DNA from: Streptomyces sp. SirexAA-E
Lineage (GTDB): Bacteria; Actinomycetota; Actinomycetes; Streptomycetales; Streptomycetaceae
Assembly (NCBI RefSeq): GCF_000177195.2
Contig: NC_015953.1
Coordinates: 1,488,001 to 1,552,000, forward strand
DNA: 64,000 nucleotides
Direction: 5' to 3'
In this document: in pieces, positions 1 through 64,000 of the stretch
Numbering within the stretch: position 1 is the stretch's first letter
Layout of the letters: each line of letters starts with the position of its first letter
Program-made: the position numbers and the translations under genes
Notes under the pieces: model-generated
Told to the model about the DNA's origin: nothing
The model's input: only the letters and a program-made list of their open reading frames with translations
The model's database searches: none

Positions 1-588
1 GAAGTACAGGAAGTCCTGCTCGGGCAGCCCGGTGCGCACGGCACTGACGATGCGCTGCATCAGGTCGAGGTCGCCGTAGCCGTCCTTGAGGCCGATGATC
101 CCGGGGGTCCGGGCGAGGGCGAGGACGGTCTCGGGGGTGAAGACGGCGTTGTCCCGCTGGTAGACGATCGTCTCCAGGCCGGTGGCGGCGGCGAGCGCGG
201 TGTAGTGGGCCAGCAGCCCTTCCTGGTCGGCCACGACGAGGTACGGGGGCATGGCGAGCAGCCCGTCGGCGCCCGCCTCCTCGGCGAGCCGCGCGTACCG
301 GACCGCGAGTGCGGTGCCGTAACCGGCGCCGGCGACGACGGGCACCGCTCCCGCCGTCTCCTCGACCGCGGCGGCGACCACGAGCCGGAACTCCTCGGGG
401 GTCAGCGCGTGGAACTCGCCCGTGCCGCAGCAGGCGAAGACCGCGGCGGCGCCGGCGTCCACCCCGGCCCGCACATGTGCGCGGAAGGCCGCGAGGTCGA
501 CGCCGCCGTCCGGCCCGTAGGCGGTGACGGGGAAGAAGAGCGGCCCGGCGACAGCGGTGAGTCGGGCGGCGAGGGGGGCTGAGGTCAC
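1..588 (-). CDS. kdgD: 5-dehydro-4-deoxyglucarate dehydratase, cut by the window edge
   Basis: DapA/NAL-family TIM-barrel enzyme. KdgD dehydrates and decarboxylates 5-dehydro-4-deoxyglucarate to 2-oxoglutarate semialdehyde in oxidative hexuronate catabolism. The 196 residues present hold the N-terminal part: the LFFPVTAY strand (17-24), the CGTGEF loop (54-59), the catalytic Tyr in VYQRDN (Y143) and the Schiff-base Lys in GLKDG (K168). The C-terminal third lies beyond base 1. I chose the GTG at 588, with GGGAG just upstream, because the frame continues directly into the conserved strand. It is divergent from a uronate dehydrogenase-like gene, which favours KdgD over plain DapA; a true dapA is also present further right. 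The family call is firm and the exact substrate is inferred from context. Confidence 0.85.
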   Translation of the reverse strand, partial: MTSAPLAARLTAVAGPLFFPVTAYGPDGGVDLAAFRAHVRAGVDAGAAAVFACCGTGEFHALTPEEFRLVVAAAVEETAGAVPVVAGAGYGTALAVRYARLAEEAGADGLLAMPPYLVVADQEGLLAHYTALAAATGLETIVYQRDNAVFTPETVLALARTPGIIGLKDGYGDLDLMQRIVSAVRTGLPEQDFLYF

Positions 589-619
589 GGGCGCTCCCTG
601 AGCAGATCCAGCGTGCACA

Positions 620-625
620 ATTATG
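620..625 (-). promoter_or_regulatory. possible -10 box for kdgD
   Basis: On the minus strand CATAAT lies 31 bases upstream of the kdgD GTG, inside the only A+T-rich patch of the 312-bp divergent intergenic region. No convincing -35 is visible, so this is a weak call from sequence alone. Confidence 0.35.
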
Positions 626-730
626 ATCGGTGTCCATATTTCTGAACGCGGCCACGCTAAGCCAGCCTCGCGGCGCCGGTCAAGACGAGTGCGGCCGACC
701 CGATGCGGAACCCGTGCTTCCGGGTCACAC

Positions 731-759
731 TTGACGGATCGGCCGCGACTTCCTAGCTT
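731..759 (+). promoter_or_regulatory. putative sigma-70-type promoter of udh
   Basis: TTGACG (731-736), a 17-bp spacer and TAGCTT (754-759) match the Streptomyces HrdB consensus well. They point towards udh, leaving about 135 nt of 5' leader before its ATG at 901. I found no clear riboswitch fold in that leader. Confidence 0.5.
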
Positions 760-900
760 GTCCACGCATGTGAATGTCATCCATGGATTTGACGCATCGC
801 GCGGACACGCCCTGCCCGGCCGCCGCGCACCCCGTCCGCTCCGCCCCGCGGCACCGCCGCCCGCGCACCGCGTCCGTGTCCCGCACCGAGGAGATCCCGT

Positions 901-1710
901 ATGCCCGCTCCCCGCACCGTCCTGCTCACCGGCGCCGCCGGCGGCCTCGGCACCCTGATGCGGGGGCTGCTCCCCGCGTACGGCTACGAGCTCCGCCTCT
1001 TCGACGTCGTCCCCGTCGAGGGCGAACCGGACGCCGTCGTCGCGGACCTCTGCGACAAGGACGCGGTGCGCGAGGCCGTGCGGGGCGTCGACGCGATCAT
1101 CCACTTCGCGGGCATCTCGCTGGAAGCCCCGTTCGACAAGATCCTCCGCTCCAACATCGAGGGCACGTACAACCTGTACGAGGCGGCGCGCGAGGAGGGG
1201 GTCGGGCGGATCGTGTTCGCCTCCTCCAACCACGCCATCGGCTACACCCCGCGCCCCCAGGACGGCGACCCGCTGATCCCGGTCGACACCCCGCGCCGCC
1301 CGGACACCTTCTACGGGCTGTCCAAGTCCTTCGGCGAGGACCTCGCCCAGCTCTACTGGGACAAGCACGGCCTGGAGACCGTCTCCGTGCGCATCGGCTC
1401 CTGCTTCATGGAGCCGACCTCGGTGCGGATGCTCTCCGTCTGGATGAGCCCCGGCGACGGCGCGCGCCTCTTCCACGCGGCGCTGACCGCCGAAGGCGTG
1501 GAGCACACCGTGGTCCACGGGTCCTCCGCCAACACCCGCCTGTGGTGGGACCTGTCGAGCGCCCGCGCCCTGGGATACGAGCCGCAGGACGACTCCGAGC
1601 AGTACGCGGACAAGCTCGTCGCCGAACACGGGGAGCTGGACCCGGACAACCCCGACCACGCCCGCGTCGGCGGCCACTTCGTGACGAACCCGCCGATCTG
1701 GCCGCACTGA
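901..1710 (+). CDS. udh: uronate dehydrogenase-like NAD-dependent epimerase/dehydratase
   Basis: Extended short-chain dehydrogenase of 269 aa, the length of uronate dehydrogenases, which oxidise glucuronate and galacturonate to aldarolactones with NAD. Visible are the Rossmann GxxGxxG (G11-G17), D35 after the second strand (NAD rather than NADP), the ASSN/HAIGY segment (107-115) and the catalytic YxxxK (Y138, K142) in FYGLSKSFGED. GAGGAG sits 7 nt before the ATG. The gene is divergent from kdgD, so the pair supplies the first and a later step of the oxidative uronate route. The lactonase and glucarate dehydratase expected between them are not in the window. It could be another sugar epimerase, but the motif set and partner favour Udh. 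Confidence 0.82.
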   Translation: MPAPRTVLLTGAAGGLGTLMRGLLPAYGYELRLFDVVPVEGEPDAVVADLCDKDAVREAVRGVDAIIHFAGISLEAPFDKILRSNIEGTYNLYEAAREEGVGRIVFASSNHAIGYTPRPQDGDPLIPVDTPRRPDTFYGLSKSFGEDLAQLYWDKHGLETVSVRIGSCFMEPTSVRMLSVWMSPGDGARLFHAALTAEGVEHTVVHGSSANTRLWWDLSSARALGYEPQDDSEQYADKLVAEHGELDPDNPDHARVGGHFVTNPPIWPH

Positions 1711-1785
1711 CCCGGCCGGGGACCTCGCGGGACCGGCGCGCAATTCACGCGACAGCGGCGGGCCCCCGCGGTCACCATGGGCGCC

Positions 1786-2019
1786 ATGCCGAGACCATCC
1801 GGATTCCAGTACGAGCAGCACGGCGACGCGAGCGTCACGATCACCCACCACGGCCGCCCGGCGGGGACGTTGCGCGGCGGCCGGGCCGACAAGTTCCTCG
1901 CCGAGGTGGCCTCGGGCGACGCCCAGCTGGTGATGGCGCGCTGGACGGGGGCGTACAGGCACGGCAACGAACGGACGGCCCGCGCCCACCCCCGCAACCG
2001 GCCCGGGCGCAGGAGCTGA
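1786..2019 (+). CDS. small conserved-looking hypothetical protein
   Basis: A 77-residue protein opening with FQYEQHGDASVTITHHGRP, a likely small beta-sheet, and ending in a basic tail rich in HGNER and HPRNRPGRR. I recall similar short proteins in other streptomycetes but know no function. An in-frame ATG at 1777 is an alternative start; neither has a good ribosome binding site. Codon third-position bias in this frame is typical of real genes here. It stands alone between udh and the TerD-like gene. Confidence 0.6.
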   Translation: MPRPSGFQYEQHGDASVTITHHGRPAGTLRGGRADKFLAEVASGDAQLVMARWTGAYRHGNERTARAHPRNRPGRRS

Positions 2020-2106
2020 GGGCCCGCCGACCGGGCCCCTGGGCCGTACGGATCACGTCCCGAAAGGTAAGGGAACGGCAAAGCCGGGTCGTTCGTTACC
2101 CCGGAC

Positions 2107-3336
2107 ATGACCGCAATGACCCCCGGCTCGAACATCCCTCTCTCCGCCGCCCGCGTGGCGGTGGACGTCGCCGCCCCGGTGCGGCTCGACGTCTCGGGCC
2201 TGCTGCTCACCGCCGACGGCAAGGTGCGCTCCGACGACGACTTCATCTTCTACAACCAGCCCTCGGGCCCGGGTGTGACCTACCGCTCGGGCGGTGGCTC
2301 CGCCCCCGACGCGATCGTGGTGGACACCACGGCGGTCCCGGCCGGCATCGAGAAGATCGTCGTCACCGCGAGCCCCGACGCGGCCGGCCAGACCTTCCAG
2401 GGCGTCGAGCCCACCGCCACCGTGCGCAACGCGGACGACGGCAGCGCGCTCGCCACGTTCACCCCGCCCCGGCTGGGCAGCGAGACGGCACTGCTGGTCA
2501 TCGAGATCTACCTGCGCAACGGCGCCTGGAAGGCCCGCGCGGTCGGCCAGGGCTATGCGAACGGGCTGGCGGGCATCGCCACGGACTTCGGTGTCTCGGT
2601 CGAGGAGCCCGCCCCGGCTCCGGCCGCCCAGACGCCGGCCCCCGCCGCGCCGCCCGCGCCGCCCGCCCCGCCGACCGCCGCGCCCTTGGACCCCCGGACG
2701 GCCCCGCCCGTGCCGCCGGCCCCGCCCGCTCCCCCGGCCTCGGCCCCCTCGGCGCCAGGCCGGATCAACCTCGACAAGGGCCGGGTCAGCCTCCGAAAGA
2801 ACCAGACCGTCTCCCTGGTCAAGGGCGGCCGCCCGCTGCTCTCGCAGGTCAAGATGGGTCTCGGCTGGGAGCCCGCGTTCCGCGGCAAGGACATCGACCT
2901 CGACGCCTCGGTGATCGCCTACGGGCCCGACCGCACCCACCTGGACAGCTGCTACTTCGGCAAGCTCTCGATCCTGAACGGCGCGATCAAGCACTCCGGC
3001 GACAACCTCACCGGTGAGGGCGCGGGGGACGACGAGGTGATCGTCGTCGACCTGGGCCGGATCCCGGCGGAGGCGACGGGCCTGGTCTTCACGGTCAACT
3101 CGTTCACCGGCCAGAAGTTCACCGAGGTCGCGAAGGCCTACTGCCGGCTGCTGGACGCGGCCACCGGCGAGGAGCTGGTCCGCTTCGACCTGACGGGAGC
3201 GGAGCCGCAGACCGGCGTGATGATGGCCAAGCTGATCAAGCAGTTCTCCGGTGAGTGGGAGATGACCGCGATGGGCGAGTTCGTGAAGTCACGGACCGTC
3301 CGCGGCATGGTGAAGCCCGCCGCGAAGTCCCTGTAG
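2107..3336 (+). CDS. two-domain TerD-family protein with proline-rich linker
   Basis: 409 aa with two TerD-like beta-sandwich domains joined by a Pro/Ala linker (roughly 165-220). The N-terminal domain (about 1-160) has SDDDFIFYNQPSGPG. The C-terminal domain (about 220-400) has the full family pattern: QVKMGLGWEP, DLDASVIAYG, then DDEVIVVDLGRIP and FTVNSFTGQKF. TerD domains bind calcium through acidic loops and belong to Ter stress systems, named after tellurite resistance; most streptomycete copies have no known direct link to tellurium. The start could be the ATG at 2107 or the one at 2116. It is a single gene ending in a strong hairpin. Two more TerD-type proteins and a TerC lie near 52-56 kb. 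Confidence 0.82.
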   Translation: MTAMTPGSNIPLSAARVAVDVAAPVRLDVSGLLLTADGKVRSDDDFIFYNQPSGPGVTYRSGGGSAPDAIVVDTTAVPAGIEKIVVTASPDAAGQTFQGVEPTATVRNADDGSALATFTPPRLGSETALLVIEIYLRNGAWKARAVGQGYANGLAGIATDFGVSVEEPAPAPAAQTPAPAAPPAPPAPPTAAPLDPRTAPPVPPAPPAPPASAPSAPGRINLDKGRVSLRKNQTVSLVKGGRPLLSQVKMGLGWEPAFRGKDIDLDASVIAYGPDRTHLDSCYFGKLSILNGAIKHSGDNLTGEGAGDDEVIVVDLGRIPAEATGLVFTVNSFTGQKFTEVAKAYCRLLDAATGEELVRFDLTGAEPQTGVMMAKLIKQFSGEWEMTAMGEFVKSRTVRGMVKPAAKSL

Positions 3337-3376
3337 CCGGGTCCCGGGCGCCCGGCGCACGGCCCAGGCCCCCGGG

Positions 3377-3420
3377 CACGACTCGGGCCCCCGGAACATC
3401 TTCCGGGGGCCGAGGTCGTG
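3377..3420. terminator. strong hairpin between convergent genes
   Basis: Arms 3377-3396 and 3401-3420 pair around a CATC loop, with eleven uninterrupted pairs next to the loop. There is no T-tract. It sits between the TerD-like gene and the convergent 3497-3727 gene and probably serves both. Confidence 0.7.
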
Positions 3421-3496
3421 TCCGCGAGACAGCGGCGGCCGCGCCCTGGCGAGGCGCTGCGGGGCCGTGCGGACACGGCCTCGGCCGAACGACGCC

Positions 3497-3727
3497 TCAG
3501 AGCTTGGTCAGCTTGGAGTACGGGCTCAGGATCCTCCCCTGGCGCCCCGAGAAGTCGATGAGCACTGCGTCGTTGTCGCCCTCGACGGCTAGGACTCGGC
3601 CGAGTCCGAACTGGTCGTGCGACACCCGGTCGCCCACATCGAAGCACTCGACCGGTGGGGCCGCCTGGGCCGGGCGGTTGAAGGGACTGGAAGGCAGGTG
3701 ACGCCGGGATCCGGCTGACTGTTTCAT
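3497..3727 (-). CDS. small protein with CarD/PcrA-tail-like beta domain
   Basis: 76 aa. The first 27 residues are basic and look disordered. The rest carries CFDVGDRVSHDQFGLGRVLAVEG, followed by VLIDFSGRQGRIL. This resembles the small SH3/Tudor-like domain at the C terminus of UvrD/PcrA helicases and in CarD-type proteins, which contacts RNA polymerase. I chose the ATG at 3727 because GAGGT lies directly upstream; a longer frame to 3799 has no such support. The function is unknown; a polymerase- or DNA-associated role is inference from the fold-like motif only. Confidence 0.72.
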   Translation of the reverse strand: MKQSAGSRRHLPSSPFNRPAQAAPPVECFDVGDRVSHDQFGLGRVLAVEGDNDAVLIDFSGRQGRILSPYSKLTKL

Positions 3728-4084
3728 TACCTCGAAGTATGCGCCCTGGGGGCGCCCGACGCCATGCCCGTCACCCCGGGGGCGGCAGTCGTGCCGCATT
3801 CGTCATCAGCCGGTCCGGGGGGCCGGTCCGCCCTCCGGCCCGCCTCCGACGGCGGCACCGTCCGGAACGCCGCGTCCGTGGGTCCCCCGAAGGTGTGGCG
3901 GTTCCCACTGCCCGACGCCCCGTGGCCGGTCCGTGTCCGGCGGGCTCCAGGGGTGTGACGGCACGGCCGCCACCGCGAGGTTCGGCGGCTTCGCGGCCCG
4001 CGACAGGATCTCGCCGTGCACCGCTCGGCCGCTCCCGGTGCCCCGGACGGCCGGGGCACCGCCCGTGTGCGGTGCCCCGGACCT
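3728..4084. other. 357-bp intergenic region
   Basis: No open frame here has a ribosome site or recognisable protein. The left end holds the promoter side of the 3497-3727 gene, and the right end holds the nested hairpins listed separately. The middle is G+C-rich with nothing I can identify. Confidence 0.5.
4037..4080 (-). terminator. two overlapping hairpins downstream of the acidic-protein gene
   Basis: GGTGCCCCGG (4037-4046) pairs with CCGGGGCACC (4051-4060). The same central arm can pair instead with CGGTGCCCCGG (4070-4080). The two stems exclude each other. They lie just past the stop of the minus-strand gene ending at 4085 and probably terminate it. Confidence 0.55.
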
Positions 4085-5560
4085 CTACGGGCGGTGGTGC
4101 GACCGGGCCTTGAAGGCGGCCTTGCGGGCGTCCTTCGCCGTCTTGCGGTCGCGGTGCAGGCGGCCCATCGCCTCCAGCACCTCGGCCGTGGCCGGGTGGT
4201 CCACCCGCCACACCTCGTCGAAGAAGCCGCTGTGCCCGCTGCTGAGACCCTCGACCAGTTCCTGGAGTTCGTCTATGTCACCGTCGGCGTCCAGCTGGGC
4301 CGCGATGGTGTCGACGGCGAGCCAGAAGATCATCGACTCCGGCGGCACGGGCACATCGGCCGCGCCCCGCTCCGCGAGCCAGACCCTGGCCAGTCCGCCG
4401 AGTTCGGGATCGTCCAGCACCGCGCGCACCGCGGGCTCGGCCTCCGGGCCCACCGACGCGAGCGCCTGCTGGCAGTGCAGCCGGCGCAGCGGCGCGCCCC
4501 CGTCCGATCCGCGTGCGGCGGCGAGCAGTTCGGCCGCGGCCTGTGCCGCCCCCTCCGTGCCGCGGTGCCCGAGCCACAGCACCACCTCGGAGCGGGCCGC
4601 GTCCTCGGGGTAGTACGCGATGCCGTCGAGGAGGGCGTCGGCGCCCTTGTCCGCGAGGTCGCCGACGGCGGGGGCGTCGACCCCGGCCTCCAGCATCCTT
4701 TCCCGGATGCCGTAGAGGCCGAGGGGGGTCAGCCGGACCATGCCGTAGCGGGTGACGTCCTCGTCGTCGGCCTCGGGCTCCTCGCCGTCACCGCTGAGCA
4801 GCGTCTCGTCCACCGGCCGGTACTCGACGATCCCGATGGGTTCGAGGACGCGGAACTGGTCGTCGAGCCGCATCATCGCCTCCGACACCTGCTCCAGCAC
4901 CTCGTCGGTCGGCTCGTCCATGTCGTCGGGGACGACCACGGACGCGGCGAGGGCGGGCAGCGGCACGGGGGCCGCTCCGGGGCCGGCCTCCGCCAGGGTC
5001 AGCAGGTACAGGTTGCCGAGTACGCCGTCGAGGAACTCCGCCTCGGTCTCCGGGTCCCAGTCCAGGGCGTCGAAGTCGACGCTGCCGTCCTCGTTGACGA
5101 GGTCGGCGAAGTCGTCGAAGGCCGGTGCGGTGGCGTCGGCGTGCACGGCGTCCAGGCCGTCGAGCCAGATCCCGAGGACGTCCTGCGGTGAACCGCCGGT
5201 CAGCAGGGCCAGGTTCTCGCCCACGGTGACGGTGCCCTCCGCGTCGGCGTCCGGCCCCTCGCCGGGGGCGGACTCGTCCTGCGGGTCCTGGACGTCGACC
5301 AGCCCGGTGTCGACCGCGAGGCGCCAGGCCTCACTGGCGTACGCGGCGCCGTCCTCGTCGTCGGCGAGGCCGAGATGCTCCGCGGCTGCGGGGAGTTGTG
5401 CCTCCGCGAGTTCGCCGCCGGCGCCGACCCGGGTCTCGGGTCCCGCCCAGCGGGCGAGGCGGGCGGCTCGGGCGAGCAGCGGAGCGGACAGCGCGTCCCG
5501 TGCCAACTCGGCCTCGGTGTGCAGCCGCACCGGCGGCAGGGAGGGGCGCTCTGCGGACAT
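4085..5560 (-). CDS. acidic conserved hypothetical protein
   Basis: 491 aa, strongly acidic (for example runs such as EEPEADDEDV near 272-281 and EDGSVDFDALDWDPETEAE), with only the last 25 residues basic. I see no signal peptide, membrane segment or enzyme motif. The stretch from about 310 to 440 looks helical and repeat-like (ALLDGIAYYPEDAARSEVVLWLGHRG, then AVRAVLDDPELGGLARVWLAERG), which could be HEAT-type repeats. AGGAG precedes the ATG. It is a single gene flanked by hairpins. I do not recognise a function; similar proteins occur in streptomycetes from memory. Confidence 0.7.
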   Translation of the reverse strand: MSAERPSLPPVRLHTEAELARDALSAPLLARAARLARWAGPETRVGAGGELAEAQLPAAAEHLGLADDEDGAAYASEAWRLAVDTGLVDVQDPQDESAPGEGPDADAEGTVTVGENLALLTGGSPQDVLGIWLDGLDAVHADATAPAFDDFADLVNEDGSVDFDALDWDPETEAEFLDGVLGNLYLLTLAEAGPGAAPVPLPALAASVVVPDDMDEPTDEVLEQVSEAMMRLDDQFRVLEPIGIVEYRPVDETLLSGDGEEPEADDEDVTRYGMVRLTPLGLYGIRERMLEAGVDAPAVGDLADKGADALLDGIAYYPEDAARSEVVLWLGHRGTEGAAQAAAELLAAARGSDGGAPLRRLHCQQALASVGPEAEPAVRAVLDDPELGGLARVWLAERGAADVPVPPESMIFWLAVDTIAAQLDADGDIDELQELVEGLSSGHSGFFDEVWRVDHPATAEVLEAMGRLHRDRKTAKDARKAAFKARSHHRP

Positions 5561-5841
5561 CAGGGGGTTCTCCTCGGGGCGGTACTCAGGCTGGGAGCGG
5601 GGCGGCCCGCCGCGACGGGCAGGGCCCGCCGCTCACGGAGTCCGGGTGGGCCGCCGCACCAGCGTAGACGCATTTCGTCCCGAGCCGCCCGGTTCTCGCC
5701 AGGCCCGGGGACCTGTGCTTCCTCCGCCGCCCGGGGCGCGTTCCGGATGCTATTTTCGCGGGTACGCCACCGGGCGGCGAGACCCTTCCGTGCCTGGTGG
5801 ACACCGTGCCCCAGGACCGCAGCCGCAGGAGGCGCGCCCCC

Positions 5842-6432
5842 ATGACCAGCCGTGTCGTCCTCATCTCTCCCGCGACGAGCCCCGCGCTGCGCCAGGCCCG
5901 GTTCGACGCCGACGGCCCGATCGACGCGGGGGGAGCGGCGCGGGCCCGTGCCGCGGCCGGTTCGCTGCCCCGGGCGCTCCGGGTCGTCACGTCACCCGGT
6001 GCGCGGTGCCGCGGGACGGCGGTGGAGCTCGGACTGCGCGCCGAGGACGCTCCCGAGCTGGCCCCCCTGGACGTGGGCCGCTGGCGCGGCCGGACGCTCG
6101 ACGAGGTCGGCGCCGGCGAACCGGAGGCGGTGGCGCGCTGGTTGTCCGATCCCGCGTCCGCGCCGCACGGCGGGGAGGCGGTACGGGACGTGTGCGCGCG
6201 GGTCGGCACGTGGCTGGACTCGGTGGCGCGGCTGGACGGGCGCACACTCGCCGTGGTCGAGCCCGAGGTCGTGCGGGCGGCCGTCCTGCACGCGCTGGAT
6301 CTGCCCGTGGCGGCCTTCTGGCGTATCGACGTGCCGCCGCTGACCGCGACGGAGCTCAGCGGACGGGCCGCGCGCTGGAACCTACGGCTGGGAAGCCCGC
6401 TGGTCGGGCCGGACACCGCCCTCGCCGACTGA
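5842..6432 (+). CDS. histidine-phosphatase-fold protein lacking catalytic histidines
   Basis: 196 aa with the histidine phosphatase layout, but the N-terminal RHG motif is replaced: VVLISPATSPALRQARFDAD carries SPA where RHG is expected. The second catalytic His is also absent (TLAVVEPEVVRAAVLHAL instead of a V-x-SHG strand). Retained are the central Arg region (TSPGARCRGTA), the L/G-R-W-R-G stretch (LDVGRWRGRT) and the GGE loop (PHGGEAVRD). AGGAGG lies 9 nt before this ATG; an upstream GTG at 5797 is less likely. It converges on cbtA/cbtB. I infer a binding or regulatory rather than a phosphatase role; a link to cobalt/cobalamin is suggested only by position. Confidence 0.72.
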   Translation: MTSRVVLISPATSPALRQARFDADGPIDAGGAARARAAAGSLPRALRVVTSPGARCRGTAVELGLRAEDAPELAPLDVGRWRGRTLDEVGAGEPEAVARWLSDPASAPHGGEAVRDVCARVGTWLDSVARLDGRTLAVVEPEVVRAAVLHALDLPVAAFWRIDVPPLTATELSGRAARWNLRLGSPLVGPDTALAD

Positions 6433-6534
6433 GCGGAGCCGGCACGGGCCCGCCCGTCCGGCGCAGCGATCCCGGTCGAGGAAGCGGCGGTTCGGCTGGC
6501 GGGCGGTGCGGGCCCGTGCCGGTCCGCGGCAGGA

Positions 6535-6574
6535 CGCCGAAGGCCCTCCGGAAGCTTCCGGAGGGCCTTCGGCG
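6535..6574. terminator. perfect 40-bp palindrome, bidirectional terminator
   Basis: Bases 6535-6554 are the exact reverse complement of 6555-6574, centred on AAGCTT. It lies between the convergent phosphatase-like gene and cbtA. No T-tract follows, as is usual in Streptomyces. Confidence 0.8.
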
Positions 6575-6602
6575 TGCGGTGCGTCCCGCGTCCCGGAAGG
6601 AC

Positions 6603-7373
6603 TCAGCGCGCGGCCGGGACCGCCCGTCCGGGCGCGGCCTGGGCGGGCTTCGGGTTCAGCAGCCGCTCGGCCAGTTCGCCGAGGAACAGGCCGAGTCCGC
6701 CCCACAGCACGGCCTGGATGGCCAGGGCGGAGAGCCGGAAGCGCCAGAGCAGGGTGGCCGGGAAGTCGTCCGGCACCTCGTTGATCACCGGAAGGAACGC
6801 GTAGGCGAGCCCGATCACGACGCCGAAGGCGGCCACCGCGACGACGGTCGCGTACCAGGCGCCGAGCCGGGGGGCGAGCCGCTTGCCGAGGAGGGTGGCG
6901 GCGATCGCGAGGAGCACGCTGAGGACCATCATCAGGAAGTACAGCGCCGTGCGCTTGCCGATGGTGTCGGGGTCACCGACCGCCGGCGGGTTGACGGGGT
7001 ACTTCAGGTACGGCACGACGTACACGGCCAGCAGTGCGCATCCGGACAGCAGCAGGGCGGTCGCCCGGGGGCCGAAGCGCCCGATGCGGCCGAGCGCGAA
7101 GCAGAAGGCGAGGGCGGCGATGCCGCCGAAGGCGACCCCGTAGACCAGGATGCCGGTGGCGAGACCGGCCGTGGACTGCAGGGAGCGGGAGACGACTTCG
7201 ACCTCGTGCTCGTGGGCGCCCCCGTGGGAGTGCGCCTGGGCCTCCTCGAGGCCGATCGCGCTGTCGACGCCCGGCTCCCCGAGGAAGTAGGCGACGACCA
7301 GGGCGAGCACACCGGCGGCGAGACCGGCGAGCATGCCCCGCACGAGGAGGTTTCTTACGGTTGCGGAGTTCAT
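6603..7373 (-). CDS. cbtA: CbtA-type cobalt transporter subunit
   Basis: 256 aa with about six hydrophobic segments starting at residues 8-32. A His-rich loop (AHSHGGAHEHEVEVV, about 47-61) follows the first segment and is suited to metal binding. CbtA and CbtB form a predicted cobalt uptake system that is often controlled by cobalamin riboswitches. The gene follows cbtB by 20 bp and must share its transcript. The cobalamin riboswitch upstream of cbtB supports the assignment. Confidence 0.85.
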   Translation of the reverse strand: MNSATVRNLLVRGMLAGLAAGVLALVVAYFLGEPGVDSAIGLEEAQAHSHGGAHEHEVEVVSRSLQSTAGLATGILVYGVAFGGIAALAFCFALGRIGRFGPRATALLLSGCALLAVYVVPYLKYPVNPPAVGDPDTIGKRTALYFLMMVLSVLLAIAATLLGKRLAPRLGAWYATVVAVAAFGVVIGLAYAFLPVINEVPDDFPATLLWRFRLSALAIQAVLWGGLGLFLGELAERLLNPKPAQAAPGRAVPAAR

Positions 7374-7393
7374 GGTGTGCGGCGTCCCTCAGG

Positions 7394-7615
7394 TCAGTGG
7401 CAGGGGAAGCCGAGCAGGTGGCGGGCGTCGTGTACCCACTCGTGGACGCCCGTGCCGCTGAACACGGAGGTGGCGCCCTGTTCGGCGCCGACGAAGTACA
7501 GGAGGATCAGCATCAGGATGCCGAAGAAGACCGCCCAGGGTGCTATCGCCTTCAGCGGCAGCGTGGCGGGTACGACGGGTGTGGTGGCTGTCGGCTGAGC
7601 GACGTGCTGCGCCAT
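7394..7615 (-). CDS. cbtB: CbtB-type cobalt transporter subunit
   Basis: 73 aa with one membrane helix (about 22-42: AIAPWAVFFGILMLILLYFV). It has a C-terminal motif of spaced histidines and a cysteine (GVHEWVHDARHLLGFPCH) characteristic of CbtB. I chose the ATG at 7615, with GAGGAGG upstream, over the longer frame to 7675. It is the first gene of the cbtB-cbtA operon, downstream of a cobalamin riboswitch, so expression should fall when adenosylcobalamin is plentiful. Confidence 0.87.
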   Translation of the reverse strand: MAQHVAQPTATTPVVPATLPLKAIAPWAVFFGILMLILLYFVGAEQGATSVFSGTGVHEWVHDARHLLGFPCH

Positions 7616-7654
7616 GGCAGGGCCTCCTCTGGGAGTTCGCGTCCCATATCGGTG

Positions 7655-7785
7655 GTGCACAAGGACGACGGCCACGGGTCTGACTCACGAGGCGCCCCAA
7701 GGGCCTCGCACACAGTGGCGCGACCGTGCCGGGTTCCCACCGGCTTCCGTCTCGCCGTCGTCATATCGGCACGACGGTACCGCGT
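7655..7785 (-). promoter_or_regulatory. cobalamin (B12) riboswitch ahead of cbtB
   Basis: Read on the minus strand, the region carries conserved cobalamin-riboswitch blocks in order: GGAAGCCGGTGGGAACCCGG, then CACGGTCGCGCCACTGTG (the B12-box core, about 7711-7730 on the plus strand), a short local hairpin, then GAGTCAGACCC (about 7677-7690). The outer arms 7754-7762 and 7664-7672 are perfectly complementary and could close the element. It ends about 40-50 nt before the cbtB ATG, with the ribosome site in between. Boundaries are approximate. Confidence 0.88.
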
Positions 7786-7938
7786 GACGGGTGCATGGCC
7801 AAGGGCGTGCCGTTCGGCGTGACCTTCCTCTCCCGCCGGTGCCTTCGCCCGGCGCCGGCGCGCGGGTCCGAAGCCGAGCACCGGTGTGCAGCGGCGCACG
7901 TCGCTGCCCGACAGACCCGGGTAGCCCTGGACCCGCCG

Positions 7939-8274
7939 TCACTGCGGTGTCGGCGCTCCGACTCCGCCGCCGGCCGAGGCGAGCGCGTCGACGTGGGCCC
8001 GCGCGGTCTCCCACACGGCGTAGTTGACCATCCGCGCCCCGTCCGTCCCGACGTGGAAGTGCGCCGCGATACCGCCGGACGCGGGCTTCGGGTCGGTGCC
8101 CAGCGCCTCGAACACCGCGTCCGCCCAGTCCCGTCGGCGGGCCGGATCCGGTCCGTCGAACCGCACGTCGACGATCACGACGCAGCCCGGCTCGCGGGTG
8201 TCGTGCTCCGCGGTCCTGGAGCGGTACGGCTCCAGGGTGGGGCGCGGGGCGATCTCGGTCTCGGTGGACGGCAT
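7939..8274 (-). CDS. ABM/TcmI-type dimeric alpha-beta barrel protein
   Basis: 111 aa. After about 30 variable residues come GCVVIVDVRFDGPDPARRRDWADAVFEAL and GIAAHFHVGTDGARMVNYAVWET, the pattern of antibiotic-biosynthesis-monooxygenase (ABM) domains. ABM proteins range from cofactor-free monooxygenases to haem-degrading and unknown-function proteins. A short Gly-rich tail follows. AAGGA lies 8 nt before the chosen ATG; a longer start at 8298 is possible. It stands alone between the riboswitch region and a lipoprotein gene, so no pathway can be assigned. Confidence 0.68.
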   Translation of the reverse strand: MPSTETEIAPRPTLEPYRSRTAEHDTREPGCVVIVDVRFDGPDPARRRDWADAVFEALGTDPKPASGGIAAHFHVGTDGARMVNYAVWETARAHVDALASAGGGVGAPTPQ

Positions 8275-8356
8275 GGCGGTGGTCCTTCCCGGGCGCACAC
8301 CGTGGGTACGCCTCGGTCGTCACCCTCGTACGTCGAGCGCGCTCGAGGTCAAGGCG

Positions 8357-9007
8357 TCACTCGGGGAGGTCGGCCCGCCAGGCGGTGGTGTTCAACTCGT
8401 CCATCAGGCGCACGTCGTGTTCCTCCAGCGGGAAGATCCGGGCACCGGCGTCGGGGGCGGCGGCGATCTCCAGGGCGTCGCCCTCGATCAGGTCGCCGCC
8501 TTCCTGGGTGGAGACCCAGGCGAGGATCGAGCGGACGGTGCCACCGGGTTCGAGCGCGACGGCCTTGGGTCCCTGGTCCTGGCCGAACATCGATCCACCC
8601 GGGTTGACCGGCACGGGGATGCGTCTGCCGTCCTCGTCGAGCGCCCGGACGGCGGGGTAGCCGTTCACCTGGTAGGTCCCGGTGCCGCAGTTGGTCAGGG
8701 TGAGCACGACGGCCCGGTGGAACATCGCCGCCTCCACCGGTCCCATCTCGACCTTCGCCCCGGAGGCGGGACAGTCCCCGGCCGGTGCGGTGGTGCCCGG
8801 GGCGCCTCGGGGAGGTGCGGACGTGGTGTCCGGAACGGCGGGCAGCGTCTCGGCCCGGACGGTGCCGGACGGCGCCGAGGCCTGTGCCGGGCTCCGTGTC
8901 GGAGCCGGTTCGCCCTCCCCCGCCGGGACCAGGAAGCCGGCGCAGCCCGAGAGCGTCAGCACGGTGGCCGAGCAGAGGACCGCCGCCGTCGTGTGCCGTA
9001 CCCGCAT
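8357..9007 (-). CDS. DUF4232-type lipoprotein
   Basis: 216 aa. An N-terminal signal (MRVRHTTAAVLCSATVLTLSGC) ends in a lipobox with the acylated Cys at C22. A Pro/Ser/Thr-rich spacer (about 30-75) follows. The folded domain starts near DCPASGAKVEMGP and has VLTLTNCGTGTYQVNGYPAVRAL and a final strand before the C terminus, matching streptomycete DUF4232 proteins. It should be anchored on the outer face of the membrane. The function is unknown. It diverges from dapA. Confidence 0.8.
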   Translation of the reverse strand: MRVRHTTAAVLCSATVLTLSGCAGFLVPAGEGEPAPTRSPAQASAPSGTVRAETLPAVPDTTSAPPRGAPGTTAPAGDCPASGAKVEMGPVEAAMFHRAVVLTLTNCGTGTYQVNGYPAVRALDEDGRRIPVPVNPGGSMFGQDQGPKAVALEPGGTVRSILAWVSTQEGGDLIEGDALEIAAAPDAGARIFPLEEHDVRLMDELNTTAWRADLPE

Positions 9008-9161
9008 CGCCGTGGACCCCGCCCCTGGAACGAACAGCCGCTTGCGTGTTCGATCATGCCAGACGCCCTGGCGGAGCCCGGTCGATTGTTCAGCATCGCT
9101 TGGCCCTCACCCGGAGCAGATCTAAGTGGACCTGCGCCGCCCGGCCGCCGAGACTGCGGTC

Positions 9162-10055
9162 ATGACAGCGACCGCCCGTACGCCCGGGCCCTTCGGCCGC
9201 GCCCTCTGCGCGATGATCACACCGTTCGGCCCCGCCGGTGACCTGGATCTGGAGGCCGCCCGCAGGCACGCCCGCGCCCTGGTCGCGGACGGCTGCGACG
9301 GGCTGGTGCTGAGCGGCACCACGGGCGAGTCGCCCACCACCACCGACGCCGAGAAGACCGCGCTGCTGCGGGCGGTGCGCGAGGCGGTCGGCGAGGGCGT
9401 CCCGCTCCTCGCCGGGGTGGGCAGCGCCGACACCCGGCACACCGTCCGGCTCGCCCAGGAGGCGGAGGCGGCGGGCGCGGACGGCCTGCTGGTGGTGACC
9501 CCGTACTACAGCCGCCCTCCGCAGGCCGCGATCGAGGCCCACTTCCTCCGGGTCGCGGAGGCCACGGGCGTCCCGCTCATGCTCTACGACATCCCGGGCC
9601 GCACCGGTACCCGGATCGGGACGGGCACGCTGCTGCGGCTGGCGGAACACCCGCGTGTGGTGGCGGTCAAGGACTGCTCGTACGACCTGCTCGCGGCGAC
9701 GAAGGTGATGGCGCGGACCCGGCTGGCCTACTACTCGGGCTGCGAGGAACTGAACCTGCCGCTGTACGCGCTCGGCGGCGCGGGCTACGTGAGTACGGTC
9801 GCCAATGTGGCGCCCCGTCAGATGCGTTCGGTGCTCGACGCGTTCGACGCCGGTGAGACCGCGGAGGCGGCCCGTCTCAACCAGCTGACGGCCCCTCTGG
9901 TGGAGGCGATGATGGCGGCCGGTCTGCCCGGGACCGTCACGGCGAAGGCACTCCTGGACGCCGGACCGGTCCGCGAACCGCTGCAGCCCGCCGGCCGCGA
10001 GGCGGTCGACGGGCTGCGCGCGGCGTACGGGGAACTCCTCGCCGCGACCGATTAG
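9162..10055 (+). CDS. dapA: 4-hydroxy-tetrahydrodipicolinate synthase
   Basis: 297 aa, the usual DapA length. It condenses pyruvate with aspartate semialdehyde in the lysine/diaminopimelate pathway. Visible are SGTTGES (51-57), YYSRPP (115-120), the catalytic Tyr in LYDIPGRTG (Y142) and the Schiff-base Lys in VVAVKDCS (K170). I prefer the ATG at 9162; a GTG at 9126 would add 12 residues, and neither has a strong ribosome site. It is convergent with dapD, and the two stops overlap. Streptomyces genomes usually hold several DapA-like genes, so this may not be the only or main one. Confidence 0.88.
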
Positions 10056-11050
10056 TCGTTGCTGTGCAGGATGTCGTTGAGCCCGTCCCAGACCGCGTTG
10101 TTCGGACGGGCCTCGACGGCTCCGGTGACCGAGTTGCGGCGGAAGAGGATGTTCGAGGCGCCGGAGAGGTCCCGGGCCTTGACGACCTGGCCGTCGGGCA
10201 TCGTGACGCGGGTCCCGGCCGTGACGTACAGCCCGGCCTCGACGACGCACTCGTCGCCGAGCGCGATGCCGATCCCGGCCTCCGCGCCGATCAGGCAGCG
10301 CTCGCCGATGGCGATGCGCTCCTTGCCGCCGCCGGAGAGGGTGCCCATGGTGGAGGCTCCGCCACCGATGTCGGAGCCGTCGCCGATGACGACACCGGCC
10401 GAGATCCGGCCCTCGACCATGGAGGTGCCGAGGGTGCCCGCGTTGAAGTTGACGAAGCCCTCGTGCATCACGGTCGTACCGGAGGCCAGGTGCGCCCCGA
10501 GCCTGACCCGGTCGGCGTCGGCGATGCGTACGCCCTTGGGCGCGACGTAGTCCGTCATGCGGGGGAACTTGTCCACCGAGGTGACCTGGAGGTGCAGGCC
10601 CTCGGCCCGGGCGTTGAGCCGGACCTTCTCCAGGTCGTCGACGGCGACGGGACCGAGCGAGGTCCAGGCGACGTTGGCGAGGAAGCCGAAGATGCCGTCG
10701 AGGTTCTGGCCGTGCGGCCGGACCAGGCGGTGCGAGAGCAGGTGCAGCCGCAGGTAGGTGTCGTGCGCGTCGAGCGGCTTGTCGTCCAGCGAGGAGATGA
10801 CCGTGGACACCGCCACGACCTCGACACCCCGGCGCGCGTCCACCCCGAGGGCCTTCGCCGCGCCCTCTCCGAGCCGGTTCACCGCCTCGTCCGGGGACAG
10901 GCGCTGGGTCCCGGCGGGGCCGCGGTCGGCGACGAGCTCGGGGGCGGGGAACCAGGTGTCGAGGACGGTGCCGTCACCGGCGATGGTGGCGAGGCCGGCG
11001 GCGACGGCGCCGGTGGTGCGGGCGGAGCCCTGGGAAGTCGTGTCGGTCAT
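10052..11050 (-). CDS. dapD: tetrahydrodipicolinate N-succinyltransferase
   Basis: 332 aa, actinobacterial type. The N-terminal half is an alpha/beta region. The C-terminal half (about 190-300) is a left-handed beta-helix with hexapeptide-type turns ([56 protein letters not shown]). It transfers succinate from succinyl-CoA in lysine and peptidoglycan precursor synthesis. The catalytic region [14 protein letters not shown] is intact. Its last codons overlap the last codons of dapA on the other strand. Confidence 0.93.
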
Positions 11051-11180
11051 GCACGAAACCTAACCGTCCGAGGGCCGCTCGGGCGAACCGGTCTCGCCGT
11101 CCGGGCGGCCCCGCGCCCACCCGTCCCCGGGCGGCGGTGTCCCGCCCCGCCGCTACGGCCGCGCCCGCACGGCGCGCTCC

Positions 11181-11732
11181 TCACCGGGGGCCGCCGCCCT
11201 CCACGATCCGCGCCAGCATCTCCCGGGTGTAGGCGGCGTCGAAGTCGCCCCCGGCCAGCAGCACCTGGAGGCTGATGCCGTCGAGGAGGGCGACGAGCGC
11301 GCGGGCGGTCGCCGGGTCGGTCCGGCGGGCGAGCAGCTCGCCCGCCTCGTCGGCCCACTCCGCCGCGACGGGGCGCAGGGCGGGCCTGCGCAGGGCGGCG
11401 AGGTACAGCTCGTACTCCAGCTCGATCGCCCCGCGTTCGCCCGCGAACCACTCCCCCAGCAGCCGGGTCAGCTCGTCTGCCAGGTCCGCCTCGGGGTCGG
11501 CCAGACGCGCGCTCTCCCGTACGGTCCGGACGAAGTTCTCGTTGCACCGGCGCAAAGCGGCGACCAGCAGCTCGTCGAGCGAGGCGAAGTGGTACGTCGT
11601 GGAGCCCAGCGGCACGTCGGCCTCGGCCGCGACGGTGCGGTGACTGAGACCGGCGATGCCCCGGTCCGCGACGATCCGGATGGCCGCCTCGATGATCCGG
11701 TCGCGCCGCTCGGGGTCGTAACGGCGTGCCAT
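11181..11732 (-). CDS. TetR-family repressor of the adjacent SMR pump
   Basis: 183 aa. The N-terminal helix-turn-helix is clear: RDRIIEAAIRIVADRGIAGLSHRTVAAEADVPLGSTTYHF (about 9-48), the classic TetR arrangement. The C-terminal part is helical and variable, as expected for ligand binding. Its start overlaps the SMR stop by one base (TGATG), so the two are co-transcribed and translationally coupled. Two tandem palindromes upstream of the pump gene are its probable operators, giving autoregulation. The ligand is unknown. Confidence 0.88.
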   Translation of the reverse strand: MARRYDPERRDRIIEAAIRIVADRGIAGLSHRTVAAEADVPLGSTTYHFASLDELLVAALRRCNENFVRTVRESARLADPEADLADELTRLLGEWFAGERGAIELEYELYLAALRRPALRPVAAEWADEAGELLARRTDPATARALVALLDGISLQVLLAGGDFDAAYTREMLARIVEGGGPR

Positions 11733-12052
11733 CAGTGCGTCCCGCCGAGATTGAGCACCACGACGCCGACGATGATCAGCGCGAGACCGACCAGCTTGGC
11801 GGCGCCCGCCGGTTCACCCATCCACAGGATGCCGATGAGGGCGACGGCGGCGGTGCCCACGCCGGCCCAGATCGCGTAGGCGGTGCCGATGGAGAGGGTC
11901 TTGAGGGTCTGGGCCAGCAGCGCGAACGCCAGTACGTAGCCCACCGCCGTGACGACCGAGGGCCACAGCCGGGAGAAGCCCTCGCTGTACTTCATGGCCG
12001 TCGTCGCGGTCACCTCCGCCGCGATGGCCCCGGCCAGCAGTGCGTATCCCAT
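11732..12052 (-). CDS. small multidrug resistance (SMR) efflux protein
   Basis: 106 aa with four membrane helices. The SMR signature is present: the membrane-embedded Glu in LLAGAIAAEVTATTAMKYSEGF (E13) and the Y-A-I-W-A-G-V-G stretch in helix 3. Members exchange protons for lipophilic cations or guanidinium. I chose the ATG at 12052; an upstream ATG at 12070 adds six residues with no homology. One palindromic operator overlaps this start codon. First gene of a two-gene operon with its TetR repressor. Confidence 0.9.
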   Translation of the reverse strand: MGYALLAGAIAAEVTATTAMKYSEGFSRLWPSVVTAVGYVLAFALLAQTLKTLSIGTAYAIWAGVGTAAVALIGILWMGEPAGAAKLVGLALIIVGVVVLNLGGTH

Positions 12053-12091
12053 GCGTACCAGCGTACACATCGTTGCGTACGGGCGTACACA
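12052..12091 (-). promoter_or_regulatory. two tandem palindromes, probable TetR operators
   Basis: Two 18-bp near-palindromes, TGCGTACCAGCGTACACA (12052-12069) and TGCGTACGGGCGTACACA (12074-12091), differ at two central positions and are 22 bp apart centre to centre, about two helical turns. The left one touches the SMR start codon. Position, symmetry and duplication fit dimer pairs of the adjacent TetR protein. Confidence 0.75.
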
Positions 12092-12168
12092 ACCGCGCGG
12101 GACGCTACGGTGTCCCCCGATCGGTCACATGGAACGACGAACACATCACACGACATGACGGAGCAGTA

Positions 12169-13326
12169 GTGGCGCAGGACGCAGGGTGGGGCGGCGGTGC
12201 GTACACAGGCGCACCGCACGGCGGGGTGCCGTACGGGGGGCCACCGGGATGGGGCGGCTGGGTGCCGCCGCCGAAGCCGGGGGTGATACCCCTCGCCCCG
12301 CTGGGGCTGGGCGATCTGCTCGGCGGGGCGTTCACCACGATGGGCCGGTACGGCAAGCAGCTGTTCGGCCTGGCCGCCGCCCTGTACGGCGGCGCGTTGG
12401 CGCTGATGGGACTGGCGGTCGCCACCGCCTACGGTGCGGTGGGCGATAGCCTGGAGCGGGTGGTCTCGCTCGGTTACGACGAGGAGCCGGCCACCGGCGA
12501 CCTCTCCGCCCTGCTGATCGCGGGCGTCGTCCTCGGCCTGCTCGCCTTCGTCACGATGCTCGCCGTCACGGGCCTGATGTACGCCGCGGTCCCCGCGGTG
12601 GTGCAGGAGGCGGTGCTGGGCAGGGCCGTCACCATCGCCACGGTGTGGCGCCGCGCCCGGGCCGCGCTGATGCCGGTCATGGGCACGCTGTTCCTCACCA
12701 TCCTGATCGCGTTCGTGCCCATGGCGCTGCTCATGGCCGGCTTCGTCGGGGTGATCGCCGCCTCCTTCTCCACCGCGAGCGGCGCGGGCGGGGCCGTGGT
12801 CCTGACGATCGGCATCCTCGGAGCCGTGGCGACGGGACCGCTGGCCGTGTGGCTCTGGGTGAAGCTCTCCCTGGCGCCGGCGATCGTGGTCTTCGAGCGC
12901 TGCGGGCCGGTGACCGCTCTGCGCCGCTCCTCGCGGCTGGTGAGCGGCGACTGGTGGCGGGTCTTCGGCGTCCTGCTGCTCGTCTACGTCATGGCGGCGG
13001 TGGCGGGCTACTTCATCCAACTGCCGTTCGTGTTCCTCGGCCTGTTCCCCAGCATGCTCGGCAGTGCCTCCCTGGACGACGACCCGACCCTCGCCGCGAT
13101 CCTGGCCATGACGGCCGGCTACTTCGTCGCGATGATGCTGGGCCAGCTGGCGAGCCAGATCGTCTCCACCACGTTCCCTCAGCTGGTGACCGCGCTCCTC
13201 TACGTGGACCGGCGGATACGCACGGAGGACCTGGGACCGGTCCTGGCCGAGGCCGCGGGCGTACCGCGGCAGGGCGGCCCGTACCCGCCGCCGTATCCGC
13301 CCCCGTACGGAGCCGGGCAGTGGTGA
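12169..13326 (+). CDS. polytopic membrane protein with Gly/Pro-rich ends
   Basis: 385 aa. The first 45 residues are Gly/Pro/Trp-rich and soluble; then follow about six hydrophobic segments (around 62-85, 110-140, 170-200, 205-235, 262-300 and 318-350). The tail is Tyr/Pro-rich (PYPPPYPPPYGAGQW). The motif FERCGPVTALRRSSRLVSGDWWRVFG resembles the membrane domain found in some glycerophosphodiester phosphodiesterases and many actinobacterial proteins of unknown role. I chose the GTG at 12169, preceded by GGAG. The function is unknown. Confidence 0.75.
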   Translation: MAQDAGWGGGAYTGAPHGGVPYGGPPGWGGWVPPPKPGVIPLAPLGLGDLLGGAFTTMGRYGKQLFGLAAALYGGALALMGLAVATAYGAVGDSLERVVSLGYDEEPATGDLSALLIAGVVLGLLAFVTMLAVTGLMYAAVPAVVQEAVLGRAVTIATVWRRARAALMPVMGTLFLTILIAFVPMALLMAGFVGVIAASFSTASGAGGAVVLTIGILGAVATGPLAVWLWVKLSLAPAIVVFERCGPVTALRRSSRLVSGDWWRVFGVLLLVYVMAAVAGYFIQLPFVFLGLFPSMLGSASLDDDPTLAAILAMTAGYFVAMMLGQLASQIVSTTFPQLVTALLYVDRRIRTEDLGPVLAEAAGVPRQGGPYPPPYPPPYGAGQW

Positions 13327-13355
13327 ACGCGGCGTAGGCCCTGCCGTTGGCCCGG

Positions 13356-13721
13356 TCAGTCCACCAGCGAGTTCTTCGGGCTGAGCACACAGAACTCGTT
13401 GCCCTCGGGGTCCGCCAGCACCGCCCAGGTCACCCCGGGGTCCTGCCCGACGTCCACCCGCCGGGCGCCGAGCCCGATGATGCGCTCGACCTCGGTGTCC
13501 CGGTCGTCGGGCGCCAGGTCGATGTGCAGCCGGTTCTTGACGGTCTTGCCCTCCGGGACGGGAAGGAAGCACATCCCGGGCCAGGCGGACTCGTCGGCCC
13601 CGATGACGATCTCCTCCGCGTCCTCGAAGAGCACCTTCCAGTCCAGCACCGCGCACCAGAAGCGGGCCAGCAGGGGAAGGTCGTGGGCGTCGACGGCGAG
13701 GTGGTACAAGCGAGCGGCCAT
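13356..13721 (-). CDS. VOC/glyoxalase-fold protein
   Basis: 121 aa with paired beta-alpha-beta modules of the vicinal-oxygen-chelate fold: LYHLAVDAHDLPLLARFWCAVLDWKV at the start, LHIDLAPDDRDTEVERIIGLGAR in the middle and WAVLADPEGNEFCVL near the end. Potential metal ligands are an N-terminal His, the LHID His and a Glu in NEF. The substrate is unknown; the family includes glyoxalases, dioxygenases and antibiotic-binding proteins. It is convergent with the membrane-protein gene, 29 bp away. The longer frame to 13745 lacks added homology. Confidence 0.8.
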   Translation of the reverse strand: MAARLYHLAVDAHDLPLLARFWCAVLDWKVLFEDAEEIVIGADESAWPGMCFLPVPEGKTVKNRLHIDLAPDDRDTEVERIIGLGARRVDVGQDPGVTWAVLADPEGNEFCVLSPKNSLVD

Positions 13722-13795
13722 GCCCGCCAGTCTGCCTGGGGGCATGGCCGCTCGTGGTGCGGCGACGATCCGGGGCCTGAATCAGCCGTACGGAA

Positions 13796-14134
13796 TCAGA
13801 CGTTGAAGCCCAGTGCGCGAAGCTGCTCGCGACCGTCGTCGGTGATCTTGTCCGGGCCCCACGGGGGCATCCAGACCCAGTTGATCCGCAGCTCGCTGAC
13901 GATGCCGTCGGTCGCGGACTTCGCCTGGTCCTCGATGACGTCGGTCAGCGGGCAGGCCGCGGACGTCAGGGTCATGTCGAGGGTGGCGATGTTCGCGTCG
14001 TCGACGTGGATGCCGTAGATCAGGCCCAGGTTGACGACGTCGATGCCCAGCTCGGGGTCGACCACGTCGTACAGCGCCTCGCGGACCTCCTCCTCGGAGG
14101 CCGGCTTGGTGGTAAGAGTCTCGTTCTCGCTCAT
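13796..14134 (-). CDS. sufT: SufT-like metal-sulfur cluster assembly factor
   Basis: 112 aa of the DUF59/MIP18 family: VREALYDVVDPELGIDVVNLGLIYGIHVDD, then LTSAACPLTDVIEDQ with the conserved Cys, and the final INWVWMPPWGPDKITDDGREQLRALGF. These proteins help mature or transfer Fe-S clusters. Its ATG overlaps the sufU stop (ATGA), making it the last gene of the suf operon. Confidence 0.9.
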   Translation of the reverse strand: MSENETLTTKPASEEEVREALYDVVDPELGIDVVNLGLIYGIHVDDANIATLDMTLTSAACPLTDVIEDQAKSATDGIVSELRINWVWMPPWGPDKITDDGREQLRALGFNV

Positions 14135-14586
14135 GCCGTCTTCCCTTCGGACAGCGCCTGCGCCGTCGCGTCCTTCCACGCCATCCAGCTCAGCAGCGCG
14201 CACTTGACCCGTGCCGGGTACTTGGAGACTCCGGCGAACGCGACCGCGTCCTCCAGCAGCTCCTCCATCGTCTCGTCCGGCTCCAGCTGACCCTTGGACT
14301 GCATCAGCTCCAGGAACGCCTCCTGGATCTTGTGCGCCTCGCCCAGCTCCTTGCCGACCAGGAGGTCGTTGAGCACGGACGCGCTGGCCTGGCTGATGGA
14401 GCAGCCCTGGCCCTCGTAACTGACGTCGGCGATGGTCTCGCCGTCGTACTTCACGCGGAGCGTGATCTCGTCGCCGCACGTCGGGTTGACGTGGTGCACC
14501 TCGGCGTCGCCGTCCCGCAGGCCACGCCCGTGGGGGTGCTTGTAGTGGTCCAGGATCACTTCCTGGTACATGGAGTCAAGCTTCAC
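14131..14586 (-). CDS. sufU: SufU sulfur-transfer/scaffold protein
   Basis: 151 aa. Zinc/sulfur ligands of SufU are in place: C37 and D39 (NPTCGDE), C62 (GQGCSIS) and C129 (RVKCALL). SufU accepts persulfide from SufS and passes it to the SufBCD complex in Gram-positive bacteria. An insertion typical of SufU rather than IscU lies between C62 and C129. It follows sufS by 26 bp and overlaps sufT. Confidence 0.93.
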   Translation of the reverse strand: MKLDSMYQEVILDHYKHPHGRGLRDGDAEVHHVNPTCGDEITLRVKYDGETIADVSYEGQGCSISQASASVLNDLLVGKELGEAHKIQEAFLELMQSKGQLEPDETMEELLEDAVAFAGVSKYPARVKCALLSWMAWKDATAQALSEGKTA

Positions 14587-14612
14587 CAGTCAACCCTCAG
14601 CCGCTGTGCCAA

Positions 14613-15881
14613 TTAACCGAAAAAGTTCCGCACGTGCTCCAGGCCGTCCACCAGGGCGTCGACCTCGGCCGGCGTGGAGTACAGATAGAACGACGCTCGC
14701 GTCGTCGCAGGAATTCCGTACCGCAGGCAGACCGGCCGTGCGCAGTGGTGTCCGACCCGGACGGCGATGCCCTGCTCGTCGAGCACCTGCCCCACGTCGT
14801 GGGGGTGGATGTCTCCGAGCGTGAAGGAGATCGTCGCCCCGCGGTCCTCGGCCGTCGCCGGACCGATGATCCGCAGGTCGGGCACCTCCAGGAGCCGCTT
14901 CACCGCGTACGCGGTGATCGCCTGCTCGTGGTGGTGGATGTTCTCCATGCCGATGGCCGAGAGGTAGTCCACGGCCGCGCCGAGGCCGACGGCCTGGGCG
15001 ATCGGGGGCGTACCGGCCTCGAACTTGTGCGGAGCCGGGGCGTACGTCGACGAGTGCATCGACACCGTCTCGATCATCTCGCCGCCGCCGAGGAACGGCG
15101 GCAGGTCCTCCAGGAGCTCCTGCCGTCCCCAGAGCACGCCGATGCCGGTCGGGCCGACCATCTTGTGGCCGGTGAAGGCCACGAAGTCGGCCTGCAGCGC
15201 CTGCACGTCGAGCACCATGTGCGGGGCCGCCTGCGAGGCGTCCACGCAGACCAGCGCGCCGACCTGCTGGGCACGCCGGATGATCTTCTCGACCGGGTTG
15301 ATCGTGCCCATGATGTTCGAGACCAGCGTGAGCGTGACGATCTTCGTCTTCTCGGTGATGACCTCGTCGATGTCCGACAGGTCCAGGCGCCCGTCGTCCG
15401 TGATGCCGAACCACTTCAGCTTCGCGCCCGTGCGCTGCGAGAGCAGCTGCCACGGCACGATGTTGGAGTGGTGCTCCATCTCGGTGGTGACGATCTCGGT
15501 GTCACTGTCGACCCGGTAGGGCTCGTCCGCCCAGCCGAGCATGTTGGCCACGAGGTTCAGCGACTCCGAGGCGTTCTTGGTGAAGATCACCTCGTTGCGG
15601 CTGGGCGCGTTGATGAAGGCCGCGACCTTGTCGCGAGCGCCCTCGTACAGCGCGGTGGCCTCCTCCGCGATGGTGTACACACCGCGGTGGACGTTGGCGT
15701 TGTGCCGCTCGTAGTACTCGTTGAGCGCGTCGAGGACCTGGCGCGGCTTCTGCGAGGTCGCCGCGCTGTCCAGGTACACGAGCTTCTTGCCGTCGTGGAC
15801 CGTGCGGTCCAGGATCGGGAAGTCCTTGCGGATCGCCTCGGTGTCGAGGAGGCCGGAGAGCCCCTGTCGGGCGTCAGTCAC
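14613..15881 (-). CDS. sufS: cysteine desulfurase SufS
   Basis: 422 aa, group II cysteine desulfurase. PLP is held by K240 in FTGHKMVGPTG; the persulfide-carrying Cys is C380 in VGHHCARPVC, on the short loop of the SufS type. EMEHHSNIVPW and VDASQAAPH provide further cofactor contacts. It supplies sulfur for Fe-S clusters. Its start overlaps the sufC stop by four bases. Confidence 0.95.
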   Translation of the reverse strand: MTDARQGLSGLLDTEAIRKDFPILDRTVHDGKKLVYLDSAATSQKPRQVLDALNEYYERHNANVHRGVYTIAEEATALYEGARDKVAAFINAPSRNEVIFTKNASESLNLVANMLGWADEPYRVDSDTEIVTTEMEHHSNIVPWQLLSQRTGAKLKWFGITDDGRLDLSDIDEVITEKTKIVTLTLVSNIMGTINPVEKIIRRAQQVGALVCVDASQAAPHMVLDVQALQADFVAFTGHKMVGPTGIGVLWGRQELLEDLPPFLGGGEMIETVSMHSSTYAPAPHKFEAGTPPIAQAVGLGAAVDYLSAIGMENIHHHEQAITAYAVKRLLEVPDLRIIGPATAEDRGATISFTLGDIHPHDVGQVLDEQGIAVRVGHHCARPVCLRYGIPATTRASFYLYSTPAEVDALVDGLEHVRNFFG

Positions 15882-16642
15882 GCGGAAGCGCCACCCTTCA
15901 CGTATGCCTCGTAGCCCTCGTTCTCCAGCTTGTCGGCGAGCTCGGCGCCGCCGGACTCGGCGATGCGGCCGTTGGCGAAGACGTGCACGAAGTCGGGCTT
16001 GATGTAGCGGAGGATCCGCGTGTAGTGCGTGATCAGCAGGGTGCCGACCTCGCCGGACTCGCGGACCCGGTTGACGCCTTCGGAGACGACGCGCAGGGCG
16101 TCGACGTCCAGGCCGGAGTCGGTCTCGTCGAGGATGGCGATCTTCGGCTTGAGCAGCTCCAGCTGGAGGATCTCGTGGCGCTTCTTCTCACCGCCGGAGA
16201 AGCCCTCGTTGACGTTGCGCTCGGCGAAGGACGGGTCCATCTGGAGCCCGGCCATCGTCTCCTTGACCTCCTTGACCCACGTACGCAGCTTGGGCGCCTC
16301 GCCGCGGACGGCGGTGGCGGAGGTGCGCAGGAAGTTGGAAACCGAGACACCGGGGATCTCGACCGGGTACTGCATGGCGAGGAACAGACCGGCGCGGGCC
16401 CGCTCGTCGACGGACATCTCCAGGACGTCCTCGCCGTCCAGGGTCACCGTGCCACTCGTGATCGTGTACTTGGGGTGGCCTGCGAGCGAGTAGGCGAGGG
16501 TGGACTTGCCGGACCCGTTCGGGCCCATGATGGCGTGGGTCTCGCCCTGCTTCACGGTCAGGTCGACGCCCTTGAGGATCTCCTTCGTGGCGTTGTCGGC
16601 CTCGACGGAGACGTGCAGGTCGCGGATTTCAAGCGTTGCCAT
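15878..16642 (-). CDS. sufC: Fe-S assembly ATPase SufC
   Basis: 254 aa soluble ABC-type ATPase. Walker A is GPNGSGKST, the signature is SGGEKKR (FSGGEKKRHEIL), Walker B is IAILDETDSGLD, and the switch His is in LLITHYTRIL. SufC drives conformational changes of the SufB-SufD scaffold. I chose MATLEIRDLHV as the start; an upstream ATG at 16681 adds 13 non-conserved residues and would run into the Rieske gene. Confidence 0.95.
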   Translation of the reverse strand: MATLEIRDLHVSVEADNATKEILKGVDLTVKQGETHAIMGPNGSGKSTLAYSLAGHPKYTITSGTVTLDGEDVLEMSVDERARAGLFLAMQYPVEIPGVSVSNFLRTSATAVRGEAPKLRTWVKEVKETMAGLQMDPSFAERNVNEGFSGGEKKRHEILQLELLKPKIAILDETDSGLDVDALRVVSEGVNRVRESGEVGTLLITHYTRILRYIKPDFVHVFANGRIAESGGAELADKLENEGYEAYVKGGASA

Positions 16643-16649
16643 GGGTGAC

Positions 16650-16967
16650 TCAGGACTCCTGGGTGACGGAGACGAGCACATCGTCCCCTTCGATCTTTAC
16701 GGGGTATACGGGGACGGGGCGCGTCGCGGGAAGACCGGACGGCTTGCCGGTGCGGAGGTCGAAACTCGATCCGTGCAGCCAGCACTCGATCGAGCAGTCC
16801 TCCACCTCGCCCTCCGACAGCGAGACGTTCGCGTGCGAGCAGATGTCGTTGATCGCGAACACCTCGCCCTCGGTGCGGACGACGGAGACGGGTGTGCCGT
16901 CGAGCTCCACCCGCTTGGGGGTGTCGTCCTCCAGCTCACTCAGCGCACAGGCGCGGACGAAGGCCAT
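16650..16967 (-). CDS. Rieske-type ferredoxin inside the suf operon
   Basis: 105 aa. The Rieske [2Fe-2S] ligands are complete: C-x-H in ICSHANV and C-x2-H in CWLHG, separated as in NirD/dioxygenase ferredoxins. There is no signal peptide, so it is cytoplasmic. It lies between sufD and sufC with 1-7 bp gaps and is certainly co-transcribed. Annotation pipelines often call such proteins dioxygenase ferredoxin subunits, but no oxygenase gene is nearby. A role delivering electrons for Fe-S assembly is inference from context. Confidence 0.9.
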   Translation of the reverse strand: MAFVRACALSELEDDTPKRVELDGTPVSVVRTEGEVFAINDICSHANVSLSEGEVEDCSIECWLHGSSFDLRTGKPSGLPATRPVPVYPVKIEGDDVLVSVTQES

Positions 16968-16968
16968 C

Positions 16969-18150
16969 TCAGACCGACGCCTTCAGCTCGGCCTCGATCT
17001 TGTCGAGGAGCCGGGCCTCGACGTCGGGCAGACCGATCTGCTGGACCAGCTCGGCGAAGAAGCCGCGCACGACGAGGCGGCGGGCCTCCTCCTCCGGGAT
17101 GCCCCGGGACTGGAGGTAGAACAGCTGCTCGTCGTCGAAGCGCCCGGTCGCCGAGGCGTGGCCGGCGCCGACGATCTCGCCGGTCTCGATCTCCAGGTTG
17201 GGCACGGAGTCGACCCGGGCGCCGTCGGTGAGGACCAGGTTGCGGTTCATCTCGTAGGTGTCGGTGCCCTCGGCGGCGGCCTGGATGAGGACGTCACCGA
17301 TCCATACGGCGTGGGCGCCGTCACCCTGCAGCGCGCCCTTGTAGGCCACGTTGGACTTGCAGTGCGGGGTGTTGTGGTCGACCAGGAGGCGGTGCTCCTG
17401 GTGCTGGCCCTTGTCGGTGAAGTACAGCCCGAAGAGCTCGGCCTCGCCGCCGGGGCCCGCGTAGGCGACCCTCGGGTTGAGGCGGACCAGGTCGCCGCCG
17501 AAGGTGACGACGACGGACTTGAAGGAGGCGTCACGGCCGACCAGCGCGTTGTGCTGGGCGACGTGGACGGCCTTCTCGTCCCAGTCCTGGACGGAGACGA
17601 CGGTCAGCTTCGCCCCGTCACCCAGGACGTAGTCGACGTTGGTGGCGAGCACCGTGTCACCGGTGTGGTCGATGACGACGACGGCCTCGGCGAAGGCGCC
17701 CAGCTCGATGACCTGGTGGCCGTAGGCGACACCGCCCTCGCCGTGCACGGCGATCCGGATCGGCTCGGTGAGCACGGCCTCCTTGGCGACGGTGACGAAG
17801 GACGCCTGCTCGAAGGACGCGTACGCCTGGGCGGCGACGCGGTCCACCGGGGTGCCCCCCTTGCCGAGCCGGGCGTCGTCCCGGCCGACGGTCTCGACCG
17901 TGACGCCCTCGGGCGCCTCGACGACGACCTTGACGGCGTCACCGGTGGCGACCGCGGTGCCGTCGTGCAGTCCGCGCAGCCGCTCCAGCGGGGTGAAGCG
18001 CCACTCCTCCTCGCGGCCGTGCGGGACGGGGAAGTCCGCGACGTCGAAGGACGGGGGTGCGCTCATGCGCGTGGCGACGGTCGACTCGGCGGCCACCGCG
18101 ATGGAACCGGCGGTGGTGGAGCCCACCGGGGAATTCTGAGCCTCAGCCAT
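16969..18150 (-). CDS. sufD: Fe-S assembly scaffold SufD
   Basis: 393 aa, paralogue of SufB and partner in the SufBC2D complex. The family C-terminal core is present (GEIVGAGHASATGRFDDEQLFYLQSRGIPEEEARRLVVRGFF), after a right-handed beta-helix region with the NTPHCKSNVAYKGAL segment. The first 45 residues are low-complexity and variable. The start at MAEAQN is chosen by usual streptomycete length; the ribosome site is weak and an in-frame TTG lies 39 bases upstream. It follows sufB by 59 bp. Confidence 0.92.
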   Translation of the reverse strand: MAEAQNSPVGSTTAGSIAVAAESTVATRMSAPPSFDVADFPVPHGREEEWRFTPLERLRGLHDGTAVATGDAVKVVVEAPEGVTVETVGRDDARLGKGGTPVDRVAAQAYASFEQASFVTVAKEAVLTEPIRIAVHGEGGVAYGHQVIELGAFAEAVVVIDHTGDTVLATNVDYVLGDGAKLTVVSVQDWDEKAVHVAQHNALVGRDASFKSVVVTFGGDLVRLNPRVAYAGPGGEAELFGLYFTDKGQHQEHRLLVDHNTPHCKSNVAYKGALQGDGAHAVWIGDVLIQAAAEGTDTYEMNRNLVLTDGARVDSVPNLEIETGEIVGAGHASATGRFDDEQLFYLQSRGIPEEEARRLVVRGFFAELVQQIGLPDVEARLLDKIEAELKASV

Positions 18151-18209
18151 GGCTGTCGTAGTGCTCGCTTTCTCAGTCAAGAACTCTTGGGGCGCGTTCG
18201 GCGGGCGGG

Positions 18210-19631
18210 TCAGCCGACCGAACCCTCCATCTGCAGCTCGATCAGCCGGTTGAGCTCCAGGGCGTACTCCATGGGCAGCTCCTTCGCGATCGGCTCGACG
18301 AAGCCGCGCACGATCATCGCCATGGCCTCGAACTCGGTGAGTCCGCGGCTCATGAGGTAGAAGAGCTGGTCCTCGGAGACCTTGGAGACGGTCGCCTCGT
18401 GGCCCATCGACACGTCGTCCTCGCGGACGTCGACGTACGGGTAGGTGTCGGACCGCGAGATGGTGTCCACGAGCAGCGCGTCGCAGAGCACGTTGGACTT
18501 GGCGCCGGGGGCGCCCTCGCCGATCTCGATCAGGCCGCGGTAGGAGGTGCGGCCGCCGCCTCGTGCCACCGACTTGGAGACGATGTTGGAGGAGGTGTTC
18601 GGGGCCATGTGGACCATCTTGGCGCCGGCGTCCTGGTGCTGGCCCTCGCCCGCGAAGGCGATGGACAGGGTCTCGCCCTTGGCGTGCTCGCCCATCAGGT
18701 AGACCGCCGGGTACTTCATGGTGACCTTGGAGCCGATGTTGCCGTCGACCCACTCCATGGTCGCGCCCTCGTACGCCACGGCGCGCTTGGTGACGAGGTT
18801 GTAGACGTTGTTCGACCAGTTCTGGATGGTCGTGTAGCGGCAGCGGCCGCCCTTCTTCACGATGATCTCGACGACCGCGGAGTGCAGCGAGTCCGAGGAG
18901 TAGATCGGCGCGGTGCAGCCCTCGACGTAGTGGACGTAGGCGTCCTCGTCGACGATGATCAGCGTCCGCTCGAACTGGCCCATGTTCTCCGTGTTGATAC
19001 GGAAGTAGGCCTGGAGCGGGATGTCCACGTGGACGCCCTTGGGGACGTAGATGAACGATCCGCCGGACCACACGGCCGAGTTCAGCGAGGCGAACTTGTT
19101 GTCACCGACGGGGATGACGGTGCCGAAGTACTCCTTGAAGAGCTCCGGGTGCTGCTTCAGCGCGGTGTCGGTGTCGAGGAAGATGACGCCCTGCTCCTCC
19201 AGGTCCTCGCGGATCTGGTGGTAGACGACCTCCGACTCGTACTGCGCGGCGACACCGGCGACCAGGCGCTGCTTCTCCGCCTCCGGGATGCCGAGCTTGT
19301 CGTAGGTGTTCTTGATGTCCTCGGGCAGGTCCTCCCAGGACTCCGCCTGCTTCTCCGTGGAGCGCACGAAGTACTTGATGTTGTCGAAGTCGATGCCCGA
19401 CAGGTCCGAGCCCCAGTTCGGCATGGGCTTCTTGTCGAACAGCTTCAGGCCCTTGAGACGGAGCTTCAGCATCCACTCCGGCTCGTTCTTCTTCTCCGAG
19501 ATGTCGCGGACGACAGCCTCGGACAGGCCGCGCTTCGCCGCCGCGCCTGCCGCGTCGGAGTCGGCCCAGCCGAATTCGTACGTGCCCAGGCCCTCGAGCT
19601 CAGGGTGGGCAGTCTCCGTGGGGAGCGTCAT
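18210..19631 (-). CDS. sufB: Fe-S assembly scaffold SufB
   Basis: 473 aa. It is the main cluster-building subunit of SufBC2D. Recognisable segments are [17 protein letters not shown] near the N terminus, [45 protein letters not shown] with a conserved Cys, and the C-terminal [26 protein letters not shown] precedes the ATG by 8-9 nt. The start overlaps the sufR stop by four bases, so repressor and scaffold are translationally coupled. Confidence 0.96.
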
Positions 19632-20377
19632 GCGGGGTTCCTCCCGGCCGTGCTTGCGGATGCTGAATGGGTGTTCGGTGCAGTCTGTGGTGCCGTGGGG
19701 CTGCTGCGCGGAACGAACGTCGTGCACACGCCGTCGCCGTGGGCGAGGGTGGCCAGACGCTGCACATGGGTCCCGAGCAGGCTGGAGAAGAATTCCGTCT
19801 CCGCCTCGCACAGCTGCGGGAACTGCTCGGCGACGTGCGCGACCGGGCAGTGGTGCTGGCACAGCTGCTCGCCCTGCTGCGGGGCCGGCGCGCTGCGCGC
19901 CGTAGCAGCGTACCCGTCGGCCGACAGGGCCCTGGCGAGTGCCTGGGTACGTGCCTCGGGGTCCGCGGCCTCGACCACCGCGCGATACGTCTGGGCCTGT
20001 GCCGCCATACGGGCGCGGGCGAAGGCGACCAGCGCCTCGTCCCCGGCCGTCTCGGCGATCCAGCGCAGGGCGTCGGCGGCGAGCTTGTCGTAGGACTGGT
20101 CGAAGGCGTCCCGCCCGCAGTCCGTCAGGGCGAACACCTTGGCGGGACGGCCCCGGGTGCGCGCGCCGTAGACGCGCTGCTCGCGCGCCTCGACGACGCC
20201 GTCGGTGACCAGGGCGTCGAGGTGGCGGCGTACAGCGGCCTGGGTGAGGCCGACGCGCTTCGCCAGATCGGCGGCGGTGGACGGACCGTGGTCCAGGATG
20301 GACCGCGCGACCCGGTTGCGCGTCGAGCGCTCACCGGTCGCGAGTTCCTCCTGCGGAGCCTCGCCCGTGTATTTCAC
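19628..20377 (-). CDS. sufR: SufR, Fe-S-sensing repressor of the suf operon
   Basis: 249 aa from the GTG at 20377. The N-terminal winged helix-turn-helix spans about 20-85 ([32 protein letters not shown], then [11 protein letters not shown]). Candidate [4Fe-4S] ligands are C173, C177, C190 and C218 ([21 protein letters not shown]). SufR represses suf genes when it holds a cluster. I prefer this GTG because a -35/-10 pair ends six bases before it, so the mRNA would be leaderless; an upstream ATG at 20428 would place the start before that promoter. The coding region overlaps sufB. Confidence 0.88.
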
Positions 20378-20413
20378 AACGCCATTGTTGCGTAATTCCT
20401 CCGGGAGTGACAA
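20377..20413 (-). promoter_or_regulatory. suf operon promoter with overlapping CAAC-N6-GTTG operator
   Basis: On the minus strand: -35 TTGTCA (20413-20408), an 18-bp spacer, -10 AACAAT (20389-20384), then six bases to the GTG start of sufR. The palindrome CAAC-N6-GTTG occupies 20377-20390, covering the -10 and the start point. From memory this matches the site reported for SufR of Streptomyces avermitilis. Binding there would block polymerase directly. Confidence 0.7.
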
Positions 20414-20446
20414 GCCGCCTCCGGACACGGCGCGGTGCCGTTCATC

Positions 20447-20464
20447 ACTTAGGCGAACCTAAGT
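20447..20464. promoter_or_regulatory. iron-box-like palindrome
   Basis: ACTTAGGCGAACCTAAGT has 7-bp perfect arms. Its core TTAGGCGAACCTAA differs at one base from the right 14 bases of the DmdR/IdeR consensus (TTAGGCTAACCTAA), but the left five consensus bases are missing. It sits 34 bp upstream of the suf -35 and 118 bp upstream of the ABC ATPase gene, so either could be the target. Confidence 0.45.
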
Positions 20465-20581
20465 TGACCTGCGGAAATGCCGGTCCCCTCACACCTTCGC
20501 AGGTGGCGGGCGCACAGGCGGCCTCCGCCCCGCCGACCCGCCGCCCGGGGGCCGGCGCCCACCCGCCTAGACTTGCGCGCC

Positions 20582-21504
<923 letters not shown>

Positions 21505-21508
<4 letters not shown>

Positions 21509-22272
21509 GCGCCGGTACGTACACCCCGCGCCCCGGCGCCGCCCCGCTGCCCCGGATGATCGCCGCGCAGGCCGCGCTGGAGACGCGGATGCTGCTGCGC
21601 AACGGCGAGCAGCTGCTGCTGACCGTGATCATTCCCGCGCTGCTGCTGGTGCTGTTCAGCGCGGTCGACGTGGTGGACACGGGGGCGGGCGAGCCGGTCG
21701 ACTTCCTGACGCCGGGCATCCTCGCCCTCGCCGTGATGTCCACCGCCTTCACGGGCCAGGCCATCGCGACCGGCTTCGAGCGCCGGTACGGGGTGCTGAA
21801 GCGGCTGGGCGCGTCGCCGCTGCCGCGCTGGGCGCTGATGGCGGCGAAGACCCTCGCCGTGCTCGTCACCGAGGTGTTCCAGGTCGTCCTGCTCACGGTG
21901 ATCGCCTTCGCGCTCGGCTGGTCGCCCCAGGGCGGCCCGCTCCCGGTGCTGCTGCTCCTGGTGCTGGGTACGGCGGCCTTCTCGGGGCTCGGCCTGCTGA
22001 TGGCGGGGACCCTCAAGGCGGAGGCGACGCTGGCGGCCGCCAACCTCGTCTTCCTGCTGCTGCTGGTCGGCGGCGGCGTGGTCGTACCGCTGGACAAGTT
22101 CCCCGAGGCGGCGCAGTCGGTCCTGGGCCTGCTGCCGATCGCCGCGCTCTCCGACGGGCTGCGGGACGTCCTCCAGCACGGGGCCGCGACGCCGTGGGGA
22201 GACCTCGGGATCCTGGCCGTCTGGGCGGTGCTGGGGCTGGGCGCGGCGGCGAAGTTCTTCCGCTGGGAGTGA
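21505..22272 (+). CDS. ABC-2 type exporter permease
   Basis: 255 aa with six predicted membrane helices (about 38-57, 70-92, 112-140, 148-168, 175-197 and 228-250). The pattern FERRYGVLKRLGASPLPRW after helix 2 is typical of ABC-2 (DrrB-like) permeases. It is translationally coupled to the ATPase gene by ATGA overlap; together they form a complete exporter. It lies directly upstream of ctaA in the same direction, but ctaA appears to have its own start signals. Confidence 0.88.
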
Positions 22273-22363
22273 GGGCGCGGTGACATCCCGCCGACGGTCC
22301 GAACCGTCCCGGAACGACACCCCTCGTGAAAACATGCACAAGCCGTTGCCTACGATGGTGCGC

Positions 22364-23344
22364 GTGGAAACACCCCTCTCCTACATCGCCGAGCGCTGGA
22401 CGCCGTCCGCCAGGACGGCCAGGCGTGCCGCGCTCACCGCCGTCATGGTGTCCGTGCTCATCATCGTCACGGGCGGGGCCGTCCGGCTGACCGGTTCCGG
22501 TCTGGGCTGCGACACCTGGCCCAAGTGCACCGACGACAGCCTCTTCGCCACGTCCGAGCAGGGCCTGCACGGGGCCATCGAGTTCGGCAACCGGATGCTC
22601 ACCTACGTCCTGTCGGCCGCGGTCGGCTGGGCGATCATCGCGGTGCGGTCCGTGAAGCCCCGCCGGCGTGGCCTGACCCGGTTCGCCTGGCTGCAGTTCT
22701 GGCTCGTGATGGGGAACGCCGTCATCGGCGGAATCACGGTCTGGGTGGGCCTGAACCCGTGGTCGGTGGCCGGGCACTTCCTGCTCGCCAACGCCCTCCT
22801 GACGGTCGCCGTCATCACCTGGGTCCGGATCGGTGAGGGCGACGGCACGCCCCGACCGCGTGCGCCGAAGCCGGTGCGCGACCTGTCCTGGGCGGTCGTC
22901 GTCACCTCGGTGGTCCTGATCGCGCTCGGCACGACGGTGACCGGTTCCGGCAAGCACGCCGGCGACAGCAGCGACGTCCCCCGTATGCCGTGGGACTGGA
23001 CCGCCGCGGCCCATGTGCACGCCGTCGCCGCCTGGGTGGTCTGCGCCCTGGCCGTGGCGATGTGGGTGGCCCTGCGGGTCGTGGACGCCCCCGTCGACAC
23101 CCGGGCACGGGCCAGGGACCTGCTGATCGTCCTGCTGGCCCAGGGCGCCATCGGGTACGTGCAGTACTTCAGCGACGTACCCGAGATCCTGGTGGCCCTC
23201 CACATGCTCGGGTCGTCCCTGATGTGGATCGCGGTCCTGCGCCTCGCGCTGTCCCTGCGCGAGCGTCCGGCCGTCACCGCGGCCGATGCCGATGTGCCCG
23301 CCCCGGCCGCCGGAGAGCGGCAGGAGCACGCGCCGGCGGTCTGA
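22364..23344 (+). CDS. ctaA: haem A synthase (COX15/CtaA)
   Basis: 326 aa from the GTG at 22364. About eight membrane helices with conserved His-containing segments: GLHGAIEFGNRMLTY, VAGHFLLANALL, AAHVHAVAAWVV and LVALHMLGSSLMW. A pair of loop cysteines in SGLGCDTWPKCTDD matches the actinobacterial type. It oxidises haem O to haem A for cytochrome oxidase. I prefer this GTG because TACGAT lies exactly 7 nt before it (leaderless); longer in-frame starts reach 22280. It works with ctaB on the other strand. Confidence 0.9.
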   Translation: METPLSYIAERWTPSARTARRAALTAVMVSVLIIVTGGAVRLTGSGLGCDTWPKCTDDSLFATSEQGLHGAIEFGNRMLTYVLSAAVGWAIIAVRSVKPRRRGLTRFAWLQFWLVMGNAVIGGITVWVGLNPWSVAGHFLLANALLTVAVITWVRIGEGDGTPRPRAPKPVRDLSWAVVVTSVVLIALGTTVTGSGKHAGDSSDVPRMPWDWTAAAHVHAVAAWVVCALAVAMWVALRVVDAPVDTRARARDLLIVLLAQGAIGYVQYFSDVPEILVALHMLGSSLMWIAVLRLALSLRERPAVTAADADVPAPAAGERQEHAPAV

Positions 23345-23354
23345 CGCCTCGCAC

Positions 23355-23422
23355 GCACGGACGAGAGCCTCCGCCACCATGTCCCCTCGCCGGGGCCGGG
23401 TGGCGGAGGCTCTCGTCCGTGC
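23355..23422. terminator. 24-bp perfect stem, bidirectional terminator
   Basis: Arms 23355-23378 and 23399-23422 are exact reverse complements with a 20-base loop. It lies 10 bp after ctaA and 12 bp before the stop of the convergent gene at 23435. The unusually long uninterrupted stem should work on either strand. Confidence 0.85.
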
Positions 23423-23434
23423 GTCCGGGCCCGC

Positions 23435-23791
23435 TCAGCCGTTCGAGGGGCCGCCGACCTGGATCCCGGCCATTCGCGACCACTCGTACGGACCGGTGCG
23501 GACCTTCGCCGCAAGGTCGCCGTCGAACGCCTCGTGCACCGTGATGCCCGCCTTCCCCGTGGCGCTCTCGGCGACGGCGTACGAGGGGGCCACCAGGTCG
23601 CCCCAGGCACCGTCCGCGCCGACCAGGACGATGCGGGTGCCCGCCTGGCCGAGGTAGGCGAGCTGCCCCTCGGCACCGCCGTGCGCCGTGGCGAAGGCGC
23701 CGATCTCCTTGGCGAGCTTGCCGGCCTTGCGCTCCGCGCGGGCCGCCCGCCTGCTGTCGTCCGTCTGCTGGGTCTGAGCCGTCTCTGCCAT
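23435..23791 (-). CDS. conserved hypothetical protein, 118 aa
   Basis: Starts MAETAQTQQTDDSRRAARAERKAGKLAKEIGAF, a charged helical N terminus. An alpha/beta-looking body follows (QLAYLGQAGTRIVLVGADGAWGDLVAPSYAVAESATGKAGITVHEAFDGDLA). There is no signal peptide or membrane helix. TAGCAT lies 7 nt before the ATG, so the mRNA is probably leaderless; a small inverted repeat GCTACC-GACG-GGTAGC (23801-23816) overlaps that promoter. I do not recognise a function; I recall related proteins beside ctaB in other streptomycetes. Confidence 0.72.
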   Translation of the reverse strand: MAETAQTQQTDDSRRAARAERKAGKLAKEIGAFATAHGGAEGQLAYLGQAGTRIVLVGADGAWGDLVAPSYAVAESATGKAGITVHEAFDGDLAAKVRTGPYEWSRMAGIQVGGPSNG

Positions 23792-23825
23792 GCAGAGGAT
23801 GCTACCGACGGGTAGCCCACATGAC

Positions 23826-23866
23826 GACGGGCGGGGGTCGTGGCCTGGGCCACGTCCCCCGCCCGT
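23826..23866 (-). terminator. hairpin downstream of ctaB
   Basis: GACGGGCGGGGG (from 23826) plus the next bases pair with GTCCCCCGCCCGTC (ending 23866), with a GTGGCC/GGCCAC top. It lies about 20 bp past the ctaB stop. Confidence 0.7.
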
Positions 23867-23886
23867 CACAAGGCGGTGCGTGCGGG

Positions 23887-24834
23887 TCACCTCAGGAAGG
23901 GGTCCACCGCGACGGCGACGAAGAGGAGCGAGACGTAGGTGATGGACCAGTGGAACAGCCGCATCTCCTTGAGCTTGCCCCCGGTGACCCCGGCCTTCGC
24001 CCGGTTCTGCAGGCCGTGCGCCTCCCAGAGCCAGAACCCGCCGGTCAGCGCGGCCACCGTCGTGTAGAACCAGCCCGTGTAGCCCAGCGGGGTCAGCAGC
24101 AGCGAGACCGCGACCATCACCCAGCTGTAGACCACGATCTGGCGGGCCACCACCCGGTTGGTGGCGACGACGGGGAGCATCGGGACGCCGACCCGGGCGT
24201 AGTCGTCCTTGACCTTCATCGACAGCGGCCAGTAGTGCGGCGGCGTCCAGAAGAAGATGACGGCGAAAAGAATGACCGCGGCCCAGGACATCGAATTCGT
24301 GACGGCGGACCACCCGATGAGCACGGGCATGCAGCCGGCGATTCCGCCCCAGACGATGTTCTGCGAGGTCCGCCGCTTCAGCAGCATCGTGTAGACGACG
24401 ACGTAGAACAGAAGTGCGCCGAGCGCGAGAGCGGCGGAGAGCCAGTTGACCAGCAGTCCGAACCAGACCGTGGAAATCACGCCGAGCGCGATTCCGAACG
24501 CCAGGCACTCGCGCGGGGACACCATCCCCGTGACGAGCGGCCGCTGGGACGTACGGTCCATCAGCGCGTCGATGTCCCGGTCGATATACATGTTGAGCGC
24601 ATTGGCACCGCCCGCGGAGAGATATCCGCCCACGGTGGTAGCGAGTACGAGCCACAGGTCGGGCACGCCTTGAGCGGCCAGGAACATCACCGGGACGGTG
24701 GTGATCAGCAGCAGCTCGATGATGCGCGGCTTCGTAAGCGCCACGAATGCCTTGATGCGGGCCCCGAACGGGCGTTGGCCCCCTGGGCTCGGAGTCAAGG
24801 CGACCCCTGCGGGTCGGGACTCGACGGCCGTCAC
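23887..24834 (-). CDS. ctaB: protohaem IX farnesyltransferase (haem O synthase)
   Basis: 315 aa, UbiA-family polytopic membrane enzyme with about nine helices. The first Asp-rich motif [19 protein letters not shown] (prenyl diphosphate/Mg binding) is complete, as is the second ([19 protein letters not shown]). It adds a farnesyl chain to haem B, giving haem O for CtaA. Candidate starts are the GTG at 24834 (VTAVES) and a GTG six bases further upstream, after AGGGGT; the longer frame to 24909 lacks homology. It is divergent from the transketolase operon. Confidence 0.92.
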
Positions 24835-25125
24835 GCACACCCCTGACAGAGAAATCCCAGCAAGCTCCGGGCATGAAGGCCCGGTAAAGACTTGCGCGAA
24901 CCAGACCACTGTAGACGTTGCGCATACGCCGCTCTTCGCGGGGGTGGTGTCGTGTTGGAGTGGCGCAGAAGTGAGCGGCGGCGCTCATACGGGAGGCGAA
25001 CTCCGCAGGTCGCCCGCACTGTGGAAAGGGCAGAAGTAGGGCCTTGCCTCGGGGGTAGGCTCGGCATTGCCCGGTGCGGTAACCAGTCACCGGTTTACGA
25101 CAGTGGAGAGGAGCCCTGACTCAGG

Positions 25126-27213
25126 GTGAGCACCAAGCCGACCACCACAGACCTCCAGTGGACCGAATTGGACCAGCGGGCCGTGGACACCGTCCGCGTT
25201 CTCGCCGCGGACGCCGTACAGAAAGTCGGAAACGGCCACCCGGGCACGGCGATGAGCCTGGCTCCTGCCGCGTACACCCTCTTCCAGAAGGTGATGCGCC
25301 ACGACCCGGCGGACGCCGACTGGACCGGCCGCGACCGGTTCGTACTCTCCGCGGGCCACTCCAGCCTGACGCTGTACATCCAGCTCTACCTCGCCGGGTA
25401 CGGCCTGGAGCTGGACGACCTCAAGGCGTTCCGCACCTGGGGCTCCAAGACCCCGGGCCACCCGGAGTACGGCCACACCACCGGTGTCGAGACGACGACC
25501 GGGCCGCTGGGTCAGGGCGTCGCCAACGCCGTGGGCATGGCGATGGCCTCCCGCTACGAGCGCGGGCTGTTCGACCCGGAGGCGGCCCCGGGCACCTCCC
25601 CGTTCGACCACATGATCTGGGTCGTCGCCGGTGACGGCTGCCTCCAGGAGGGCATCTCGGCCGAGGCGTCCTCGCTGGCCGGCCACCAGAAGCTCGGCAA
25701 CCTGGTGCTGCTGTGGGACGACAACCACATCTCGATCGAGGGCGACACGGAGACCGCGGTCTCCGAGGACACCCTCAAGCGCTACGAGTCCTACGGCTGG
25801 CACGTCCAGCGTGTCGACCAGCTGCCCAGCGGCGACCTGGACCCCGCGGGCCTGTACCGGGCCCTGCGGGCGGCCAAGGCCGAGACGGAGCGCCCCTCCT
25901 TCATCGCGGCCCGCTCGATCATCGCCTGGCCCGCCCCGAACGCCCAGAACACCGAGGCCTCGCACGGCTCGGCCCTCGGCGAGGAGGAGATCGCGGCCAC
26001 CAAGCGGGTGCTCGGCTTCGACCCGGAGAAGACCTTCGAGGTCTCCGACGAGGTCATCGCGCACACCCGCCAGGCGCTGGACCGCGGCCGCGAGGCCAGG
26101 GCCGAGTGGGAGAAGTCCTTCGCCGCCTGGCGCACCGGCAACCCGGAGCGCGCCGCCGACTTCGACCGGATCGCCGCGGGCGAGCTGCCGGCCGGCTGGG
26201 AGGAGAAGCTCCCGGTCTTCGAGGAGGGCCAGGGCGTCGCGACGCGTGCGGCCTCCGGCAAGGTGCTCCAGGCGCTGGGCGGGGTCATCCCCGAGCTGTG
26301 GGGCGGCTCCGCCGACCTCGCGGGCTCGAACAACACCACGATCGACAAGACGTCGTCCTTCCTCCCGGCGGGCAACCCGCTGCCGGAGGCGGACCCGTAC
26401 GGCCGCACGATCCACTTCGGCATCCGCGAGCACGCGATGGCCGCGGCCATGAACGGCATCGCGCTGCACGGCAACACCCGCGTCTACGGCGGCACCTTCC
26501 TGGTGTTCTCCGACTACATGCGCAACGCCGTGCGGCTCTCCGCGCTGATGCACCTGCCGGTGACGTACGTGTGGACGCACGACTCGATCGGCCTCGGCGA
26601 GGACGGCCCCACGCACCAGCCCGTCGAGCACATCGCCTCGCTGCGCGCGATCCCGGGCCTGAACGTGGTGCGCCCGGCCGACGCCAACGAGACGGCGATC
26701 GCCTGGCGCGAGATCCTGCGCCGGTACACCAAGGTGTTCGGCAAGGGCGCCCCGCACGGTCTGGCGCTGACCCGCCAGGGCGTGCCGACCTACGCGTCGA
26801 ACGATAACGCCGCCAAGGGCGGGTACGTGCTCTTCGAGGCCGAGGGCGGCACGCCCGAGGTCGTGCTGATCGGTACCGGCTCCGAGGTCCACCTGGCCGT
26901 CGAGGCGCGGGACGAGCTCCAGGCGGCCGGTGTGCCGACCCGTGTGGTCTCCATGCCGTGTGTCGAGTGGTTCGAGGAGCAGGACCAGGCGTACAAGGAC
27001 AGCGTGCTGCCGCGGTCGGTGAAGGCGCGGGTCGCCGTGGAGGCGGGCATCGGCCTGACCTGGTACCGGTACGTGGGCGACGCGGGCCGGATCGTCTCGC
27101 TGGAGCACTTCGGTGCCTCGGCCGACGCCAAGGTCCTGTTCCGCGAGTTCGGCTTCACCGCCGAACACGTGGCCGCCGCCGCTCGGGAATCTCTCGCTGC
27201 CGCGCAGCGCTGA
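25126..27213 (+). CDS. tkt: transketolase
   Basis: 695 aa, thiamine diphosphate enzyme of the non-oxidative pentose phosphate pathway. Visible are [13 protein letters not shown] near the N terminus, the ThDP motif [34 protein letters not shown], and [18 protein letters not shown] in the pyrimidine-binding domain. The start is GTG; GGAGAGGAG lies about 12 nt upstream, followed by a small CCCTGA-CT-CAGGG repeat that may shape initiation. First gene of tkt-tal-zwf-opcA-pgl. Confidence 0.95.
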
Positions 27214-27247
27214 CGCCGATATACGACTAGTAGGAGATGCAATTCTC

Positions 27248-28366
27248 ATGACAGACGCACTCAAGCGCCTCTCCGACGAGGGCGTGGCGATCTGGCTGGA
27301 CGACCTTTCGCGCAAGCGGATCACCTCCGGCAACCTGGCCGAGCTGATCGACCAGAGCCACGTCGTGGGTGTCACGACCAACCCCTCGATCTTCCAGAAG
27401 GCGATCTCCCAGGGCGACGGTTACGACCAGCAGCTCACCGACCTCGCCGCCCGCAGGGTGACGGTCGAGGAGGCGGTCCGCATGATCACCACCGCGGACG
27501 TACGCGACGCGGCCGACATCCTGCGCCCCGTCTTCGACGCCACCGGCGGCCAGGACGGCCGGGTCTCCATCGAGGTCGACCCGCGCCTGGCCCACAACAC
27601 GCCGGCCACGGTCGCCGAGGCGAAGCAGCTCGCGTGGCTGGTGGACCGGCCGAACACGCTCATCAAGATCCCGGCGACGAAGGCCGGCCTGCCGGCCATC
27701 ACCGAGACCATCGGGCGGGGCATCAGCGTCAACGTGACCCTGATCTTCTCGCTGGAGCGCTACCGCGAGGTCATGGACGCCTACCTGGCGGGTCTGGAGA
27801 AGGCGAAGGCCTCGGGCCTGGACCTCTCCAAGATCCACTCGGTGGCCTCGTTCTTCGTGTCCCGCGTGGACACCGAGATCGACAAGCGGCTGGACGCCGT
27901 GGGCACCGACGAGGCGAAGGCCGCCAAGGGCAAGTCCGCGCTGGCCAACGCCCGGCTGGCCTACGAGGCGTACGAGGAGGTCTTCGGCGGTGAGCGCTGG
28001 GCCCCCCTCGACAAGGCGCAGGCCAACAAGCAGCGTCCGCTGTGGGCCTCCACCGGCGTGAAGGACCCGTCCCTCAAGGACACCCTGTACGTCGACGACC
28101 TGGTGGCCCCGAACACGGTCAACACCATGCCGGAGGCGACGCTGGAGGCCGTGGCCGACCACGGCGAGATCTCCGGCAACACCGTCGCCGGCCGCTACGA
28201 CCAGGCCCGTGCCGACCTCGAAGCGATCAAGAAGCTCGGCGTCGACTACGACGACGTCGTGCAGGTGCTGGAGGACGAGGGCGTCGACAAGTTCGAGGCG
28301 TCCTGGACCGACCTGCTCAAGTCGACCGAGGCCGAGCTCGAGCGCCTCGCTCCTTCGAAGGGCTGA
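27248..28366 (+). CDS. tal: transaldolase
   Basis: 372 aa, the long actinobacterial class of transaldolase. The Schiff-base Lys is in [27 protein letters not shown] and [18 protein letters not shown] complete the barrel signature. It exchanges dihydroxyacetone units between sugar phosphates. AGGAG lies 11 nt before the ATG, and only 34 bp separate it from tkt. Confidence 0.95.
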
Positions 28367-28371
28367 CCACC

Positions 28372-29904
28372 TTGTCTGGTGTTCCCGGAGCCAACCCGCT
28401 CCGTGACGCCCAGGACCGACGGCTCCCGCGCATCGCGGGGCCGTCGGGTCTGGTGATTTTCGGCGTCACGGGCGATTTGTCCCGTAAAAAGCTGATGCCC
28501 GCCGTCTACGACCTGGCCAATCGCGGCCTGCTGCCGCCAGGCTTCTCGCTCATCGGCTTCGCGCGCCGCGACTGGGAGGACGAGGACTTCGCCCAGGTCG
28601 TGCACGACGCCGTCAAGGAGCATGCCCGTACCCCGTTCCGCGAGGAGGTCTGGCAGCAGCTGAGCCAGGGCATGCGGTTCGTCCAGGGCAACTTCGACGA
28701 CGACGTGGCGTTCGAGACCCTCAGGGCCACGATCGAGGAGCTCGACAAGGCGCAGGGCACGGGCGGCAACTTCGCCTTCTACCTGTCCGTACCGCCGAAG
28801 TTCTTCCCCAAGGTCGTCCAGCAGCTCAAGAAGCACGGGCTGGCCGACCAGAAGGAGGACACCTGGCGTCGGGCCGTCATCGAGAAGCCGTTCGGCCACG
28901 ACCTCAAGAGCGCGCAGGAGCTCAACCAGCTCGTGCACGACGTGTTCCCGCCGAACGAGGTCTTCCGTATCGACCACTACCTCGGCAAGGAGACGGTCCA
29001 GAACATCCTGGCGCTGCGCTTCGCCAACACGATGTGGGAGCCGATCTGGAACAGGTCCTACGTCGACCACGTCCAGATCACGATGGCCGAGGACATCGGC
29101 ATCGGCGGCCGGGCCGGTTACTACGACGGCATCGGCGCCGCCCGTGACGTCATCCAGAACCACCTGCTCCAGCTGCTGGCGCTGACAGCGATGGAGGAGC
29201 CCGGCTCCTTCCACCCGAAGGCCCTGGTCGCCGAGAAGCTGAAGGTGCTCACGGCGGTGGAGCTGCCCGAGGACCTCGGCAAGCACACGGTCCGCGGCCA
29301 GTACACGCACGCGTGGCAGGGCGGCCAGGAGGTGCCCGGCTACCTGGAGGAAGAGGGCATCGACCCCAAGTCGAAGACCGACACCTTCGCCGCGATCAAG
29401 CTGACGATCAACAACCGCCGCTGGGCGGGTGTGCCGTTCTACCTGCGGACCGGAAAGCGGCTCGGCCGCCGGGTCACGGAGATCGCGGTCGTCTTCAAGC
29501 GCGCTCCCTACCTGCCCTTCGAGTCCGGTGCGACGGAGGAGCTGGGCGGCAACGCCCTGGTCATCCGGGTGCAGCCGGACGAGGGGGTCACGGTCCGGTT
29601 CGGTTCCAAGGTGCCCGGCACCTCCATGGAGGTGCGGGACGTGACGATGGACTTCGCCTACGGCGAGTCCTTCACGGAGTCCAGCCCGGAGGCGTACGAG
29701 CGGCTCATCCTCGATGTGCTGCTCGGCGACGCCAACCTGTTCCCGCGCCACCAGGAGGTCGAGCTCTCCTGGAACATCCTCGACCCGATCGAGGAGTACT
29801 GGGACAAGCACGGCAAGCCCGCCCAGTACGCGGCCGGCACCTGGGGACCGGCCGAGGCCGACGAGATGCTCGCACGCGACGGACGGAGCTGGCGCCGGCC
29901 ATGA
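28372..29904 (+). CDS. zwf: glucose-6-phosphate 1-dehydrogenase
   Basis: 510 aa. The coenzyme motif GVTGDLSRKKLMP and the active-site RIDHYLGKE with the catalytic His are present, along with EKPFGHDLKSA. The start is a TTG five bases after the tal stop, with AAGGG overlapping the end of tal; there is no in-frame ATG before the conserved GVTGDL region, so TTG is the best choice. The first oxidative step makes NADPH. Its stop overlaps the opcA start (ATGA). Confidence 0.95.
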   Translation: MSGVPGANPLRDAQDRRLPRIAGPSGLVIFGVTGDLSRKKLMPAVYDLANRGLLPPGFSLIGFARRDWEDEDFAQVVHDAVKEHARTPFREEVWQQLSQGMRFVQGNFDDDVAFETLRATIEELDKAQGTGGNFAFYLSVPPKFFPKVVQQLKKHGLADQKEDTWRRAVIEKPFGHDLKSAQELNQLVHDVFPPNEVFRIDHYLGKETVQNILALRFANTMWEPIWNRSYVDHVQITMAEDIGIGGRAGYYDGIGAARDVIQNHLLQLLALTAMEEPGSFHPKALVAEKLKVLTAVELPEDLGKHTVRGQYTHAWQGGQEVPGYLEEEGIDPKSKTDTFAAIKLTINNRRWAGVPFYLRTGKRLGRRVTEIAVVFKRAPYLPFESGATEELGGNALVIRVQPDEGVTVRFGSKVPGTSMEVRDVTMDFAYGESFTESSPEAYERLILDVLLGDANLFPRHQEVELSWNILDPIEEYWDKHGKPAQYAAGTWGPAEADEMLARDGRSWRRP

Positions 29905-30932
29905 AGATCGATCTCACGGAAACCACGTCCAGCAAGATCAACCAGGCGATGGTCTCGGCGCGCCGTTCGATCGGCACGCCGGCCATCGGCATGGTGCTCA
30001 CCCTCGTCATCGTCACCGACGAGGAGAACGCCTACGACGCGCTTAAGGCGGCGAGCGACTCCTCGCGCGAGCACCCCTCGCGGATCATCGCGGTCATCAA
30101 GCGCGTCAGCCGTTCGCCGCGCGCCCGGCGTGACGCCCGGCTCGACGCCGAGATCCGGGTCGGTTCCGACGCGGGCTCGGGCGAGACCGTGGTGCTGCGG
30201 CTGCACGGCGAGCTGGCCAACCACGCCCAGTCCGTCGTCCTGCCGCTGCTGCTGCCGGACGCCCCGGTGGTGGTGTGGTGGCCGGAGGACGCCCCCGCGG
30301 ATCCGGCGAAGGACCCGCTGGGCGCGCTCGCGCAGCGCCGTATCACCGACACCTACTCGGCCGAGCACCCGCTCGACGAGCTGGCGGTGCGTGCGGCGAC
30401 GTACCAGCCGGGTGACACGGATCTGGCCTGGACCCGCATCACGCCGTGGCGCTCGATGCTGGCGGCGGCGCTCGACCAGCAGCCCGCCGAGGTCGTGTCG
30501 GCCACGGTCGAGGGCGAGTCCGACAACCCGAGCTGCGAGCTGCTGGCCATGTGGCTCGCGGACCGGCTCGGTGTCCCGGTGGAACGCACCCTGTCCGGCG
30601 GTCCCGGGCTGACGGCGGTCCGGATGGAGACCAAGAACGGGGTCATCGTCCTGGACCGGGCGGACGGTTCGCTCGCCACGCTGTGCATGGTGGGCCAGCC
30701 GGACCGCGCGGTGGCGCTGAAGCGGCGTGAGACCGCGGAGCTCCTCGCGGAGGAGTTGCGGCGTCTGGACCCGGACAACGTCTACGCGTCGACGGTGAAG
30801 TTCGGGGTGGAACGCCTCGGCGGACCCGCTCAGGCGTCGTCCGTCGGCTCCGGGCAGAAGGCTCCCGCCGCGGCGGGTGCCGGTGCCCCGGCCGCGAAGA
30901 AGGCCGCGGCCAAGAAGGCGGCGTCGAAGTGA
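29901..30932 (+). CDS. opcA: OpcA, glucose-6-phosphate dehydrogenase assembly protein
   Basis: 343 aa. It starts MKIDLTETTSSKINQAMVSARRSIG and carries VVVWWPEDAP and LAWTRITPWRSMLAAALD, all typical of OpcA, an allosteric/assembly partner of G6PDH in cyanobacteria and actinobacteria. The last 30 residues are Ala/Lys-rich (AAKKAAAKKAASK), an unstructured basic tail not needed for the fold. It is overlapped by zwf on the left and pgl on the right, so the three are made in step. Confidence 0.93.
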   Translation: MKIDLTETTSSKINQAMVSARRSIGTPAIGMVLTLVIVTDEENAYDALKAASDSSREHPSRIIAVIKRVSRSPRARRDARLDAEIRVGSDAGSGETVVLRLHGELANHAQSVVLPLLLPDAPVVVWWPEDAPADPAKDPLGALAQRRITDTYSAEHPLDELAVRAATYQPGDTDLAWTRITPWRSMLAAALDQQPAEVVSATVEGESDNPSCELLAMWLADRLGVPVERTLSGGPGLTAVRMETKNGVIVLDRADGSLATLCMVGQPDRAVALKRRETAELLAEELRRLDPDNVYASTVKFGVERLGGPAQASSVGSGQKAPAAAGAGAPAAKKAAAKKAASK

Positions 30933-31711
30933 GTGCTCCGCAGCTCGTCGTGCACCGCGACAAGGAGCTGATGGCCCAGACCACGGCGGCGCGGCTGATC
31001 ACCGAGGTCGTGGACGCCCAGGCCGCTCGCGGCACCGCCTCGGTGGTCCTCACCGGTGGCCGCAACGGCAACGGGCTGCTGGCCGCGCTCGCCGCCTCGC
31101 CCGCCCGGGACGCGATCGACTGGTCGCGGCTCGACCTGTGGTGGGGGGACGAGCGCTTCCTGCCCGAGGGCGATCCGGAACGCAACGACACGCAGGCCCG
31201 CGAGGCGCTGCTGGACTCGGTGGGGCTGGACCCCTCACGGGTCCACGCCATGCCCGCCTCGGACGGTCCGTACGCCGGGGACGCGGACGCCGCCGCCGCG
31301 GCGTACGCCTCCGAGCTGGCCGCGGCGGCCGGTCCGGAGGACGACGGTCCGGTACCGGCGTTCGACGTGCTGATGCTGGGCGTCGGGCCGGACACCCATG
31401 TCGCCTCGCTCTTCCCGGAGCTTCCGGCGGTACGGGAGACCGAGCGCATGGTCGTCGGGGTGCACGGTGCCCCGAAGCCGCCGCCCACCCGGATCTCGCT
31501 CACGCTGCCGGCCATCCGGGCAGCGCGCGAGGTGTGGCTGCTGGCCGCCGGCGAGGACAAGGCGGAGGCTGCCGGTATCGCCCTCTCCGGTGCCGGCGAG
31601 GTCCAGGCCCCGGCCGCGGGGGCGTACGGCCGCAGCCGCACGCTGTGGCTGCTGGACGCCGCGGCGGCCTCCCGGCTGCCCCGGGCGCTGTACCCGCGGG
31701 CTTCCGCCTAG
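30929..31711 (+). CDS. pgl: 6-phosphogluconolactonase
   Basis: 260 aa of the DevB/SOL family: LTGGRNGNGLLAAL near the N terminus, WWGDERFLPEGDPERND with the catalytic-site residues, and DVLMLGVGPDTHVASLFPE with the conserved His. It hydrolyses 6-phosphogluconolactone made by Zwf. The GTG start overlaps the opcA stop. Last gene of the operon, followed by a strong hairpin. Confidence 0.94.
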   Translation: MSAPQLVVHRDKELMAQTTAARLITEVVDAQAARGTASVVLTGGRNGNGLLAALAASPARDAIDWSRLDLWWGDERFLPEGDPERNDTQAREALLDSVGLDPSRVHAMPASDGPYAGDADAAAAAYASELAAAAGPEDDGPVPAFDVLMLGVGPDTHVASLFPELPAVRETERMVVGVHGAPKPPPTRISLTLPAIRAAREVWLLAAGEDKAEAAGIALSGAGEVQAPAAGAYGRSRTLWLLDAAAASRLPRALYPRASA

Positions 31712-31726
31712 GACCCCGCACCGTCC

Positions 31727-31779
31727 GAACGGCGCAGGCCCGGTCCACTCCCTTCGAGCGGGCCGGGCCTGCGCCGTTC
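31727..31779. terminator. terminator between pgl and the cupin gene
   Basis: GAACGGCGCAGGCCCGG (31727-31743) pairs with CCGGGCCTGCGCCGTTC (31763-31779) around a 19-base loop. It lies between convergent genes and probably serves both. Confidence 0.78.
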
Positions 31780-31792
31780 CCGGGGCTTGCGG

Positions 31793-32188
31793 TCAGGTGC
31801 CGAGCGCGTGCCCGGTCGTCGCGTCCACGTGGTCGGGGACCTCCTCGTGGCGGTCGCCGACCGTCGGTGTCCCGGTGGGCTCGAACATCAGGATGGCGGC
31901 GCCGGCGGGGGCGTACGGCCGGTGCTCCGTACCGCGCGGGACGGTGAAGACGGAGCCCCGGGGGAGCCGGACCGTGCGTTCGCCCGCGGGCTCCCGCAGC
32001 GCGATGTGCAGTTCTCCGTCGAGGACGAGGAAGAACTCGTCGGTGTCGTCGTGGGCGTGCCAGAGGTGTTCGCCCGCGACCTTGGCGATCCGGACGTCGT
32101 AGTCGTTGACGCGGGTCACTATGCGGGGGCTCCACAGGGCGTCGAAGGAGGCCAGTGCGGTGTCGAGGGAGAGGGGTTCCTTGCTCAT
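31793..32188 (-). CDS. cupin-domain protein
   Basis: 131 aa single cupin. The two conserved motifs are visible: WHAHDDTDEFFLVLDGELHIAL with His/His/Glu metal ligands, and PRGTEHRPYAPAGAAILMFEP with the fourth His. Small cupins bind metals or act as isomerases, dioxygenases or sensors; the substrate is unknown. It is divergent from an AraC-type regulator 52 bp away, which may control it. Confidence 0.83.
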   Translation of the reverse strand: MSKEPLSLDTALASFDALWSPRIVTRVNDYDVRIAKVAGEHLWHAHDDTDEFFLVLDGELHIALREPAGERTVRLPRGSVFTVPRGTEHRPYAPAGAAILMFEPTGTPTVGDRHEEVPDHVDATTGHALGT

Positions 32189-32240
32189 GGCCCCATCCTC
32201 GGCCGTTCACCTGGAGCGGGGTGAGTGCTAGGAATCGCAT

Positions 32241-33233
32241 ATGACGAACGGATCCTCGCACGCCGTCCCCGCCACGGGCGCCCATCGGGTGGTCGTGATC
32301 GTGGACGAGAACTCCAACCCCTTCGAACTCGGCTGCGCGACCGAGGTCTTCGGCCTGCGCAGGCCCGAGATCGGCCGCGAACTGTACGACTTCCGGCTCT
32401 GCTCCCCCGAGCCCCGCACCCTGATGCGGGACGGCTTCTTCACGCTCGCGGGGGTCGACGGGCTGGAGGCGGCCGACACGGCGGACACCCTCGTCGTCCC
32501 CAACCGCCCGGACGTCGAGGTGCCCCGGCGTCCGGCCGTGCTCGACGCGGTGCGGCGGGCCCACGCACGCGGCGCGCGTCTGATCGGCTTCTGCAGCGGT
32601 GCGTTCACCCTGGCCGAGGCGGGGGTGCTGGACGGCCGCAGGGCCACCGCGCACTGGCAGTGGGCCGATTCCTTCCGGGCCCGCTTCCCCCGCGTACGGT
32701 TCGAGGAGGACGTGCTGTTCGTGGACGACGGCGACGTCCTCACCGCCGCCGGGAGCGCCGCCGCACTCGACCTCGGGCTGCACGTGGTGCGCGCCGACCA
32801 CGGGGCGGAGATCGCCAACTCCGTGAGCCGCCGGCTGGTCTTCGCGGCGCACCGTGACGGCGGTCAGCGGCAGTTCGTGGAGCGCCCCATGCCCGATCTG
32901 CCGGACGAGTCGCTGGGGCCCGTCCTGCACTGGGCCCAGGAGCGGCTGGAGGCACCGCTGACCGTGCCGGACCTCGCGGCCCGCGCGGCGGTCAGCCCGG
33001 CGACCCTGCACCGGCGCTTCCGGGCCCAGCTGGGCACGACTCCGCTGGCCTGGCTGACGGGGCAACGGCTCGCCCTGGCCTGCCGGCTGATCGAGCACGG
33101 CGAGTCACGCTTCGAGGTGGTCGCGCGGCGCAGCGGTCTCGGCACCGCGGCCCGTCTGCGGACGCTGATGCGCCGCGAGAGGGGGATCACCCCGTCGGCG
33201 TACCGGAGCAGGTTCGGCCCCGGAGCGGGATGA
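32241..33233 (+). CDS. GlxA-type AraC-family transcription regulator
   Basis: 330 aa with an N-terminal DJ-1/PfpI-like amidotransferase fold (about 15-190) containing the nucleophile-elbow Cys in GFCSGAFTLAEAGVLDGRRATAHW. A C-terminal AraC double helix-turn-helix (about 225-325) follows: LTVPDLAARAAVSPATLHRRFRAQLGTTPLAWL, then FEVVARRSGLGTAARLRTLMRRERGITPSAYRSRF. Such regulators sense small metabolites. Target unknown; the divergent cupin gene is the nearest candidate. Confidence 0.9.
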   Translation: MTNGSSHAVPATGAHRVVVIVDENSNPFELGCATEVFGLRRPEIGRELYDFRLCSPEPRTLMRDGFFTLAGVDGLEAADTADTLVVPNRPDVEVPRRPAVLDAVRRAHARGARLIGFCSGAFTLAEAGVLDGRRATAHWQWADSFRARFPRVRFEEDVLFVDDGDVLTAAGSAAALDLGLHVVRADHGAEIANSVSRRLVFAAHRDGGQRQFVERPMPDLPDESLGPVLHWAQERLEAPLTVPDLAARAAVSPATLHRRFRAQLGTTPLAWLTGQRLALACRLIEHGESRFEVVARRSGLGTAARLRTLMRRERGITPSAYRSRFGPGAG

Positions 33234-33272
33234 CACCCGCGGGCCCTCCGGGACCGGGGTGACACCCGCCGC

Positions 33273-34784
33273 TCAGCCCCGCTCCAGGAACGGCTCCAGC
33301 AGCCCCGGGACGGCCTCGGCCGCGAAGAGCAGGCCCTCGGTCGCGTCGGCGTCCCGCGCCGTGTAGGCGCCCGCTCCGGCAGCCGTGGTGGCGGTGACGG
33401 CGATCAGGCCCGCCCGGCGCTGGAACCAGGACTGCCGCAGGGTCCAGCCGATCACCCCGGCCCGCTGGAGCGCGGCCGTGGAGCGCCGCAGCGTCCCGGA
33501 GCGGGTCACGAGGTAGCCGCCGCTCAGCGTGTGCCCCAGGGACCGGTAGGCGTCCAGTGCCAGGGCCACCGCGACGGGGACGGCCACGGCCGCGCAGCCG
33601 AGCGCGGTCCACAGCAGTACGGGCGTCAGCCAGGCCCCCAGGAGCGCCAGGACCAGCACCGGGGCCAGGGCCGCCGCGAGGGCCCGGCGCAGCCGCCGCC
33701 CTCGGGCGGCCGGAGGGTGGGCGGTGAGCGGGGCACCGGTCGGCGCGACGGGCTCGCGCAGCACCTCGGCGGCGATCGCGTCGGCGAAGGGGCGGGGCGT
33801 GGCGGGCAGCAGGGTGTCGTGGTCGGCGCCCCGGGTCTCCTCGTCCTTGGCCAGGCCCGTGGTGATGGCGTCCACCCGGGCGGCCCCGGCCAGCCGTACG
33901 CCGAGGGGTTCCACCAGGTCCACCCCGCGCAGCCGCCGCTCCTCCACGGAGAGCGAGCGCGAGGTGAGCAGCCCGCGCCGGACCCTCAGGGTGCCGCCGG
34001 GCTCGCGCTCCAGGCGGTAGTTCCACCACCCCTCGGCCCAGAGTCCCAGCGCCCCGACGACCCCGGCGGCCAGTGCCGCGGCCACCAGCACGGTGATCGC
34101 CCAGACCAGCGAGGTGTTCCTGAACCGGTCGGCGACCCAGTCGATGACCTCGCCCTGGGCACCGACCCACTCGCTGACCTGCATCACGCCGCCGGCCGCC
34201 GCGCCGCCCAGCATGGGGGCGAGGAAGGAGACCGGTGCGTAGCGGATCCAGCGGAGGTCGAGCACGGCCAGCTCGCCCTCACGGTGCGTACCGGAGGACC
34301 GGGCGGCCACACGGTCCAGCAGTTCGCGGCGCAGCCGCTCGCCCTCGGCCCGGTCCACCGGGTCGAGTTCCAGGGTGGACTCGCCGCCGGTCTGGTCTCC
34401 GGTGCCGATGCGGACCGTGACCAGGCCGAGGATCCGCAGCAGCGGGTGGGCGGTGAGGTCGACACTGCGGATCCGCTCGCGGGCCAGTGAGCGGCGTTTG
34501 ACCAGCACGAGGCCGGTGTGCAGCTCGACTCGTTCACCGCCGACGCGGTAGCGGGTGCGCCGCCACCGTACGTAGTCCCCGGCGGCGGCGCAGCCGACCA
34601 GGACCACGGCCCCGGCGAGGGCCCAGCCGACGGCCGCCGCGTACCCGAACCGTCCGGACAGGGCCGCCACGGCCGGTACCGCGGCGCCCACCGCCACCCC
34701 CGCCGTGACGAGCGCGGTGACCAGGACCGTACGCGGGTGGATCCGCCGCCACGGCGGGCCTTCCCGGTCGGCCGGGGTGCTCAT
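33273..34784 (-). CDS. membrane protein with bacterial PH (bPH2) domains
   Basis: 503 aa. Two hydrophobic helices near the N terminus (about 20-65) are followed by a PH-like domain (YRVGGERVELHTGLVLVKRRSLARERIRSVDLTAHPLLRILGL). Another helix pair comes next (about 225-260), then a second PH domain (YRLEREPGGTLRVRRGLLTSRSLSVEERRLRGVDL), a third helix pair (around 350-400) and a third, weaker repeat. This is the YdbT/DUF304 arrangement. Its start overlaps the upstream PH gene. The role is unknown; homologues in bacilli relate to membrane stress. Confidence 0.85.
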   Translation of the reverse strand: MSTPADREGPPWRRIHPRTVLVTALVTAGVAVGAAVPAVAALSGRFGYAAAVGWALAGAVVLVGCAAAGDYVRWRRTRYRVGGERVELHTGLVLVKRRSLARERIRSVDLTAHPLLRILGLVTVRIGTGDQTGGESTLELDPVDRAEGERLRRELLDRVAARSSGTHREGELAVLDLRWIRYAPVSFLAPMLGGAAAGGVMQVSEWVGAQGEVIDWVADRFRNTSLVWAITVLVAAALAAGVVGALGLWAEGWWNYRLEREPGGTLRVRRGLLTSRSLSVEERRLRGVDLVEPLGVRLAGAARVDAITTGLAKDEETRGADHDTLLPATPRPFADAIAAEVLREPVAPTGAPLTAHPPAARGRRLRRALAAALAPVLVLALLGAWLTPVLLWTALGCAAVAVPVAVALALDAYRSLGHTLSGGYLVTRSGTLRRSTAALQRAGVIGWTLRQSWFQRRAGLIAVTATTAAGAGAYTARDADATEGLLFAAEAVPGLLEPFLERG

Positions 34785-35284
34785 GTGGCGTCCCCGGGGG
34801 TGTCCTGGGTGATCCGGGTGAGCCGTTCGGCGAGGTCGGCGGCCGTCTCGTGGCCGAGGCCCTCGATCTTCACGGCGCCCTTGGCGGAGGCGGTGGTGAC
34901 GGTGACCGTGGCCAGTCCGAAGAGCTGTTCCAGCGGACCGCGCACGGTGTCCACGGTCTGGATGCGGGACATCGGCGCGATCCGCCACTCCCGCAGGAAG
35001 ACCCCGGTCCGTACGTAGACCGCCTCGTCGGTGACCTCCCAGCGGTGGGTGCGGAACCACCAGAGGGGGAGGAGGGCGGTGACCGACAGGCCCACGGCGG
35101 CCAGGACTGCGGCGGGCACCAGCAGCCAGGGCCTGGCGGGCGTGATGAGCGCGCCCAGGACACCGAGCACGGCCACCGGGGCCGCCGTCAGCAGCAGGCA
35201 CCGGACCCGCCACCAGCCGACGGCCCGCCGGGCCGGTGCGTTGCGCGGCGGCCGCAGCCGTACCGTCCCCTCCCCCGTTGCCAT
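34781..35284 (-). CDS. small membrane protein with one bPH2 domain
   Basis: 167 aa: basic N terminus, two membrane helices (about 29-73), then one PH-like domain (HRWEVTDEAVYVRTGVFLREWRIAPMSRIQTVDTVRGPLEQLFGLATVTV). It matches the YdbS/DUF304 family, the usual partner of the YdbT-type protein encoded next. Four-base overlap with that gene; three bases after the pgi stop on the same strand, so pgi transcription may run into this pair or the reverse order of regulation may apply. Confidence 0.87.
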   Translation of the reverse strand: MATGEGTVRLRPPRNAPARRAVGWWRVRCLLLTAAPVAVLGVLGALITPARPWLLVPAAVLAAVGLSVTALLPLWWFRTHRWEVTDEAVYVRTGVFLREWRIAPMSRIQTVDTVRGPLEQLFGLATVTVTTASAKGAVKIEGLGHETAADLAERLTRITQDTPGDAT

Positions 35285-35287
35285 GGG

Positions 35288-36940
35288 TCAGCGTCCGCGC
35301 AGGCTGCGGTAGGTCTCCACGAGGTGGGCGGTGGAACTGTCCAGGCCCTCGCCGCCGGTGCCCTCGGTCAGGACCGGCTCGATCTTCTTCGCGAGGACCT
35401 TGCCGAGCTCGACGCCCCACTGGTCGAAGGAGTCGATGTTCCAGACGGCGCCCTGGACGAAGACCTTGTGCTCGTACAGCGCGATGAGCTGGCCGAGCAC
35501 CGAGGGGGTGAGCCGCTCGGCGAGGATCGTGGTCGTCGGGTGGTTGCCGCGGAAGGTCTTGTGCGGCACCAGTTCCTCGGGCGCGCCCTCCGCCCGCACC
35601 TCGTCGGGCGTCTTGCCGAAGGCGAGGGCCTGGGTCTGCGCGAAGAAGTTGGCCATCAGCAGGTCGTGCTGGGCGATCAGCCCCGGCAGCAGGTCGTGGA
35701 CCGGGGACGCGAAGCCGATGAAGTCCGCCGGGATGATCTTGGTGCCCTGGTGGATCAACTGGTAGTAGGCGTGCTGCCCGTTGGTGCCCGGGGTGCCCCA
35801 GACGACCGGGCCGGTCTCCCACTCGACCGGATTGCCGTCGCGGTCCACGGACTTGCCGTTGGACTCCATGTCCAGCTGCTGGAGGTACGCGGTGAACTTG
35901 GAGAGGTAGTGGCTGTAGGGCAGTACCGCGTGCGACTGGGCGTCGAAGAACTGGCCGTACCAGATGCCCAGCAGGCCCAGCAGCAGCGGGACGTTCTCCT
36001 CGGCGGGGGCGGTGCGGAAGTGCTCGTCGACGAGGTGGAAGCCGTCGAGCATCTCCCGGAACCGGTCCGGGCCGATGGCGATCATCAGCGAGAGGCCGAT
36101 CGCCGAGTCGTAGGAGTAGCGCCCGCCGACCCAGTCCCAGAACTCGAACATGTTGGCCGTGTCGATGCCGAAGTCCGCGACCTTCTCCGCATTCGTCGAC
36201 AGGGCCACGAAGTGCTTGGCCACGGCCTCCTGACCGGCACTCAGCTCGGTGAGCAGCCAGTCGCGGGCGGAGGTGGCGTTGGTGATGGTCTCGATCGTCG
36301 TGAAGGTCTTGGACGCGACGATGAACAGCGTCTCGGCCGGGTCCAGGCCCTGGACCGCCTCGTGGAGGTCGGCGCCGTCGACGTTCGAGACGAAGCGGAC
36401 GGTCAGCGAGCGGTCCGTGAAGGAGCGCAGCACCTCGTAGGCCATGGCGGGGCCGAGGTCGGAGCCGCCGATGCCGATGTTGACGATGTTCTTGATCGGC
36501 TTGCCGGTGTGGCCGGTCCACTCGCCCGCCCGGACCCGGTCGGAGAAGGCGGCCATCTTGTCGAGGACGGCGTGCACGGCCGGCACCACGTTCTCGCCGT
36601 CCACCTCGATCACGGCGCCCCGGGGGGCGCGGAGCGCGGTGTGCAGGACGGCGCGGTCCTCGGTGGTGTTGATCTTCTCGCCGCGGAACATGGCGTCCCG
36701 CAGCCCCGCGACGTCGGTGGCGGCGGCGAGATCGCGCAGCAGGCGCAGCGTCTCGTCGGTGACCAGGTGCTTGGAGTAGTCGATGTGGAGGTCGCCGACG
36801 CGCAGGGTGTACGCGCTCCCGCGCTCCGGCGCGTCCGCGAACAACTGCCGCAGGTGTGTCCGCCCGAACTTCTCGCGGTGCTCGGCGAGAGCCGCCCACT
36901 CGGGCGTCTGGTTGAGCTTGGTTCGGCTTTGTGCGTTCAT
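35288..36940 (-). CDS. pgi: glucose-6-phosphate isomerase
   Basis: 550 aa, long-type PGI. Signature segments are [74 protein letters not shown] and [13 protein letters not shown]. These include the catalytic Glu (MESNGK), His and Lys (ELGK). It interconverts glucose- and fructose-6-phosphate at the branch to the pentose pathway genes nearby. The PH gene stop-to-start spacing downstream suggests one transcript with the PH pair. Confidence 0.96.
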
Positions 36941-37055
36941 CCCGGAAATCCGCCCACTTCTTCTCGTACCTGCAACATGCCCCGCTGCCCCTCCAACCTA
37001 ATTGATCTGGAGGGTGCGACGGGGCGATCACGGGGCCGGGCGGGGGCATACCGCG

Positions 37056-37088
37056 ACCGGCCGGACACCTCAGGGGTGTCCGGCCGGT
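37056..37088. terminator. hairpin after rbpA
   Basis: ACCGGCCGGACACC (37056-37069) and GGTGTCCGGCCGGT (37075-37088) are exact reverse complements around a five-base loop. It lies 15 bp past the rbpA stop and upstream of pgi. Confidence 0.8.
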
Positions 37089-37102
37089 GAACAGTACGGG
37101 TT

Positions 37103-37438
37103 CTAGATCTCGCCGCGCAGTTTGGCGAGGGCCTCGGCGAGGATCGCCTCGCCGTCCGCGTCGCTGCGCCGCTCACGCACGTACGCCAGGTGCGTCTTGT
37201 ACGGCTCGGTGCGCGGGGGGTCCGGCGGGTTGTCCTGGTCCTGTCCGGCCGGGAAACCGCAGCGCGGGCAGTCCCAGGTGTCGGGTACCTGCGCGTCATG
37301 GGCGAAGCTGGGCTGGGTCTCGTGCCCGTTCGAGCACCAGAAGGAGATGCGGAGGCGGGGCGCTGACTCGCCCCGCTCGGCCTCCCCCATCGGCCCGGCT
37401 CCGACCCGGCTTCCCCGGATCGCGTTGCCACTTGCCAC
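37103..37438 (-). CDS. rbpA: RNA polymerase-binding protein RbpA
   Basis: 111 aa, actinobacteria-specific. RbpA binds RNA polymerase and the principal sigma factor, stabilising the open complex. The zinc ligands are C35, H39, C57 and C60 (FWCSNGH, WDCPRCG). The C-terminal sigma-interaction helix is RTEPYKTHLAYVRERRSDADGEAILAEALAKLRG. The sequence is nearly the textbook RbpA. Single gene between secG and pgi with its own terminator. Confidence 0.96.
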   Translation of the reverse strand: MASGNAIRGSRVGAGPMGEAERGESAPRLRISFWCSNGHETQPSFAHDAQVPDTWDCPRCGFPAGQDQDNPPDPPRTEPYKTHLAYVRERRSDADGEAILAEALAKLRGEI

Positions 37439-37546
37439 GGTCGTAACTCCCTGCGTGATGGTGCTCGAGGTTGCCCCAGTCTACGTAAGGCCCAACGCGC
37501 GTCCAGTGAAAGGAGTTACACCGTTACGGGAATCGCCGACGGCGGA

Positions 37547-37783
37547 TCAGCCGTCCAGCTTGATGAGCAGACCGAGGACCACGATGCACGCGAACCAGAG
37601 CAGACCGATCACGACGGTGATGCGGTCGAGGTTGCGCTCGGCGACCGAGGAGCCACCGACGGAGGACTGCATTCCGCCACCGAACATGTCGGAGAGGCCG
37701 CCGCCCTTGCCCTTGTGCATCAGCACCAGCAGCATCAGCAGCAGGCTGAAGACGATCAGGGCGATCTCGAACGCCAAAATCAC
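37547..37783 (-). CDS. secG: preprotein translocase subunit SecG
   Basis: 78 aa with two membrane helices (about 3-22 and 54-75) joined by a Gly/Ser-rich loop (GKGGGLSDMFGGGMQSSVGGSSVAERNLDR), the SecG pattern. Part of the SecYEG channel. It lies downstream of tpiA, as in many actinobacteria, but a hairpin separates them. Confidence 0.95.
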   Translation of the reverse strand: MILAFEIALIVFSLLLMLLVLMHKGKGGGLSDMFGGGMQSSVGGSSVAERNLDRITVVIGLLWFACIVVLGLLIKLDG

Positions 37784-37829
37784 GGCTGGCTCCTACTTTC
37801 CGGAATTCTCGGGACTGCGTCTACGAACA

Positions 37830-37863
37830 GCGGGGGCCGGGGGTATGAGCCCTCGGCCCCCGC
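37830..37863 (-). terminator. hairpin between tpiA and secG
   Basis: GCGGGGGCCG (37830-37839) pairs with CGGCCCCCGC (37854-37863), with partial pairing further into the loop. It may attenuate read-through from tpiA into secG. Confidence 0.6.
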
Positions 37864-37894
37864 AAGGGTACGACGGATCGGCGCTAGGGCATAC

Positions 37895-38671
37895 TCACTG
37901 GTCGCGGAAGCGGACGATCTTGACGAACTCGTCGGCGTCCAGTGCGGCGCCCCCGATGAGCGCACCGTCCACGTCGGGCTGCGCCATGATGGCGGCCACG
38001 TTGCCGGACTTCACCGAGCCGCCGTACTGGATACGGACGGCGTCCGCGAGCTCCTGCGAGTACAGCTCGGCGAGCCGGCCGCGGATCGCGCCGCAGACCT
38101 CCTGGGCGTCCTCCGGGGTGGCGACCTCGCCGGTACCGATGGCCCAGACCGGCTCGTAGGCGATCACGATGGACTCGGCCTGTTCGGCCGGGATGTCCTT
38201 CAGGCCGCCGTCGAGCTGCGCGAGCGTGTAGGAGACCTGGTCCCCGGCCTTGCGGACGTCCAGCCCCTCGCCGACGCAGAGGATCGGGGTCAGACCGTGC
38301 TTGTAGGCGGCCTTGACCTTGGCGTTGCAGATCTCGTCGTTCTCACCGTGGTACTGGCGGCGCTCGCTGTGGCCGACGGCCACGTAGGTGCACTTCAGCT
38401 TGGCGAGCATCGGGCCGGAGATCTCACCGGTGTACGCGCCGGAGTCCTGGGCCGAGATGTCCTGGGCGCCGTACTTGATCTTCAGCTTGTCGCCGTCGAC
38501 CAGGGTCTGCACGGAGCGCAGGTCGGTGAAGGGCGGCAGGACGGCGACCTCGACGGCCTCGTAGTCCTTGTCGGCCAGGGCGAAGGCGAGCTTCTGGACG
38601 TGGGCGATGGCCTCGAGGTGGTTGAGGTTCATCTTCCAGTTGCCCGCCATCAGCGGGGTGCGGGTGGTCAT
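37895..38671 (-). CDS. tpiA: triosephosphate isomerase
   Basis: 258 aa. Active-site residues are K13 in GNWKMN, the His in [11 protein letters not shown] and the Glu in [12 protein letters not shown]. The phosphate loop [11 protein letters not shown] and GALIGGAAL are also intact. It follows pgk by six bases, so they share an mRNA. Confidence 0.97.
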
Positions 38672-38677
38672 GAAAGG

Positions 38678-39889
38678 TCAGTCCTCCAGTGCGGCGAGGC
38701 CGGGAAGCGTCTTGCCCTCGAGGTACTCGAGGCTTGCGCCGCCACCGGTCGAGATGTGTCCGAACGCGTTCTCGTCGAAGCCCAGGATGCGGACGGCGGC
38801 CGCGGAGTCCCCGCCGCCGACGACGCTGAACGCCTCGGAGTCGACGAGGGCCTGGGCCACCGCCTTGGTGCCCTCGGCGTAGTCGGGGTGCTCGAAGACG
38901 CCCATCGGGCCGTTCCAGAAGACGGTGGCCGCGTCGGCGAGCTTCGATGCGTACAGCTTGCGGGTCTCGGGGCCGATGTCCAGGCCCTCCTGGTCGGCCG
39001 GGATGGCGTCGGCGGCGACCGTGGTGGGGTTCGCCGGGGCCTTCGTCCTCAGGTCCGGGAACTCGCCCGCGACCAGGACGTCGACGGGCAGGACGAACTC
39101 CACACCGAGCTCTTCGGCCCGCTTGAGGTAGCCCTGGACGGCCGGGACCTGGTCCTCCTGGAGCAGCGAGATGCCGACCTCGTGGCCCTTGGCCTTGAGG
39201 AAGGTGTACGCCATGCCGCCGCCGATGAGGATGCGGTCGGCCTTCTCCAGCAGGTGGTCGATGACCCCGAGCTTGTCGGAGACCTTGGCGCCGCCGAGCA
39301 CCACGGCGTAGGGGCGCGCGACGTCCTCGGTGAGCTTCTTCAGGACGCCGACCTCGGTGGCGATCAGGTCGCCGGCGGCGTGCGGGAGCCGGGCCGGGAG
39401 GTCGTACACCGAGGCGTGCTTGCGGTGGACGGCACCGAAGCCGTCGCCGACGTAGACGTCGGCGAGCTCGGCGAGCTGGTCGGCGAAGGCGCCGCGCTCG
39501 GCGTCGTCCTTGGAGGTCTCGCCGGCGTTGAAGCGCAGGTTCTCCAGGACGGCGACCTGGCCGTCGGTGAGGGCGGCGACCGTGGAGCGGGCGGACTCGC
39601 CGACCGTGTCGGTCGCGAACGCGACGTCGGCGCCGAGCAGTTCACCGAGGCGGGCGGCGGCCGGGGCGAGCGAGAAGGCCGGGTCCGGGGCGCCCTTGGG
39701 GCGGCCCAGGTGCGAGGCGACGACGACCCGCGCGCCGGCTTCGGCGAGCCGGGCGATCGTCGGCCGGACGGCGCGGATGCGGCCGTCGTCGGTGATCGTG
39801 GTGCCGTCCAGCGGCACGTTGAGGTCGGCGCGGACGAATACCCGCTTGCCCGCGACCCCTTCGGCGAGAAGTTCGTCGATCGTCTTCAT
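38678..39889 (-). CDS. pgk: phosphoglycerate kinase
   Basis: 403 aa. N-terminal [13 protein letters not shown]-site [13 protein letters not shown] and the C-terminal GGGDSAAAV motif are all in place. The start at MKTIDELL is chosen because AAGGAG lies 11 nt upstream; the frame extends to 39922 without homology. It makes ATP and 3-phosphoglycerate. A hairpin separates it from gap, so pgk-tpiA likely has its own promoter or relies on partial read-through. Confidence 0.96.
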
Positions 39890-39927
39890 CTGTAGCGGTA
39901 CTCCTTGGAAGGACGGAAGCATGCAAG

Positions 39928-39963
39928 GGGCTCGGGCGGCGCCTCATCGCGCCGCCCGAGCCC
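39928..39963 (-). terminator. hairpin between gap and pgk
   Basis: GGGCTCGGGCGGCGC (39928-39942) and GCGCCGCCCGAGCCC (39949-39963) are exact reverse complements with a six-base loop, 34 bp past the gap stop. Confidence 0.78.
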
Positions 39964-39997
39964 GTTGCTCACATCGAGATGCCTGCCGATCCTAGGA

Positions 39998-41023
<1,026 letters not shown>

Positions 41024-41407
41024 TTAGGTACGCCGGTTTTAGATGCCGGCGAGTTTATTAGGGATGTCCCCGACCGCCTCCGACCCTACCTCTCCGAAGG
41101 CTTTTGGGTGACATCGAGCGGCCGGTGCGAAGGGGGATATCCGTACTCCCGAGTAGGGGGTAGGGATACTCCGGCCGGGCGCCCCGCGACGGCGACCGTC
41201 GCACACCGCGCGGTCACCGAGCGTCAACGCCCCCTGAGGCCAGGCCCCTTGCGGTGAGCGCGTACCCGCCGTCGGCCGTCGGTACCCCTGTCACCCGAGG
41301 TGACTGACGCGGGCTCAGCTCCCTTGCGCCCGCGGGCACCGGTGGCCGGAAAATGCCGGCGGCCCCACACTTTCGGGGCGCCCGGACAGTTGATCGCGCA
41401 CATTTTT

Positions 41408-41531
41408 CCCGCTCAATTGTGCGGGGTGCCACTCAAGCGATGAAAATACCGTCGGCGCACCTTTCGGGGTGCGCCGACGGCGGTGGCGGATCCGGGTCCC
41501 GCTCGATCGGGCGGGGGGCCACTCAAGCGAT
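41408..41531. repeat. duplicated 34-nt element, copies 90 bp apart
   Basis: Copies at 41408-41441 and 41498-41531 agree at 30 of 34 positions. Each begins CCCGCTC, has a G-rich partner able to fold back (GCGGGG), and ends GCCACTCAAGCGAT, identical in both. Each copy is followed, in minus-strand order, by a hairpin with a CGAAAG-type loop (around 41362-41382 and 41449-41480). This looks like a tandem duplication of about 90 bp that has diverged between the arms. Confidence 0.75.
41449..41480 (-). terminator. 13-bp hairpin downstream of whiA
   Basis: CCGTCGGCGCACC (41449-41461) and GGTGCGCCGACGG (41468-41480) pair perfectly around TTTCGG. It lies about 130 bp past the whiA stop and is followed on the minus strand by TATTTTCATC, a short T-rich run unusual here. 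Confidence 0.75.
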
Positions 41532-41610
41532 CGGCAAAGGCCCGGAACGGATTTCCCGAATGGCTCCGCCCGGGTCCGGTCGCATGCCCGTGCCGGACCC
41601 CCCGCGCCAC

Positions 41611-42600
41611 TCAGCCGACGAGGCCGTCGGCCATCTCCTCGCTGAGGGTGGACTCCGTGCCCGGGATCCCGAGGTCCTGGGCGCGCTTGTCGGCCATCGC
41701 CAGCAGGCGCCTGATCCGGCCCGCGACCGCGTCCTTGGTCAGTGGCGGGTCGGCGAGCGCGCCGAGCTCCTCCAGGGAGGCCTGCTTGTGCTCCATGCGC
41801 AGCCGTCCGGCCGCCGCGAGGTGCTCCGGGACCTCCTCGCCCAGGATCTCCAGGGCGCGCCCCACCCGCGCCCCGGCGGCCACGGCGGCCCGCGCCGAGC
41901 GGCGGAGGTTGGCGTCGTCGAAGTTGGCGAGGCGGTTGGCGGTGGCCCGGACCTCGCGCCGCATCCGGCGCTCCTCCCAGGCGAGCACCGACTCGTGGGC
42001 GCCCAGCCGCGTCAGCAGCGCGCCGATGGCGTCACCGTCGCGGACGACGACGCGGTCCACGCCGCGCACCTCGCGGGCCTTGGCCGCGATGGAGAGCCTG
42101 CGGGCGGCGCCGACCAGGGCGAGGGCGGCCTCCGGGCCCGGGCACGTCACCTCCAGCGAGGAGGAGCGGCCCGGCTCGGTGAGCGAGCCGTGGGCCAGGA
42201 AGGCCCCGCGCCAGGCGGCCTCGGCGTCGCAGGTGGCCCCCGAGACCACCTGCGGGGGCAGCCCGCGGATGGGACGGCCGCGGCCGTCCACCAGGCCGGT
42301 CTGGCGGGCCAGCTGATCGCCTCCGGCCACCACCCGTACGACGTAGCGGGAGCCGCGGCGCAGCCCGCCGGGGGCCATCACGATGAGCTCCGAGCTGTGC
42401 CCGAAGATCTCCAGGATGTCCCGCTTGAGCCGGCGCGCCGCCATCGCGGTGTCCAGCTCGGCCTCGATCACAATCCGGCCGCTCACCAGGTGCAGCCCGC
42501 CCGCGAACCGAAGAATCGCCGAAACCTCTGCTTTTCTGCAGCAGGTCCGGGTCACGGGAAGCCGAGAGATTTCGTCCTTCACCGCTGGCGTCATCGCCAT
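41611..42600 (-). CDS. whiA: sporulation regulator WhiA
   Basis: 329 aa. The N-terminal two-thirds is the homing-endonuclease-like (LAGLIDADG-derived) domain; the C-terminal part is a helix-turn-helix ([40 protein letters not shown]). With WhiB it controls sporulation septation and chromosome segregation genes in Streptomyces. The start is either the ATG at 42600 or the one at 42594, both inside the end of yvcK. It is the last gene of the uvrC-rapZ-yvcK-whiA chain. Confidence 0.96.
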
Positions 42601-43625
42601 GGGCCGATCCTTCCATGCATCCGAAAAATACGGTCGTACGCGGCGGCCAACAGCTCCGGATCGTGAATCGGAACGCCGTCGGGTGAGGCCACAGGGGCCA
42701 GCTCGACCGCGGCTCCGAGCCGCTTGGCGGCGTCGGCGAGGGACTCGCGGTCGGGCACGGCGGCCTCGTCGGCCAACACCACGTCCATGGCGAGTTTAGG
42801 GGCGTGTCGTCCCAAAACCTCCAAATGACGCTGCGGTGAGAAGCCTTCGGTTTCGCCGGGTTGCGGTGCGAGGTTGAGCGAGAGCACCTTGCGGGCCTTC
42901 GTGGAGACCAGGGCGTCGTGCAGTTCCGGGACGAGCAGGTGCGGGATCACCGAGGAGAACCAGGACCCCGGGCCGAGCACGACCCAGTCGGCGTCCAGGA
43001 CCGCCGCGACCGCTTCGGGCACGGCCGGCGGGTCGGCCGGGACGACGTGGACGGACTGGACCTCGCCGGGGGTGAGCGCCACGGTGGCCTGTCCCCGCAC
43101 GGTGACGATGTCGTCGGGCCGGTCGGGGTGGTGGCCCCGTACGAGTGCCTGGAGCTCCAGCGGCACGGCGGACATGGGCAGTACCCGGCCGTGCGCGCCG
43201 AGCAGCTTGCCGACCAGGTCGAGGGCCTGGACGTGGTCGCCCAGCTGTTCCCACAGGGAGACGATGAGCAGGTTGCCCACCGCGTGCGCGTGCAGCTCGC
43301 CCTCGGACTCGAAACGGTGCTGGATCACCCGGGCCCACGTCTGGCCCCACTCGTCGTCGCCGCAGAGCGCGGCCAGCGCCTTGCGCAGGTCGCCCGGGGG
43401 CAGCACGCCGAACTCCTCGCGGAGCCGGCCCGAGGAGCCGCCGTCGTCGGCGACGGTGACCACGGCCGTGAGGTCACCGGTGATCCGGCGCAGCGCCTTG
43501 AGCGACGCGGACAGGCCCATGCCGCCGCCGAGGGCGACGACCTTGGGCTGCGCGCCGCGCTTACGGCCGGAGAGGGCGGCCGTCGCCCTGCTCAGCCGGT
43601 GCCGGCGCAGCGGGCGACTGGTCAC
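42591..43625 (-). CDS. yvcK: YvcK/CofD-like gluconeogenesis factor
   Basis: 344 aa from the GTG at 43625. Conserved: [50 protein letters not shown], and [17 protein letters not shown]. It belongs to the CofD-like family that binds UDP-sugars and links carbon flux to cell-wall synthesis. The first 25 residues are basic and variable. It overlaps rapZ by GTGA and whiA by ten bases, so translation of the three is coupled. Confidence 0.93.
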
Positions 43626-44611
43626 TCGCGCCCCATGTCCCGGTGGACGAGGACGGTCTCGATGCCTTCCGTGGCCAGCCGCGCGGCGAGCTTCTCCGAC
43701 ATGGCCACGGAACGGTGCTTGCCGCCGGTACAGCCGACGGCGATCGTCACGTAGCGCTTGCCCTCGCGGCGGTAGCCGGCCGCGATCAGCTGGAGCAGCT
43801 CGGTGTACTGGTTGAGGAACTCCTTGGCGCCGGGCTGGTCGAAGACGTAGTCGGACACCTCCTCGTTGAGCCCGGTGAAGGGGCGCAGTTCGGGGACCCA
43901 GTGCGGGTTGGGCAGGAAGCGGCAGTCCACGACGAGGTCGGCGTCGACCGGCAGGCCGTACTTGAAGCCGAACGACATCACCGTGGCCCGCAGCTCGGGC
44001 TCCTCGTCGCCTGCGAACTGGGCGTCCATCTTGGCCCGCAGCTCGTGCACGTTGAGGCTGGAGGTGTCGATGACCAGGTCGGCGTCGCCGCGCAGCTCGC
44101 GCAGCAGGTCGCGCTCGGCCGCGATGCCGTCGACGATGCGGCCGTCGCCCTGAAGGGGGTGCGGGCGGCGGACGGACTCGAAACGGCGTACGAGGGCGTC
44201 GTCGGATGACTCCAGGAACACGATCCGCCGGGTGACGTGCTTGGCCTCCAGGTCCGCGAGGGACTCCCGGAGGTTGTCGAAGAAGCGGCGGCCCCGTACG
44301 TCGACGACGACGGCGATCCGGGCCACGTTGCCCTGGGACCGGGCGCCGAGCTCCACCATCGTGGGGATCAGCGCGGGCGGCAGGTTGTCGACGACGAACC
44401 AGCCGAGGTCCTCCAGGCACTTGGCCGCCGTGCTGCGGCCCGCGCCCGACATCCCCGAGATGATCACCAGCTCCGGGATGGCCGGCACGGCGCTGTCGCC
44501 CTTGTCCTGGGCGCTTCCCGTACTCACGTGTGCTGCTCCGTCTGTTCGGTCGGTGCGGTCGGCGTGGTCGGGCGCCTGTTCGTCACCGTGGTCCTGCGTG
44601 TGCTCGGTCAT
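43622..44611 (-). CDS. rapZ: RapZ/YvcJ nucleotide-binding protein
   Basis: 329 aa. A 45-residue acidic, His/Asp-rich N-terminal extension precedes the P-loop GMSGAGRS (53-60) and the second motif [11 protein letters not shown]. The C-terminal domain carries [25 protein letters not shown] and [10 protein letters not shown], the pattern of the RapZ RNA/metabolite-binding domain. In E. coli RapZ guides decay of GlmZ; in actinobacteria the role is unclear. Overlaps both uvrC and yvcK. Confidence 0.93.
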
Positions 44612-46701
44612 GACGTGCTGCCCCCGTCGTCCTCTTCGATGATCTCTCCTGTGGCCGTGTTGACGGCCGGTGCGGGCGGTGCGGCCCCGGCGAGGGCGAC
44701 GGCCACGGATTCCGCCGTCCGGCGGCCTATGCCGGGCACCTCGCAGATCTCTTCGATTGTCGCCTGCCGCAGCCTCTTCACGGAACCGAAGTGCTTGATC
44801 AGCGCTTGTTTGCGGGTCTCGCCGAGCCCCGCGATGTCGTCCAGGGGGCTGCTGCGGATGCGCTTGGCCCGCTTGGCGCGCTGGTAGGTGATGGCGAAGC
44901 GGTGGGCCTCGTCGCGGATGCGCTGGAGGAGGTACAGGCCCTCGCTGGAGCGGGGCAGGACGACGGGGTCGTCGTCGTCCGGCAGCCAGACCTCCTCCAG
45001 GCGCTTGGCGAGGCCGCACACGGCGATGTCGTCGATGCCCAGCTCGTCCAGGGCACGCTTGGCGGCGGCCACCTGCGGCTGTCCTCCGTCGACGACCACG
45101 AGCTGCGGCGGATAGGCGAAGCGCCTGGGGCGGCCGTCCTCCTCACGGGAGCCGTCCTGCGGGGCGTCCTGCGGGGCGTCCTGCGGACCGGCGGGCACGC
45201 TCCCGGGGAACGCGGCCGCCGGGGCCGGCACGGGACCGCTGGGCGCCGGGCCGGGTACGGGCCCGGAGGCCGCCGAGGCCCCCTCCCACTCCCCCGTGCG
45301 CTCCTTCTCCTGGAGGTGGCGCTTGAAGCGGCGGCCGATGACCTCGTGCATCGACCGCACGTCGTCCTGGCCCTCGAAGCCCTTGATCTGGAAGCGGCGG
45401 TACTCGCTCTTGCGTGCCAGGCCGTCCTCGAAGACCACCATGGACGCGACGACGTCGTCCCCCTGGAGATGCGAGATGTCGAAGCACTCGACGCGCAGCG
45501 GCGCGGTGTCCAGCCCGAGGGCCTCGGCGATCTCCTCCAGCGCGCGGGAGCGGGTCGTGAGGTCGGACGCCCGCTTGGTCTTGTGCAGCCCCAGGGCCTG
45601 CTGGGCGTTGCGCTGGACCGTGACCATCAGGTCCTTCTTGTCGCCGCGCTGCGGGATGCGCAGGCTCACATGGGAGCCGCGGCGGCCTGCGAGCCACTGG
45701 GAGACGGCTTCGGTGTCCTCGGGCAGGGCCGGGACGAGGACCTCCTTGGGCACCGCGTCGCCGGACTCCTCCCCGTACAGCTGCTGGAGCGCGTGTTCGA
45801 CGAGGCCCGCCGTGTCGACGGCCTCGACCTTGTCCGTGACCCAGCCGCGCTGGCCGCGCACCCGTCCGCCGCGGACGTGGAAGATCTGGACGGCCGCTTC
45901 GAGCTCGTCCTCGGCGACGGCGATCAGGTCGGCGTCGGTGGCGTCCGCGAGGACGACGGCGCTCTTCTCCATGGCGCGCTTGAGCGCCTCGGCGTCGTCC
46001 CGCAGCCGGGCCGCCCGCTCGTACTCCATCTCCTCGGCCGCCCGCGTCATGTCCTTCTCCAGGCGGCGGATGTAGGTGCCCGTGCGGCCGGCCATGAAGT
46101 CGCAGAAGTCCTCGGCCAGGTCGCGGTGCTCCTGGGGGGTGACCCGCCCGACGCACGGGGCCGAGCACTTGCCGATGTAGCCCAGGAGACAGGGCCGGCC
46201 GGTGCGCTCGGCGTTCTTGAAGACGCCGGCGGAGCAGGTGCGCACGGGGAAGACCCGGAGCATCAGGTCCACCGTCTCGCGGATGGCCCAGGCGTGGCCG
46301 TACGGGCCGAAGTAGCGGACGCCCTTCTTCTTGGCGCCGCGCATGACCTGGACGCGCGGGAACTCCTCGTTCAGCGTGACCGCGAGGTAGGGGTAGCTCT
46401 TGTCGTCGCGGTACTTGACGTTGAAACGGGGGTCGAACTCCTTGATCCAGGAGTACTCCAGCTGGAGCGCCTCGACCTCGGTGGAGACGACGGTCCACTC
46501 GACGGAGGCCGCCGTGGTGACCATGGTGCGGGTACGCGGGTGCAGGCCGGCCAGGTCCTGGAAGTAGTTGGCCAGGCGCTGGCGCAGGTTCTTGGCCTTC
46601 CCGACGTAGATCACCCGGCGGTGCTCGTCGCGGAACTTGTAGACCCCCGGGGAGTCGGGGATCTGTCCCGGCTTGGGGCGGTAGCTGGAGGGGTCTGCCA
46701 T
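44608..46701 (-). CDS. uvrC: excinuclease ABC subunit C
   Basis: 697 aa. N-terminal GIY-YIG nuclease ([27 protein letters not shown], about 13-40), Cys cluster region [18 protein letters not shown] motif ([20 protein letters not shown]), RNase H-like nuclease ([12 protein letters not shown], then [18 protein letters not shown]) and tandem helix-hairpin-helix ([17 protein letters not shown]). A Pro/Ala-rich insertion of about 50 residues (around 470-520) splits the RNase H-like part. It makes the two incisions in nucleotide excision repair. Confidence 0.96.
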
Positions 46702-46771
46702 GTCTCACACCCTACTTGCGGGCAGTGACACAACGGCATTCCGCCGGGGAACGGCGGCCCCGGCGCGGGGG

Positions 46772-47200
46772 TCAGGCGTCGGGACCGGCCACGAGCCTGC
46801 CGCCCTCGACCTTGACCGGCACGGCGGGCAGCGGCACGGTGGCCGGACCGTGCAGGGCCTTGCCCGTGGTCATGTCGAACCGGCTGCCGTGGCACGGGCA
46901 GTTGCCCTCGTTGCCCTCGACCTTGTCCAGGAGGCAGCCGGCGTGCGTGCACTGCGCGCTGAACGCCTTGTACTGGCCCTTCGCCGGGCAGCTCACGACG
47001 ACCCGCTGCTCCCGGTAGAGCTTCGCCCCGCCGACCGGCACCTCGTCCGGGGAGCCGAGCTCCACCGGGGCGGTGGGCGTCGGGGTCTGGGCGTGGCCGA
47101 GCTTGGAGTCGGTCGAGCAGGCGGCCGCACCCAGCCCGGCGGCACCGGCGAGAGCGGCGCCCTTCAGTACGGTTCGGCGGGCGGCGGGCAGGCCGGACAT
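46772..47200 (-). CDS. exported Rieske [2Fe-2S] protein
   Basis: 142 aa. A twin-arginine signal (SGLPAARRTVLKGAALAGAAGLGAAAC) ends in a possible lipobox Cys near residue 28, so it is probably Tat-exported and lipid-anchored. The Rieske ligands are CTHAGC and CPCHGS (C-x-H...C-x2-H), each with the extra disulfide Cys of the bc1-type fold. The redox partner is unknown. It lies next to uvrC with no overlap. The longer upstream frame lacks homology. Confidence 0.88.
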   Translation of the reverse strand: MSGLPAARRTVLKGAALAGAAGLGAAACSTDSKLGHAQTPTPTAPVELGSPDEVPVGGAKLYREQRVVVSCPAKGQYKAFSAQCTHAGCLLDKVEGNEGNCPCHGSRFDMTTGKALHGPATVPLPAVPVKVEGGRLVAGPDA

Positions 47201-47336
47201 GTGGTCTCCACGGGTCGGCGGGACGAAGTGCCGTGACGGCGTCGGGGGCGCCGGTGCCACGGGGACCGGGCACGGCCGCACCCGGAGGCGTCGGCGACAG
47301 ACCTGACGATACCGGCGGGAACCACCGTCCTTCCGA

Positions 47337-47365
47337 CCGGCCCCCGCTCCGGGAGCGGGGGCCGG
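47337..47365. terminator. hairpin in the uvrA/Rieske gap
   Basis: CCGGCCCCCGCTCC (47337-47350) and GGAGCGGGGGCCGG (47352-47365) pair perfectly with a single central base. As such a tight loop it may form as a longer-looped version. It is one of two hairpins in the 308-bp region between the Rieske start and the uvrA stop; nothing else is recognisable there. Confidence 0.6.
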
Positions 47366-47457
47366 GACGGGCCGGCGGGGCCCCGGACGGACGGCCGCCG
47401 GGCCGCTGTCCGGTCGACGGCCCGGCACCGGCGTGGCGACGCCCTGCACCGGGGACA

Positions 47458-47490
47458 CCGGAGGCGGCCCCGGGCCGGGGCCGCCTCCGG
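47458..47490 (-). terminator. hairpin after uvrA
   Basis: CCGGAGGCGGCCCC (47458-47471) and GGGGCCGCCTCCGG (47477-47490) pair perfectly around GGGCC, 19 bp past the uvrA stop. Confidence 0.8.
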
Positions 47491-47508
47491 TGGTGCCGCG
47501 TGGGCCGG

Positions 47509-50529
<3,021 letters not shown>

Positions 50530-50692
50530 GCCGGTCCGCACCTTTCTTCGAGAGAAGCGGGGAACTGAGCCCCTGCCCCAGGTTATGGGCGGCGCCACAG
50601 CGATGTAGGAAGCTTTCGACTTCGAGCGTATAGCACGCGCATTCGATTTACGGCCGACCGAAGACACCTTCACCCGATCGAGTGTCGGAGGC

Positions 50693-50698
50693 TACGCT
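50693..50698 (+). promoter_or_regulatory. -10 box six bases before a start codon
   Basis: TACGCT matches TANNNT and ends six bases before the ATG at 50705, implying leaderless transcription of the isomerase-like gene. The -35 is not clear. Confidence 0.45.
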
Positions 50699-50704
50699 CG
50701 GCCC

Positions 50705-51394
50705 ATGATCGATCACGTGCATGACCTGGCGGCCCTACGGGAGGCGACCGATCGGCTGCTCGCCGCCACCGCCACGTGGGACGACGCCGCGCTCGGCGAA
50801 CCGTCACGGCTGCCGGGCTGGAGCCGCGGCCATGTTCTGGCCCACCTGTCACGTAACGCCGACGCGCTCGTAAACGTTCTCCGCGGACGCCCGATGTACG
50901 CGAACAGCGAAAACCGGGACGCCGACATCGAGCGGGGCGCCTCCAGGCCCTTGGACGCGCAGGTCTCCGACCTGCGGGAAAGCGCCGAGGCCTTCCAGTC
51001 GGCCGCCGCCGTGCCCGCCGACTGGTCCCGCACGGTCACCCTCCGCAACGGTGTGACGGATCAGGCATGGCGCGTTCCCTTCCGGCGGCGCGGCGAGGTC
51101 GAGCTGCACCACGTCGACCTGGGGATCGGCTACGAGCTGGAGGACCTGCCGGAGGAGTTCGTGTCCCGGGAGAACGACTTCCTGGCGGAGCGCTTCGCCG
51201 GACATCCCCAGGTGGTCGCCACGTCGGCGACGGCCGAGGACGGCAGGATCTGGACCACGGGCGGCGGTGCCGCCGGGACGCCGGTCACCGTGCGGGGTAC
51301 GGCCGCGGACATCCTCGGGTGGCTGTGCGGACGCCGCGACGGCTCCGGGCTCACCGTGGAAGGCGGCGGCCTTCCCGCGCTGCCCCCGCTATAG
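50705..51394 (+). CDS. mycothiol-dependent maleylpyruvate isomerase-like protein
   Basis: 229 aa. An N-terminal DinB-like four-helix bundle with metal-ligand motif SRGHVLAHLSRNADAL and the later RGEVELHHVDLGIGYE, then a C-terminal alpha/beta domain (about 170-229). This is the architecture of maleylpyruvate isomerase, which uses mycothiol; related proteins handle thiol adducts and xenobiotics. No gentisate genes are nearby, so the true substrate is open. Followed at ten bases by the MBL gene on the same strand. Confidence 0.85.
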   Translation: MIDHVHDLAALREATDRLLAATATWDDAALGEPSRLPGWSRGHVLAHLSRNADALVNVLRGRPMYANSENRDADIERGASRPLDAQVSDLRESAEAFQSAAAVPADWSRTVTLRNGVTDQAWRVPFRRRGEVELHHVDLGIGYELEDLPEEFVSRENDFLAERFAGHPQVVATSATAEDGRIWTTGGGAAGTPVTVRGTAADILGWLCGRRDGSGLTVEGGGLPALPPL

Positions 51395-51404
51395 GCTGCG
51401 GCGT

Positions 51405-52061
51405 ATGACGTACAGCGGAACGGTCAGGGTCGGCGGACCGGCGGACGTGCACGAGCTGACAGATCTGATGATCTCCAAGGTCGCCGTCGGGCGGATGGAC
51501 AACAACGCCTATCTGCTGCGGTGCCGTGCCACCGGCGAGCAGCTGCTGATCGACGCGGCCGCCGAGGCCGGGACGCTGCTGCGGCTGATCGGCGAGGACG
51601 GCATCGCCTCGGTGGTCACCACGCACCGGCACCCCGACCACTGGCAGGCGCTGGCCGAGGTGGTGGCCGCCACCGGGGCGCGCACCGTCGCCGGTAGGCA
51701 CGACGCGGAGGGGATCCCCGTCCCGACGGACCTTCTCGTCGACGACGGCGACACGGTCCGGGTGGGCCGGGTCTCGCTGACCGCTCGCCATCTGACCGGT
51801 CACACCCCCGGCTCCATCGCCCTGGTCTACGACGACCCGCACGGCGCCCCGCACCTCTTCACCGGGGACTGCCTCTTCCCGGGCGGGGTGGGCAACACCC
51901 ACCAGGACCCGGAGGCGTTCGCGAGCCTGCTCCACGACGTGGAGACCAAGCTCTTCGGCCCGCTGCCCGACGAGACCTGGGTGTATCCCGGCCACGGCGG
52001 CGACACCACGCTGGGCGCCGAGCGCCCGCAGCTGCCGGAGTGGCGCAAGCGCGGGTGGTGA
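51405..52061 (+). CDS. metallo-beta-lactamase-fold hydrolase
   Basis: 218 aa. Metal motifs THRHPDHWQAL (HxHxDH), a second His in ARHLTGHTPGS, the Asp in FTGDCLFPGG and the last His in YPGHGGDTTLG, as in glyoxalase II-type enzymes. TAGGCT (51392-51397) overlaps the stop of the upstream gene and lies 7 nt before this ATG, so a separate leaderless mRNA is likely besides co-transcription. Pairing with a mycothiol-type isomerase suggests thiol-adduct or thioester hydrolysis; this is inference. Confidence 0.88.
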   Translation: MTYSGTVRVGGPADVHELTDLMISKVAVGRMDNNAYLLRCRATGEQLLIDAAAEAGTLLRLIGEDGIASVVTTHRHPDHWQALAEVVAATGARTVAGRHDAEGIPVPTDLLVDDGDTVRVGRVSLTARHLTGHTPGSIALVYDDPHGAPHLFTGDCLFPGGVGNTHQDPEAFASLLHDVETKLFGPLPDETWVYPGHGGDTTLGAERPQLPEWRKRGW

Positions 52062-52067
52062 ACGCAC

Positions 52068-52116
52068 GACACGGCGGCGGCCGGGTGCCCCGAGGGGCCC
52101 CGGCCGCCGCCGTGTC
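52068..52116. terminator. 18-bp stem between MBL gene and terC
   Basis: Bases 52068-52085 and 52099-52116 are exact reverse complements with a 13-base loop, between convergent genes. Confidence 0.82.
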
Positions 52117-52140
52117 CGTGTCTCTCCGGCCCGCCGTCGG

Positions 52141-53142
52141 CTACTTGTCGGCGCCGACGTTCTCGCTCTCCTCGCCGGCCGCCTTCGCGGACTCCGCCGC
52201 CGCCTGCCTCCGGGTGGCGATCAGGCTGGTGACGGTGGTGATCATAAGGACACCGCAGATGACGGAGAGGGAGAACGGGATCGAGATCTCGGGGACGTGC
52301 ACCCCGGACTCGTGCAGCGCGTGCAGCACCAGCTTGACGCCGATGAAGCCGAGGATCACCGAGAGCCCGTAGCTGAGGTGGACCAGCTTCTTCAGCAGCC
52401 CGCCGATGAGGAAGTACAGCTGCCGCAGCCCCATCAGGGCGAAGGCGTTGGCGGTGAAGACGATGTACGGGTCCTGGGTCAGGCCGAAGATCGCCGGGAT
52501 GGAGTCCAGCGCGAAGAGCACGTCCGTGGTGCCGATGGCGAGCATGACCACCATCAGCGGGGTCAGCACGCGCTTGCCGTTGGTACGGATGAAGAGCTTG
52601 GTGCCGTGGTACCGGTCGGCGACGCCGAAGCGGTGCTCGATCGACTTCAGGAGGCGGTTCTCCTCGAACTCCTCCTCGTCCTCGTCGGCCCGCGCCTCCT
52701 GGATCAGCTTCCAGGCGGTGTAGATCAGGAACGCGCCGAAGATGTAGAAGATCCACGAGAAGTTGGCGATGACCGCCGCACCGGCCGCGATGAAGATCGC
52801 CCGCAGCACCAGGGCGATCAGCACACCGATCAGCAGCACCCGCTGCTGCAGCTGCGAGGGCACCGAGAACTTCGCCATGATCAGGACGAAGACGAAGAGG
52901 TTGTCGACACTGAGCGACTTCTCGGTGATGAAGCCGGCGAAGAACTCACCCGACGCCTGGCTCTCCCCGAAGACCAGCAGACCCAGCCCGAAGAGTACGG
53001 CCAGCGCGATCCAGACGACGGTCCAGATTCCGGCTTCCTTGGTCGACACGTCATGGGGTTTGCGCCCGATGAAGAAGTCGACGGAGATGAGGGCGACCAG
53101 ACCGAGAATGGTCAGCGCCCAGAGGGTCCATGAAACGTCCAC
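52141..53142 (-). CDS. terC: TerC/Alx-family membrane protein
   Basis: 333 aa with about nine membrane helices. Conserved acidic residues lie in EKSLSVDNLFVFVLIM and GTTDVLFALDSIPAIFGLTQDPYIVFTANAFALMGLR, the TerC signature. Members such as Alx and MntP-linked TerC proteins move manganese or metallate exported enzymes. The start is a GTG with GGAGG four bases upstream. The manganese riboswitch in its leader supports a Mn-related function. Confidence 0.92.
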   Translation of the reverse strand: MDVSWTLWALTILGLVALISVDFFIGRKPHDVSTKEAGIWTVVWIALAVLFGLGLLVFGESQASGEFFAGFITEKSLSVDNLFVFVLIMAKFSVPSQLQQRVLLIGVLIALVLRAIFIAAGAAVIANFSWIFYIFGAFLIYTAWKLIQEARADEDEEEFEENRLLKSIEHRFGVADRYHGTKLFIRTNGKRVLTPLMVVMLAIGTTDVLFALDSIPAIFGLTQDPYIVFTANAFALMGLRQLYFLIGGLLKKLVHLSYGLSVILGFIGVKLVLHALHESGVHVPEISIPFSLSVICGVLMITTVTSLIATRRQAAAESAKAAGEESENVGADK

Positions 53143-53164
53143 TGCGCCTCCGGCAGTTCGCTAC

Positions 53165-53297
53165 GGCTCTGGTTCAGCGTCGTCGCTGCCGGAGGTCTCT
53201 TCCACCCGGGACGCGGGCTGCGCGCCGGGCCGGCGCCCCGGGACCGGTCACAGTCCGTATTGACGGGAACGCCGCGATCGGGAGTACTCCCCTCCGT
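53165..53297 (-). promoter_or_regulatory. yybP-ykoY (manganese) riboswitch ahead of terC
   Basis: Minus-strand reading gives the hallmark GGGGAGTACTCCC (about 53280-53292), then GCGTTCCCGTCAATACGG, a G+C-rich arm, GGGTGGAAGAGACCTCCGG (about 53189-53207) and GACGACGCTGAACC near 53171-53184. These are the conserved blocks of the yybP-ykoY class, which senses Mn(II) and often precedes TerC/Alx or MntP genes. Ends about 25-30 nt before the GTG. Confidence 0.82.
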
Positions 53298-53406
53298 TCG
53301 AAGAACAGTACAGGAAACACCAAGAAAAGGTAAAGCGATAGGCAAAGACAGATCAAAAGCCCAGGTCAAGGCGGTTGGCCGGGGTGGACGCCAGACGGCC
53401 CGGCTC

Positions 53407-55401
53407 TCAGCGGCGGTCCGTCCGGCGTGCCGCGGCCACCAGCGCCAGCACCTGCTCCAGGACGCGGCTGCCCTCCGGGGCCCGGGACGGCTCGTACGTC
53501 CAGGCGTGGCCCACCCACGGGTCGGCGAGGTGGTCGTCGGCGACGGGGGTCACACGCAGCAGGGAGCGCCAGAGCGGGTCGAGCACGGGGCCGTAGGCGC
53601 GGGCGTCCTCGCGGTCGGCCACCATCATCAGGTGCACGCCCACCGAGGGCCCCTCGTCGGCGAGGTAGCGCAGCTGGGTGACGGCCCGGTCGTCGAAGCC
53701 GTGCGGGAAGTCGTTGACGATCAGCAGGTGCTCGCCCACGTCCAGGTCCGGCGGCAGCGAGTCCGCGGCCCCGGCCCTGACGGCCATCTGCACCAGGTCG
53801 ACCCGGCGGGTGAGCTGGGCGAGGACCGCGGCCACTCCCCCGGCGCCGGAGGCGGGCGGTGCGGCCAGGACTCCGGAGGCGGTCAGCGGCGCGAGGGGAC
53901 CGGCGGCGGAGCCCGCGGGGTCGATGACGTGCACCGAGAACTCGTGCGCGGGGTAGACCGCGAGCAGCCGGGCGGCCAGCGCGACGGCGGTCTCCACGGC
54001 CGACCGGCGCAGCGCGTCCCCGTCCGCCGCCGCCGCGGCCTCGGAGGCCGTACGTCCGCTGTCGATCCAGATACCGCGCTCCAGGGGCAGCCGGACCAGC
54101 AGCGGGATGCGCAGATCGGTCCGCTCGGGCAGGTGGAGGTCGCCGACACGCAACGCCATGGGAATCTCCATCGGCACGCGGTAGCCGTGCCAGACGGGGT
54201 TGTCCCAGCCGGCGTACGCAGCGGGGAGCGCGGGCTCCACCACGGCCGATTCTGCGGCGAGCTGGGCCAGGTCACGGTCCAGGGCCTCGCGCGCCCGGGC
54301 GGCCAGTTCCTCGCGCTTGGCGCGGGCCTCCTCGCGTGCCCGGTCGCCCGCGCCGCCCATGCGGTTGCGCGGGTCACCGAGGGCCCGGTCGATCTCCTGC
54401 TCCATCCGGGAATCGGCGAAGTCGACGGCGCTGCGGTAAGCGGCGACGGCGCGGGCCAGGTCCTCGAACATGCCCCATATCTGGTTGTAGAGGCGCTCGT
54501 CCATGGACCAGCCGGTGGCGTCACCCGCGACGGGCCGGGCGGGCTCCCCGGGAGCGGCGGGCGGGACCGTGGGCGGCGGCGGGGGCGGAGCGGAGGTCTG
54601 GCGGCGCGGGTGCGCGTAGTCGATGGGTCCACCGGCCGTGGAGCCCGGAGTCGGGGAGCCTTGAGGCGTGGCCCCCGGACCGGCCGCTCCCGAGGCAGTG
54701 GAGCCCGCAGCCGCGCCGGAGTCGCCGAGCGCCCCGGGGGCCGGGGCGGCCGGCTGGCCCCCGCCCGCAGGCGGGGCCGAAGGCCCGGCGGGGTGTCGGA
54801 CGCGCTCGCCGTCCGGGGTACGGGGCGGTGGGGGCGTCACGGAGCGGGCCGACCCGGCGGCGACCGCTTCGTGTATCGCCGCGGCGCACTCCGCCGCCCG
54901 GTCGATCCCCTGGTCGGCGAGCATGCCGGCGAGCCCGGTCGCGTACCCCTGGCCGACCGCGCGGACCTTCCACGCGCCCTGGCGGCGGTAGAGCTCCAGG
55001 GCGGCCACCGCCGACTCGGTGTCCAGGCCGGTGAGGGTGAAGGTGGCGATCTCGGTGCCGTCGAGGCCGGTGACCGCGACGAACGGCGCGGCGACCGCGC
55101 CGAACCTGTCGGGCCGCCCGGCCCCGGTGGGGAGGGCCAGGAGCACGGTGACGCGGTGGACCGTCTCGGGCAGGGCGTCGAGGTCCACGGCCAGCCGGTG
55201 GTCGGCCGCCGCCTGCCGGGACACCTCCAGACCGGGCAGCTGGGGCGAGCCCGGGTGGGCGATCCACTCGGCGCCCCGGACCGTGCCGTGCTCGTCCCCG
55301 AGCGTGGCCCCGGCCACGACGGGCGAGCCCGCCGACACCCTGATCTCCAGACGGGTCCGGGGCAAGGTGTGGTTCTGCCCCCGGACCAGTTCGGCCGTCA
55401 T
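53407..55401 (-). CDS. TerD domain fused to an FtsK-like domain without P-loop
   Basis: 664 aa. N-terminal TerD-like domain (about 1-185: LEIRVSAGSPVVAGATLG, TLTGLDTESAVAALELYRRQGAWKVRAVGQGYATGL). Then a Pro/Gly/Ser linker (190-310), a charged helical segment (330-400) and a C-terminal domain like FtsK/SpoIIIE ATPases (WDNPVWHGYRVPMEIPMALRVG, FSVHVIDPAG, LLIVNDFPHGFDDRAVTQLRYLADEGPSVGVHLMM). The Walker A loop is missing where expected (WIDSGRTASEAAAA); a Walker B-like Asp remains. It starts next to terD and probably acts with it. Function unknown. Confidence 0.8.
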   Translation of the reverse strand: MTAELVRGQNHTLPRTRLEIRVSAGSPVVAGATLGDEHGTVRGAEWIAHPGSPQLPGLEVSRQAAADHRLAVDLDALPETVHRVTVLLALPTGAGRPDRFGAVAAPFVAVTGLDGTEIATFTLTGLDTESAVAALELYRRQGAWKVRAVGQGYATGLAGMLADQGIDRAAECAAAIHEAVAAGSARSVTPPPPRTPDGERVRHPAGPSAPPAGGGQPAAPAPGALGDSGAAAGSTASGAAGPGATPQGSPTPGSTAGGPIDYAHPRRQTSAPPPPPPTVPPAAPGEPARPVAGDATGWSMDERLYNQIWGMFEDLARAVAAYRSAVDFADSRMEQEIDRALGDPRNRMGGAGDRAREEARAKREELAARAREALDRDLAQLAAESAVVEPALPAAYAGWDNPVWHGYRVPMEIPMALRVGDLHLPERTDLRIPLLVRLPLERGIWIDSGRTASEAAAAADGDALRRSAVETAVALAARLLAVYPAHEFSVHVIDPAGSAAGPLAPLTASGVLAAPPASGAGGVAAVLAQLTRRVDLVQMAVRAGAADSLPPDLDVGEHLLIVNDFPHGFDDRAVTQLRYLADEGPSVGVHLMMVADREDARAYGPVLDPLWRSLLRVTPVADDHLADPWVGHAWTYEPSRAPEGSRVLEQVLALVAAARRTDRR

Positions 55402-55523
55402 CGCCCTGTCCCCCTCGACGTTCGGTGTGGTGCCCTGCCATGGGCGCAGCTCCCGGCGGCGGGTGCCTCCGGGAGCTGCTCGTACAGATGGGCGGACCGG
55501 GCCGGGGCCCGTCCTGCCGGGCC

Positions 55524-56102
55524 CTACAGGTGCGGCAGGATCGCCGGCATCAGGTCCTGGAAGGTCCGGCCGTTGGCCGGGTTGCCCAGGGCGGTCATCT
55601 GCCAGCCGTTGCCCGCGCGGTGCACCTTGGCCATGATCTGGGCGGTGTACTGGCCGCCGCCGTCCAGCGTGTAGCGCGCCAGCTCCTGGCCGTTGGTCTC
55701 GTCGACGATGCGGCAGAAGGCGTTCTGCACCTCCTGGAACGTCTGGCCGGTGAAGGAGTTCACCGTGAAGACGATCTGGTCGATGTGGACCGGCACCCGC
55801 TGGAGGTCGACGAGGATCGCCTCGTCGTCGCCGCCCGAGCCGGCGCCGCCGACCAGGTTGTCGCCGGTGTGCTTGACGGAGCCGTCGTCGCTGGTGAGGT
55901 GGCGGAAGAACACGACGTCCACGGGCTGCTTGTCGGCGAACAGCACCGCGGAGGCGTCCAGGTCGATCTCCCGGGTGCGCGAACCGAACAGCCCACGGCG
56001 CGGGGCCGCCTGCCAGCCGAGCCCCATCCGTACCGCGGTCAGGGTCCCCCCGTCGCTCTTCTGCAGGCTGATGGCCTGGCCCTTGGTCATGTTGACCGTC
56101 AC
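55524..56102 (-). CDS. terD: TerD-family calcium-binding stress protein
   Basis: 192 aa. Full TerD pattern: ISLQKSDGGTLTAVRMGLGWQA, IDLDASAVLFADKQPVDVVFF, then GDDEAILVDLQRVP and FTVNSFTGQTFQEVQNAFCRIV. Acidic loop residues bind calcium in characterised members. The GTG at 56102 is preceded by GAGGGG. It lies between uvrB and the TerD/FtsK-like fusion, all minus strand, with 122- and 132-bp gaps, so the two Ter genes probably share regulation. Confidence 0.93.
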   Translation of the reverse strand: MTVNMTKGQAISLQKSDGGTLTAVRMGLGWQAAPRRGLFGSRTREIDLDASAVLFADKQPVDVVFFRHLTSDDGSVKHTGDNLVGGAGSGGDDEAILVDLQRVPVHIDQIVFTVNSFTGQTFQEVQNAFCRIVDETNGQELARYTLDGGGQYTAQIMAKVHRAGNGWQMTALGNPANGRTFQDLMPAILPHL

Positions 56103-56234
56103 GCGCTGTCCCCTCTCCGCTTGCCCCGCACCCGTCGGTGTGCGGTTTCCCCGCACCCTACGCAGTCATCGGAGGCGAACAGCAGGGATAGGCCGTTTTT
56201 GTGTCGGTCCTGCAACACTGCGGGTTCCCACAGG

Positions 56235-58373
<2,139 letters not shown>

Positions 58374-58413
58374 GCTCACCACGGTACGACCCGCCACTGA
58401 CAACGGCGTCGTG

Positions 58414-59286
58414 TCAGTGGTCGCGCGACTGCCGGTACCCGCCCTGGGAGGCCGTCTCGCAAGGGGTGCGCCGGCGCTGCACGGGGATGGCGGAGGCCTG
58501 CCGGCCGCCGTACGGACCGGGTCCGTACCGGTGGTCGGTGCCGGACGGCAGCCCTCCGCCCGTCACCACCAGCGGGTCGACCAGCACCACGACCCCGGCG
58601 AGCAGGAGGAAGCAGCCGGGGCCGACCAGCATGGGCAGCAGCAGGGAGGCGGGCTCGTCCCCGGCCACCGGGAGGGCGGCCGGATCCAGCTGGACGTGGA
58701 GCGCGGCCATCCCCGTGTAGTGCATGCCGCTGACCGCGACGGCCATGACCACGCTCGCGCCGAGGCTGGCCAGGAAGCCGTGGACGGAGACGGCCGCCCA
58801 GAGCGCGGTGGTCGCCGCCACGACGGCGATGACGACGGAGAGCGACACCGTGAGCGTGTCGTAGGCGAACCGCCCCGCGAAGAGCACCCCGGCCATGCCG
58901 AGGTAGTGCATCGACGCCACCCCGAGTCCGGTGATCGTGCCGCCGGTGACCAGGGCCATGCGGGTCGCACCCTGGTAGCCGACGATGAAGATGCCGATGC
59001 CCACCATGACGACCGCCACGCCGAGGCCGGCGAAGGTGAGCGTCCTGTCGTACCCGACCGGGGTCTCCTCGACGGTGAAGCCGAGCATGGCCACGAAGTG
59101 CATCGTCCAGACGCCCGACCCCATGGAGGTGGCGCCGAGGGAGAGCCAGCCCGCCCGGGCACCGCCCCGCGCGCGCAGGGACCGCAGGGTGCAGCGCAGA
59201 CCGAGGGCCGCGCCGAGGCAGGCCATGAGGAACGCCACGACGGGCGTCACGAGGCCGTAGCCGAAGCCGTCAACTGTGCCCTGCAT
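58414..59286 (-). CDS. MHYT-domain integral membrane sensor
   Basis: 290 aa with about seven membrane helices. Three MHYT-type motifs lie near the outer face: [18 protein letters not shown] and GMHYTGMAA, proposed to bind copper and sense O2, CO or NO. A helix-rich core is followed by a soluble Gly/Pro/Tyr tail (about 245-290) with no GGDEF/EAL or kinase domain. GAAGGGCG precedes the ATG. Stand-alone form of a domain usually fused to signalling modules. Confidence 0.88.
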
Positions 59287-59501
59287 GCTGGTACGCCCTT
59301 CACGGAGGCCCGGGTTCGGGGGTGACCCTAAAGGGCGAGGCCCGGCAAGCAAACATAAGAACGGCATTTTATCCGTCCGTACCCCGCCCACAGGCCCGGT
59401 CCCTGACATTGCGTTCACACGGCGGTCACCGTCGGCCCGCCGTCCGTCGGGTGGTGGATGAGAGCCTCCTGGGGACCGCGAACCCGATGCGAGGAGTACC
59501 C

Positions 59502-60383
59502 GTGCCCGTACGCACCGCCACCACCTCCGCCACCGTCGCCGCCCTGCTCTGCGGCTGCGCCCTGCTGCCCGCCGGACAGGCCCGGGCGGCGGACGCCCGG
59601 ACGCCGGGCGCCGGCCCGGTCGTCCACGCCCATCGCGGCGCCTCCGCGTACGCCCCGGAGAACACGCTGGCGGCCGTCGACGCGGCCGACGCCCTGGGCA
59701 TCGCGTGGGTGGAGAACGACGTGCAGCGCACGAAGGACGGGGTGCTCGTCGTCCTGCACGACACGACCCTGGACCGGACCACGGACGCCGAGCAGGTCTT
59801 CCCCGACCGTGCGCCCTGGGCGGTGAAGGACTTCACCGCGGCGGAGATCGCCAGGCTGGACGCGGGCAGCTGGTTCGGCCCGGCGTTCGCGGGCGCCCGG
59901 GTTCCGACGTTCGCGCAGTACCTGAACCGAGTCGAGCGCAACCGCCAGAAGCTGCTCCTGGAGATCAAGAGCCCGGAGGTCTACCCGGGGATCGAGAAGG
60001 AGATCCTGCGGGTGCTGCGCCAGAAGGGGTGGCTGGACCGCAGGCACGTCGAACAGCGGCTGGTGGTCCAGAGCTTCGGTGCGGAGAGTGTGAAGATTGT
60101 CCACGCGCAACGCCCCGACGTCGTCACGGGCTTCCTGGGCACTCCCCCGGTGGCGGATCTGCCGAAGTACGCGGCGTTCACGGACCAGATCAATCCGGCG
60201 TACACCACGATCGACGCCGACTACGTCGCCGCGGTGCAGAAGCTGAAGGGCGCCCACGGCAAACCGCTCCGGGTCAACACCTGGACGGTCAACGACGCGG
60301 CGAAGGCGGCCGAGGTGGCGGGCTTCGGCGTGGACGGCATCATCAGCAACAACCCCGACGTCGTCCGGGACGCCACCCGCTGA
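59502..60383 (+). CDS. secreted glycerophosphodiester phosphodiesterase
   Basis: 293 aa. Signal peptide (about 1-33, ending QARA-ADA). GDPD barrel motifs: VVHAHRGASAYAPENTLAAVDAA with the catalytic His, WVENDVQRTKDGVLVVLHDTTLDRTTD with Glu/Asp/His ligands, KLLLEIKSPE, and VNTWTVNDAAKAAEVAGFGVDGIISNNPD. It hydrolyses glycerophosphodiesters outside the membrane to release glycerol-3-phosphate. I chose the GTG at 59502 because GAGGAG lies five bases upstream; an in-frame ATG is 15 bases earlier. Confidence 0.9.
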   Translation: MPVRTATTSATVAALLCGCALLPAGQARAADARTPGAGPVVHAHRGASAYAPENTLAAVDAADALGIAWVENDVQRTKDGVLVVLHDTTLDRTTDAEQVFPDRAPWAVKDFTAAEIARLDAGSWFGPAFAGARVPTFAQYLNRVERNRQKLLLEIKSPEVYPGIEKEILRVLRQKGWLDRRHVEQRLVVQSFGAESVKIVHAQRPDVVTGFLGTPPVADLPKYAAFTDQINPAYTTIDADYVAAVQKLKGAHGKPLRVNTWTVNDAAKAAEVAGFGVDGIISNNPDVVRDATR

Positions 60384-60427
60384 GGGAACCCGGCCGCGTT
60401 GTCGGTGCCGGGCCGTACGGTGGTCGC

Positions 60428-60973
60428 ATGGACAGCAACGAGCGGGGCGTGGAGTGGTCCGTCGTGGAGAGCGACGTCGGGCCGCTCCTGCTCGCCGCCA
60501 CCGGCACGGGCCTGGTGAGCGTGGTCTTCCACGCCCGGCCGGCGGTGCGGGAGGGCGCGCTGGACCGGCTGCGGACGCGGCTGGGCACCGAACCCGTGCG
60601 GGCACCGGACTCGGCGCGGCTGACGGAGCCCGTGCGCCAGCTCGACGCCTATTTCGCGGGCGGGCTGAGGGAGTTCACGCTGGATCTGGACTGGTCGCTG
60701 ACCTCCGGCTTCAACCGCGCGGTGCTGCGCGAGCTGGCGTCCGGCGTCCCGTACGGCACGGTCGTCGGCTACGGCGACCTCGCGGACCGGGTGGGACAGC
60801 CCGGGGCCGCCCAGGCGGTGGGCGCGGCCATGGGCTCCAACCCCCTGCCGGTGGTGGTGCCGTGCCACCGCGTGGTGGAGAGCGGCGGGGGCCTCGGCGG
60901 CTTCGGCGGCGGGCTGGAGACGAAGCGGCGGCTGCTGGCCCTCGAAGGGATACTCCCGCAGCCCCTCTTCTGA
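60428..60973 (+). CDS. ogt: methylated-DNA-protein-cysteine methyltransferase
   Basis: 181 aa. The acceptor Cys is C146 in PVVVPCHRVV; the recognition helix precedes it (PYGTVVGYGDLADRVGQPGAAQAVGAAMGSNPLP). It repairs O6-alkylguanine by suicide transfer. No Ada regulatory domain. TACGGT lies six bases before the ATG, suggesting a leaderless mRNA. It adds to the repair genes nearby. Confidence 0.93.
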   Translation: MDSNERGVEWSVVESDVGPLLLAATGTGLVSVVFHARPAVREGALDRLRTRLGTEPVRAPDSARLTEPVRQLDAYFAGGLREFTLDLDWSLTSGFNRAVLRELASGVPYGTVVGYGDLADRVGQPGAAQAVGAAMGSNPLPVVVPCHRVVESGGGLGGFGGGLETKRRLLALEGILPQPLF

Positions 60974-61147
60974 TCCGGTCGTGTCCGCCTGCCGGTGACG
61001 GCCGGGACGACCGCACCGCGGTCGACCGGGCGTGACGTGTGTGACCGCCGGGGCCGCGGAGGCTGCCGTGGCGCCCCGAACGGATCCGCACGCCGTCACC
61101 CCCGCCGTCCGGGTTTGCGGCCGCCCGGGCAGCGACAGAGATGGGGC

Positions 61148-62107
61148 ATGCCTCTGCGTCCACCGGCACCCGCGCCCCAGGAACCGGACCTTCCCCTGCC
61201 CGTGCTCTCGGCCGAGGTGCGCGAGGCCCTCGCCGAGCGGCGCCCCGTCGTCGCCCTGGAGTCGACGATCATCGCCCACGGGCTCCCACGCCCCCGCAAC
61301 CTCCAGGTCGCCGGGGAGCTGGAGAACCTGGTGAGGGAGGCCGGCGCCGTCCCCGCAACGGTCGCCGTGCTCGACGGCCGGGCCCATGCCGGCCTGGACT
61401 CCGGGCAGTTGGAGCGGGTGGCCGGGGACACGGCGCTGCGCAAGCTGGGCCACCGCGACCTCGCGCCCGCGCTCGCCCTCGGCGCGAGCGGGGCCACCAC
61501 CGTCTCGGCGACCGCGTTCCTGGCGGCGCGGGCGGGCCTGCGTGTCTTCGCCACCGGCGGGCTGGGTGGGGTGCACCGGGAGTGGGTGCGGACCCAGGAC
61601 GAGTCCGCGGACCTGCGGCTGCTCGCCCGTACCGGCATCACCGTGGTGTGCGCGGGCGTGAAGTCGATCCTGGACGTGCCGGCCACGCTCCAGCGCCTGG
61701 AGACTCTGGGGGTCGGTGTGCTCGGCTACCGCACGGAGCGCTTCCCGGGCTTCTATCTGAGCAGCTCCGGGGAGCCGGTGGACTGGACGGTCCGCACACC
61801 CCAGGAGGTGGCCGCCGTGATGCGTGCCCGGGACGCGCTCGGCGGCCCGGCCGCGGCGCTCGTCGTCGCCAACCCCGTACCGCAGGCGGACCAGTTGGAC
61901 CCGGCGGTGCACGACCGGGTGCTGGCCGGGGCGCTGGAGACGTGCCGGGAGCGCGGGATCACCGGACAGGCCGTCACCCCGTTCCTGCTGGAGTACCTGA
62001 CGAGAGAGACGGGCGGGGCGTCGCTGGAGGCCAATCTGGCCGCCGTGCGCGGCAATGTGCGGCTCGCGGCACGGATCGCGGCGGCGGACACCACGGGGAC
62101 CCGGTGA
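61148..62107 (+). CDS. psuG: pseudouridine-5'-phosphate glycosidase
   Basis: 319 aa. Conserved IndA/PsuG segments: VVALESTIIAHGLPRPRNLQVA with the metal/catalytic Glu, LGASGATTVSATAFLAARAGLRVFATGGLGGVHRE, and VVCAGVKSILDVPATLQRLETLGVGVLGYRT with the catalytic Lys. It splits pseudouridine-5'-phosphate into uracil and ribose-5-phosphate. Overlaps the following kinase gene by GTGA, completing a pseudouridine salvage pair. Confidence 0.93.
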   Translation: MPLRPPAPAPQEPDLPLPVLSAEVREALAERRPVVALESTIIAHGLPRPRNLQVAGELENLVREAGAVPATVAVLDGRAHAGLDSGQLERVAGDTALRKLGHRDLAPALALGASGATTVSATAFLAARAGLRVFATGGLGGVHREWVRTQDESADLRLLARTGITVVCAGVKSILDVPATLQRLETLGVGVLGYRTERFPGFYLSSSGEPVDWTVRTPQEVAAVMRARDALGGPAAALVVANPVPQADQLDPAVHDRVLAGALETCRERGITGQAVTPFLLEYLTRETGGASLEANLAAVRGNVRLAARIAAADTTGTR

Positions 62108-63006
62108 CCGTCGGCGGCGGCCTGCTCGTCGTCGGCGAGGTGGTCACCGATGTCGTCGTACGGCACGGCCCGCCACCTGCCCACGGTACGGACACGCCCG
62201 CCCGGATCCGGGTGCTTCCCGGTGGGTCGGGCGCCAACGTCGCCTGCTGGGCGTCGCGTTCGGGGTGTCCCCGGGTGCGGTTGCTCGCCCGGGCCGGCGC
62301 CGACCGGGCCGCCTGGCACCGGGACGCCCTGCTGCGGGCGGGGGTCGACGCGGTGCTGGCCGTGGACGAGGAGGTGCCGACCGGCACGGTGGTGGCGCTG
62401 GTCGACTCGTCGGCCGAACGCACCTTCCTCACCGACGGCGGCGCGGTCCACCGGCTGTGTCCCGGAGACTGGTCACCGTCTCTGCTCGACGGGGCGGCCC
62501 GGCTGCACCTCTCCGGCCATCTCCTCTTCGCCGACCCCGGCCGGGCGACGGCGCTGCTGGCACTGGCCGAGGCCCGGCGCAGGCGGGTACCGGTCAGTGT
62601 GGACCCGGCCTCCTCGGGCTTCCTCGCCGGGCTGGACCCCGGAAGATTCCTGGACCTGACCGGGGGCGTGGATCTGCTGCTGCCCAACGCGGACGAGGCC
62701 CGCGAGCTGACCGGGCTGCCGGACCCGGCCGACGCGGCGGCCGAGCTGAGCCGTCACGCCGCCCGGGTCGCCGTCACGCTCGGGGACCGGGGCGTCCTGC
62801 TGGCCGCCGGCGGTGAGGTGACCGGACGGGTACCCGCCGTCCCGGTGGACGGCCCGGTCGACTCGACGGGTGCGGGCGACGCCTTCACCGGCGGCTTCCT
62901 CGCCGCCCTGCTCACCGGCGCCGACGACACCGCCGCGGCGGCGGCCGGCTGCCGGGCCGGGGCCGAGGCCGTCATGACGGTGGGCGGCCGGCCGGACACG
63001 CGTTAG
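62104..63006 (+). CDS. psuK: PfkB-family kinase, probable pseudouridine kinase
   Basis: 300 aa of the ribokinase fold. LPGGSGANVACWASR near the N terminus, SVDPASSGFLAG in the middle, and the catalytic DSTGAGDAFTGGFLAAL (Asp base in GAGD) are intact. Coupling to psuG supports phosphorylation of pseudouridine, though other nucleosides or sugars are possible. Stop TAG overlaps the stop of the convergent gene. Confidence 0.85.
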   Translation: MTVGGGLLVVGEVVTDVVVRHGPPPAHGTDTPARIRVLPGGSGANVACWASRSGCPRVRLLARAGADRAAWHRDALLRAGVDAVLAVDEEVPTGTVVALVDSSAERTFLTDGGAVHRLCPGDWSPSLLDGAARLHLSGHLLFADPGRATALLALAEARRRRVPVSVDPASSGFLAGLDPGRFLDLTGGVDLLLPNADEARELTGLPDPADAAAELSRHAARVAVTLGDRGVLLAAGGEVTGRVPAVPVDGPVDSTGAGDAFTGGFLAALLTGADDTAAAAAGCRAGAEAVMTVGGRPDTR

Positions 63007-63659
63007 GCCCCGGTGTCCTCGCGTCCGATCCCGCCCCACGCCGGGTGGCGCGGGTCGTCGGCCCGTACGACCACGTCCGCCCGTGCGGCGGGCGCCACCT
63101 CGTCCTCGTACCGGGCGAAGGCCGGCAGCGTCCACCGCTCGCTCTCCCCGGTACGCCGCCGCAACGCGCCCGGTGACAGGCTCAGATGGACGCCGAGATC
63201 GAACGGGAACCACTGTCCGAGCAGCAGCGGCCCGTGCAGGACCAGCACGCCGCCCTCGGGCAGCGTCCGGCAGGGGCTGCGGGTGGCCCGGTCGGTGACG
63301 GGGTCCCAGAGGTCGGGCAGCACCCGGCCGCTGCCGCCCGGCTCCAGGGGCCGGAACACCTCGCGCCACAGCGCGCCGGTGTCGAACCAGCCGTCGAAGT
63401 AGGTGTCGGGGTCCTCCTTGCCGTACTCGAAGCGCAGGCTCGCCGGGCGCAGGAAGCCCTCGGTGGACACGGTGAGTACGGCCCGGCCGCGGACCCTCAG
63501 CGCCTCGGCGACCAGCTCGGCCGGGACGCCGGTGCGTGCGGCCGGGGGTCCGTCGACGCCGATCCTGAGCCGGGTTCCGCCGTCGGCCGGTTCCAGGGCG
63601 TCGGCGTGGTCGGCCAGGGCTTCGGCCAGGCGTTCCCAGGTGATCGGTTCGAATCGCAC
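63003..63659 (-). CDS. uridine-kinase-like protein with degenerate P-loop
   Basis: 218 aa from a GTG. It has the uridine kinase/phosphoribulokinase fold pattern: LRIGVDGPPAARTGVPAELVAEALRVRGRAVLTVSTEGFLRPAS then DTYFDGWFDTGALWREV and VLVLHGPLLLG. But the P-loop reads GVDGPPAART, lacking the Gly-Lys-Ser/Thr end of GxxGxGKS/T. So nucleotide binding, if any, is not canonical. The start is uncertain (weak ribosome site, GATGAT six bases upstream). It converges on the pseudouridine kinase gene. Confidence 0.75.
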   Translation of the reverse strand: MRFEPITWERLAEALADHADALEPADGGTRLRIGVDGPPAARTGVPAELVAEALRVRGRAVLTVSTEGFLRPASLRFEYGKEDPDTYFDGWFDTGALWREVFRPLEPGGSGRVLPDLWDPVTDRATRSPCRTLPEGGVLVLHGPLLLGQWFPFDLGVHLSLSPGALRRRTGESERWTLPAFARYEDEVAPAARADVVVRADDPRHPAWGGIGREDTGA

Positions 63660-63725
63660 CCGTCCATCATCGCCCCGGTTCCGTCCCGGCCGGGACGCGG
63701 CGCCTCCCGCCGCTCCCGGCACGGG

Positions 63726-64000
63726 TCACCGGGAGCCCTCCCGGGACCGCAGCAGCCGGGTGATCTGCCGGACGAGTTCCTCGTCGCTCGCGGCGGCTCC
63801 GGTCTTGTCGGACACCAGCTCGTCGAGCCGTTCGGCGGTCCGGAAGTCGTAGGCGCGTTCCTCCTCCTCGCCCGGGACGTTGTCGTACTCGTCCTTGGCA
63901 CGGAACCCGACGGTCAGATCGACGGCCTTCGCGATGAGCCAGGTCAGGACGAAGGAGAACGCGATCACGGCGACGATCGCCACGAGCTGCTTGCCCAGCA
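63726..64000 (-). CDS. amt: ammonium transporter C-terminal fragment, cut by the window edge
   Basis: The visible part ends a polytopic protein: LGKQLVAIVAVIAFSFVLTWLIAKAVDLTVGFRAKDEYD is the last membrane helix and start of the cytosolic tail of Amt/AmtB transporters. The tail continues EEERAYDFRTAERL and a further 35 residues. The N-terminal helices lie beyond base 64000. Amt carries ammonium in and usually sits with glnK and glnD in Streptomyces; those would be outside the window. Confidence 0.82.
   Translation of the reverse strand, partial: LGKQLVAIVAVIAFSFVLTWLIAKAVDLTVGFRAKDEYDNVPGEEEERAYDFRTAERLDELVSDKTGAAASDEELVRQITRLLRSREGSR

Follow-up and report, generated by a model that had tools for sequence, protein, structure and literature searches.

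The locus described here raises the question of what a protein that has the fold of a histidine phosphatase, with neither catalytic histidine left, contributes next to the genes of a predicted cobalt transporter. The gene, denoted HisP below, is located in a stretch of 64,000 nucleotides from Streptomyces sp. SirexAA-E (hereafter the window), where it faces cbtA and cbtB. Little is known about which parts make up CbtAB, a predicted cobalt importer, and how it is controlled; if HisP is a third component, its annotation as a 'histidine phosphatase family protein' would have concealed it.

The HisP gene (5842-6432, plus strand) starts with an ATG at 5842, is preceded by AGGAGG as a ribosome binding site, ends with a TGA at 6430-6432 and encodes a protein of 196 amino acids. 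This protein belongs by fold to branch 1 of the histidine phosphatases, as indicated by a match to the Pfam family His_Phos_1 (PF00300; 80.6 bits, with the cut-off at 21.7) and by the alpha/beta fold of an AlphaFold model built with 54 orthologues (pLDDT 92.1, pTM 0.89). The profile is matched from position 20 on, so that the region of the RHG motif is outside the match. This late start of the match is not a matter of chance because 11 of the 13 PF00300 matches in the same genome start at position 1-5, the other two being HisP and its paralogue L227, which match from position 20-21. Alignment with the canonical members from the same genome identifies the replaced residues, all encoded on the plus strand: Ser9-Pro10-Ala11 (codons 5866-5874) are found where the RHG motif with the nucleophilic histidine is expected, Glu140 (6259-6261) at the position of the second catalytic histidine, and Pro75 (6064-6066) at that of the usual catalytic acid, ahead of the W.G motif. 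The initial annotation, which described a histidine phosphatase layout lacking both catalytic histidines, was correct in this respect and only partly so in stating that the arginine and GGE loops remain. The HGGE loop (residues 109-112, codons 6166-6177) is indeed retained; of the two phosphate-binding arginines, however, the first is gone and only the second, the arginine of the RC..TA motif (Arg55, codon 6004-6006), is kept, and the acid is lost as well. The altered residues are themselves conserved among 55 Streptomycetaceae proteins (Ser9 in 49, Pro10 in 47, Ala11 in 52 and Glu140 in 52), as are Arg20 and Arg55 (54 each) and Glu112 and Arg145 (all 55), which indicates that in this set the altered site has been kept rather than left to drift; these conserved residues would form a working pocket. 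A decaying pseudogene is ruled out for the HisP of the window by the dN/dS values of 0.27-0.40 in 8 orthologue pairs, together with the full frames found in many genomes.

The genes that HisP faces are adjacent, on the minus strand, and both score above the respective Pfam cut-offs: cbtA (6603-7373; PF09490, 251.8 bits), for which the nearest named relative is a Streptomyces protein with 91% identity, and cbtB (7394-7615; PF09489, 38.7 bits), both coding for predicted cobalt transporter subunits. Ahead of cbtB, on the same strand, there is a cobalamin riboswitch (7653-7799; RF00174, 36.3 bits, E-value 1.4e-05, gathering score 31.5). The convergence of HisP on a cbtB-cbtA pair behind a B12 riboswitch, as initially proposed, is confirmed. 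The riboswitch match extends 14 bases past position 7785, where the initial annotation had ended. Between the convergent genes, a perfect 30-base inverted repeat (6540-6569) was read by eye; it is not followed by a run of T and is possibly a shared terminator stem. A cobalamin-class riboswitch that reaches the gathering score lies ahead of cbtB in 6 of the 15 mixed loci scanned and in 4 of the 19 Streptomycetaceae loci, and rescanning nine divergent loci at a lower threshold yielded a sub-threshold match at the same place, on the cbtB strand, in all nine. No cobalamin riboswitch was detected in the two nitrile hydratase loci that were scanned (L206 and L207). The cobalt role of CbtAB is taken from the literature, where the pair is a predicted cobalt transporter (PMC2667541) and where, in Methylococcus, a knock-down of cbtB improved growth, as did a lower cobalt content of the medium (PMC13108547). 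The system so described shares cbtA, cbtB and the cobalamin riboswitch with the locus in the window; in the portions of these two papers considered here, CbtA and CbtB are the only components named, whereas the window adds a third gene.

The neighbourhood of HisP and cbtAB is conserved in actinomycetes. Among the 30 best HisP matches from 100 relatives, the window included, 27 have cbtA or cbtB within flanks of 1.5 kb (26 with cbtA, and G024 with cbtB only), the three loci with neither gene being L002, L013 and L008, the last of these at a contig end. RHG and the second histidine are missing in all 30. When the loci are approached from the side of the transporter, HisP is found within 3.5 kb of cbtA in 59 of 80 named Streptomycetaceae loci, with a divergent orientation in 37 and a convergent one, like that in the window, in 22; the remaining 21, some of them on short contigs, have no nearby HisP. 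The convergent loci fall within a single branch of 18 rows in the thinned tree (SH-aLRT 89). Across the class, 45 of 108 cbtA loci have HisP within 3 kb and 63 do not, some of the flanks being cut by contig ends. The distribution among families is uneven, from 14 of 17 loci in the family of the window and 19 of 25 in f6, through 5 of 11 in f19 and 4 of 25 in f20, to none of the 14 loci in f28 and none of the 5 in f15, with eight small families contributing 3 of 11. The layout also differs between lineages. In the Streptomycetaceae loci found, HisP is encoded on the strand opposite to cbtBA (59 of 59 in the family cbtA set and 14 of 14 in the class-wide set), which places it outside the riboswitch-led transcript. 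Most HisP-bearing loci of the other actinomycetes examined show the reverse, with HisP following cbtA on the same strand in 28 of 31. These 28 are all the cases of this layout, with HisP on the 3' side of cbtA, among the 45 class-wide ones, none being from the window's family.

Plasmids carry the same trio in an acidobacterium and in proteobacteria of the alpha, beta and gamma classes. A search of plasmid proteins matched HisP in 51 records, 18 chosen regions of which were opened, and CbtA in 87, of which 8 chosen regions were opened. In 16 of the 18 regions opened through HisP, cbtA is nearby; these come from Granulicella (next to cobN), Bradyrhizobium, Paracoccus (two), Agrobacterium, Rahnella, Pantoea, Burkholderia, Caballeronia, Shinella, Rhizobium, Novosphingobium, Mameliella, Aminobacter and Streptomyces (two). 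The cbtB gene is annotated in 12 of these 16 regions and is represented by a match beside cbtA in the four records where it is unannotated. The cbtA and HisP frames overlap by 4 bases in Pantoea and abut in Bradyrhizobium. Two regions lack cbtA, namely those with a Shinella copy located beside an adenosylcobinamide amidohydrolase gene and with an S. mirabilis copy. Conversely, HisP is found in 2 of the 8 regions opened through CbtA and is missing from 6; in Caballeronia zhejiangensis, cbtA is beside nitrile hydratase and HisP is missing. Five operons, from Agrobacterium tumefaciens, Rahnella, Pantoea, Klebsiella and Agrobacterium vitis, share the gene order nitrile hydratase genes, accessory protein, cbtB, cbtA, HisP, and in Aminobacter nitrile hydratase is encoded close to the trio. 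The nitrile hydratases of all six regions contain CTLCSCY, the motif of the cobalt-type enzyme (PMC2667541).

These five operons favour a role in cobalt supply over cobinamide or CobC chemistry and, given that the context changes from B12 to nitrile hydratase while cbtBA stays constant, the transporter rather than the user of cobalt would be the partner of HisP. The explanation that fits best, and that is favoured here on the strength of gene context and residue patterns, is that HisP is a non-catalytic accessory partner, regulatory or assembly-related, of the cobalt importer formed by CbtB and CbtA; rather than acting as an enzyme, it probably assists or regulates the uptake of cobalt. From the cytosolic side, such a protein would contact one of the two subunits, CbtA or CbtB, and would tune or stabilise cobalt import; in Streptomycetaceae, where it is encoded on the opposite strand, its production would not depend on the B12 riboswitch. 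CbtBA can evidently do without this partner, considering the 63 of 108 class-wide and 6 of 8 plasmid cbtA loci that lack it nearby, and HisP is accordingly optional for CbtBA; the many cbtBA loci without HisP favour a tuning role over an essential one. A more specific scheme can be put forward only tentatively. CbtB-CbtA-HisP might constitute a three-part cobalt uptake module that is spread over several phyla, with HisP as its regulatory subunit on the cytosolic side. The altered pocket of HisP would read a small ligand or the state of the transporter and so gate the entry of cobalt; catalysis might then have been lost several times because only binding or scaffolding was under selection.

Published descriptions come close to this arrangement at two points. 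In Leptospira, the species that have cbtBA possess, in addition, a protein of histidine phosphatase branch 1 (PMC4758666), and the cob I/III cluster of this genus, in which cbtBA and hps_1 occur in the same species, is the nearest possible parallel to HisP and cbtBA that was found; hps_1 is tabulated apart and is not interpreted in the part of that paper drawn on here. A plasmid cluster of Mycolicibacterium is listed with a histidine phosphatase family protein, and another part of the same paper mentions a cbtB located on a plasmid, likewise with no interpretation in the portion available (PMC13188929). Among the open-licence papers searched, supplements aside, none was found to describe CbtAB as including a phosphatase-like protein. 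Should the proposed role hold, it would account for many genes that are at present named after a function they do not have, provide a clear case of repeated evolution of pseudoenzymes, and open a way to influence the cobalt supply of B12 producers and of strains with nitrile hydratase.

The proximity of the trio to cobN in Granulicella and its inclusion in nitrile hydratase operons could also be accommodated if HisP were a cytosolic cobalt chaperone or insertion helper that passes Co2+ from CbtBA to cobaltochelatase or to nitrile hydratase. This is an unlikely reading, considering that the five nitrile hydratase operons have an annotated accessory protein of their own and that, in the 46 sequences from outside Streptomycetaceae taken together with that of the window, the columns conserved at 75% or more include no cysteine and no invariant histidine, the best one being H109, present in 40 of 47. 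The absence of such residues from this broad set specifically lowers the standing of a classical metal chaperone with fixed ligands.

The fate of the catalytic residues across the family bears on whether HisP could still be an enzyme. Sequences shorter than 140 aa, shortened copies among them, and duplicates were excluded before counting; only 4 of the 163 collected sequences contain RHG, and removal of these left 159 family sequences (113 from Streptomycetaceae), among which the absence of RHG is by construction. Three of the four RHG sequences are other genes of the window's own genome (L219, L221 and L222); the fourth comes from L256, where it is encoded separately, next to a dead copy. All four are placed outside the family branch, which comprises 118 rows and is split from the canonical ones with an SH-aLRT of 95 in a quick-type tree thinned to 128 rows, with many weak forks and several long branches; hence, no homologue with a normal RHG motif was found within the family. 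This outcome and the conserved neighbourhood with cbtAB both favour the initial annotation, which had named their opposites as grounds for refutation. Both catalytic histidines are missing in 124 of the 159 sequences, comprising all 113 from Streptomycetaceae and 11 of the 46 others, with one of the motifs falling in an alignment gap in four sequences (L204, L278, L285 and L306), which were counted as lacking the respective histidine. Both are kept in 27, all from outside Streptomycetaceae (27 of 46), and most of these also keep Arg55 and an aspartate at the acid position; weak catalysis is possible in this group, judging from the residues retained. The first phosphate-binding arginine is kept in a single family sequence, L039, which is unlinked to cbtA. 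The motif pairs at the two histidine positions are diverse: SHA/THP in most f6 sequences, CQG/AS(A or S) in Pantoea and Rahnella, SSA/AAP in Agrobacterium, CSA/SHT in Bradyrhizobium, AHA/ASA in Burkholderia and VAG/VAA in G202. Each histidine has undergone at least five changes of state on the same quick tree. Three copies beside cbtBA (L050, L190 and L191) are intact shortened frames without the Arg55 segment.

It would be possible to regard the SHA/THP forms as slow phosphatases and those of Streptomycetaceae as derived remnants or carriers of a new chemistry, so that HisP would still be an enzyme with unusual residues, as the 27 sequences with both histidines, mostly with Arg55 and the aspartate, and the conservation of SPA and Glu140 in Streptomycetaceae might suggest. 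That HisP is an enzyme of this kind appears improbable, however, because no cbtA-linked family sequence has the first arginine (the one linked exception is the separate RHG gene at L256), the histidines have changed state so often, and some copies have dispensed with the whole Arg55 segment. A non-catalytic partner of the transporter is readily reconciled with such losses. The fold of PTPRU, an animal protein tyrosine phosphatase, differs from the histidine phosphatase fold. The principle of a phosphatase domain without catalysis is nevertheless common to PTPRU and HisP, as far as the consulted part of the PTPRU report describes it (PMC7320164).

The initial annotation held that HisP and cbtAB are linked by position only, and the link goes further than this. 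In 86 genomes of the same genus, HisP is present in all 51 that have near-type cbtA (best match with at least 59% identity) and in 2 of the 35 that do not. Kinship and joint deletion are uncorrected in these counts, so that a Fisher test on them does not yield a true probability; three genomes with only a remote cbtA of at most 41% identity (G014, G020 and G342) were counted as negative for near-type cbtA. Full-length HisP matches account for 40 of the 51 positives and partial or broken matches for 11. The two exceptions are G020, with its remote cbtA only, and G050, with a fragment at a contig end. Because related paralogues reach 44-50% identity to HisP, the best match was read in 25 of the 33 negatives, and all 25 belong to another, unlinked paralogue group: 22 share 67-98% identity with this group and resemble it more closely than they do any linked form, and three (in G002, G034 and G043) are placed in it by the tree; the remaining 8 genomes have weaker matches only. 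The joint loss of adjacent HisP and cbtA is in part the result of single deletions. Both genes are also kept when apart: G055 has cbtA and HisP about 1 Mb from each other, with no cbtB at HisP, and in G174 and G024 HisP is divergent from cbtB without a neighbouring cbtA, which is on another contig. Broken HisP copies occur singly, for example in G023, where the pieces are in different frames.

Chance adjacency of HisP and cbtAB is ruled out by the neighbourhood counts together with this co-occurrence across genomes. It is also very improbable that HisP hitch-hikes beside cbtAB and is functionally unconnected to cobalt; such a view could point to the paralogue groups that live without nearby cbtAB and to the many cbtA loci without HisP, but it would have to account for a partner that stays the same across several phyla, whether the genes are on one strand, divergent or convergent, and for the way in which the presence of HisP follows near-type cbtA in the 86 genomes.

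Within branch 1 of the histidine phosphatase superfamily (PF00300), with which HisP shares the fold, Arg55 and the W.G and HGGE loops, the nearest annotated families are CobC and the RNase H/acid phosphatase fusions. HisP differs from branch 1 enzymes in lacking RHG, the second histidine and the acid, and in being linked to cbtBA. The best Foldseek match of the HisP model is 6s2q (E-value 2.1e-14), and 6e4b, a putative alpha-ribazole phosphatase, is matched with a TM score of 0.85; the matches listed are phosphatases and mutase-like enzymes that share this fold. Superposition on 4ij6 with VIA-align gives a Z score of 24.7 and an rmsd of 2.2 over 190 aligned residues. Every NCBIfam match of HisP is below its cut-off, as is also the case for five scanned relatives, the best being that to TIGR03162 (CobC) with 68.2 bits against 162.9.

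For the HisP of the window, a role as the alpha-ribazole phosphatase CobC, or as another cobalamin-pathway or cobinamide enzyme, to which the initial annotation had leaned, is rejected as extremely improbable: CobC is its best NCBIfam match and a B12 riboswitch precedes cbtB, but the cut-off is missed by a wide distance, the catalytic residues are lost, the trio occurs in operons for cobalt nitrile hydratase, and a better match to CobC is available elsewhere in the genome. The latter is a bifunctional RNase H/acid phosphatase that has the RHG motif and is recognised by its own model (561.7 bits, cut-off 326); it matches the CobC model with 133.5 bits, nearer than HisP and still under the cut-off. 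The genome is a single contig of 7.41 Mb with a CbiC match at 3.85 Mb, so that at least part of B12 synthesis is encoded away from the HisP locus.

Same-strand cbtB-cbtA-HisP arrays, which combine the genes for the predicted cobalt transporter subunits with that of the pseudo-histidine-phosphatase HisP, are present in three genomes of f6, another actinomycete family (loci L182, L184 and L185). In these HisP proteins, HG is replaced by AG and the second His is gone; this motif loss is probably an independent event. In two other genomes, G174 and G024, HisP is divergent from a cbtB gene without an adjoining cbtA (L344:4856-5887 and L057:7066-8248), and cbtA is located on a different contig from this pair; HisP may be linked specifically to CbtB.

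Two genomes, Streptomyces sp. NBC_01306 (L256, beginning near 1625) and G023 (L346:1048-1692), carry a canonical histidine phosphatase gene, with RHG present, that adjoins dead HisP and shares its strand; in G023 the dead copy is broken. Shortened, intact forms of HisP that lack the whole segment around the phosphate-binding Arg55 adjoin cbtBA in three loci (L050:6453-7589, L190:7620-8084 and L191:7095-8006), and the genome comparison yielded similar partial matches in several further genomes.

In Shinella sp. WSC3-e, a family member with CRG at the RHG position and THA at the second-His position (L201:5950-6585) adjoins adenosylcobinamide amidohydrolase and ABC transporter genes, and cbtAB is absent at the locus. 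The cbtBA pair adjoins nitrile hydratase genes, without any HisP, in Rhizobium ruizarguesonis (L316:1012-4687) and Caballeronia zhejiangensis (L319:1944-4726); these loci form a natural control set.

Two paralogue groups are found away from cbtAB. One, a third paralogue group with CTP, CAT or CAG at RHG, occurs in some Streptomyces (L034, L036 and L045-L048), with no cbtAB in the 15 kb read. The other includes a second dead paralogue (G000:C1:1131985-1132542; L031:7968-8543, minus strand), which has AAA at RHG and Glu at the second His, with no cbtAB around it within the stretch read; its group spans many Streptomyces genomes, including cbtA-negative ones. A similar small gene, encoding about 145-168 aa, lies upstream in L031 and L033.
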